NCBI GenBank assembly: GCA_029006795.1
Contig: JAQXGQ010000043.1
Location: 1-36,308 of the forward strand
DNA length: 36,308 nucleotides
Source of the DNA: Clostridiales bacterium
GTDB lineage: Bacteria > Bacillota > Clostridia > Lachnospirales > Lachnospiraceae
Direction of reading: 5' to 3'
The translations under genes and the position numbers were made by a program. The notes beneath the pieces are model-generated. The model ran no database searches and was not told where the DNA came from. It saw nothing but the letters and a program-made list of their open reading frames with translations. Below, piece by piece: positions 1 through 36,308 of the stretch (the first letter of the stretch is position 1; every line of letters starts with the position of its first letter).

Positions 1-35
1 TTTTCTAAATACTTTGATTTATTTCTTGTGTTCAT
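1..35 (-). CDS. N-terminus of an unidentified protein, cut by the window edge
   Basis: An ATG at 35-33 follows an AAGGAA-type ribosome binding site at about 6 nt spacing and stays open to the window edge (MNTRNKSKYLE). It would be the next gene of the minus-strand operon after the alarmone synthetase. Only eleven codons are visible, so no function can be given, and it may be a chance start. Confidence 0.35.
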   Translation of the reverse strand, partial: MNTRNKSKYLE

Positions 36-90
36 CTTAAATTCCTTATTCCTCTCTCTTATTTATGAACCATTAACAACAACGTACTCT

Positions 91-786
91 CTACATTTTT
101 TCTATCCTTCTGCGCAGTTCTAACATCTGGTAATCTATACCTGCAATCACGTCGGAATATGCCTTTATCTCTCTCTCGACGTTTTCTATCTGTCCTGCAT
201 CCTTCTTATAGCACATCTGAGTATCTAACTCTGCCCAATAATCCATGGCAAAAGAGCGTATCTGTATTTCCACCCGGATTTCTTCTGTCTTTTCTAAATA
301 AGTCACCGGAACCCCTACAATCAAATGGATACTCTGATAACCGCTTTTTTTAGGATTCTTCACATAATCCTTTTCCTTAAGAACCCGCAAATCTTTTTGC
401 TTTTTTATATTTTCTGCAACTTCATAAATGTCATCACAAAAATAACAGACCACCCGAATACCGGCAATATCATTCAGTGCCTCCACTGCTTCTGTAAAAG
501 TGATTTTCCTTTCTTTTTTGATTAATTTTTTTATGATACTGTCCGTAGTCTTAATTCTTGAGGACATATTGCGAATGACCTGACGGCTTTTCTGTTCCGT
601 CAGGTCAACATTCATCATACGCAGCTTTGCCTGCATTACATCAATGGCACAGGCATAACGGAGCCTGACCATCGGTGCTTCTATCTGTTCTTTTAACTGT
701 TCTTCTATAGACAAGGATGTAACTCCCGTTGTTTCTCTTTTTATTTCTATTCTATTTTTCTTGTTTTTAGACCCTTTCTTCGACAA
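91..786 (-). CDS. relQ: Small alarmone synthetase, RelQ/RelP type
   Basis: This 231-residue protein is a stand-alone RelA/SpoT synthetase domain that would transfer pyrophosphate from ATP to GDP or GTP to make (p)ppGpp in the cytoplasm. Family motifs are visible in order: SSRIKTTDSIIKKL (substrate-binding basic segment), AGIRVVCYFCDDIYEV, the G-loop region KSGYQSIHLIV, and VEIQIRSFAMDYWAELD. There is no HD hydrolase, TGS or ACT domain, and the length fits small alarmone synthetases rather than Rel. The start is a TTG preceded by GGGAG; the next ATG is about 37 codons in and would remove part of the helical N-terminus. It is the last recognisable gene of an operon with a phosphodiesterase, a lipase and a transporter, 24 bp after the transporter stop. 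RelP is the alternative assignment. Confidence 0.88.
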   Translation of the reverse strand: MSKKGSKNKKNRIEIKRETTGVTSLSIEEQLKEQIEAPMVRLRYACAIDVMQAKLRMMNVDLTEQKSRQVIRNMSSRIKTTDSIIKKLIKKERKITFTEAVEALNDIAGIRVVCYFCDDIYEVAENIKKQKDLRVLKEKDYVKNPKKSGYQSIHLIVGVPVTYLEKTEEIRVEIQIRSFAMDYWAELDTQMCYKKDAGQIENVEREIKAYSDVIAGIDYQMLELRRRIEKM

Positions 787-810
787 TACCTTTCTCCCTG
801 CTTTTCCAAT

Positions 811-2109
811 TTATTCTGCATTTTCCATCTTATATTCCGGTAATATTTCAAACGGCTCCCCCTCATTTTCACTTTTCTGCACACTCCGGTGCTGCAGACA
901 GAACAAGATAAATCCCACCATTATCATTGCCGCAATCGCAAGTACTCCTGCTTTAGAGGTATGGAACATCTGGGTAGAAGCACCCATTATCGTCGTCCCC
1001 ATAAAGGAAGCTCCTTTTCCGAAAATATCAAACACGCCAAAATATTCGGATGCCTTTTCTTTTGGAATAATCTTAGCGTAATAGGAGCGGGACAATGCCT
1101 GTATTGCCCCCTGGAATACTCCCACAAAAGTTGCCATCATCCAGAACTTCCATGCGCTGTCTAACCAAAATGCATAGACCGCCACGCAAAAATATGCTCC
1201 GATACACACCAAAATCAGTTTTCCTGTTTCAAACCATTTCGTCAGCTTTCCAAATAAAATTGCACAGGGAAATGCTACTACCTGCGTTAAAAGCAATGCC
1301 AGCAACAAACTACTGTCCCCAATTCCGACATCTTTTCCGTAGGAGGTTGCTGTTTCGATGATTGTATAAACCCCATCAATATAAAAGAAAAATGCCAGAA
1401 GAAAAATCATCACTTTCTTATCGTTTTTGATTTCTCCAAAAATATGCCCCAACCGCATAAAAGTTTCACCTACACCGCATTTCTCTGTTTCCACATAAAA
1501 CTTCTGTTTATAATTTTTCAGCAACGGAAGCGTTACCAGCCCCCACCATGCCGCGTTCATTGCAAAAGCTATCATGGTTGCTGCCGTACTAGAAATACCG
1601 ATGGCATCTGCTCCAAAAATCAGCCCCATGCTTAAAACAAAAGGGACACAGCTGCCGATATATCCCCATGCAAATCCCTGTGAGGACACCTCGTCCATCC
1701 GCTCATCCTCCGTAACGTCCACCAGCATAGAATCATAAAAAATAAGACTGCCGGAAAATCCCACTCTTGCAAGAACAAACACTGCAAGAAATAAAGTAAT
1801 ACTTTTTGGCAGTGCCAGCCCTGCGCACCCTAAAACCCCCATCATCATAAAAAAGGTAAATAGTGGTTTTTTATGATTCTTATTGTCTGCAACTGCACCA
1901 AAAATTGGTCCGAGTACCGCTACAATTAAGGTAGAAATAGAGATGGCATAGCTTAAATAGGCAGTGGAATCTGCATTGTCAATCCCTGCTGCCGCCGCCA
2001 TATTTTTAAAATAAATTGGTATAATTGTTGTTGCCAAAAGGGCGAATGCGGAATTTCCCACATCATACAGTACCCAGTATTTTTCCAGTTTCCGTAATTT
2101 CTTCTTCAT
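811..2109 (-). CDS. MFS transporter, UMF1/Atg22-like family
   Basis: A polytopic membrane protein of about 432 residues with roughly twelve hydrophobic segments. The N-terminal YWVLYDVGNSAFALL segment is typical of the UMF1 (Atg22-like) branch of the major facilitator superfamily, and GPIFGAVADNKNHKKP resembles the MFS loop 2-3 motif. The substrate is not predictable; yeast Atg22 exports amino acids, and most bacterial members are uncharacterised. The possible ATG at 2121 sits directly on the GAGAGGA ribosome binding site, so the ATG at 2109 is preferred although its spacing is long (about 13 nt). Either start lies inside the end of the preceding lipase gene, implying translational coupling. 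Confidence 0.85.
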   Translation of the reverse strand: MKKKLRKLEKYWVLYDVGNSAFALLATTIIPIYFKNMAAAAGIDNADSTAYLSYAISISTLIVAVLGPIFGAVADNKNHKKPLFTFFMMMGVLGCAGLALPKSITLFLAVFVLARVGFSGSLIFYDSMLVDVTEDERMDEVSSQGFAWGYIGSCVPFVLSMGLIFGADAIGISSTAATMIAFAMNAAWWGLVTLPLLKNYKQKFYVETEKCGVGETFMRLGHIFGEIKNDKKVMIFLLAFFFYIDGVYTIIETATSYGKDVGIGDSSLLLALLLTQVVAFPCAILFGKLTKWFETGKLILVCIGAYFCVAVYAFWLDSAWKFWMMATFVGVFQGAIQALSRSYYAKIIPKEKASEYFGVFDIFGKGASFMGTTIMGASTQMFHTSKAGVLAIAAMIMVGFILFCLQHRSVQKSENEGEPFEILPEYKMENAE

Positions 2110-3097
2110 CGTTTCTTTCATTCCTCTCTGATGCTGTTACATTTACCAAAAAATCAAATATCTGCTCATAATAAGCAGCTCTTGTCTCATAATCGGCGTT
2201 AAAGATTTCATGTTTGGAATTTTCCATGTATTTCAGTGACACTTTTCTTACACCATTGACAAACTCCGCTGCAGCGCGGTTGTCCACCATATGATCCCTG
2301 CCTGCTACAAAAAGCAGAACAGGAATTGTTATTTTCTCCAGATTTTCCTTTTTCCTAAGAACAGCGGTCGCTTTTATTGCAGTTCTAAGCCACGCATAAG
2401 ATGCGCCGTAGGTTCGGTACTGTAAATCCTTCATCCGCTTTTCAAATACATACCGATACCGTTCTTCCGACACGCAGCTGCTTCCTGAAAAGTCCGGCTT
2501 TGCATCAAATCCTTTTTGTCCGGCAGCATACTCCATTCCTCTGCCTGTCATCGTAAAATAATCTGCAACCCATTTTGCCAGCCATTCCGGGTATTTCCCT
2601 GTTTGCATCCGAAGCATCGGGGATGACAGTACTGCTCCCTGAAAGATGTCTGGATACTGTTCTAAGTAACGTACCGCCACGGCACCTCCCATAGAATGAC
2701 CAAAAAGAATCCTGTCCTTTTCCTGCTCTCTTACAATTTTCTTCATAAAGCAATGGAAATCTCTTACATAATCCTCAAAATCCTCTATGTGAACTTTCTC
2801 CGTATCCTCTGTGTCCCGCTCTGAATACCCATGTCCTCTGTGTTCCGGTAGATAGACCGAATACCCTGCCAAAAGGAAATAGTAAATCATTTCGTTATAC
2901 TTTTCCGCGAATTCACAAAATCCGTGGGAAATTACTACACACTTTTTTGCCTCTGGTTTTCGATAAGCATAATAAAAGATAGACGTGTCATCATAGCTTT
3001 CAAAATAGCCTTTCCGCCGGTATTTTTTTATGTATGGCTCTACCGTACACTGCATATGGCTGCGGTATCCTTCTTCTCCTAAGTAATCCACTTTCAT
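2063..3097 (-). CDS. Alpha/beta hydrolase, monoacylglycerol lipase / lysophospholipase-like
   Basis: This 344-residue protein has the serine aminopeptidase S33 (Hydrolase_4) pattern: oxyanion segment VISHGFCEFAEKY, the PEHRGHGYS motif shared with monoglyceride lipases, nucleophile elbow GHSMGG, a late aspartate in LLFVAGRDHMVDN and a histidine in ENSKHEIFN, completing a Ser-Asp-His triad. It probably hydrolyses monoacylglycerols or lysophospholipids; it has no signal peptide. The start overlaps the phosphodiesterase stop by 4 bp (ATGA), and its end overlaps the transporter start. Together with the upstream glycerophosphodiesterase this suggests lipid or phospholipid headgroup salvage (inference). 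Confidence 0.87.
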   Translation of the reverse strand: MKVDYLGEEGYRSHMQCTVEPYIKKYRRKGYFESYDDTSIFYYAYRKPEAKKCVVISHGFCEFAEKYNEMIYYFLLAGYSVYLPEHRGHGYSERDTEDTEKVHIEDFEDYVRDFHCFMKKIVREQEKDRILFGHSMGGAVAVRYLEQYPDIFQGAVLSSPMLRMQTGKYPEWLAKWVADYFTMTGRGMEYAAGQKGFDAKPDFSGSSCVSEERYRYVFEKRMKDLQYRTYGASYAWLRTAIKATAVLRKKENLEKITIPVLLFVAGRDHMVDNRAAAEFVNGVRKVSLKYMENSKHEIFNADYETRAAYYEQIFDFLVNVTASERNERNDEEEITETGKILGTV

Positions 3098-3891
3098 AGC
3101 GCCGCCATCCCTTTATCCCGAATAGCTCTCACTAGTTCGGGCTGGATTTTGCCGTCTGTATATTCGGATGCAATCCGTTTTCCTAAGTCGGGATAGTTGG
3201 TAATCATGGCATCTACTCTCTGCTCACATACCATTCGCATATATGCTTCTTCATCTACTGTCCATACATGGACTTTACGGTTATGGTCTCTGCACTCTTC
3301 CATAAATCCCGGAAATTGCAGATTATAAAGTGCCGGGTGCATGGCATCCGCACCCACCACATAATGCCCGTAGCTTACCGGATTGATAATTCCGTCAGCG
3401 TAAAGCATTCCGGTCTGCGCCTCCGGATTTAATTCCTTGATTCTTCGCACTGTGTAATGATTAAAGGATGAATAGATTACCCGGTCTGCCATTCCCATGC
3501 GCTCTGTTAAATCCAGTACCCGTTCTTCTATTTCTGGGTAAAAGACAATGCCTGTCTTGATTTCCACATTTACTGTCAAATCTGTGGGTTTTATCAACTC
3601 ATAGACTTCTTCTAATGTTGGTATTCTCACCTTTTGATATTCCGGATGTGTCCGATTAAAATTGAAGGTCACTAATTTTGCATAGGTAAAATCCTTCACC
3701 CAGCCGCTTCCGTTGCTGACCCGCTCAATGGTTTCATCATGTATTACCACAAGCTCTCCGTCTTTTGTCATCTGGATGTCTAACTCGATGCCGTCCGCTT
3801 TCATTTCCACTGCCTTTTCAAAGGCTTCCACCGTGTTTTCCGGCGCATATCCGCTAGCTCCCCGGTGTGCCCACACAAGTGTCCGTTCCAT
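3094..3891 (-). CDS. Glycerophosphodiester phosphodiesterase
   Basis: A cytosolic GDPD-family enzyme that would hydrolyse glycerophosphodiesters to glycerol-3-phosphate and an alcohol. Catalytic motifs near the N-terminus are HRGASGYAPENT, then ELDIQMTKDGELVVIHDETIE, which supplies the two conserved histidines and the acidic metal ligands; EIKTG is the later metal-site segment. The frame is open to an ATG at 3930, but the GAGGA ribosome binding site lies 7 nt before the ATG at 3891 (MERTLVWAHRG), giving 265 residues. It is the first gene of the operon with the lipase, transporter and alarmone synthetase. No signal peptide is seen, so it resembles the UgpQ rather than the secreted GlpQ type. 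Confidence 0.9.
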   Translation of the reverse strand: MERTLVWAHRGASGYAPENTVEAFEKAVEMKADGIELDIQMTKDGELVVIHDETIERVSNGSGWVKDFTYAKLVTFNFNRTHPEYQKVRIPTLEEVYELIKPTDLTVNVEIKTGIVFYPEIEERVLDLTERMGMADRVIYSSFNHYTVRRIKELNPEAQTGMLYADGIINPVSYGHYVVGADAMHPALYNLQFPGFMEECRDHNRKVHVWTVDEEAYMRMVCEQRVDAMITNYPDLGKRIASEYTDGKIQPELVRAIRDKGMAAL

Positions 3892-3949
3892 GTGCATTCC
3901 TCTTTTTCTTTTTATCTTTCTTTTGCTCATGGTTATGCTACGCCGGAAA

Positions 3950-4000
3950 TGTAAAATTTGTGAGGGGAGTTTTGTAAAATCTGTGTAAGATATGTAAAAG
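3950..4000. repeat. Direct repeats TGTAAAAT-(T/C)TGTG upstream of the phosphodiesterase operon
   Basis: Two 13-bp copies (3950-3962 and 3973-3985) differ at one base and are spaced 23 bp start to start; a third partial copy, TGTAAAAG, is at 3993-4000. They lie 60-110 bp upstream of the phosphodiesterase start, where its promoter should be, so an operator role is possible. This is inference from position only. Confidence 0.45.
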
Positions 4001-4034
4001 AAAAGAAGCCTTCGGATTTTACTCCAAAAGCTTC
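3995..4034 (-). terminator. Rho-independent terminator of the eight-gene amino-acid dehydrogenase operon
   Basis: On the minus strand a 12-bp stem (4034-4023 with 4016-4005, pairs completed by G-U wobbles) with a 6-nt loop is followed by TTTTCTTTTA. It lies 17 bp after the stop of the cyclodeaminase-family gene and marks the end of that operon, separating it from the phosphodiesterase operon. Confidence 0.8.
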
Positions 4035-4050
4035 CACGAATAAAATATTT

Positions 4051-5187
4051 TCAAACCACCATCTGTGGTGTATTCCATAGATTTAACTTTGTTCCAATTC
4101 CTTTTTCAAGAGCATTTCTGTAAACCACAGTTCCCCATGCCACATCCTCTGTAGGCATTCCACCTACAGAATAAATTACAATCTCATCCTCTTTTCTGTG
4201 AACTGGAATATTTCCAAGTAAAACATCCCCTAAGTCATCAATCTGATCCGTTGTCATCTTTCCCTCAGCAATCAAATCCTCAACTCTGACCGCCGGAATT
4301 GGAATCGTATGATAGGCATTCGGCTTCATTTCCTCTTCCCATGCTTCGTACAGCTTGATATTATCCGTAACCGTTCTTGCCCTGTTGATAATAAAATCAT
4401 CGTCAAAACGAAGCGCTGCCGTAGACTCAATAATTGCCCCCGGTTTTATCCACTCTTCTGCAATATATGGATAGAGCGCCGGATCACCGGTTGGTGAGGA
4501 GGTAGAAACAGAAACAATGTCCGAATCTCTTACTGCCTCTTCTATTGTTTCAACTGCATACACATCGACTCCCGGATACTCCGTCTTTACATAATCAATA
4601 AATTTATTCAGTGATGCCTGTCCACGCCCTTTCACCTTTACCGTTTTAAGTGATGGTCTTACTGCCATGGCTGCGGCAAGAGCCGTCTTACTCATAACTC
4701 CCGGTCCCACGATTCCAATCGTTTCTGCATCTTCTCTCGCAAAGGTCTTAAATCCCACTCCCGGAACAGCTCCGGTTCTGTATGCGGATAAAATATTTGC
4801 AGACATAAATGCCAGAGGCGCTCCGGTATCCTTATCGTTGAGTGTCAACATAAGGATAGACCTCGGAAGCCCTTTTTCCTTATTCTCAACATTTGAACCG
4901 TACCACTTCATTCCCGCCATATCAAATTTTCCGCCAAGATATGCCGGCATCGCCATAAATCTTCTGTCAGGCCCGTCTACCGGCATCTCCGGGAATGGCG
5001 AGCTTTCCGGAAACATGACCATACAGCCATGAGAGTTTCCGTTTGCTCCACCCATCCGGTAATTTCCAACCTTCATGAGCTTGAACATTTCTTCCATTGC
5101 TTCTACACAGCCCTTCATATCCTTTACTCCGGCTGCAATCATGTCCTCTTCACTTAAATATAAAAAATCAACTTTTGGATATTCCAT
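4051..5187 (-). CDS. Ornithine cyclodeaminase / mu-crystallin family NAD(P)-dependent enzyme
   Basis: A 378-residue protein of the family that includes ornithine cyclodeaminase, archaeal alanine dehydrogenase, ketimine reductase (mu-crystallin) and pyrroline-2-carboxylate reductase. Visible marks are AGMKWYGS (the family lysine-containing substrate segment), SAYRTGAVPGVGFK, then the Rossmann loop ETIGIVGPGVMSKTAL with GPGVMS in place of the usual GTGxQA. From memory, close relatives in databases may carry the name tyramine oxidase subunit B; I could not check this. The start at 5187 is chosen because AAGGAGGGG precedes it; the upstream ATG at 5232 lies within the permease gene. It is the last gene of the operon, 19 bp after the permease. 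It could deaminate ornithine to proline or reduce the imine made by the operon's dehydrogenase. Confidence 0.85.
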   Translation of the reverse strand: MEYPKVDFLYLSEEDMIAAGVKDMKGCVEAMEEMFKLMKVGNYRMGGANGNSHGCMVMFPESSPFPEMPVDGPDRRFMAMPAYLGGKFDMAGMKWYGSNVENKEKGLPRSILMLTLNDKDTGAPLAFMSANILSAYRTGAVPGVGFKTFAREDAETIGIVGPGVMSKTALAAAMAVRPSLKTVKVKGRGQASLNKFIDYVKTEYPGVDVYAVETIEEAVRDSDIVSVSTSSPTGDPALYPYIAEEWIKPGAIIESTAALRFDDDFIINRARTVTDNIKLYEAWEEEMKPNAYHTIPIPAVRVEDLIAEGKMTTDQIDDLGDVLLGNIPVHRKEDEIVIYSVGGMPTEDVAWGTVVYRNALEKGIGTKLNLWNTPQMVV

Positions 5188-5206
5188 TGTCGTCCCCTCC
5201 TTGAAA

Positions 5207-6604
5207 TTATTTGTTCGCTTTTTTGTGTGCAATCAGGTACAGTGAATTTTCCATTGCCATGACTTCATGAACCGGAATCGGTTTAAACATCGGTCGTTTT
5301 AATTTAAATTTGCACCAAAGCACTGCATATACGGCAAGAAGCAAAAAGATGATTCCATCAATCATAAATATCAGGTTTCTTGTAGCCGGATCACCATCTA
5401 TATTCCAAATCATAAATATATTTCCGATTACTGCTATGACAGGAATGACCGGTCCGAACGGAACCTTAAAGGTTCTAGGCGCTTTCGGAAGTCGCTTTCT
5501 GAAAATTAACACGTTAATATCCGCGATTACATAGGAAACCATCCAGAAGACGATTGCTACCAAAATCATAAATGCAAGTGAGTCACTAGAAGACAATCCT
5601 GTTGCATTTACGACTATCATGATGCCGCCTATCAATAAAATGCCAACATAATATGCGCCTCTCTTGTTTTTCTTTAAAAATATCTCCGGCATCAGGTTAA
5701 TCTTTGCCATACCTGCACACATATAGGAGAGAAAGCTGATAGCAGAATTTACGGTACTTATGACTGCAAACACGGAAACCAGTATCATCCACAGCGAACC
5801 GGCATATCCCAACAGAGAATTGCCATACAGAATATGCGGAGAAGCACTTGCCGCCAAATCCGACCAGTTTGTATAACGCCCCATCCCTATTACAACAAGT
5901 ATCTGCATGACAAGGATGATAAGCAGACTTAACACCATTCCCAGCGGAACATTTTTTCTCTCATTTTTTACGTTCTTAGAAATCGGAATAACAAATTCGC
6001 TTCCCAAAAACAGGAAAAACGCCAGACCTAAAAGTCCAAAGCAATCCGAAAATGAAGAAGCCATATTCATTGTCTGACTTACCGTTTCACCCGTTCCAAG
6101 TCCTAATATTCCAAGCACTCCCATGATAACCAGAGATAAAATCAGTCCATAGGCAACAAAATTCTGAATTTTCGCAAACATGTCTATTCCCATAAGGTTT
6201 GCAATAATGAGCACAATCAAAAGAAGTATGCAGAAAACGCTTGACGGAATTCCGGTATCAAACACAGCATTTATTGCATTTCCAAACATGGCACATTCAA
6301 CGGAGCCTGCAATTGACTGACAAACAATATATCCCCCGACCATTGTTACGATTGTTACAAACGGCCCGATTCCTGCCAAAGTGTATTGGGCAAGTCCGCC
6401 TGTAAGATTTGGCATAACCGCATTCAGCTCTGCCATACAAAGTGCTGTACAGATATTGATTAAACATGCCAGTATCATCGAAATGATAAATCCTGTACCC
6501 AGTGCCCCTGCTCCCTGTCCTAAAGACATCAGACAGCTTGTAGCAACGATAAGTCCAACTCCGGTTGAGATGACGCTTGGCAGCCCTAGTTTTTTCTCTT
6601 CCAT
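5207..6604 (-). CDS. APC-family amino acid permease
   Basis: A 465-residue membrane protein with about twelve hydrophobic segments and the amino acid-polyamine-organocation look: GVGLIVATSCLMSLGQGAG near the start, corresponding to the glycine-rich TM1 substrate segment, and a C-terminal basic RKRLPKAPRTFKVPFGP loop typical of the family. It would import an amino acid or derivative by proton symport or exchange. A GTG at 6622 is possible, but AGGAG lies 8 nt before the ATG at 6604 (MEEKKLGLPSV). It sits between the PII-like gene and the cyclodeaminase-family gene, so it probably supplies the operon's substrate. Specificity cannot be read from sequence. Confidence 0.88.
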   Translation of the reverse strand: MEEKKLGLPSVISTGVGLIVATSCLMSLGQGAGALGTGFIISMILACLINICTALCMAELNAVMPNLTGGLAQYTLAGIGPFVTIVTMVGGYIVCQSIAGSVECAMFGNAINAVFDTGIPSSVFCILLLIVLIIANLMGIDMFAKIQNFVAYGLILSLVIMGVLGILGLGTGETVSQTMNMASSFSDCFGLLGLAFFLFLGSEFVIPISKNVKNERKNVPLGMVLSLLIILVMQILVVIGMGRYTNWSDLAASASPHILYGNSLLGYAGSLWMILVSVFAVISTVNSAISFLSYMCAGMAKINLMPEIFLKKNKRGAYYVGILLIGGIMIVVNATGLSSSDSLAFMILVAIVFWMVSYVIADINVLIFRKRLPKAPRTFKVPFGPVIPVIAVIGNIFMIWNIDGDPATRNLIFMIDGIIFLLLAVYAVLWCKFKLKRPMFKPIPVHEVMAMENSLYLIAHKKANK

Positions 6605-6651
6605 AATCTTCTCTCCTATCACTTTATATTTCCCCTAGCTGTTCTTAACAT

Positions 6652-6999
6652 CTACTTAAGTGCGTCTGCTCCCTCTTCTCCGGTTCTTACCCTGATGACA
6701 TTCGAAAGCGGTGTCACAAAAATCTTTCCGTCTCCGATATGCCCTGTATAAAGTTCTTTCTTGATGGTATCGACAACCTTCTCTATCATCTCATCCGCCA
6801 CAACAATAATAATCATCTGTTTTGGAAGCAGTTCCATTTCCGGATTCTGTTCTGCCTCATACTCGAAGGTTCCTTTCTGTACTCCGCAGCCAATCGCCTG
6901 AACTACGGTCATTCCGCTTACCCCGAGCTTACTAAGTGCTGTTTTTAAGTTGCTAAGTCTGTTCATGGATGTTACTACTTCAATTCTAGAAAATCCCAT
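6652..6999 (-). CDS. PII-family (GlnB/GlnK-like) signalling protein with divergent T-loop
   Basis: A 115-residue protein of PII length. The C-terminal signature TGHIGDGKIFVTPLSNVIRV and the RTGEEG segment that follows are canonical for nucleotide binding, and VQKG followed 14 residues later by LPK brackets a T-loop of normal length. Within the loop the sequence TFEYEAEQNPEMEL replaces the usual one, and the position of the uridylylated Tyr51 aligns with Glu. It would form a trimer sensing ATP/ADP and perhaps 2-oxoglutarate and control a partner, possibly the adjacent permease as GlnK controls AmtB (inference). AAAGGAGG precedes the ATG. Location inside a catabolic operon, not beside amtB or glnA, is unusual. 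Confidence 0.87.
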   Translation of the reverse strand: MGFSRIEVVTSMNRLSNLKTALSKLGVSGMTVVQAIGCGVQKGTFEYEAEQNPEMELLPKQMIIIVVADEMIEKVVDTIKKELYTGHIGDGKIFVTPLSNVIRVRTGEEGADALK

Positions 7000-7035
7000 A
7001 TCCTTGTCCTCCTTTTGGTATAAATCGGAACTACT

Positions 7036-7878
7036 TCATTCTCCTAAAAAACTTGTTTCCTTTACTTTTGATTTATAGTCCCTTCTCTCAACAAGTTTAA
7101 AATATTTCTTTGGTGTCATCCCCGCATATTTTTTAAAATCTCTGATAAACTGGGGCTGATCATAGTATCCTAATGCCACTGCTGCATCCGTCATCTTATC
7201 AGGAGCGCCATAATTGAAAAATTCAAGCGCCCGCTGAAATTGTATAATTTTACAGAAGATTTTCGGAGAAAATCCCATTTCCTCAATAAAAACTTTGTTG
7301 ATGTACCTGACAGAGTATCCTGTATTTTCCTCAAGCTCCGATACCTTTATCTTTCCATCTGATTCATAAACCATCTGTTTAACAGAAAGTACCAGCTCCT
7401 TCTTGCCATATGGCTTTGCCCGTTTCTTTTCCGCCTTTGTGTATGCTTCAAGAAACACCCGGATTCTCTGATAAAAATCTGTCTCAGCAGCTATTTTTTC
7501 AAGCCACTGCACATCCCCCTTTATAATCTGTTCAAGCGGCACCCGTTTGTCGAAAAGTTCCCTCATTGTGACATCTATCAGTTCCGGCTGAACTCCGGGC
7601 ATAAATCTTACACCGAACACCTCATGGAACTCCGGCCGTTTTTCAATTTTATATTCTATCGGTGTTCCGCAGGCGTATCCTCTCATTTCTGTTCCGTTAT
7701 ACTCGAAAGAGAGGTCGATACATCCATCGGGAACTACCCTCATTCCCTTTGCCCCATTAACATGATAGGTATAGAAATGAGAGATTCCCTGCTTAAGGTA
7801 AATTTCCTGAAAGAAATCATCTGTATCAAATACAAAATACGGTTGTGTTGGTCTTAGTTTATCTTTTTTCCATATCAT
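7036..7878 (-). CDS. AraC-family transcriptional regulator
   Basis: A 280-residue regulator. The C-terminal third has the two helix-turn-helix pattern of AraC proteins: VSELEENTGYSVRYINKVF, then ALGYYDQPQFIRDFKKYAG followed by MTPKKYF. The N-terminal part (FYTYHVNGAKGMRVVPDGCIDLSF) resembles the DUF6597-type sensing domain seen in many AraC proteins. It lies in the middle of the operon, only 3 bp after the flavoprotein stop, and no Shine-Dalgarno sequence precedes its ATG, so it probably depends on reinitiation and is made at low level. It likely controls the operon in response to its substrate (inference). Confidence 0.88.
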   Translation of the reverse strand: MIWKKDKLRPTQPYFVFDTDDFFQEIYLKQGISHFYTYHVNGAKGMRVVPDGCIDLSFEYNGTEMRGYACGTPIEYKIEKRPEFHEVFGVRFMPGVQPELIDVTMRELFDKRVPLEQIIKGDVQWLEKIAAETDFYQRIRVFLEAYTKAEKKRAKPYGKKELVLSVKQMVYESDGKIKVSELEENTGYSVRYINKVFIEEMGFSPKIFCKIIQFQRALEFFNYGAPDKMTDAAVALGYYDQPQFIRDFKKYAGMTPKKYFKLVERRDYKSKVKETSFLGE

Positions 7879-7881
7879 GCA

Positions 7882-9012
7882 TTAAATTTTAGCTTTAAAT
7901 CTATCATAACGCAAGTCATACAAATCAACCGTTGTCTTTCCGGTTGTGATAAGCTCCGCTAACTGATCTGCTGCACCCGGTGCAATACCAAAACCATGTC
8001 CGCTGAAGCCACATGCTAAAATAAGTCCCGGTACTTCCTCCACCTTTCCAAGAACAGGTACACCATCCACGCACTTATCCATCCAGCCTGCCCAGGTACG
8101 GACAATCTTAGCATCTGCAAGGTCCGGGAAATATTTTATGATTCCACGGCAGATACATGGAGCTGTTTTCGAATAACAGATTGGTGTTCCGTTATCCTTC
8201 GTGAAACCTTCAAGTCCCGAAGAACCGCCAAATACAAAGGAGCCGTGTTTTGTCTGATGTCCATAGAAATCTGCCTCTGCGGTTCCAAGCATCTGGTCAA
8301 ACATATGCGGTTCTGCCTCTGTTACAAGTGCTTCAAGAGACGCTAACTGCATTGGAATGTCTATTCCAATTGTTCCGGCAATCGCACGACTCTCATATCC
8401 AGCAGCAAGAACAACTGTTTCACCTTCATATACATTTCCGGATGCACAAATTACTTTCCGAAGAACGCCCTTCACCTTTTTAAGTTCCACAACCTGCTCT
8501 CCTGAAATGAAATGTACTCCCATCTTTCTGGCTGTCTTATAATATCCAAGAGTTGTTGTAAGAGGATTTGCATGACCATCCGTAGGACACCAGCTGGCAC
8601 ATGTAACCTCCTCCGAAAGATATGGATTGATACAGCGTACTTCATCTCCATCAATCATTTTTACATCAAGACCAACCTTGACCGCACGCTCCGTCAGTCC
8701 TGTCAAAATCTGTTTGTGTTTTTCTGTTTTTCCAAGACGAAGATTACCGTCCTGATGATATTCACAATCAACTTCAAGTTCTTCTGAAAGGGTCGGCCAG
8801 AAATTTTTGATTCCATACATGACAAGCGGAAGCTCTCTGGGGTCTCTTCCTGACTGACGGACTCCTCCGCCGTTTCTGCTGGAACCGCCATTTCCAAAAT
8901 GGTCTGAACCCTCTAAGCAGATTACGCTTGTCCCTCTTTTTGCAAGGTAATAACTGATTGCACAGCCAATGATACCTCCACCAATTACTACTACTTCTGC
9001 ATTTTTACTCAT
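7882..9012 (-). CDS. FAD-dependent amino-acid/opine dehydrogenase catalytic subunit (DadA/glycine-oxidase fold)
   Basis: A 376-residue D-amino-acid oxidase-fold flavoprotein. The N-terminal dinucleotide-binding loop VVVIGGGIIGCAISYYLAKRG, SSRNGGGVRQSGR near residue 50 and the C-terminal GFSGHGFGIAPGAADQLAEL are typical of the DadA, sarcosine oxidase beta, opine oxidase B and PDH-beta group. It should oxidise an amino or imino acid C-N bond and pass electrons to its Fe-S partners. An upstream in-frame ATG at 9129 lies inside the preceding gene; AGGAGGG fits the ATG at 9012. It overlaps the BFD-like gene by 8 bp. The substrate is not identified; opines, N-alkyl amino acids, proline or D-hydroxyproline are family precedents. 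Confidence 0.88.
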   Translation of the reverse strand: MSKNAEVVVIGGGIIGCAISYYLAKRGTSVICLEGSDHFGNGGSSRNGGGVRQSGRDPRELPLVMYGIKNFWPTLSEELEVDCEYHQDGNLRLGKTEKHKQILTGLTERAVKVGLDVKMIDGDEVRCINPYLSEEVTCASWCPTDGHANPLTTTLGYYKTARKMGVHFISGEQVVELKKVKGVLRKVICASGNVYEGETVVLAAGYESRAIAGTIGIDIPMQLASLEALVTEAEPHMFDQMLGTAEADFYGHQTKHGSFVFGGSSGLEGFTKDNGTPICYSKTAPCICRGIIKYFPDLADAKIVRTWAGWMDKCVDGVPVLGKVEEVPGLILACGFSGHGFGIAPGAADQLAELITTGKTTVDLYDLRYDRFKAKI

Positions 9013-9343
9013 GGTTCTCGCCCTCCTTTGCCTCATTTGCGAAAATGCGCATTTCAATCGGGCGCATCGGAACTCTTGAAGTTGCCGGTTCAAGTTCTGC
9101 CGGAGACACCCCAAGCTCTCTTGCCACAATTCCCTTTACCAGTTTTGCGCAGGTCTGTCCCTGACAAAGTCCCATTCCTGTTCTTAAATATCTTCTGATT
9201 TCCGTCAACGTCCACATTCCTTCGTGAACTGCTTTTCTTATCTCTCCTTTTGTGATTTCCTCACACCGGCAAATAAGCATATCATCATCCGGTCCCGGCA
9301 CAAATGGCCCTATATCTCTTGATCTGTCATTTACTGAATTCAT
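9005..9343 (-). CDS. BFD-like [2Fe-2S] subunit of the dehydrogenase
   Basis: A 112-residue small protein with the bacterioferritin-associated-ferredoxin-type cluster pattern: CRC near residue 26-28 and CQGQTC (C-x4-C) about 30 residues later, giving four ligands for one [2Fe-2S] cluster. Such proteins, or the equivalent domain fused to the large subunit, are the gamma component of proline and opine dehydrogenases. The last 25 residues are a proline/arginine-rich tail (SRVPMRPIEMRIF) that may dock to a partner. It lies 15 bp after the large flavoprotein gene and overlaps the catalytic subunit gene. Confidence 0.85.
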   Translation of the reverse strand: MNSVNDRSRDIGPFVPGPDDDMLICRCEEITKGEIRKAVHEGMWTLTEIRRYLRTGMGLCQGQTCAKLVKGIVARELGVSPAELEPATSRVPMRPIEMRIFANEAKEGENHE

Positions 9344-9358
9344 ATTGCATCCTCCCTC

Positions 9359-10936
9359 TTATTCTGCCTTAAAGAATCTTGCTTTCATTGCAAATTCTTT
9401 CGGTACTCTCATCGTAAGCAGATTTGTCTTATCGTATGCTTTTATACTCTTAACCGAAACTACCTCTGCATCACAAACCTTTTTACCGTTTCTTCCAAGA
9501 GCAGCTCCCTTTGTTCCTGCCTCCGGAAGCGGGAGAAATTCATAAGGAATCGTTACCGTTGCCGTGCCATCACCGCAATCCTCATCTACAAGGAAAATCG
9601 CCTGACCGGAGCAGCTTGCAACGCACATGCCACAGTTAATACACTCTGAGCCTTCCACTACAATCGGAAGTGATGTAATATTAGCACCGATGGATATGCA
9701 TCCTTTCGGACACGCATCCTGACATGGATTGCAGGGAATATTCTGTGTACATTCCATAACCGGATGGATCCCAACCTTATGCGTCACCCCTGGAAATCTT
9801 TCAATTTCATCATCTGCAACATATCCATACTTAAGGAGGCTTGTAGAAATATCAATTCCCTCCTCTGTCTTTTCAATTGCTTTTCCCCTGTTCTTCGGAG
9901 CAAACATACCCTGACGCAGTCCATCAAGGGCTTTATCTAAAGCTGAAAGCTCTGTATCTAATTCTTCTTTTTCGATGTATCCTAAATATTCTGCCGCTGC
10001 AATTCCTGCCATACGACCTTCAATCATTGCTGAGCTTGCTTCTTCAATACCTGATACATCACCTGCTACAAATACTCCCGGAAGCGAAGTTCTTCCATAG
10101 GTATCACAAATTGGCACCTGTCCGCCACGTTTCGGGTTATCCTCCATTTCGCAGCCTGCCATCTTAAGAAGCTGGGACATCGGAGAAAGACCAACCGCAA
10201 GACAAATGGTATCCACATCAAAATGCTTTTCCGTACCCGGTATAAATTTAAAACTGCTGTCAGCCTCTGCGATTGTAACACCTGTGACACATTCGTCTCC
10301 TTCTGCCTCAACAATTGTGTGTGAAAGATAGAACGGAACTCCGGTTCTTGCAACCTTTGCTGCATGAACCCCGTAGCCGCCAACACGCGGAGCGGCATCA
10401 ACAAGCGCCACAACCTCGCAACCACACTGCATCAGCTGAAAGGACACAACCAGTCCTACATTTCCGGAACCAAGCATCAAAACCTTCTTTCCCGGAAGAA
10501 TACCATGCAGATTCATCATGGTCTGTGCTGCTCCCGCACCAATCACTCCCGGAAGTGTCCAGCCTGGGAAAGTTACCATATTCTCTGCTGCTCCTGTTGC
10601 AATAATGATGGCATCTCCCTTATAATGATGGATTTCCTCTCCAATTCTTACAACGATTTCTTTGTCCTGATAAAGACCAATTACTGTTGCATTCAGTACA
10701 ACCTGTACTCCTGCCTCATCTGCCTCAGCAAGAAGCTGCTGACCAATTACAAACCCTCTGACCTTCGCCCGGTGTTCCTTTGAACCAAAAAACTTATGTA
10801 TCTGTTTAAAAAGCTGTCCGCCCGGCTTTTCATTTTCATCGAATACTACTACATTCAGCCCTCTTTTTGCTGCCTCGATCGCTGCAGATAATCCCGAAGG
10901 GCCTGCACCTACTATAATCAAATCATATCTTTTCAT
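9359..10936 (-). CDS. NAD(P)/FAD-dependent oxidoreductase subunit with two C-terminal [4Fe-4S] motifs
   Basis: A 525-residue large subunit. It starts with an FAD Rossmann loop LIIVGAGPSGLSAAIEAAKRG, has a second nucleotide loop KVLMLGSGNVGLVVSFQL, and the FAD-closing motif GVFVAGDVSGIEEASSAMIEG. After about residue 400 comes a two-cluster ferredoxin domain: CTQNIPCNPCQDACPKGC and CINCGMCVASC. This matches the alpha subunits of opine oxidase, sarcosine oxidase-like and Thermococcus-type PDH enzymes, but with an added ferredoxin tail of the type used for NAD(P)H or ferredoxin electron exchange. It probably channels electrons from the catalytic flavin to NAD(P)+ or ferredoxin. It lies 19 bp after the small [2Fe-2S] gene. 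Confidence 0.87.
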   Translation of the reverse strand: MKRYDLIIVGAGPSGLSAAIEAAKRGLNVVVFDENEKPGGQLFKQIHKFFGSKEHRAKVRGFVIGQQLLAEADEAGVQVVLNATVIGLYQDKEIVVRIGEEIHHYKGDAIIIATGAAENMVTFPGWTLPGVIGAGAAQTMMNLHGILPGKKVLMLGSGNVGLVVSFQLMQCGCEVVALVDAAPRVGGYGVHAAKVARTGVPFYLSHTIVEAEGDECVTGVTIAEADSSFKFIPGTEKHFDVDTICLAVGLSPMSQLLKMAGCEMEDNPKRGGQVPICDTYGRTSLPGVFVAGDVSGIEEASSAMIEGRMAGIAAAEYLGYIEKEELDTELSALDKALDGLRQGMFAPKNRGKAIEKTEEGIDISTSLLKYGYVADDEIERFPGVTHKVGIHPVMECTQNIPCNPCQDACPKGCISIGANITSLPIVVEGSECINCGMCVASCSGQAIFLVDEDCGDGTATVTIPYEFLPLPEAGTKGAALGRNGKKVCDAEVVSVKSIKAYDKTNLLTMRVPKEFAMKARFFKAE

Positions 10937-10955
10937 CCTCGCGTCCTCCTATTTC

Positions 10956-11282
10956 CTACTGCTTATCAAATGGTTCTGCACCAACACCGTATTGTGTCTG
11001 AACCTTCATACCGGCTTTCAGTGGTGTGATACAGGTTCTGACATTTGGTACCCCATCCACTACCATGACACAGTCCGTACATCTGCCGATTGCACAGAAG
11101 ATTCCGCGAGGTTTATGTTCTTTTTTGGTATATCTGTGAACCATAAGTCCGGCTGCTTTCAGTGCCACTGCAATTGGTTCTCCCTCATATCCCTGAACTT
11201 CTTTTCCGTCAAATGTAAATGTAACCGGTGTTCCTTTTTCCTGAACTCCGAGTATCGGATGTTCTGCTATTCTCTCTGCCAT
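10956..11282 (-). CDS. Plant-type [2Fe-2S] small subunit (HcnA/OoxC-like, Fer2_4)
   Basis: A 108-residue protein with the cluster pattern CAIGRCTDC (C-x4-C-x2-C) followed by RTC about eleven residues later. This is the Fer2_4 type found at the N-terminus of sarcosine oxidase alpha and as a separate small subunit in HCN synthase and hydroxyproline dehydrogenase systems. The preceding sequence VTFTFDGKEVQGYEGEPIAVALKAAG is the family beta-grasp start. It is the first gene of the operon; AAGGAAG lies 8 nt before the ATG. It likely completes the four-part dehydrogenase. Confidence 0.86.
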   Translation of the reverse strand: MAERIAEHPILGVQEKGTPVTFTFDGKEVQGYEGEPIAVALKAAGLMVHRYTKKEHKPRGIFCAIGRCTDCVMVVDGVPNVRTCITPLKAGMKVQTQYGVGAEPFDKQ

Positions 11283-11329
11283 AATTTATACTTCCTTTCA
11301 TACATTAATTTAGCGATGTCGTGCTTATG

Positions 11330-11375
11330 AAAAAAAAAGACGTCTAAACCAATCATATTTATTGGTTCAGACGCC
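11330..11375 (-). terminator. Strong terminator between the exporter gene and the dehydrogenase operon
   Basis: On the minus strand a 15-bp stem (11375-11361 with 11353-11339, two G-U pairs) with a 7-nt loop is followed by nine T residues. It lies about 80 bp after the EamA stop and 48 bp before the first dehydrogenase gene. The operon promoter must therefore lie in the 48 bp after it, or the hairpin acts as an attenuator for read-through. Confidence 0.85.
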
Positions 11376-11457
11376 TTTGTCCGTTTGTTGATAGATAAAT
11401 TGTATGCGTTATGGCTATATAAAAATTGTAAAAATCGGAACAACTCATTTCATACCT

Positions 11458-12324
11458 TCACGAAGTAACTGCCGGTTTTTTAGCTGCCTGCCTTACATTA
11501 TAAACGGTTGCACCGCCTACTACTAAAACTGCTCCAAGAAATGCTGTTTTTCCTACGGTCTCACCACAAAATACCGCCACCAAAAGCGGATTTAAAATGG
11601 GTTCAATCGTTGAGGTCAGTGACGCTGCCACAGGAGAAACCTTATCTAGTCCTTTAGATAAGAAAATATAGGCAAACCCAAACTGAACGACTCCCAACAG
11701 GATAATAAATACCCATGCCTCTACGGAATGGTCTGACTCCGTAAAATAAGACGGAACTCCCACTATCATACTAAAAACATTGCTTATCAACAGGGAAGAT
11801 TCGAAATCCGCTCCCGGGAAGCCTTTCATCAGCATTACCAATGCGTAATTAAATCCCGAAAAGATTGCTAGAACATCTCCCACAATGCCTCCGCCACCTA
11901 AGGATTCAAAGAAAAAGCACAGAATACCGCAAAATACAACGGCACAAGCAAGGACAGCATCTTTTCCCGGTTTTTTCTTATATAAAATCCACAACAACAG
12001 TATCACAAAAATCGGTTCCGTAAACTGCAGTACAATGGCATTTGCCGCAGAGGTCATTTTTGTTGCCGTCACAAAAGTAAATGCCATCACCGTATTGAAG
12101 ACTGCTCCAAATATTACCGATTTATTGCAGACAAAACGTCGATGGTTCAACATCATATACCCCGCAATCACTATTGTGGAAAATATACTGCGCATCCCCT
12201 GTATTGTCACGGAATTCCATGAAATAGACTTAATCAGCACACCGCCCGTGCTAAAGCATATGGCAGAAAGCAGCACATAAATCGTTCCCTTTAAACTCTC
12301 TAAATTTAAATTTTTATCTTTCAT
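11458..12324 (-). CDS. EamA/DMT-superfamily transporter
   Basis: A 288-residue membrane protein with about ten hydrophobic helices in two homologous EamA repeats (LSAICFSTGGVLIKSIS in the first, FIILLGVVQFGFAYIFLSKG and SPVAASLTSTIEPILNPLL in the second). The drug/metabolite family exports metabolites, often amino acids. An earlier in-frame ATG at 12390 lies inside the preceding gene; GGAGG precedes the ATG at 12324, which overlaps the anion transporter stop by 4 bp (ATGA), so the two are coupled. The substrate is unknown. Confidence 0.88.
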   Translation of the reverse strand: MKDKNLNLESLKGTIYVLLSAICFSTGGVLIKSISWNSVTIQGMRSIFSTIVIAGYMMLNHRRFVCNKSVIFGAVFNTVMAFTFVTATKMTSAANAIVLQFTEPIFVILLLWILYKKKPGKDAVLACAVVFCGILCFFFESLGGGGIVGDVLAIFSGFNYALVMLMKGFPGADFESSLLISNVFSMIVGVPSYFTESDHSVEAWVFIILLGVVQFGFAYIFLSKGLDKVSPVAASLTSTIEPILNPLLVAVFCGETVGKTAFLGAVLVVGGATVYNVRQAAKKPAVTS

Positions 12325-13451
12325 ATTTGAATTGCCTCCGCTAAAAGCAAAAGTACTACTAAAAAGATTAGATTGGCAAGGGTAAACCAAATCAGATATT
12401 TTCCCTTCGTCCGATTATAATTATGCGCATAAATTTTATAGGAAATCAGACTTGCCATAGAAGCAATCAGCGTTCCTAAGCCTCCGATATTTACTCCAAG
12501 CAAAAGTCCTCTGATATCTTCCGTAAATCCTGATAAAAGCAATGCTGCCGGTACATTACTGATGCACTGGCTGGCAAGAATCCCCACCAGAAGCTCTCTG
12601 CCTGACACGATTTTCTGCAATGCCTCCTTAAAGGCAGACAGATTTCCCAAATTCCCGGTAAAAATAAAGAATGCAATAAAGGTAAACAACAGACAATAGT
12701 CTACATTTTTCAATACCATTCTGTCTGTAACAAGAACTGTTACTAAAACGATAGCAAGCACCACATGATAAGGTAACAGCCGCGCTACCACCAACAGACA
12801 TAATAAAAACAATATCAGATAAACTACATTCTTTTTTCTGTCAGAAGGTTCTTTTTCTGTTTCAAAAGAACAATCCGCCATTGAAATCTTTTGCTTTCTT
12901 GCACTGAGCACAAAAATCGTAATCAAAAGCAGTAACCCCGACACTGCCGTATAAGGCAGCATATAGGCTAGAAATTCTCCCATATTCATTCCCGACAACT
13001 GATAAAGATATAAGTTCTGTGGATTTCCAATGGGTGTAAACATACTGCCCAGATTCGCCGCGATGGTCTGAAGCACCACCACTAACACCATCAGTCTTTC
13101 CTGCTTACACTTCCTTAAAGTAAGTACCGCAAAGGGTACAAAGGTAATCAACGCAACATCATTCGTAATCAGCATGCTTGAAAAAAAACACAAAAAAACC
13201 AGCACCCCTGTCAGCTGTGCCGTATTTTTTGTCCGGACAAGAAGCTGCTTCCCGATTTCATCAAAAATACCGTTTTTCTGAAATCCTGCCATGACAATCA
13301 TCAGCGAAAGTAAAATTCCAAGTACACGCCAGTCAATATAATCTATATAAGCTCTGTTCGGTGTGACAAAAAAAGCAGAAACAATTGCTAATAAAATTGC
13401 CACCATAAGTACCGTTTCTTTTTTTATAAATAAAATAATCTTCTCTTTCAT
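12321..13451 (-). CDS. SLC13/ArsB-type anion transporter
   Basis: A 376-residue membrane protein of the ion-transporter (IT) superfamily with two similar halves. MLITNDVALITFVPF and LGSMFTPIGNPQNLYLY in the first half and SNVPAALLLSGF in the second correspond to the conserved hairpin and unwound-helix segments of ArsB, NhaD and citrate/dicarboxylate transporters. It is somewhat short, with about ten to eleven hydrophobic stretches. The ATG has only a distant AAGGGG as ribosome binding site. It is the first gene of a two-gene unit with the EamA protein. An organic acid or inorganic anion is the likely substrate. Confidence 0.82.
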   Translation of the reverse strand: MKEKIILFIKKETVLMVAILLAIVSAFFVTPNRAYIDYIDWRVLGILLSLMIVMAGFQKNGIFDEIGKQLLVRTKNTAQLTGVLVFLCFFSSMLITNDVALITFVPFAVLTLRKCKQERLMVLVVVLQTIAANLGSMFTPIGNPQNLYLYQLSGMNMGEFLAYMLPYTAVSGLLLLITIFVLSARKQKISMADCSFETEKEPSDRKKNVVYLILFLLCLLVVARLLPYHVVLAIVLVTVLVTDRMVLKNVDYCLLFTFIAFFIFTGNLGNLSAFKEALQKIVSGRELLVGILASQCISNVPAALLLSGFTEDIRGLLLGVNIGGLGTLIASMASLISYKIYAHNYNRTKGKYLIWFTLANLIFLVVLLLLAEAIQI

Positions 13452-13486
13452 CCTGTGTCAAAATCCCCTTAAAATGTCCGTGTTTT

Positions 13487-13515
13487 ATTTTACTCACTTT
13501 TTCTTTCCTTGTAAA
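13487..13515 (-). promoter_or_regulatory. Sigma-A-like promoter for the transporter pair
   Basis: On the minus strand TTTACA (13515-13510) and TAAAAT (13492-13487) are separated by 17 nt, 36 bp upstream of the anion transporter start. It lies in the 179-bp region shared with the divergent oxidoreductase operon. Confidence 0.55.
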
Positions 13516-13531
13516 GTATGGCAATCATTTT

Positions 13532-13605
13532 TTCCTGCACAGGAATTTTTTTTGAAAAATATACCATACTATCTGTGATAGCCTGCGGCAGGATTGCCGT
13601 CGGCA
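13532..13605. promoter_or_regulatory. Palindromes between the divergent transporter and oxidoreductase genes
   Basis: Three short inverted repeats precede the oxidoreductase start: TTCCTG-CA-CAGGAA at 13532-13545, CCTGC-G-GCAGG at 13582-13592 and TGCCG-T-CGGCA at 13595-13605. The first is placed like an operator between the divergent promoters; the other two are close together in the likely 5' leader and could fold as RNA hairpins. No known regulator motif is recognised. Confidence 0.4.
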
Positions 13606-13630
13606 TTCTTTTAAAATAAAGGAGAACATT

Positions 13631-14782
13631 ATGGACGAACCACTGAAACTGCCCGTCACAAATGAATACGGCTACTATGAGATACGTTTGGAAAGTATCG
13701 GCGGTCTTGGCGCGAACCTATGCGGAAAAATGTTAGGGGAATTAGGTGCCCTGTACTTAAACCTCAACTCTTTGAGTTTTTCCAGCTACGGTTCCGAAAA
13801 AAGAGGCTCACCAGTCAAAGCCTATATCCGCTGGTGTAAAAATACAAAACCCCTTCAGGTCAACAGCCCTGTGACCAAACCTCACTTGCTGGGCATCTTC
13901 CATGAAGGACTGATTTCCTCCTACCCGGTATTAGAGGGTATCTCAAAGAATGCAAAAATAGTCTTAAATACCTCTTTATCAGCAGAAGAAGCGGCAAAAA
14001 AATACCATATTAATGCAGGAACCCTCTATTGTATTGACGCTCTTTCCATTGCTATGGAGTGCAAATCCCGTATCAATATGGTAATGCTCGGCGCCCTTGC
14101 GAAGGCATCCGGCTTTATTCCTTTCGAAATGGTAGAGAAGCTTTGTAAAGATACCATCGGAAAAAAATACCCGAACCTGATAGAAGCTAACTTGAATGGT
14201 GTCCGGCTTGGGTATGAGAGAACTTCTTCCTTGGAAATTAGTGCCACGGAAAAAGATATTGAGCGGAAAAACGATTCCACCGAAACCTCTGGAGAAACGG
14301 ATGAGAATTCCGCCTTCCGCAACGATTTCGGTAAAGAGCACTATGTCTGGGGCTACCGAAATGCTCCTATCGGCGGTATTAACGACCGCATCGGAAGTAC
14401 CGTCTCTAATGACCTTGCTCCCTCAAGGGAGGGGTACATTCCTCTTTTTCTGCCGGAAAAATGTATTAACTGCGGACTATGCGACTCTGCCTGCCCGGAT
14501 TTTGTATTCCAATTCTTACCCGGTATTTATAAAGAAAAAGAAGCTATGGTAAACAATGGCTTAGACTATACCCATTGCAAAGGCTGTCTCCGATGCGTGG
14601 CAGTCTGCCCTACCGGTGCCCTAGTCACTGCCTTAGAGCGGGATTATCCCGAAAAGCCTTATGAAAAGAAAAATCGCGATTTGCTGCCTGACGAAATTTC
14701 CTATCAGGAATCCGGCGCAAACTCCTGGATTACCAGTGATTCCTATCTGACAGAAAAAAGAGTGGACGGAGGTGTTTTATAA
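13631..14782 (+). CDS. 2-oxoacid:ferredoxin oxidoreductase, gamma-delta fusion subunit
   Basis: A 383-residue protein. Residues 1-190 are the gamma domain of pyruvate/2-oxoacid:ferredoxin oxidoreductases (IRLESIGGLGANLCGKMLGE and FSSYGSEKRGSPVKAYIR). A charged linker follows (about 190-235). The delta part carries two [4Fe-4S] motifs, CINCGLCDSACP near residue 278 and CKGCLRCVAVCP near 315. The enzyme converts a 2-oxoacid plus CoA to acyl-CoA and CO2, reducing ferredoxin. AAAGGAGA precedes the ATG. The stop overlaps the next start by 1 bp (TAATG). The substrate may be pyruvate or a branched or aromatic 2-oxoacid; sequence alone does not decide. Confidence 0.88.
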   Translation: MDEPLKLPVTNEYGYYEIRLESIGGLGANLCGKMLGELGALYLNLNSLSFSSYGSEKRGSPVKAYIRWCKNTKPLQVNSPVTKPHLLGIFHEGLISSYPVLEGISKNAKIVLNTSLSAEEAAKKYHINAGTLYCIDALSIAMECKSRINMVMLGALAKASGFIPFEMVEKLCKDTIGKKYPNLIEANLNGVRLGYERTSSLEISATEKDIERKNDSTETSGETDENSAFRNDFGKEHYVWGYRNAPIGGINDRIGSTVSNDLAPSREGYIPLFLPEKCINCGLCDSACPDFVFQFLPGIYKEKEAMVNNGLDYTHCKGCLRCVAVCPTGALVTALERDYPEKPYEKKNRDLLPDEISYQESGANSWITSDSYLTEKRVDGGVL

Positions 14783-17145
14783 TGGAAGAAAAAAATCAAT
14801 CTGCATCGATACAACCCGTTGCACAAAAGGTTCTATACGACAGCGGAAATGAACTTGCCGCTTATGCCGCAAAACAAATCAATTATCATGTAATGGGTTA
14901 CTATCCCATCACTCCTTCCACCCAGATTGCAGAAAACTTAGACCTTATGGGAGCAGAAGGGCTTCATCAGGTAAAGCTGATTGCCGCAGAAGGAGAACAC
15001 AGCGCTGCCGGTATCTGCTACGGTGCATCCGCCGGAGGAGGAAGAGTTTTTAATGCCACCAGCGCCAACGGACTTTTATATGCTCTAGAACAATTTCCGG
15101 TACAATCCGGCACAAGAATGCCTATGGTTATGAACGTGGCATGTCGTACTGTCTCAGGTCCTCTTTGTATCAAAGGTGACCACAGTGATGTCATGTATCT
15201 GTTAAATACCGGCTGGATCATTCTCTTTGCCGACTCTCCCCAGATGGTCTACGATTTTAACCTGATTGCCTTAAAACTAGCGGAAAAAGTAAGTCTTCCC
15301 GTCGTTGTGGCATTTGACGGTTTTTTTACCAGCCATCAGAAACAGAAATGCTTTGTCTTTGAGGACGATAAAACCGTACAGGACTATATCGGCCCCAAAT
15401 TAACCCGTGATAACCCGGACATTTCTGCTTTTGCTAAGGAAACCTCCACCGGAGAAAATTGTTTTTACAGCGTGCTTGATTTCGACCACCCGATTTCTGT
15501 GGGTTCCTATATGAATGAACCGGATATTATCAACAACCGTTACCAGCTTTCTCTTGCAATGGATGAAGCCTACCGGAAACTGCCCGCTTTGTTTGAAGAA
15601 TTTTTCCTGCTCTCCGGCAGAAAACATGACCTTGTCACCGGTTATCAATACGAAGATGCCGATATCCTGCTCTTTCTTCTCGGTTCTTCCTACCACACTG
15701 CTATGGTCGCAGTGGACAAGCTGCGGGAACGGGGCATCAAAGCCGGAGTTGTGACCCTTCATGTGCTGCGTCCTTTTCCAGCCGAAGAACTGCGTCGCAT
15801 CTGTGCCAATGCAAAAACCATCATCGCAGCCGACCGTCAGGACAGCTACGGTGCCGGGGGCGGTAATATGTCCTTAGAACTAAAGGCAGCTCTCCAGAAT
15901 ATGCCGGACATGGATCATCACATCAAGGTACTGTCCCGCATTTACGGACTTGGCGGAAAGGATTTCTATGTGGAGGATGCCCTTGCTCTCTTTGAAGAAG
16001 CCATTTCCGGCTCAGCAAAGGATTTCGAATATTACGGTGTTACCCCCGGCACAACGGAACACTCTGTTTGCACCGCCGATAATTCCGGGCATGGTATCAA
16101 GCAGCCACAGTATTTCGCTCCGCTGACAAGGGAAGACACCGTAAAAGGTATTACCACCTGCACCTTTGACCACGAACAGGGAAAAATGGTAGTAAAAGGC
16201 GGTCTTTTAAAGGATGCCACCGCCATGCCAAAACGTCTTGCTCCCGGACACGGTGCCTGCCCCGGTTGCGGGATTCCTATCAATCTAAACCTGCTTTTAA
16301 TGGGAATTGAAGGAAATGTTGTTCTGCTGTTTCAGACCGGTTGTGGCATGGTTGTCACCACCGCCTACCCAAAAACCGCATTCCGCATTCCTTACCTTCA
16401 CAACCTGTTTCAGAACGGTGCCGCCACCCTAAGCGGTCTTGTGGAAGTTTTTCACGAAAGACAGCGGCGCGGGGAATACCCAGAAGGCGATATTACCTTT
16501 ATTATGGTCAGCGGCGACGGCGGTATGGATATCGGCATGGGTTCTGCCATCGGCACTGCCTTAAGAAACCATCACTTGATTTTGTTTGAGTATGACAACG
16601 GCGGCTATATGAACACCGGCTATCAGCTTTCCTACTCTACACCTATGGGTGCTAAAAGTTCCACCTCCCATTTAGGTAAATCTCAGTACGGAAAAACTTT
16701 TTTTCACAAGGATATGCCGGAAATCATGGCGGCAACCCATCTTCCCTATGTGGCGACGGTAGCGGAAAGCAATCCTGGTGACTTTATCAAAAAAGCCGCA
16801 AAAGCCGCCGCATACGCAAAAGATTTCGGCACGGCTTATGTAAAGGCACTTTCTGCCTGTCCCTTAAACTGGGGCGATAACCCAAAAGAAGAGCGCAACG
16901 TAATTTCTGCGGCTGTAGATTGCTGTTATTTTCCGCTCTATGAAATAGAACGCGGCATTACCGCACTAACTTATGACCCAGAGAAAAACAAAAAGAAAAT
17001 CCCAGTCTCTGAATGGCTTGGTATGATGGGCAGAACAAAACATCTTGTCAAAGCAGAATACGCTTCCATCACCGACGACATTCAGGCAGAGGTAGACCGC
17101 CGCTTCGCCCGATTGAAGGCCAGAGCAGAACACCCATTATTGTAA
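14782..17145 (+). CDS. 2-oxoacid:ferredoxin oxidoreductase, alpha-beta fusion subunit
   Basis: A 787-residue fusion. The first half is the alpha domain with YYPITPSTQIAE and AEGEHSAAG; its CoA/TPP-pyrimidine region ends near residue 400. The second half is the TPP-binding beta domain: GHGACPGCG near 490, QTGCGM near 519, SGDGGMDIGMGSAIGTALR near 577 with the downstream asparagine in EYDNGGYMNTG, and ALSACPLNWG near 691. The cysteines of CPGC, TGCG and SACP fit the four ligands of the proximal [4Fe-4S] cluster in PFOR. All catalytic elements are present. With the upstream gene it gives a complete enzyme from two polypeptides, an arrangement unlike one-chain PFOR or four-chain POR. Confidence 0.89.
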   Translation: MEEKNQSASIQPVAQKVLYDSGNELAAYAAKQINYHVMGYYPITPSTQIAENLDLMGAEGLHQVKLIAAEGEHSAAGICYGASAGGGRVFNATSANGLLYALEQFPVQSGTRMPMVMNVACRTVSGPLCIKGDHSDVMYLLNTGWIILFADSPQMVYDFNLIALKLAEKVSLPVVVAFDGFFTSHQKQKCFVFEDDKTVQDYIGPKLTRDNPDISAFAKETSTGENCFYSVLDFDHPISVGSYMNEPDIINNRYQLSLAMDEAYRKLPALFEEFFLLSGRKHDLVTGYQYEDADILLFLLGSSYHTAMVAVDKLRERGIKAGVVTLHVLRPFPAEELRRICANAKTIIAADRQDSYGAGGGNMSLELKAALQNMPDMDHHIKVLSRIYGLGGKDFYVEDALALFEEAISGSAKDFEYYGVTPGTTEHSVCTADNSGHGIKQPQYFAPLTREDTVKGITTCTFDHEQGKMVVKGGLLKDATAMPKRLAPGHGACPGCGIPINLNLLLMGIEGNVVLLFQTGCGMVVTTAYPKTAFRIPYLHNLFQNGAATLSGLVEVFHERQRRGEYPEGDITFIMVSGDGGMDIGMGSAIGTALRNHHLILFEYDNGGYMNTGYQLSYSTPMGAKSSTSHLGKSQYGKTFFHKDMPEIMAATHLPYVATVAESNPGDFIKKAAKAAAYAKDFGTAYVKALSACPLNWGDNPKEERNVISAAVDCCYFPLYEIERGITALTYDPEKNKKKIPVSEWLGMMGRTKHLVKAEYASITDDIQAEVDRRFARLKARAEHPLL

Positions 17146-17171
17146 ATTTCAATATAAAAAGGAGTCATTTT

Positions 17172-17783
17172 ATGTCTGTAGATTTTAAAAACAGTGTTAC
17201 CCGTGAAAACCTCATGCGCGCTTTTGCAGGAGAGAGCCAGGCAAGAAACCGCTATACCATTGCTGCAAACCAGGCAAAAAACGCAGACCTGTATGTGATT
17301 TATTCGGTTTTCAACTTTACCGCAGAGCAGGAGCGGGAACATGCCGAGATTTTTTACAATCACTTAAGTGAGTTAGGAGGCACCAGTATTCAAATTGACG
17401 GTGCCTATCCGGTGGATATCAGTCAGGACGTGGCAAAACTCTTACGTTTTGCCCAGCATAATGAATATGAGGAACATGATGACGTTTACCTGCATTTTGC
17501 TGAAAAAGCAAAAGAAGAGGGCTTTCCAAGAATCGCTGCCTCCTTCCAGCAGATTGCCCAGATTGAAAAGACCCACGGTGACCGTTTCGGCATGTTTGCA
17601 GAATTGCTAGAACAGAATAAACTTTTCGTCTCTGATGTGGAGACTGCATGGATGTGTCTCGAATGTGGCAACATTTATCGTGGCAAAGCCGTACCGAGAG
17701 AATGCCCGGTATGCCACAGCAACCGGGGTTATTTTGTGCGATTAGAATTAGCACCTTTTACCGGGACATTGGCAGCCTCATAA
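17172..17783 (+). CDS. rbr: Rubrerythrin
   Basis: A 203-residue non-heme iron protein that reduces hydrogen peroxide in anaerobes. The N-terminal ferritin-like domain has the diiron ligands in GESQARNRY, TAEQEREHAEIF and AQIEKTHGDRF; the C-terminal rubredoxin domain has CLECGNIYRG and CPVCHSNRGYF for one Fe(SCys)4 site. AAGGAG precedes the ATG at 17172. It lies 26 bp after the oxidoreductase gene and before a terminator, so it is probably co-transcribed and protects the oxygen-sensitive Fe-S enzyme. Electron donor not visible. Confidence 0.93.
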   Translation: MSVDFKNSVTRENLMRAFAGESQARNRYTIAANQAKNADLYVIYSVFNFTAEQEREHAEIFYNHLSELGGTSIQIDGAYPVDISQDVAKLLRFAQHNEYEEHDDVYLHFAEKAKEEGFPRIAASFQQIAQIEKTHGDRFGMFAELLEQNKLFVSDVETAWMCLECGNIYRGKAVPRECPVCHSNRGYFVRLELAPFTGTLAAS

Positions 17784-17810
17784 AGAATTTTCACAAAACT
17801 ATGATACGGA

Positions 17811-17856
17811 TATGGGCAGCAACCGAAAAACTCTGGTGCTGCCCATAATCCTTTTT
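17811..17856 (+). terminator. Terminator after rubrerythrin
   Basis: An 11-bp perfect stem (TATGGGCAGCA at 17811-17821 with 17837-17847) closes a 15-nt loop and is followed by ATCCTTTTTT. It ends the oxidoreductase-rubrerythrin operon, convergent with the DUF998 gene. Confidence 0.85.
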
Positions 17857-17859
17857 TCT

Positions 17860-18486
17860 TTATTTCATTCCTCTGAACTGGTAAATTCCAAGTACAGCAT
17901 TAAAGCCTGTTGCTGACATTACGCTAAATCTTTCCACTACTCCAAAATATTCTTTTGGTACAATATTGGTTCCTATCGCCCCAATAAACATAAGTCCCAA
18001 AGCCATTGTTGCAAAAACCGCTAAGGAAACAAACTGTTTCTTTCTATAGCCGCCCACCATAATCAATATCATTGATGCAATAGAAAGTAATACTACAAGC
18101 ACTGTTACTATTAAATGGCAGAAGTCCTGAAATCCTCCAACGTTTTCTGCATCCACCAAAGGAAACATTCGATATCCTACACTGGAAATCCAATTCATTA
18201 CCACATATAAATAGATGCCCACACGGAGACATTGATTCAGTTTACCTTGTATATAAAGAACTAAAATAGTAACTGATACGATACCGCAAATATCATACAA
18301 GGCAGAAATCTGAGTCCAAAGCATTTTTGAAGGCGCAACTACTGCACTTAAGTCACTCACTGCCTGGGCACGCCAGTCATACCCCGGGTATGCAAGTGGT
18401 GAAAATACCACTGCTGCAACATAAGACAAAAAACTGATTACACCTAATAACCCAAACCATTGTATTAACTCTTTCTTTTCTTTCAT
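17860..18486 (-). CDS. DUF998 family membrane protein
   Basis: A 208-residue protein with about six hydrophobic helices. SPLAYPGYDWRAQAVSDLSA in the first outer loop and GYRMFPLVD are typical of DUF998 proteins, whose function is not established. A ribosome binding site (AAAAGGAG) precedes the ATG. It lies 18 bp after a shortened TetR-type gene, and such pairs usually mean that the TetR protein regulated this gene. Confidence 0.8.
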   Translation of the reverse strand: MKEKKELIQWFGLLGVISFLSYVAAVVFSPLAYPGYDWRAQAVSDLSAVVAPSKMLWTQISALYDICGIVSVTILVLYIQGKLNQCLRVGIYLYVVMNWISSVGYRMFPLVDAENVGGFQDFCHLIVTVLVVLLSIASMILIMVGGYRKKQFVSLAVFATMALGLMFIGAIGTNIVPKEYFGVVERFSVMSATGFNAVLGIYQFRGMK

Positions 18487-18504
18487 TTCAATCTTATCTC
18501 CTTT

Positions 18505-18711
18505 TTAAACCTCTGTTTTTTTATACAATGTCTCAAATTGCTCCACATGTTTTTTTAACAGTTCTAATGCCTCTTCTTCTCTCTCCGGCTGCCTGTCACA
18601 CATTGCAATTAGCAGATAAAGGTCTGCCATTTCTCCCACACTTACCGCATCATAGCCTTTTGTTGAAAATAGCGTTAATGCTTCTTCTATTATTTTTTGT
18701 TTTGTATTCAT
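18505..18711 (-). pseudogene. TetR-family regulator, collapsed by an in-frame internal deletion
   Basis: The 68-residue frame begins as a normal TetR DNA-binding domain (MNTKQKIIEEALTLFSTKGY then DAVSVGEMAD) and jumps at about residue 30 to what reads as a TetR C-terminal helix (LYLLIAMCDRQPEREEEALELLKKHVEQF). The recognition helix and most of the ligand domain, roughly 120 residues of a usual 190, are missing while the frame stays open. It cannot bind DNA as a normal TetR. It is upstream of the DUF998 gene, its probable former target. An alternative is a genuine small protein of unknown role. Confidence 0.65.
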
Positions 18712-18730
18712 TTCTTTCTATGATCTCTGC

Positions 18731-18763
18731 TTTTAAAAAGGGTGTCCTCCTAACAGACACCCT
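18731..18763 (-). terminator. Terminator after the 266-residue hypothetical gene
   Basis: On the minus strand AGGGTGTC pairs with GACACCCT around a short loop (18763-18739) and is followed by TTTTTAAAAG. It lies 15 bp after the gene's stop and separates it from the TetR remnant. Confidence 0.8.
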
Positions 18764-18777
18764 CACTCTTCCCTGTT

Positions 18778-19578
18778 CTATTGCATTGCATTTACTTCTG
18801 CCGCACATTTTTCTATCTTCTTTACAACTTCCATATCATTAACACTCACCACTTTTGCAGAATACCCCATCTGATAGGCTTCTTTCTCTCCCAAAACATA
18901 TTTTCCACCAGCATTTAACAATATTTCCGGCTGTGTTACATCCATAGAAAAGAGAACCTCCCTTAACTGCCCATTCACATCTATGCTGTAAACAATACTC
19001 GCATTCTTATAGCTGGTATCTTCATACTGCTGATAAGAAATCTCCTGCATCCTTTCATCCTGTCTCTCCGCTTCTAACAATGCAAGAAAATCCTGTTTAT
19101 GTTCTTCAAGAACATCGTCACACACTGTAAATATAATTTTTTTACATTCTTCTTCCTCTAAATACTCTGTCTCTGCAATATCATCTACACCAAGCGGAAA
19201 TTCTGTAATAATGTTAATTCCCGGCACACTGCTGCTCGTCTCCACTGTCTCCCAACCGCTCTGTCCATCGCTCATCCATTCTTCGCTGCCGCTAAAAAAT
19301 CGTTTCCAAAATACCACCATGCCGTCATCATCCTGAACGGATAATTCTTCTAACCAGTTTTCTGTCAATAAATCCACCCATATTTTCTGGGTCGTCTCCT
19401 CGCCCCTTGTAAAAGAAACCAGCTCATACTGCACATTATCTGCCCGGCGCAGATTCCGCATGGCATCCATCACCATTCCCATTTCCTCACTGGCAACACC
19501 GCCTGCCACCATTGCCTGTAAAAACAACATTCCCGTCACCACTGCAACTCCGATTGCCTGAACTGCTCTTTTATTCAT
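18778..19578 (-). CDS. Secreted or membrane-anchored protein of unknown function
   Basis: A 266-residue protein with an N-terminal hydrophobic segment (AIGVAVVTGMLFLQAMVAGG) acting as signal peptide or anchor; there is no lipobox cysteine. The rest is acidic and looks like an extracytoplasmic beta-rich domain: repeated tests of the type KIWVDLLTENWLEEL and IVYSIDVNGQLREVLFSMDV resemble LolA/LppX-like or DUF6612-type folds, but the match is only an impression. GGGAGG precedes the ATG and a terminator follows, so it is monocistronic. Function not recognised. Confidence 0.7.
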   Translation of the reverse strand: MNKRAVQAIGVAVVTGMLFLQAMVAGGVASEEMGMVMDAMRNLRRADNVQYELVSFTRGEETTQKIWVDLLTENWLEELSVQDDDGMVVFWKRFFSGSEEWMSDGQSGWETVETSSSVPGINIITEFPLGVDDIAETEYLEEEECKKIIFTVCDDVLEEHKQDFLALLEAERQDERMQEISYQQYEDTSYKNASIVYSIDVNGQLREVLFSMDVTQPEILLNAGGKYVLGEKEAYQMGYSAKVVSVNDMEVVKKIEKCAAEVNAMQ

Positions 19579-19630
19579 GGACTTTTCCTCCCATGCCTAA
19601 GACTATGTTTCCCCGCAAATTACTACTTCT

Positions 19631-19659
19631 ATGCTATCATTTTTTTCACGGAAATACAA
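19631..19659 (-). promoter_or_regulatory. Candidate promoter of the secreted hypothetical protein
   Basis: On the minus strand TTGTAT (19659-19654) and TAGCAT (19636-19631) are spaced 17 nt, about 50 bp upstream of the start at 19578. It is the best sigma-A match in the 85-bp gap after the HAD gene. Confidence 0.4.
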
Positions 19660-19663
19660 TCAT

Positions 19664-20482
19664 TTACAGCAATCTAAGTCTCTCAAATGCGTGCAGAATT
19701 CCATCTTCATCAATATGATCTGTTACCATGTCGGCAAGAGCCTTGACATCCTCCCTTGCGTTTCCCATCGCAACGCTGATTCCGGCAAACTCCATCATCT
19801 GCAAGTCATTCGGCCCGTCACCGATGGCAATACAATTTTCTCTTGAAACTCCCACATGCTTTAAGTAAATTTCCATTCCGGTGGATTTATTAATGCCATT
19901 GATACCGATTTCTCCCGCAAACTCATCCATTCCATCTAAGCTGATTGCCACCGCATCAAAATAGGGCAGCAAATCCTTGTGTACTTTTTCCACAGGAAAA
20001 GGTGCACCATAATAGATAATCTTTTCATTCTTTTCATTTTTCCAGGGTTCTTCCGTCACGTGCATATTTCCACTGAGACGTTCTAATCTCTCTTTGCTCA
20101 TCCCAAACTCTTCATACGCCTTAAGCATTCCGTCACAGCTGCGCTGATTTAACACCACACCGTCATCTGCCTGAAAGCAAAATAAAAACCCGTTTTCCTC
20201 TAAGTAGTCATATACACTTTTTCGATGTTCTTCATCAATATAAGCATGATATATCTCTTTCCCGTCTGCAATCACAAACACGCCCGCTCCACCTACAATC
20301 CCGGAAAATCCTAAATTAAGCAGACTATCATAAATCTGAAACCGGCTCCTCCCACTGCAGACCACCATCTTATGCCCCTTTGCCTGAGCTGTCTTTACGG
20401 CATATTGGGCAGATTCCGGTATTTCTCCTTTGGAATTTACCATCGTTCCATCCACATCTAAAAATACTACTTTTTCTTCCAT
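19664..20482 (-). CDS. Cof-type HAD-IIB phosphatase
   Basis: A 272-residue haloacid-dehalogenase hydrolase. Motif I is FLDVDGTMV at the N-terminus, motif II is VVCSGRS, the conserved lysine is in NKSTGMEIYLKHVG, and motif III/IV is AIGDGPNDLQMMEFAGISVAMGNA. The large IIB cap lies between motifs II and III. It removes phosphate from small sugar or nucleotide phosphates; the exact substrate is unknown. It follows the HD-GYP gene by 30 bp with a hairpin between them. Confidence 0.9.
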   Translation of the reverse strand: MEEKVVFLDVDGTMVNSKGEIPESAQYAVKTAQAKGHKMVVCSGRSRFQIYDSLLNLGFSGIVGGAGVFVIADGKEIYHAYIDEEHRKSVYDYLEENGFLFCFQADDGVVLNQRSCDGMLKAYEEFGMSKERLERLSGNMHVTEEPWKNEKNEKIIYYGAPFPVEKVHKDLLPYFDAVAISLDGMDEFAGEIGINGINKSTGMEIYLKHVGVSRENCIAIGDGPNDLQMMEFAGISVAMGNAREDVKALADMVTDHIDEDGILHAFERLRLL

Positions 20483-20504
20483 TTCTTTCCCTTTCTTGCA
20501 AAAT

Positions 20505-20526
20505 AGCCGGCATTAACATGCCGGCT
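20505..20526 (-). terminator. Hairpin overlapping the HD-GYP stop codon
   Basis: A perfect 9-bp stem AGCCGGCAT/ATGCCGGCT with a 4-nt loop that contains part of the HD-GYP stop. On the minus strand it is followed by ATTTTGC, a weak T-tract, so it may terminate partly or stabilise the upstream message before the HAD gene. Confidence 0.5.
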
Positions 20527-21586
20527 TTATCATCTCTAAACGCTCTAATTCTAATTCTTCCTGAGAAACTTCTCCCTGCCATTCCGGATCTTGGATGGTA
20601 ATATTTAAATTTCCCTTTTCCGCTAAATCTATCATATTTCCATCAAACAGACGTACTATCGGACGCAGATTATGTATCCCCGAATTTTCGTAAATAATAC
20701 CGCTTCTTCCATCCGTAAGTTTAACTTCTGTTCCCTTCGGATAAAATGGAACATATTTAAGCAGCTGATCCACTACCTTCCTGTCAAACATTGTTCCGCT
20801 GCCTCCCATGAGATATTCCGCTGCCTCTCTCGGCGAATAAGGATTTTTATATGGACGTTTTGAAATCAATGCGTCGTAAACATCTGCTACATGGAGGATT
20901 CGTGTAAACAGGGTATGCTTCTCTAATTGCAGTCCTCTCGGATAACCACTTCCATCCACATTTTCATGGTGAAACAGCACTGCTACCTTCACCTTCGCGG
21001 AAATATCAAATCGGTCACGGATTATCTCATAAGACCTTGTAGAATGAGTTTTCATTATCTCATATTCTTTCGAGGTCAAACGCTCCGACTTATTTAAAAT
21101 TTCAAGCGGAATTTTCACCTTTCCTAAGTCATGCAGTAGCGCTGCCAACACCAGACTGCCAAGATCCTCTTCCTTTAAATGCAACCCTAATCCAATCACA
21201 CCACAAATTGCAGCCACATTAACCGAATGTGCATAAGTATAATCATCATAGGAGCGCAAATCCATAAGATTAAGTGACACTGCTCCATTTGCCAACAATT
21301 CCGATACCATCTTCTTAGCAATGTCATGGCAGCCATCCACATCACAGTTTCTGACACACTCCATTCCTGAATTACGAAGTTCTGGCGAAATAACACTTTC
21401 CACTTCTATTCCTTCTGAGATTTTATCTGTAATATAAACACCATCAAATCCGTATTCCTTTAATTTATGAATATATTTTTCTGTCAGGCACATATCTCCA
21501 TTGACCAATATTCGACCACAATCATCATACAAACTATTTGCCAACTGCATTCCTGGCTTTGCATTCCTTAAAGATACGTATCTCAT
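20513..21586 (-). CDS. HD-GYP domain protein, probable cyclic-di-GMP phosphodiesterase
   Basis: A 357-residue protein. Residues 1-100 are a DUF3391-like N-terminal domain (SLRNAKPGMQLANSLYDDCG). The HD-GYP domain then shows H120, HDLGKVKIP with the HD pair at 152-153, KTHSTRSYEII near 180, HHENVDGSGYP at 206-216 with the GYP signature, and HVADVYDAL. All metal ligands appear intact, so it should degrade cyclic-di-GMP. A C-terminal PilZ-like or beta segment (KGTEVKLTDGRSGIIYENSG) follows. AAGGAGG precedes the ATG at 21586, chosen over 21601. Together with the chemoreceptor it hints at a motile or surface-sensing lifestyle. Confidence 0.88.
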   Translation of the reverse strand: MRYVSLRNAKPGMQLANSLYDDCGRILVNGDMCLTEKYIHKLKEYGFDGVYITDKISEGIEVESVISPELRNSGMECVRNCDVDGCHDIAKKMVSELLANGAVSLNLMDLRSYDDYTYAHSVNVAAICGVIGLGLHLKEEDLGSLVLAALLHDLGKVKIPLEILNKSERLTSKEYEIMKTHSTRSYEIIRDRFDISAKVKVAVLFHHENVDGSGYPRGLQLEKHTLFTRILHVADVYDALISKRPYKNPYSPREAAEYLMGGSGTMFDRKVVDQLLKYVPFYPKGTEVKLTDGRSGIIYENSGIHNLRPIVRLFDGNMIDLAEKGNLNITIQDPEWQGEVSQEELELERLEMIKPAC

Positions 21587-21611
21587 GAGATCCTCCTTCA
21601 TTATATAAAGA

Positions 21612-21679
21612 AATGTATCAGCTTAATCCTCAGAAGTCAACACAATCTGCTATTTTATACTTTTTTGCGATTTTGTCAA
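21612..21679 (-). promoter_or_regulatory. Two candidate promoters for the HD-GYP/HAD unit
   Basis: On the minus strand TTGACA (21679-21674) with TAAAAT (21657-21652) at 16-nt spacing, and TTGACT (21640-21635) with TACATT (21617-21612) at 17-nt spacing. Both are well placed upstream of the start at 21586 and diverge from the T-box promoter. Confidence 0.55.
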
Positions 21680-21713
21680 TTTTTATTTCAAATTATTTGG
21701 TAAAATTTTTTTC

Positions 21714-21743
21714 TTGACAAATTTGTTTTCTTGAATTTATAAT
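21714..21743 (+). promoter_or_regulatory. Promoter of the T-box aldolase-tyrS operon
   Basis: TTGACA at 21714-21719 and TATAAT at 21738-21743 with 18-nt spacing are both consensus sigma-A elements. Transcription would start near 21750, just before the T-box leader. Confidence 0.75.
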
Positions 21744-21749
21744 GTCGTT

Positions 21750-22084
21750 AATTGAAGCAGAAAAACAGCTTTGACGGGAAGAAGTAAGAATAAGAAAGAC
21801 CAAACAGAAAGCAGCCGGCCGATGAGAGGCGCATGGAACCCTTGTTACGAATACATCCCTGAGCTTCACACCGAACATTATTTTCCTGCCTGATGACAGA
21901 TAGTGGATTTAGGACTGTCTGCACCGATGCAGATTTTTTCAGTAGGCTGTGACGTAGTGGTGCACGTTAAAGACACCGGAGTGTTGTCAGACACTCGCTG
22001 AGACAGACAGTGTGAGCTGTTTGTGAACAAAGGTGGTAACACGAGTTTATACCCTCGTCCTTTTAACAGGACGGGGGTTTTTTT
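21750..22084 (+). ncRNA. T-box riboswitch, tyrosine specific
   Basis: The leader has the elements of a T-box in order: a 5' GGGAAGAAGTAAGAA segment with the AGTA motif, a stem I region whose specifier loop reads GAA-TAC-A with UAC (Tyr) at 21852-21854, the antiterminator T-box AAGGTGGTAACACGAG at 22029-22045, and a terminator stem CCCTCGTCC/GGACGGGGG (22052-22060 with 22069-22077) followed by seven T residues. The ACGAG of the T-box can pair with CTCGT of the terminator arm. Uncharged tRNA-Tyr would stabilise the antiterminator and switch on the aldolase and tyrS genes downstream. The tyrosine codon and the downstream synthetase agree. Confidence 0.92.
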
Positions 22085-22143
22085 ATTCTGAAACTGAATT
22101 TTTTCAAAAACAAAACAATAGCACTCTAAAAAGGGGGATACTT

Positions 22144-23118
22144 ATGAAAAATTTATCCAATTTAATGACCTATCGTTCCGATGTAAAAGTGGTAGATGCC
22201 ACTCTGCGAGACGGCGGGCTGGTAAATGACTTTTTCTTTACCGATGATTTTGTGAAAACTTTGTACCAGACAAACCAGAAAGCCGGTGTTGACTACATGG
22301 AATTCGGCTACAAGGCTTCCAAAGAAATGTTTGACGAAAGCAAATTCGGAAAATGGAAATTCTGTAAAGATGACGACATCCGCGCTATCGTCGGTGAAAA
22401 ATCCTCCGATGTAAAGGTTGCCGTTATGGCAGATGTCGGACGCTGTGATTACAAAAATGACATTGTAAACCGCTCCGACAGTCCCATTGATTTAATCCGT
22501 GTGGCAACTTATTTAAATACCATTCCTGCTGCCGTAGACATGATTGAAGATGCCAAAAATAAAGGTTACGAAGTAAGCTGCAATATCATGGCTATTTCTA
22601 ACGGACAGGAAAGTGACCTTCGGGTAGCATTAGATATTCTCGGACAGTCTCCGGTTGATATTTTCTATATTGTTGACAGTTTCGGCTCCCTTTACCCGGA
22701 GCAGATTGCCCGCATTGCAGATGTCTATCTGGAATTTGCAGAGAAGTACGGTAAAAAAGTCGGCATTCATGCCCACAATAACCAGCAGTTAGCTTTTGCC
22801 AATACCATCGAAGCCGTAGGGGATGGTGTGGATTACTTAGATGCCACCTATGCCGCTATGGGACGCGGTGCCGGAAACTGCGCCATGGAACTGCTTCTCG
22901 GTTTCCTGCGCAATCCAAAATATAACGTTTATCCGGTTATCAAATTTATTGAGAACTATATGCGAAAATTACAAGACGAGGGTGTGGTCTGGGGATATGA
23001 TTTACAGTATCTTATGACCGGGCTTTTAAACCAGCACCCACGTACCGCTATTGAGTTTACCAAAAATAAACGAACCGATTACTCCGAGTTTTATAAGGAA
23101 ATTGTGGAACAGGACTAA
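22144..23118 (+). CDS. HMGL-like (DRE-TIM metallolyase) aldolase-domain protein
   Basis: A 324-residue protein of the HMG-CoA lyase / 4-hydroxy-2-oxovalerate aldolase superfamily. DATLRDGGLVNDF near residue 18 is the metal-binding DATLRDG motif, YMEFGYKAS follows, and GIHAHNNQQLAFAN contains the HxHNN metal ligands; YLDATYAAMGRGAGN is the late conserved loop. Members are sometimes misnamed H-NS in databases. The natural substrate is unknown. AAGGGGG precedes the ATG at 22144. It lies between a tyrosine T-box and tyrS, so its expression rises when tyrosine is short, suggesting a link with aromatic or 2-oxoacid metabolism (inference). Confidence 0.82.
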   Translation: MKNLSNLMTYRSDVKVVDATLRDGGLVNDFFFTDDFVKTLYQTNQKAGVDYMEFGYKASKEMFDESKFGKWKFCKDDDIRAIVGEKSSDVKVAVMADVGRCDYKNDIVNRSDSPIDLIRVATYLNTIPAAVDMIEDAKNKGYEVSCNIMAISNGQESDLRVALDILGQSPVDIFYIVDSFGSLYPEQIARIADVYLEFAEKYGKKVGIHAHNNQQLAFANTIEAVGDGVDYLDATYAAMGRGAGNCAMELLLGFLRNPKYNVYPVIKFIENYMRKLQDEGVVWGYDLQYLMTGLLNQHPRTAIEFTKNKRTDYSEFYKEIVEQD

Positions 23119-23155
23119 ATCGTGAAAAAAACTTAAATATTAGGAGGATTTCATT

Positions 23156-24382
23156 ATGACTTTATATGATGAATTAGTTGCCCGCGGTCTTATCGCCCAG
23201 GTAACAGACGAAGAAGAAATTAAGGATTTAATCAACAACGGAAAAGCAACTTTCTACATTGGCTTTGACCCCACTGCAGACAGTCTTCATGTAGGACATT
23301 TCATGGCTCTTTGCCTGATGAAACGTCTTCAAATGGCAGGTAACAAGCCAATCGCCTTAATCGGTGGCGGTACTGCTATGATTGGTGACCCGTCGGGACG
23401 TACCGATATGCGCCAGATGATGACACCGGAAACTATCCAGCACAACTGTGACTGCTTCAAAAAACAGATGAGCCGTTTTATTGACTTTTCCGATGGCAAG
23501 GCTCTGATGGTAAACAACGCTGACTGGCTGATGGACTTAAACTACATTGATGTGCTTCGTGAAGTAGGTGCACATTTCTCCGTCAACCGTATGCTTACCG
23601 CAGAGTGCTATAAGCAACGTATGGAAAAAGGACTTAGCTTCTTAGAGTTTAACTACATGATTATGCAGAGCTACGATTTCTACACCTTATACCAGAAATA
23701 CGGCTGTAACATGGAGTTCGGTGGTGATGACCAGTGGAGCAATATGTTAGGTGGTACAGAATTAATCCGTCGTAAATTAGGAAAAGATGCTTATGCTATG
23801 ACCATTAATCTGTTATTGAACTCCGAGGGCAAAAAGATGGGTAAGACCCAGTCCGGCGCTGTATGGCTTGATCCGAACAAGACCTCTCCTTTCGACTTCT
23901 TCCAGTACTGGAGAAACGTAGCTGACTCTGATGTCTTAAAATGTATTCGTATGCTGACTTTCCTTCCGTTAGAGGAAATTGATGCTATGGAAAACTGGGA
24001 AGGAGCCCAGCTAAACCAGGCAAAAGAAATCTTGGCTTTTGAATTAACCAAGCTGGTACATGGTGAAGAAGAAGCTACGAAAGCAAGAGAAGCCTCCCAT
24101 GCCTTGTTTGCAGGTGGTGGTGACTCTGCCCATATGCCAACTGTAGAGCTTTCCGAATCTGATTTCGCCGAGGGTGATATGGATATCTTAGCACTTCTGG
24201 TAAAAACAGAGTTAGCCCCTTCCCGCTCTGATGCACGCCGCGCCGTAGAGCAGGGCGGTGTCTCCGTTGCAGATGAAAAGATTACAGATATTAAGACCAT
24301 GTACAATGCTGCTTCCTTTGGAACAGAAGGTCTTGTAGTAAAACGTGGTAAAAAGAAATTTGTAAAAGTTCTTGTAAAATAA
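23156..24382 (+). CDS. tyrS: Tyrosyl-tRNA synthetase
   Basis: A 408-residue class I synthetase that charges tRNA-Tyr. The HIGH-type motif is [10 protein letters not shown], tyrosine and tRNA-binding segments include [22 protein letters not shown], and the KMSKS-type motif is [11 protein letters not shown]-terminal S4 RNA-binding domain follows ([18 protein letters not shown] and FVKVLVK at the end). TAGGAGG precedes the ATG. It is 38 bp after the aldolase gene in a tyrosine T-box operon, the usual regulation of tyrS in Firmicutes. The absence of a long insertion fits the TyrS2/TyrZ-like bacterial form. Confidence 0.96.
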
Positions 24383-24393
24383 TATCTCAAAAA

Positions 24394-24463
24394 TGATGCT
24401 GGCTGGATTCGAACCAGCAACCTCAGTTTTGCAAACCTACGCCATTCCAACGGCTACAGCATC
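24394..24463 (-). tRNA. tRNA-Cys(GCA)-like gene with abnormal features
   Basis: A 70-nt cloverleaf can be drawn: a perfect 7-bp acceptor stem GATGCTG/CAGCATC, D arm GCCG/TGGC with a short loop containing GG, anticodon loop TTGCAAA (anticodon GCA, cysteine), a 4-nt variable loop and a perfect T arm GCTGG-TTCGAAT-CCAGC. Departures from tRNA-Cys: the discriminator is A, not the U73 used by CysRS; position 14 is T instead of A; and the anticodon stem has an A-G mismatch plus a G-T wobble. CCA is not encoded and a T-run follows. It may be a divergent, specialised or decaying tRNA. It is convergent with tyrS. Confidence 0.72.
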
Positions 24464-24485
24464 AATAATTAAGTTGATACAGCGA

Positions 24486-24542
24486 AAATTAAGTTCTTGG
24501 CAGTTAAGCCTATTCTGCGCTTAACTGTCCAAAACTTAATTT
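24486..24542. repeat. Long imperfect inverted repeat between the cysK remnant and the tRNA-like gene
   Basis: Arms of 24 nt (24486-24509 and 24519-24542) match at 21 of 24 positions around a 9-nt loop. On the minus strand it lies after the cysK remnant and is followed by only a short T-run (AATTTTCG), so it may be a weak terminator, an RNA hairpin or a remnant of a small mobile repeat. The motif AATTAAGTT occurs again at 24468-24476. Confidence 0.55.
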
Positions 24543-24550
24543 ACACATTT

Positions 24551-25012
<462 letters not shown>

Positions 25013-25044
25013 TCAATAACTCCATAGCCTTTCAACTTGCTTTG

Positions 25045-25073
25045 ATTATAATTTTAGAGACGGTCATAAACAA
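25045..25073 (-). promoter_or_regulatory. Promoter of the cysK remnant; rest of the 24998-25304 gap
   Basis: On the minus strand TTGTTT (25073-25068) and TATAAT (25050-25045) are spaced 17 nt, upstream of the intact AGGAGG and ATG of the cysK remnant. The rest of the gap to 25304 is AT-rich with no gene; the sequence at 25196-25209 (TGAAAACGTTTACT) resembles a CcpA cre box with one deviation. Confidence 0.55.
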
Positions 25074-25304
25074 GAAATTTATATGAAATCGTAATCACAT
25101 CTTTTAAAGATTTATTTCATTTTTTCAATATTTTTCCACCTTTTTTATGTTTTTACTGCAAAACACCTATATTTTTTAGATTTTTAAGGAATTTGTGAAA
25201 ACGTTTACTCTTGCTGTTTCCCCGGATTTTCAGGTTTTTGTATATCACTTTTACCTGCATCCCTATTTTAGGTACTATTCAATATACAAATTGAGAAAAC
25301 TCAC

Positions 25305-26117
25305 CTATATATTTTCCAACCATTTCTTCACCAGTGGAAGCCAGCTCTGACATTCCTCCTGAACACCACGTCCATCCGATGTCAGACTCCATTTATCACA
25401 GGTGGCAAGACCATGTCCGCCCACCGGATACATATGAAATTCCACCGGTATCTCATATTTTTTCATCGCCTCAATAAGGAATAATGAATTTTGCACCGGT
25501 ACACTCTCGTCGGTAAAGGTATGCCAGATAAATGCTTTTGGCGTATGCTCTGTTACCTGTTTTTCCAGAGAGGTGCGCTCTAACATTTCCTCTGTATACT
25601 GTCCCCGCAGCAGATTTTCAAAAGAACCTCTGTGAGCATATTCTCCTGAAGTAATCACCGGATAGCAAAGCAACATTGCTGCAGGCTTTAACACCTCATT
25701 GGCAACTCCCGCAGCTTCCGCTAACCATGCTTCATGCCAGAACATACCTAGACTCGCTGCCAGATGACCACCTGCCGAACAACCCTGTACCACAATTTTA
25801 TCCGTATCTACATGCCATTCCTCAGAATATCTGTGAATAATCTTCATTGCCTCTGCCATTTCAAGCAAAGCAGTCGGGTACACCGCCGGCTTACAGGAAT
25901 AACGGAGAATCGCCACATCATATCCCACGCTTAAAAAGTGCATGGCAATCGGCTCTGCTTCCCTGTCGGAAGTATACTCGTAACCACCTCCCGGACACAT
26001 TAACATCAATGGTCTTTTTTCCACTCCGATACTCTCAGAATGTTCTATAATATAAGTGCACAATTTTGCTCCCGGCTCGGAGCCTTTTACCTGAATAGGA
26101 AAAACTTCTGTCAGCAT
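25305..26117 (-). CDS. Alpha/beta hydrolase, acetyl esterase type
   Basis: A 270-residue esterase of the BD-FAE/Aes-like group. The oxyanion motif is MCPGGGYEYTSDRE, the nucleophile elbow is VQGCSAGGHLAASLG, the acid is in WHTFTDESVPVQNS, and the histidine in HMYPVGGHGLATC. It has no signal peptide and probably removes acetyl groups from sugars or xylo-oligosaccharides inside the cell. GAGAGGG precedes the ATG. It appears monocistronic or follows the sigma factor unit with a 92-bp gap. Confidence 0.88.
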   Translation of the reverse strand: MLTEVFPIQVKGSEPGAKLCTYIIEHSESIGVEKRPLMLMCPGGGYEYTSDREAEPIAMHFLSVGYDVAILRYSCKPAVYPTALLEMAEAMKIIHRYSEEWHVDTDKIVVQGCSAGGHLAASLGMFWHEAWLAEAAGVANEVLKPAAMLLCYPVITSGEYAHRGSFENLLRGQYTEEMLERTSLEKQVTEHTPKAFIWHTFTDESVPVQNSLFLIEAMKKYEIPVEFHMYPVGGHGLATCDKWSLTSDGRGVQEECQSWLPLVKKWLENI

Positions 26118-26209
26118 AGTTCCCTCTCCTTCATCATATAATCTTTCCTATTATTCTAACACTCGCGCTATTGCTTGTGAAGAAATCCCATCCTAATAAT
26201 TTTGAAGTC

Positions 26210-28312
26210 TTAATAAAATTCAATCTTCTTCATTAACTGATAATTCTTTGTGCGGTCAAAGGAACAGATTCCGGCCCTGTCTGCCACATAGAAAACATCC
26301 CCCACATAAATACCCCTGTAATTGTCCGAAGAGAAGTTTCCGGCCACTTTTTCTGTCATAAGATTTACAAACTTACCATCCTCCCAGGAAAACAATAGAT
26401 AATCAAGACTGTTGTTTTCATAGTCCTCAGTGGTAAATCCCAACAGATTTTCTTCGGCATCCGCCAGCACGCATTTGTAATCGTAAAGTGCCTGACTATA
26501 ATCCACATTTTTCAGTACCAGAGTCTTAATTTCCTTTAAATCGGCAGGGTTTGAAATATCAAACATAGTAATCTTTAATCCCTCACGGACACCACTGTCC
26601 GGATCTGTTTCATATCCAATTCCCACCAACTTATCTTCCCCCCAGAAATGCAGATACTCAGAAAATCCCGTTATTTTCAGTTCACCCACAATCTTTGGAG
26701 CTGTATCATCCGATAAATCCACTGCAAACAGGGGGTCTGTATTCCGGTAGGTAACAAAATATGCCATATCCCCAAAATACCTTGCCGCATAAATTTCCTC
26801 TCCTGTTGCAATATCCTCAATTTTTCCGGTAAGTTTTAAGTTTTCATCAAAAAGGTACAACTGATTGGTACTCTCTTCACCCGTAAAATTGATGTCAGTG
26901 GTCAATACACGAAGTTTTCCCTGATACTCATTAATGGCAAACGTATCTCTTACCTCTCCATTGACAGATACTGCATCCACCGCATTAATTTTCCCATCCT
27001 TTAAACTGAATTTTGCAATCTGGGTAATAGATTTCCCTTTTGTATATTTCTCCTGATAAAGGTAAGCTGCCCGGGTGCTGACATAGATTTCCACATATTC
27101 GTTTAAAATCAAAGTGTTATCCACAACCTCGTCCGGCTTATTCACATTCATTGCGGATATTAGAAGTCCCTGATTTCCTTCCTCAGAAACATAAATGCAG
27201 TCTGCAGATATTGGTTTTTCATTTACCAGAGGTATCCATCCACTCAAATTTTCCTCTTCCACTGCCTGCTTTTTTGCCAATGCCGGAACTCCTATGCTTT
27301 TATCTGTAAACAAATAAATAATATCTCCAATTTTTCTTGAGGTATGATAATAACCATCCTGCGTCATGCTGCCGGATAACTTCGGTTTTTCAGGATTGGT
27401 AATATCATAAGTCAGAATCTCTGTCTCCATATCGGAGGAAAGATAATACACATCATCGGTTTCTTTCCCGCTTTCTTTTTGTAGTCCGGTGGACTCTTTC
27501 TGGACAATCAGATTTAAAATTCCGTTATCCACATACATTTCTATAATGCTGTCGGAAGTACTTTGCAAAGACACTGGAATTTCTCCCGCCACTTCTAACG
27601 CTCCTTCTCTGATATCCGTAATTATGACTCTGTTTCCGCTGACAGTATAAATATAAGAGCCATCTGTTTTGATAATATCACTCTCATCCACCCCTTCCGT
27701 CTGAAGATTCGTCTTAGAATAATTTTCTTCTCCGGAGGCAGTATCACTATCGACACTGTCTGTAGCAAATTCCTTCTCGGAATATTTTATATTATCTACA
27801 CCACTCTCTGCCGATGTACTCTCTCCTGACATCTCCTCTTCTACACCAATCCCAGTAGTGACAGCAAAATCATAGACAATATCCTCTTCTTTTCTTAGTG
27901 TCTCCTGTTTTTTTAATAAGTCATAAATTTCATCATAATTCTCCGCTACCGTATAGACATCCCCTGCATTCTGCTTTGCGGCCAAACCATTGCTGTCCTC
28001 CATACTGCATTCTTCTTCACCTGCTCCGGCAGTTAATGCACTGCTTTCTGCACTATCACTTTCTGCCCCATTTTGGTATAAATTCCATGCCTGCATGCCT
28101 GCTGCACTGCAAACAAGCAATACCACTGCTGCTGCTGCAATTCTGCTTCCGTATAAAAAGCCCCTGCTGCGTCGTGCTTTCGTCTCTGTCATCCTCTGAT
28201 GTTCACTCTGTTTTTTTAACTTTTCTTTGATTGCTTCTGGCTTGATGCTCTCCGGTATGGGTTCTTCCATAGCCGCATCTTTTATTTTTTCGAACACATC
28301 TTTTTCTGTCAT
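26210..28312 (-). CDS. Membrane-tethered beta-propeller protein, probable anti-sigma partner
   Basis: A 700-residue protein. Residues 1-50 are cytoplasmic and charged (MTEKDVFEKIKDAAMEEPIP), a single membrane segment follows near 52-75 (IAAAAVVLLVCSAAGMQAW), then a Ser/Glu-rich stretch to about 200, then a large extracytoplasmic domain of the PF09826-type beta propeller (NLQTEGVDESDIIKTDGSYI, VSGNRVIITDI, and repeated blade-like segments such as MAYFVTYRNTDPLFAVDLSD). It lies 21 bp after an ECF sigma gene. The topology is that of a transmembrane anti-sigma factor with an outside sensor, although no classical zinc anti-sigma motif is visible. A ribosome binding site GGAGG is present. Confidence 0.82.
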   Translation of the reverse strand: MTEKDVFEKIKDAAMEEPIPESIKPEAIKEKLKKQSEHQRMTETKARRSRGFLYGSRIAAAAVVLLVCSAAGMQAWNLYQNGAESDSAESSALTAGAGEEECSMEDSNGLAAKQNAGDVYTVAENYDEIYDLLKKQETLRKEEDIVYDFAVTTGIGVEEEMSGESTSAESGVDNIKYSEKEFATDSVDSDTASGEENYSKTNLQTEGVDESDIIKTDGSYIYTVSGNRVIITDIREGALEVAGEIPVSLQSTSDSIIEMYVDNGILNLIVQKESTGLQKESGKETDDVYYLSSDMETEILTYDITNPEKPKLSGSMTQDGYYHTSRKIGDIIYLFTDKSIGVPALAKKQAVEEENLSGWIPLVNEKPISADCIYVSEEGNQGLLISAMNVNKPDEVVDNTLILNEYVEIYVSTRAAYLYQEKYTKGKSITQIAKFSLKDGKINAVDAVSVNGEVRDTFAINEYQGKLRVLTTDINFTGEESTNQLYLFDENLKLTGKIEDIATGEEIYAARYFGDMAYFVTYRNTDPLFAVDLSDDTAPKIVGELKITGFSEYLHFWGEDKLVGIGYETDPDSGVREGLKITMFDISNPADLKEIKTLVLKNVDYSQALYDYKCVLADAEENLLGFTTEDYENNSLDYLLFSWEDGKFVNLMTEKVAGNFSSDNYRGIYVGDVFYVADRAGICSFDRTKNYQLMKKIEFY

Positions 28313-28333
28313 GGTTTTATCCTCCCTTCCGGC

Positions 28334-28852
28334 TCAAATTTTCATATTATCTAATTTTCCCGCCATTTTCTTTAATCCACGGCTCTCTTTTGAACGCACT
28401 GTATTTTCATTCATATGTAAAATCTCTGCAATTTCCCGACTGGTATATCCCGCAAACCGGTGCATGCTGATAATCAGACGTTCCTCGTCCTCTAGTTCAA
28501 AAAAAGTGCTCCGTATCATCACACACTCTGCCACACCTGTCTCCGGTTCCGTTTCAGGAATATCCTCCTTTAATTCCTCATTCTTTCTGGTATATTCCCG
28601 CAGCTTATCCTTGCACTTATTGGATAAAATACGAAATATCCATCCCTTAAAAGCCTCTTCTGTCCGCAGCTTCCTAATGGAAGCAAAGGCATCCGTAACC
28701 GCATCGCTCACTGCATCCTCCGCATCGGAGGTATTTCGCAGGGTATAGAGTGCAAAACGATACATCCCCTCATAAACCTCTGCATAAAGCTCTGCAAAAG
28801 CATCTACATCTCCACGCTTTGCCAATTTTACTTTTTTTAAATAATTTTCCAT
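28334..28852 (-). CDS. ECF-type RNA polymerase sigma factor
   Basis: A 172-residue sigma-70 family protein with region 2 (AFAELYAEVYEGMYRFALYTL, SDAEDAVSDAVTDAFASIRKL, FKGWIFRILSNKCKDKLRE) and region 4 (LEDEERLIISMHRFAGYTSREIAEILHMNENTVRSKESRG). The linker is short and acidic, as in ECF proteins. GAGG lies 6 nt before the ATG at 28852, preferred over 28864 whose ATG overlaps the ribosome binding site. It is co-transcribed with the beta-propeller protein, which probably holds it inactive at the membrane until a signal is received (inference). Confidence 0.92.
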   Translation of the reverse strand: MENYLKKVKLAKRGDVDAFAELYAEVYEGMYRFALYTLRNTSDAEDAVSDAVTDAFASIRKLRTEEAFKGWIFRILSNKCKDKLREYTRKNEELKEDIPETEPETGVAECVMIRSTFFELEDEERLIISMHRFAGYTSREIAEILHMNENTVRSKESRGLKKMAGKLDNMKI

Positions 28853-28944
28853 AACATTCCTCATTTCCGTACTGAAATTCTTTGAATTGCCGGATAATTT
28901 TTCCTTAACATGTATCTGATCATTTACCTGTCATAATTATAGTC

Positions 28945-28990
28945 TAAAAAAGATGGGAAATTGTTGCAAGCAATTTCCCATCTTTTAAAA
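28945..28990 (-). terminator. Terminator between the HAAS gene and the sigma factor gene
   Basis: A 16-bp inverted repeat AAAAGATGGGAAATTG/CAATTTCCCATCTTTT with a short loop. On the minus strand it is followed by TTTTTTAG, so it ends the PadR-HAAS unit; the symmetric sequence could also work on the plus strand. Confidence 0.85.
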
Positions 28991-29016
28991 AAAATTTGAA
29001 AATCCTAAAATAATTT

Positions 29017-29997
29017 TTATTTTCTCTCCCCTGTCACGCCAATAACTGCATTGCAGATAGCTGCAATCAGTCCATAAAGCACAACTGCAATCGGCCATAC
29101 AATCCAGGTAAATCCCCAATCAAAAGTAATAAAGCTCCATGCCAGATAAACTACGGTAGCTGCCATCCAGTATACACCGCTTATTCTTTCCAATACTTTA
29201 TTATTTTTATCTGCCGTAAAATCTTCCTCCTGGAGCAATACTTTGTAGCATTCTCTTTCCGCATCGGCTCTGATAAAACAAACGACAGCAATGCCAATCA
29301 ATACCAGCAACAGGCTAACGGATATCGCAAGTATAAAATCATTCTCTTCAAAAAGCACTCCAAATACCAGCAACTGTATAACAGCTAAAATGCAAATTAA
29401 AACTCCGGCAATAATTTTTGCCACAAATTTCCCGTTTTCCGCTTCTTTACGCTCTCTTAGCTCTCTCTCTAAACTTCCGTCAATCTGAAGTACTTCCCGT
29501 TTCATAAACTCAAATTTTTCCATTTTCATGCCATTGTAAATCAGAATGCCTACTGCAATGGCAATCAAAATAAACATCGGCACTAATCCCAGACACACTG
29601 TTGAAACATCGGTAGCTCCCGCCCATGTCCCTGCAATAAGCAGCGGTATCGGACAAAAGATACAAAGCATTGCCCCGATTGCAATTCCCCAAAATGCCTT
29701 ACCGGCTGTAGAAATATAATTCTCTGCCTCTTCTCTGCTGACATATCTTTTTTCAATCGGTTTCTCAATCGGTTTCTGACGAATATCTCCCAGACCTAAC
29801 TCCTCTGATAATTCTTCTAAATTGCCAAATTCAGAGATAACAATACCCACTGCTTCATTTTCCTTTTTTCCTTCAGACAGCAGCTCATTATATTTATCCT
29901 CCATCATAGCGGCAAGTTCCTTTTTTGCCCGGGCAGTTTCTGCTGTCTTAGGCAAATTCAAAAACATATTGTCCAAATAAGATAAAATTGTTTCCAT
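29017..29997 (-). CDS. HAAS-domain membrane protein (permease prefix domain type)
   Basis: A 326-residue protein. Residues 1-75 form a HAAS/DUF1700-like helical domain (YLDNMFLNLPKTAETARAKK, EAVGIVISEFGNLEELSEELG). After about residue 95 there are several hydrophobic helices, with a charged cytoplasmic region near 160-195 and a C-terminal pair (WSFITFDWGFTWIVWPIAVV). Such proteins are paired with PadR repressors and are thought to sense or respond at the membrane. It lies 13 bp after the PadR gene, with AAGGGG as ribosome binding site, and is followed by a terminator. No enzymatic function is seen. Confidence 0.85.
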   Translation of the reverse strand: METILSYLDNMFLNLPKTAETARAKKELAAMMEDKYNELLSEGKKENEAVGIVISEFGNLEELSEELGLGDIRQKPIEKPIEKRYVSREEAENYISTAGKAFWGIAIGAMLCIFCPIPLLIAGTWAGATDVSTVCLGLVPMFILIAIAVGILIYNGMKMEKFEFMKREVLQIDGSLERELRERKEAENGKFVAKIIAGVLICILAVIQLLVFGVLFEENDFILAISVSLLLVLIGIAVVCFIRADAERECYKVLLQEEDFTADKNNKVLERISGVYWMAATVVYLAWSFITFDWGFTWIVWPIAVVLYGLIAAICNAVIGVTGERK

Positions 29998-30010
29998 AGC
30001 TAATTCCCCT

Positions 30011-30352
30011 TTATTCTTTTACAAATTTTTCTACAACTTCTTTCACCAACTGCCACTCTGCACATTTCTCCCTATAAAACTCCTGCCCTGCCGATGTGAT
30101 TTTATAATAGGTTCTTTTTTTCCCGTTTGTCTCCGTTCCAAAATAACTTTCTATATATCCTGCTTTCTCTAAACGGGTAAATGCAGAATATAGTGTGGTC
30201 TCCTTCATTACATACTTTTCGCTACAAATTTCTCTAATTCGTTTGGATATCTCATATCCATAGGAATCTTCCTCCATCAGCAATGACACTATCATCAACT
30301 CATTATATCCACGCATGACATCGCTGCTAATCAACCAATCATCCCCTTCCAT
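30011..30352 (-). CDS. PadR-family transcriptional regulator
   Basis: A protein of up to 113 residues with the PadR winged helix: LMIVSLLMEEDSYGYEISKRI, ETTLYSAFTRLEKAGYIESYF and KRTYYKITSAGQEFY. It is a small one-domain PadR that controls the HAAS gene behind it and probably itself. The ATG at 30352 has no good ribosome binding site; a TTG at 30334 is preceded by AAGGGG at 8 nt and is a possible alternative start (LISSDVMRGYN). A palindromic operator candidate overlaps its promoter. Confidence 0.9.
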   Translation of the reverse strand: MEGDDWLISSDVMRGYNELMIVSLLMEEDSYGYEISKRIREICSEKYVMKETTLYSAFTRLEKAGYIESYFGTETNGKKRTYYKITSAGQEFYREKCAEWQLVKEVVEKFVKE

Positions 30353-30386
30353 AAAATTACTTCAACAGAAGTACTACGTCTGATAG

Positions 30387-30419
30387 AGTAGTTATATCAT
30401 AATTACTATGACAGGTCAA
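30387..30419 (-). promoter_or_regulatory. PadR promoter with overlapping palindromic operator
   Basis: On the minus strand TTGACC (30419-30414) and TATAAC (30396-30391) are spaced 17 nt. The palindrome AGTA-n-TTAT-nnn-ATAA-n-TACT at 30387-30407 covers the -10 element. This is where an autoregulating PadR repressor would bind. Confidence 0.6.
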
Positions 30420-30451
30420 GTAATTTTTAAAAAACATTATCATTTTTTGAA

Positions 30452-30644
30452 CAAAGTGTGCTCCGCACACTCTCGCGAACTTACTTTTACTTTCATGCGG
30501 AACACACTTTGCCGCGCGCGAGCAGTGCCATTTATGGCTATCTTCCTCTCTGCGAGCTGCGCATCCTGCACGGGGTGCTTTTATTTCATAGGAAAGATAA
30601 ATACTTTCACACACTAATTTAGCAAGGTCTTTCCTATGAAATAA
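30452..30644 (-). repeat. GC-rich hairpin-bearing element, possible dispersed repeat
   Basis: This part of the 30353-30700 gap is much richer in GC than its surroundings and full of inverted repeats: CAAAGTGTGCTCCGCA (30452-30467) with 30496-30511 (15 of 16), GTGTGC-TCC-GCACAC (30456-30470), CTCGCG with CGCGAG (30472-30522), GCCA/TGGC (30527-30538), and a perfect 17-bp repeat TTATTTCATAGGAAAGA (30581-30597) with 30628-30644. The minus-strand frame 30614-30357 through it has no ribosome binding site and looks like a by-product. It looks like a small mobile repeat or structured RNA of the genome. Confidence 0.6.
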
Positions 30645-30681
30645 AGAAAACAGCAGGTCGTTAATGACAACCTGCTGTTTA
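30645..30681 (-). terminator. Terminator of the chemoreceptor gene
   Basis: On the minus strand AAACAGCAGGT pairs with ACCTGCTGTTT (30680-30670 with 30658-30648) and is followed by TTCTTTATTTC. It lies 20 bp after the chemoreceptor stop. Confidence 0.8.
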
Positions 30682-30700
30682 TCTTACTTTTCTGTTCTGA

Positions 30701-32842
30701 TTACTCCGTCTTAAATACAGAAATCTCTGTCTTCAAATCATTCATGTTTGCACCTAAGGACTCCGCTGTACTATTCATATTATCCACGTTCTGCTGTAAT
30801 TTCGCTGCCACATCCTGAACAATCTTTGCTCCCTCTGCGGTTTCCTCAATAATATCGGAAATATTCTTGACAGCTGACACGGCATCCTTACGCTCTCTGT
30901 CTGCCTGCTCAGTACTGCTTACAATTTCTTTTAATCCCTCAAACAAAGTCTGCATACACTGGTTCATATCCTCAAAGACGCTGACAATCTCCTGTACGGC
31001 TGCTGTTTGAGAAGTTACCATCTCTCTTGCCTCTTTTGCATTCTCTACACTGATAACCGTCTGGTCTGTAATGTGTGTAACATTATTCTGTATTTCTCCT
31101 GCTGCCTCTGCAGAATGATCTGCCAGTTTGCGGATTTCCTCAGCGACAACAGCAAATCCTCTTCCGGCTTCTCCCGCTCTTGCTGCCTCAATGGAAGCGT
31201 TTAAGGATAACAGGTTTGTCTGCTCGGAAATATCGGTAATTGTCTCTACGAACTGATTGATAATCTCGGACTCCCGTTTCAGTTCCTCAATACTGTCCTC
31301 CACTTTGATGGTAATCTCTGTCGTTTGCGTTGCACGGTTGCCCAGTTCTCTTACCATTTGTGTTCCCTGATGTATCATGGTCTCCGCTTCGCTGACTAAT
31401 TTTTCTACTTTCTCTACAATACGGCTAACTTCTTTAATTTCCTCAGATAGTGTATCCGTCTTTCTCACACACTCCTGTGCATGTTCTGCCTGCCTTACAA
31501 TACCCTCATTGATATCATCAATCGCCTGCGTAATATTTACGGAATAATCCTGCATAACGTTAGAAGCTGCCCTTACTTCCTGTGCCGACGCCTCTAAAGT
31601 CTCCGTAGCTCCGCTTACCTTCTGTACCAGCTTCTTATTGTTATTAATCATATGGTTTGCCACAACCGCAAGATTATTAAATTCATCACGCCCTTTGACA
31701 TTTACCTGAGTAGTCAGATTTCCTTCTGCCACCTCTGCAAGTCTTTTAGAGATACGCTGCATATTCTTCTGAATTCCACCCGTGATAAACAGTCCGATTA
31801 AAATCGCTACAATAACTGCAACCACTACCACAACAACCGTAATCTGCCGGATAGTTACAGCCTGTGCCGTTACCACTTCCATCGGCACTAACGCACAGAC
31901 AGTCGCTCCCGTAGCTTCACTTTTACTGTAAAGAAACAGATAACTGCTGCCCTGAAACTCTACTTCTTTTAAGCCCTCAGCTTCTTCCATGCCCTGATAA
32001 AAATCCTGTCCGAAAAATACTGTCTGTCCCTGTTCTAAAGTACTTTCCTGACCTTCCGGAAGATTCTCGGAGATAATCTCCCTTCCACTCTCAGTTACAA
32101 ATCCCAGAATACTGCCTGTTCCTAAATCAAGACCGCTCAGGAAGTTTCTAATAGCAGAAGCACTGACGTCAATAACCACATATCCCTTTCCGGTCTGCGG
32201 TGTCGTCTCATAGGAAAGAATATAATCTGAAGAATTTAAACCAAGATATTCATCCAATGCTGCATGGGTATCAATCCAGTTTGGAGCTTTCTTTCCATCC
32301 TTCGAATATGACATAACATCTTCATTATAAGAAGAATAAATACCTTTTTTATTATTTGTACCAACCGTACTGAACATCTGTAATTCTTCATTAGTAATTA
32401 TAAAAATGTTACTGATAAATTCATTTGCCACCTGTGAAGCACGCATATCAGAACTTATGCTGCTGATAACCTTCTTACGTTCTATCGGATCAATCTCATA
32501 AATTCCCATCAGATATTTTCCTAAATCAGAATCAAACGCATACTTCAATGCTTCTGCAGAAATAAAAGAATTGCTGACATCAATGTACTCTCCTGCCATT
32601 CTAATTGTCTGCTGACTTGATTCGCAGAAAGTATCCTTCAAACCCTGTGCTGCTTTCTGGTAAGAAAACGTACCCACAAAAATCAAAAACAAAATTGGTA
32701 TCAGAAAACATACAAATATCTTTGTACGAATTCCAAATAACATCATATTCTTATTTGTCCTCTGGGACTGCTTTGGTTTTTTCGTCTGCTTCGGCTGTTT
32801 TGAAATTTTTACTGCTTTTTCTTTTTTGGCCTGCTTGGTCAT
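30701..32842 (-). CDS. Methyl-accepting chemotaxis protein
   Basis: A 713-residue chemoreceptor. After a lysine-rich N-terminus comes TM1 ([18 protein letters not shown]), an extracellular dCache-like sensor of about 270 residues (ending with [20 protein letters not shown]), TM2 ([20 protein letters not shown]), a HAMP domain ([20 protein letters not shown]) and the cytoplasmic signalling coiled coil whose hairpin tip includes [20 protein letters not shown]. The ligand is unknown. GGGGG precedes the ATG at 32842, chosen over 32911. No chemotaxis or flagellar genes are in the window. Confidence 0.93.
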
Positions 32843-33009
32843 AGATAATTCCCCCTGGCTTCCCATAATTCTATACATATAACTGTTTACAGCATAACAC
32901 AAAAAGCACAAATAAAAAAGGGATTTCTTACTATAATTTTACTTTTTTTACAATTATTTTACTGTTTTTTTGCCTTTTTCGGCAATTTTCGCATATAATC
33001 ACTTCTAAT

Positions 33010-33798
33010 TTAAGAAGCAATATCTTTTTTACAATATTTTACACCGGCAATAAAAAGTGAGATAACTGTCACTACTACACCTATTCCGAGCAGTTTCCCA
33101 TCTATTTCACTTTTTGTAAAAATATCCGGCGCATTAGAATAATAAAAAGGCGTAATGTACTTTGCATCCTCAAGTGCAGGTATAATGCGGCACATCACAT
33201 CTACGGCATACAGAAATATCGTAATTCCAAGCCCAGCGCCGATTTGTATTCTTTTTGAAAATGCTGACAATAAAAAGCAGATGGTTCCTATCTCTATCTG
33301 CATCAGACATATGGCACCATGATACATTGCCATTTCCCTGCCGGGTATCTCTTCTCCCATTGTCACAAATCCAATGAGATAGCATGTCACACATATCAGA
33401 TTGAAAATCAAAAGATTACTCACCAGTGCAACATATTTCTGCAATAAAATACTTTTTCTGCTGACAGGAAGCGTATTCAAAAACTCAGCCGTATGCCCTG
33501 CTTCCTCCTTTGATAATATACTGCTCCCTAAGATAGCCGCAAACATAGCTCCCCCTAAGCCGTGCATTAAAGCCACCTCCGTCGCATAAAATCCTGTCAG
33601 AGTAGCAAGGCTCATTTTATCCATTCCAAATGCCATAGACATTGCTCCCATATTTGCATAGGCATCCGCTATTTCCTGTAAAGAATCTTCTAAACTACTG
33701 TATAACAGAATACATCCAAAACACAAGCCTCCCACACACACTGTCCATATTACAAGACTTTTCAAATTCATCTTCATTTCATGCTGATACATTCTCAT
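33010..33798 (-). CDS. ABC-2 type transporter permease
   Basis: A 262-residue membrane protein with about six hydrophobic helices and the ABC-2 efflux permease pattern (ILSKEEAGHTAEFLNTLPVSRKS in the cytoplasmic loop after TM2). It would form a two-component exporter with the adjacent ATPase. AGGAG precedes the ATG; the gene lies 29 bp after the ATPase gene. Its own frame is intact, although the partner gene carries an in-frame stop. The substrate is unknown; related systems export peptides or antibiotics. Confidence 0.85.
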   Translation of the reverse strand: MRMYQHEMKMNLKSLVIWTVCVGGLCFGCILLYSSLEDSLQEIADAYANMGAMSMAFGMDKMSLATLTGFYATEVALMHGLGGAMFAAILGSSILSKEEAGHTAEFLNTLPVSRKSILLQKYVALVSNLLIFNLICVTCYLIGFVTMGEEIPGREMAMYHGAICLMQIEIGTICFLLSAFSKRIQIGAGLGITIFLYAVDVMCRIIPALEDAKYITPFYYSNAPDIFTKSEIDGKLLGIGVVVTVISLFIAGVKYCKKDIAS

Positions 33799-33827
33799 TA
33801 TCTTCTCTCCTTATCTCTCGTGAAAAA

Positions 33828-34667
33828 TTACTTTTCTTCATAATAGTGCATAAAGATTTCTTCCAATTCCGGTTCCTCAATCAAAATATCTTCAATGTTA
33901 TGTCCCGCAAGCCCTGCAAAAAGTTCATTGAGATTTCCCTTATAAACAAAGTTTTCCTCCACACCATCCTTTACCATGCGAATACGTTTTGCATTGGTTT
34001 TTGTCAGATTTTCTACTGTGTCAGTACGGATTAATTTCCCCTCACGGATAATCGCAGCATTCCGGCAATACTTTTTAATTTCCGAAAGTACATGAGAAGA
34101 TAAAAAGCAAGTCGTCCCTTGTCTGTTATATTCCAAAATCAGTTTAAAGAACTCTGCCTGCATCAGGGGATCTAACCCGCTAGTGGGCTCATCAAAAATA
34201 AATAATCTCGGACGATGCTGCATGGCACAGACAATACTTACTTTTTTCCTGTTACCTAAAGATAATTCTTCCATTTTCTTTTTGGTGTCCACCGCAAGTC
34301 TTTCACAGAGCATTTCCGCTTCTTTCTTACAGTCTTTCCCCCGCATATCCGCTGCAAAACGAATCACCTCTTCCACTTTCATGGAAGGATAAAACATCGC
34401 CTCCGAAGGCATATAACCAATTTCTTTTCAAACCTTTGTCTGGTTTTCCTTTACATCTTTACCGAATATCTCAACCCTTCCCTCACCAAACTGTATTAAT
34501 CCAAGAATGCTTCGTATGGTAGTAGATTTTCCGGCTCCGTTTGGTCCCAGGAAACCAAAGATATCCCCCTCTTCCACTTCTAAGGACAGATTTGTAACTC
34601 CCCTGTTTTTTCCATATGTTTTTGTCAAATTAGCAATTCTGATTGCTTTTTCCATAACCGTTCCCAT
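33828..34667 (-). pseudogene. ABC transporter ATPase interrupted by an in-frame TGA
   Basis: One frame of 280 codons with a TGA at 34430-34428 (codon 80). Before it: Walker A GFLGPNGAGKSTTIRSILGL; after it: KEIGYMPSEAMFYPSMKVEE, signature LSLGNRKKV, Walker B LFIFDEPTSGLDP and the H-loop in CFLSSHVLSEI. No base is inserted or lost, so a single substitution, for example CGA to TGA at the arginine usual in RKEIGY-like segments, explains it. Unless read through, the ATPase is inactive. A second ATG (34412) could start the C-terminal half, but it lacks the Walker A motif. A sequencing error is the alternative. Confidence 0.85.
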
Positions 34668-34765
34668 TCCTTTCCTTTTTACTCTTCTGTATCTTTTCTC
34701 TTGCTGTTTTCTTTATAATATATCTGTTCCTAAAATACAAGCCTAACGCCTGCAAGATGCTTTTT

Positions 34766-35671
34766 TTACCTTTCATGATGCACCAATAACCCATATTGCT
34801 TTAATACATGGCAGAGTTTTTCTGTCTTTTCCTTCTCCATATCGCAAAGCGGCAGCCTGCATTCCCCCACCTCAAATCCCATCGCACGCATTGCCTGTTT
34901 CACCGGTATGGGATTTATATCTGAAAACAGTGCCTCAATTAACTCCATATACTGAAGCTGTAATCTGCTGCTCTTCTTACTTTCTCCTTCAAAATAAGTT
35001 TCACAAATCTCATGGGTCTCGCCCGGGAGAATGTTAGCTAAAACGGAAATGACTCCCTGGCCTCCAAGCGCTAAAACTGCTGTAATCTGGTCATCATTGC
35101 CGGAATAAACTGCCAGACGGTCTTTGCATAAAGCCATCGTCCTTGCTATCTGGGAGAGATTTCCTCCCGCCTCTTTGCAGGCAGCAATGTTATCGATTTC
35201 CGCTAATTTCTTATAAGTCTCCGGCAAAATATTGACTCCTGTCCTCGACGGCACATTATATAAGATAACCGGAAGACCTGTGGCAGCCGCACAGGCTTTA
35301 AAATGCAGATACAGCCCCCGCTGTGATGTTTTATTATAATAGGGTGTGACTAAAAGCAGTCCGTCAGCTTTCAATTTTTCGCATTCCTTTGACATATAGA
35401 TGGCATGTGCTGTATTGTTGCTTCCTGCTCCCGCAATCACGGGTATTCTGCCCTTTACAGTCTTTACCGCAAAATCCACCAATTCTAAATGCTCCTCATC
35501 TGACAGGGTAGATGCTTCTCCTGTAGTTCCTGCCACAATCACCGCATCTGCCCCCTGCTGCACCTGACGCTCTAGCAACACTTTAAAAACCGGATAATTG
35601 ATGCGTCCGTCCTCCTTCATCGGAGTTATCATTGCTGTCCCGGCACCTTTGAATATTAATTTTTTTTTCAT
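34766..35671 (-). CDS. dapA: 4-Hydroxy-tetrahydrodipicolinate synthase
   Basis: A 301-residue enzyme condensing pyruvate with aspartate semialdehyde in lysine and diaminopimelate synthesis. Family motifs: GAGTAMITPMKEDGRINYP, VIVAGTTGEASTLSDEEH (GTTGE), PVIAGAGSNNTAHAI, LLLVTPYYNKTSQRGLYLHF, ILYNVPSRTGVNI with the triad tyrosine, and IAACKEAGGNLSQI with the Schiff-base lysine. The length is usual. The gene is not next to other lysine genes. No clear ribosome binding site precedes the ATG at 35671, and a terminator-like hairpin lies just upstream. Confidence 0.95.
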   Translation of the reverse strand: MKKKLIFKGAGTAMITPMKEDGRINYPVFKVLLERQVQQGADAVIVAGTTGEASTLSDEEHLELVDFAVKTVKGRIPVIAGAGSNNTAHAIYMSKECEKLKADGLLLVTPYYNKTSQRGLYLHFKACAAATGLPVILYNVPSRTGVNILPETYKKLAEIDNIAACKEAGGNLSQIARTMALCKDRLAVYSGNDDQITAVLALGGQGVISVLANILPGETHEICETYFEGESKKSSRLQLQYMELIEALFSDINPIPVKQAMRAMGFEVGECRLPLCDMEKEKTEKLCHVLKQYGLLVHHER

Positions 35672-35683
35672 ATTAATATTATG

Positions 35684-35728
35684 AAAAACCCCGAAATCAA
35701 TTTTTACATTCTACTGACTTCGAGGCTT
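35684..35728 (-). terminator. Terminator-like hairpin just before dapA
   Basis: On the minus strand 35728-35716 pairs with 35698-35686 (with three G-U wobbles, so it is stable only in this orientation), followed by TTTTTC and, 13 nt later, the dapA start. It could be an attenuator in the dapA leader. No known lysine riboswitch consensus is recognised upstream. Confidence 0.5.
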
Positions 35729-35773
35729 TCCTCTCATTATATTTCTTATATTATCTTATGCGCTTTTAATTAT

Positions 35774-35844
35774 AAAGTGTATACATGGTGGCAGGACCGG
35801 CAACTCCGTTCCCAGTCTTCCGGCATTTTGAATCAGTACACTTT
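35774..35844. other. Structured 71-bp element in the dapA upstream region
   Basis: AAAGTGTA at 35774-35781 pairs with TACACTTT at 35837-35844; between them CCGG at 35798-35801 can pair with CCGG at 35819-35822. On the plus strand it is followed by a T-rich run, and on the minus strand it lies in the possible dapA leader. A minus-strand frame of 18 codons (MPEDWERSCRSCHHVYTL) runs through it without a clear ribosome binding site. The rest of the gap 35672-36015 is AT-rich with no gene. Confidence 0.35.
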
Positions 35845-35951
35845 TTCTTATTATCTGATAAATTATTTAACTTTGTCACAATTGCCACTTATTTCGTTAA
35901 ATTTCCTGCTTTTTGAAATAAGTCAATCTTTTTGAAATATGAATGTTATCT

Positions 35952-35979
35952 TTGCATTTTGGCTATAATCATGTACAAT
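35952..35979 (+). promoter_or_regulatory. Candidate promoter of the M20 amidohydrolase gene
   Basis: TTGCAT at 35952-35957 and TACAAT at 35974-35979 with 16-nt spacing, 37 bp before the start. A TATAAT at 35964-35969 is also present but lacks a good -35 element. Confidence 0.45.
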
Positions 35980-36015
35980 AATCAAATATAAATAAAATGT
36001 AAGGAGGATTGTGTT

Positions 36016-36308
36016 ATGACACCTGAAGTACTGATGCAGGAAGCCAAGGAAAATGAAACCTGTCTTATTTCCAACAGACGTTATCTGCATACTCATGCAG
36101 AAACCGGCTTTGACTTGACCAAGACAGTTGCATATGTAAAAAATGAACTGATTTCTTTAGGATATGAACCAAAAGAATGTGGAAAAGCCGGATTAATTGC
36201 AGTTGCCGGCGGAAAGAAACCAGGCAAAGTTTTTTTGATTCGTGGAGATATGGATGCCCTTCCCATAAAGGAGGAGGCAGATGTGGATTTTCCTTCCCAG
36301 ACCGGGAA
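36016..36308 (+). CDS. M20 family metallopeptidase/amidohydrolase, N-terminal part
   Basis: The gene starts at the ATG at 36016 after AAGGAGG and runs off the window after 97 codons. Translation gives SNRRYLHTHAETGFDLTKT, the usual RRxxHxxPE-like start of N-acyl-amino-acid amidohydrolases (here with Ala for Pro), and FLIRGDMDALPIKEEADVDF, the metal-site MDALP motif. It would remove an acyl group from an N-acylated amino acid, or a peptide. It diverges from dapA, where N-acyl-diaminopimelate deacetylase is a conceivable but unproved role. Confidence 0.88.
   Translation, partial: MTPEVLMQEAKENETCLISNRRYLHTHAETGFDLTKTVAYVKNELISLGYEPKECGKAGLIAVAGGKKPGKVFLIRGDMDALPIKEEADVDFPSQTG

Follow-up and report, generated by a model that had tools for sequence, protein, structure and literature searches.

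We conclude that the window, a 36,308-nucleotide stretch from a Clostridiales bacterium (contig JAQXGQ010000043.1), carries a real operon whose gene set recurs in anaerobes while the order of its genes is shuffled, and that its transcription units are preceded by an operator not described before, 16 bp long with a -10 element at a fixed distance. To a bolder reading we give somewhat less than an even chance: the PII protein of this operon, a relative of the ammonium-channel partner, would have changed clients, having lost Arg47 and basic residue 9 while keeping its ATP/ADP pocket, and would now be the energy sensor that gates an APC amino-acid permease. The permease and a four-subunit dehydrogenase would then constitute a regulon of their own, under a single near-invariant operator and an attenuator in the leader, common to Bacillota and Spirochaetota. 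Our literature search found no paper on this operon.

The eight minus-strand genes span 11282 to 4051 as a single operon (Table 1). Intergenic gaps computed from the gene coordinates are 19, 15, -8 (an overlap), 3, 36, 29 or 47, and 19 bp, the sixth depending on whether the permease starts at GTG 6622 or ATG 6604, and therefore the description in a previous sequence-only reading of eight same-strand genes with gaps of at most 47 bp holds. Its domain descriptions of all eight genes match our domain search, and a terminator-like hairpin does lie at the downstream side as it had proposed. The upstream terminator that it took for the other boundary of the operon has to be reinterpreted: a conserved promoter, box plus -10 element, lies upstream of that hairpin, which therefore sits in the operon's own leader.

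Table 1. Features of the operon and its leader (feature, position in the window, strand, basis).
G1 plant-type [2Fe-2S] subunit (Fer2_4)	10956..11282	-	domain and conserved cysteines
G2 FAD/NAD(P)-binding subunit, two [4Fe-4S] motifs (Pyr_redox_2)	9359..10936	-	
G3 BFD-type [2Fe-2S] subunit (Fer2_BFD)	9005..9343	-	
G4 DAO-fold flavoprotein, putative catalytic subunit (DAO)	7882..9012	-	
G5 AraC-family regulator, AraC HTH with DUF6597	7036..7878	-	
G6 variant PII protein (P-II)	6652..6999	-	
G7 APC-type permease (AA_permease_2); alternative start GTG 6622	5207..6604	-	
G8 OCD-fold protein, NF004848 (OCD_Mu_crystall)	4051..5187	-	
Downstream terminator-like hairpin	4004..4035	-	
Operator-like box TTCCGATTTTTACAAT, 16 bp	11425..11440	-	recurrent upstream of operon-type genes
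-10 element TACAAT, fixed distance from box	11399..11404	-	
Hexaloop hairpin CGGAC-AAAGGC-GTCTG, possible antiterminator	11368..11383	-	
Terminator hairpin with T run in operon leader (probable attenuator)	11336..11378	-	

Conservation was assessed in 80 named loci collected via the cyclodeaminase-like gene (G8). A DAO-fold dehydrogenase lies nearby in 67 of these, three of the 67 "G4" matches being to the unlike proteobacterial enzyme, and where at least 6.5 kb is available on both flanks (n = 39) all four redox subunits are present in 34 loci and the APC permease in 35. Against our preferred explanation, 13/80 loci have no G4 match, including four with full flanks (L076, L113, L131, L138). 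The 60 complete clusters display 32 gene orders, with the window's order found in nine, and in an order sample of 196 genomes NF004848 occurs in 11, with G4 adjoining it in 10 of the 11 (the window's own genome included). The sequence-only reading had tied its novelty to a gene order conserved in relatives and to a flavoprotein outside any known enzyme clade. It is the gene set that is kept and the order itself that varies, and for the flavoprotein the 25 best matches shown include none above its curated NCBIfam cut-off; with the set conserved and no cut-off passed, the reading therefore survives on both counts.

The PII gene tracks one permease clade, occurring in 44 of the 46 rows inside that clade and in 0/31 outside it, and it stays beside the permease although the surrounding gene order changes. 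Likewise, the distance correlation between PII and permease is 0.855, whereas those of PII with G4 and with G8 are 0.57 and 0.56. This tie of a PII gene to one permease clade is new here and perhaps reflects a new PII-permease partnership. G6 matches PF00543 with 93.6 bits (cut-off 25), and the nucleotide-binding residues T29, K58, G87, K90, R101 and R103 are each found in 47/47 operon PII proteins. In PII proteins the basic residue 9 helps to bind 2-oxoglutarate; it is missing in 46/47 operon PII proteins, from which the AmtB-type relatives differ. Those relatives also differ at Arg47, the Amt-plugging residue at the T-loop tip of GlnK-type regulators (PMC3198391), which is absent in 47/47 operon PII proteins. 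Tyr51, the site of uridylylation, is present in 1/47 operon PII proteins and 2/25 of the AmtB-type set and hence provides no contrast. The operon resembles GlnK-AmtB in that a PII gene with its nucleotide pocket kept lies beside a transporter gene, and the nearest non-operon PII matches are fused to or adjoin AmtB, where scanned. However, with Arg47 gone and an APC permease rather than Amt as the neighboring transporter, we rejected a GlnK-type Amt regulator; instead, a nitrogen-sensor PII looks, from its residues and neighbors, to have been re-aimed from an ammonium channel to an amino-acid importer.

By description there is a likeness to PotN of lactobacilli, a PII protein whose gene accompanies that of an ornithine/putrescine exchanger and which is said to sense energy state; it is similarly linked to an APC-type transporter, and no paper on PotN was found in our literature search. 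In our view it is quite unlikely that the PII protein is without a client here and is simply a passenger inherited along with the permease gene. The permeases of the clade that lack a PII gene (L107 and L113) would fit such a passenger and count against our own explanation, but a passenger is at odds with the full retention of the nucleotide-binding residues while the T-loop changed, and with a place beside the permease that outlasts rearrangement of the genes around it. If PII does gate the permease, the PII-transporter principle of Amt would also apply to how gut and rumen anaerobes take up amino acids. A natural experiment would come with it, since sister PII proteins differ at the two positions governing Amt plugging and the binding of 2-oxoglutarate.

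With up to two mismatches there were 95 sites of the operator box across the 80 loci, 82 of which precede an operon-type gene by no more than 400 bp, against 0 to 5 box sites in all in Markov replicates, and the exact 16-mer occurs only five times in 196 genomes, four of them at this operon. The pattern TAnnnT is found at box start +36 in 66/82 sites. Within this genome there are 17 sites with up to two mismatches versus three for the reversed control; a wider regulon here was nevertheless rejected, as the nine other sites examined (of 16) are all inside ORFs.

The leader terminator pattern has one match in the genome. As this hairpin separates the promoter from gene 1 and shares sequence with a hexaloop hairpin that covaries, it is probably an attenuator, although 32/82 leaders have no terminator by the rule used, which speaks against this part of our explanation. 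ANTAR dual-hairpin antiterminators have two hexaloops with A1 and G4 (PMC3369931), and the leader is like these targets in its hexaloop with A1 and G4, its short stem and its overlap with the terminator. At least one A1/G4 hexaloop hairpin is present in 48/82 leaders (8.0 expected) and two in 4/82 (0.2 expected); with the second hairpin mostly missing, we rejected membership of the ANTAR targets. The single ANTAR protein found in the genome, which is 87% complete, is encoded directly downstream of glnA, a weak link to nitrogen, and no ANTAR-type leader was found upstream of glnA in this genome. There was no Rfam match at gathering score in the leaders of the window, L089, L099, L110 or L112, and a relaxed Rfam search of 11200-11560 gave two chance-level matches only. 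Together, operator and attenuator make the regulon traceable by its sequence, and they offer a direct reporter for finding the substrate.

The cofactor motifs of the redox subunits are strictly conserved. All four Fe-S cysteines are retained in 61/61 aligned rows for G1 and 64/64 for G3, and in G2 both sets (C396, C402, C405, C409 and C432, C435, C438, C442) are kept in 61/61 aligned relatives, as is an Asp after the second NAD strand (61/61) that would be NAD-like. The best solved relative of G4 is 1y56_B, an archaeal L-proline dehydrogenase subunit (E 1.2e-59), and the GxGxxG and Arg-X-Trp motifs given for the flavin opine/hydroxyproline/proline dehydrogenase group (PMC4575208) are invariant in its aligned relatives (44 rows). 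These findings support the parallel that had been drawn with flavin opine, D-hydroxyproline and archaeal L-proline dehydrogenases, and they also support the initial proposal that uptake is combined with a dehydrogenase of several subunits acting on an amino compound. The opine, N-alkyl amino acid or cyclic imino acid that the sequence-only reading inferred as the specific substrate gains no support from them. The operon shares with those enzymes (PMC4575208; 1y56) a DAO-fold beta subunit with both motifs, an FAD-binding alpha and a plant-type [2Fe-2S] of C-X4-C-X2-C-X12-C spacing, within the gamma-type C-X4-C-X2-C-X11-12-C of heteromeric dehydrogenases. It also has in common with the flavin opine/proline dehydrogenases a second [2Fe-2S] of the C-X-C...C-X4-C type, although the C-X-C-X15-20-C-X4-C printed for alpha in PMC4575208 was not found, the BFD spacing being X32 and the motif being in a separate gene. 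Unlike those enzymes, the operon has its alpha split over two genes, has added [4Fe-4S] motifs, and is tied to NF004848, PII and an APC permease. Judged by these motifs, the redox genes belong with the flavin opine/hydroxyproline/proline dehydrogenases as a split relative. Sarcosine oxidase SoxB/SoxA (TIGR01373/TIGR01372) was rejected with scores far under the cut-offs (132 of 529.45 and 132.2 of 1164 bits). In the G4 tree 19/49 inner branches are open, and a very long branch leads to the proteobacterial enzymes.

G8 matches NF004848, named "tyramine oxidase subunit B" in NCBIfam, with 588 bits (cut-off 362), the SbnB model is its second match in the NCBIfam profile search, and its best solved relative is 4m54. 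In ornithine cyclodeaminase the catalytic Asp is in a loop after the NAD domain. This region of G8 has a gap versus 1omo and none versus 4m54, and aligned column 260 has no Asp in 86/86 other rows, Asp occurring at 262-264 where the alignment is uncertain. With its catalytic loop missing, ornithine cyclodeaminase was rejected, and of the earlier label "ornithine-cyclodeaminase homologue" the fold stands and the chemistry does not: by alignment G8 resembles SbnB, without the cyclodeaminase loop. Arg76, Lys94 and Arg137 are kept in 86/86 NF004848 rows and Arg188 in 72/86, mu-crystallin also having Arg at the latter position. The functional name of NF004848 stands in thousands of annotations, yet in the literature searched we found no experimental paper backing either the tyramine oxidase name or the chemistry of this family.

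Two different DAO-fold enzymes accompany NF004848, a four-subunit one in anaerobes and a single-subunit one on proteobacterial plasmids, where in six loci the single-subunit FAD enzyme was present in 6/6 and an APC permease in 5/6. These cassettes consist of NF004848, a Rid protein, the single FAD oxidoreductase and, mostly, an APC permease and an AraC/HTH gene; they share with the operon the OCD-fold subfamily, a DAO-fold enzyme and an APC permease, and differ in the single subunit and in that none of the six loci has an annotated PII gene. Compared with solved structures, the one single-subunit enzyme analyzed was closest to L-amino acid deaminase, which may fit a primary amino group no less well than an opine. 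In nine proteobacterial loci the 400 bp preceding the OCD gene contained no operator box at two mismatches, and the operator was rejected for Proteobacteria, the one site in those loci being upstream of no listed gene. Rid-family proteins occur near 27/80 loci. The RidA Arg105 equivalent is absent in 7/7 aligned Rid proteins of related loci, while the genome's own RidA, encoded elsewhere, has it; therefore, by the Arg105 criterion for imine deaminase prediction quoted in PMC5619798, the locus Rid proteins are not predicted imine deaminases, and we rejected them as support for an imine step.

How might these parts work together? We see an even chance that they form a dedicated module scavenging an amino compound, for which an alpha-amino acid or close N-substituted relative is the likeliest candidate. 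The AraC protein would bind the 16-bp box next to the -35 region and activate transcription, and the leader terminator would halt RNA polymerase unless the overlapping hexaloop hairpin was held. The APC permease would import the substrate, opened or closed by its own PII according to ATP/ADP. G4, whose fold and cofactor motifs are evident, would oxidize a C-N bond, with electrons passing via G1-G3 to NAD+ or another anaerobic acceptor, and the imine would either be hydrolyzed or undergo reduction by the NF004848 protein with NADPH, to give nitrogen plus a 2-oxo acid or the opposite enantiomer.

An unlikely alternative to this scheme is the catabolism of an opine or N-alkyl amino acid. Here G4 would split a secondary amine into an amino acid plus a 2-oxo acid, and NF004848 would be a further NAD(P)-linked enzyme acting on that compound. 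SbnB acts on an opine-like substrate, and the 4m54 and SbnB matches of G8 would fit, as would the archaeal L-proline dehydrogenase match of G4. In PMC4575208, type-2 opine dehydrogenases are near archaeal L-proline dehydrogenase and sponge opine dehydrogenases are in the OCD superfamily, which also favors it. However, the BFD spacing differs from that printed for opine dehydrogenases, and the deaminase-like proteobacterial partner argues against an opine.

By analogy, G4 might oxidize a D-amino acid and the OCD-fold protein reduce the product to the L form, which we also consider improbable. The precedent is the DauA/DauB pair, DauB being OCD-like. In PMC5619798, DauA makes iminoarginine and DauB makes L-arginine, an FAD dehydrogenase and a second enzyme on its product as would be the case in the operon; the operon differs in its four subunits, PII and permease, and the likeness is one of description.

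Less probable still is amine oxidation, in which G1-G4 would turn a primary amine to an aldehyde that neighboring dehydrogenases would reduce or oxidize. The NF004848 name points this way, but PMC10850344 merely lists tynA and tynB as annotated and no paper for the name was found, and Lys94, Arg76 and Arg137 of G8 suggest, from known structures, a carboxylate ligand. Fe-type alcohol dehydrogenases, and aldehyde dehydrogenases, near some clusters would fit amine to aldehyde and so count against the scavenging of an amino acid, although alcohol dehydrogenase matches lie near only 3/80 loci; aldehyde dehydrogenases lie near 3/6 plasmid cassettes. An Fe-type alcohol dehydrogenase is beside the flavoprotein in one relative, and in this genome one is beside a truncated second copy of the flavoprotein.

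The sequence-only reading had described eight same-strand genes with gaps of no more than 47 bp, and both this arrangement and the domain assignments for the eight genes (G1 to G8) were borne out, the latter by profile matches. The conservation of gene order to which it had looked was found only in part: gene content is kept but order is shuffled, with 32 orders among 60 complete clusters and the window's own in nine of them. In a sample of 196 genomes of the order, 11 have a match to NF004848, the OCD-fold family of G8; ten of these carriers (the window's genome counted) have a match to G4, the DAO-fold flavoprotein, adjoining it, and three have the full eight-gene order of the window. The window's assembly comprises 2,584,989 bases in 181 contigs and is 86.73% complete, and by the NF004848 gene its nearest named relatives, among the matches listed, are Lachnospiraceae MAGs. 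A GTDB scan, queried with ten aligned NF004848 proteins, confirmed at least 548 candidates, of which the best 80 were retained, a sample therefore biased towards relatives of the window. In these 80 loci a DAO-fold match lies within 9 kb in 67 (three being a dissimilar enzyme of Proteobacteria), the complete G1-G4 set is present in 60, an APC permease in 69, an AraC gene in 58, a PII gene in 45 (the proteins at two loci, L135 and L140, being of the ordinary type) and a Rid gene in 27. Where no less than 6.5 kb is available on each side (39 loci), the corresponding figures are G4 35, G1-G4 34, APC 35, AraC 35, PII 19 and Rid 17; G4 is absent from 13 of the 80, four of which have full flanks. 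Carriers include Lachnospira, Ruminococcus callidus, Lacrimispora, Clostridium, Anaerostipes, Acetobacterium, Desulfosporosinus, Halanaerobium and Treponema.

The enzyme encoded by G1-G4 is a variant of the known heteromeric flavin dehydrogenases. Among solved proteins G4 best matches 1y56_B (205 bits), followed by sarcosine oxidase beta subunits (140) and L-amino acid deaminase (131), and an excerpt of PMC4575208 places 1y56-type proline dehydrogenase, D-hydroxyproline dehydrogenase and flavin opine dehydrogenase in one group. The GxGxxG, Arg-X-Trp and plant-type cysteine motifs in that excerpt are all present in the operon, whereas the BFD cysteine spacing printed there is not matched by the operon protein. 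The Fe-S cysteines are kept in the aligned rows of the operon's relatives, and in G2 an Asp follows the second NAD strand in 61 of 61 rows, which points to NAD, not NADP, as the probable cofactor. A second, contig-truncated G4 copy (L065; G000:C146:1-5628), 57% identical in its C-terminal part, is followed by genes for an Fe-type alcohol dehydrogenase and a Mem_trans transporter. A paralogous G1-G4 group without NF004848 (L061-L064; G4 identity 46-50%) neighbors ArgE/DapE-type and creatininase-type hydrolases or oligopeptide ABC transporters.

G8 scores 588 bits against the NF004848 model (cut-off 362). Its best solved relative is 4m54 (E 5e-49), which we take to be SbnB, with alanine dehydrogenases ranking next, and in alignment with 1omo it has a gap at the loop that carries the cyclodeaminase Asp. 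Six plasmid NF004848 loci were picked from the 25 records listed (of 37). All six combine NF004848 with a Rid protein and one FAD oxidoreductase of a single subunit, five have an APC permease and five a gene of the AraC or helix-turn-helix type; one of these FAD enzymes matched L-amino acid deaminase among solved structures (E 4.9e-73). One OCD-fold subfamily is thus paired with two dissimilar DAO-fold enzymes, one four-subunit and one single-subunit. A gene cassette built around NF004848 already occurs, but under an unproven name: no paper using the phrase "tyramine oxidase subunit B" turned up in the open-licence literature, nor any connecting ornithine cyclodeaminase with tyramine oxidase, while tynA and tynB appear as annotated genes in an excerpt of PMC10850344. 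Two proteobacterial loci, L147 and L151, from Rahnella and Pantoea, share a sequence 5′ of NF004848, TGTCGCAAATATTCAATACAGCC, which differs from the operon box and is perhaps the operator of that cassette.

The PII gene has been inherited with the permease. In a permease tree of 77 rows, one clade comprises 46, and PII adjoins 44 of these and none of the 31 elsewhere, a distribution requiring 3 changes versus 25.1 with shuffled labels. The distance correlation between PII and permease is 0.855 across 43 loci (five omitted), versus 0.566 for PII and G4 and 0.562 for PII and G8. For comparison we used the best 30 PII loci of 117 matching genomes among 291 of the class: three, the window's among them, adjoin an APC permease, 25 have an ordinary T-loop and two, with ORFs called on the opposite strand, were unscored. 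Of the 25, one is a stand-alone PII adjoining AmtB and 24 sit in ORFs whose length would accommodate an AmtB fusion, which both ORFs scanned proved to be. An APC neighbor goes with loss of Arg47 (Fisher p 0.0003, window included). Across 47 operon-type rows T29, K58, G87, K90, R101 and R103 are invariant, residue 39 is Q in 42 and E in 5, residue 9 is S in 29, G in 15, D in 2 and K in 1, and Arg47 never occurs; the 25 AmtB-type rows have a basic residue 9 in 24 and Arg47 in 25, Gln39 being no contrast because the motif used to pick them requires it. Excerpts of the literature give Arg9 and Lys58 as 2-oxoglutarate ligands, Thr29, Gly87, Lys90, Arg101 and Arg103 as nucleotide ligands (PMC8395244), and Arg47 as crucial for Amt insertion (PMC3198391). 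From these residues we predict that the operon PII retains ATP/ADP sensing, binds 2-oxoglutarate weakly or not at all and has lost Amt plugging. The one further PII-family protein found in the window's genome, also a variant (L207; G000:C80:22000-26945, at 2629-2958), is encoded directly 3′ of a Glt_symporter-family gene, so that both PII genes found adjoin amino-acid-type transporters and neither adjoins Amt. The closest known parallel for a PII protein coupled to an APC-type transporter is PotN; for the PII-permease pair, the operator and the attenuator (the latter two not sought as such) we found no paper in the open-licence literature.

Comparison of leaders across clusters sharing the window's gene order revealed the box TTCCGATTTTTACAAT. 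At up to two mismatches it has 95 sites in the 80 loci (1.19 Mb), 82 of which, spread over 63 loci, precede an operon-type gene of the same strand by no more than 400 bp; the totals in five Markov replicates were 5, 2, 2, 0 and 3. TAnnnT stands at box start +36 in 66 of the 82. The exact 16-mer occurs in five of the 196 genomes, four times at this operon and once within an ORF for a putative glycogen synthase. At 14 sites (L072-L102 and others) the box precedes the PII-permease unit and supplies these two genes with a separate promoter; in the window only 36 bp lie 5′ of the unit and a second box is absent there.

A rule-based call places a terminator downstream of the promoter and ahead of the first gene in 50 of 82 leaders (expected 2.0). 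The motif C-ARRGNN-G occurs in 59 of 83 (expected 9.2; maximum 15 across 50 shuffles), with stem pairs 2, 3 and 4 formed in 55, 57 and 41 of the 59 versus 45.9, 40.0 and 25.3 by chance, and pair 5 no better than chance (23 versus 19.4). Covariation over 53 distinct 16-mers is 0.512 versus 0.211 (sd 0.023) in shuffles, 0 of 500 being as high, and with the register slid it ranges from 0.019 to 0.145, though kinship among sequences inflates such scores and loop positions A1 and G4 are invariant by segment selection. In the window this hexaloop hairpin shares sequence with the terminator's 5′ arm, as would be expected of an antiterminator. ANTAR targets are defined, in an excerpt of PMC3369931, by two such hairpins, whereas only 4 of 82 operon leaders have two (one of two sites at locus L142 omitted). 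The one ANTAR protein found in the window's genome is encoded by a gene adjoining glnA.

Around the observed gene content, co-inheritance, residue pattern, operator and leader structure we infer, as the best reading, a scheme of binding events and reactions in which the operon would serve to take up an amino compound and use it oxidatively: the substrate would induce it, leader attenuation would add control, and PII would gate the permease according to energy state. Counted against this reading are the Rid proteins at related loci, all seven of which, as aligned, are devoid of Arg105, and the alcohol and aldehyde dehydrogenases encoded close to some clusters, which would fit an amine substrate. 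A 2-oxoacid:ferredoxin oxidoreductase near the operon could consume a 2-oxo acid product, and a 148-aa PALP piece is possibly a broken cysteine-synthase-like gene.

Features of the window and their positions
Feature	Coordinates	Strand	Remark
Eight-gene operon	11282-4051	minus	
Hexaloop hairpin	11383-11368		
Terminator	11378-11336		
Two-gene 2-oxoacid:ferredoxin oxidoreductase	13631-17145	plus	POR with ferredoxin domain; POR_N/PFOR_II
148-aa piece	24551-24997	minus	matches only C-terminal part of PALP domain
700-aa protein with Beta_propel (PF09826)	26210-28312	minus	adjoins sigma-factor-like ORF
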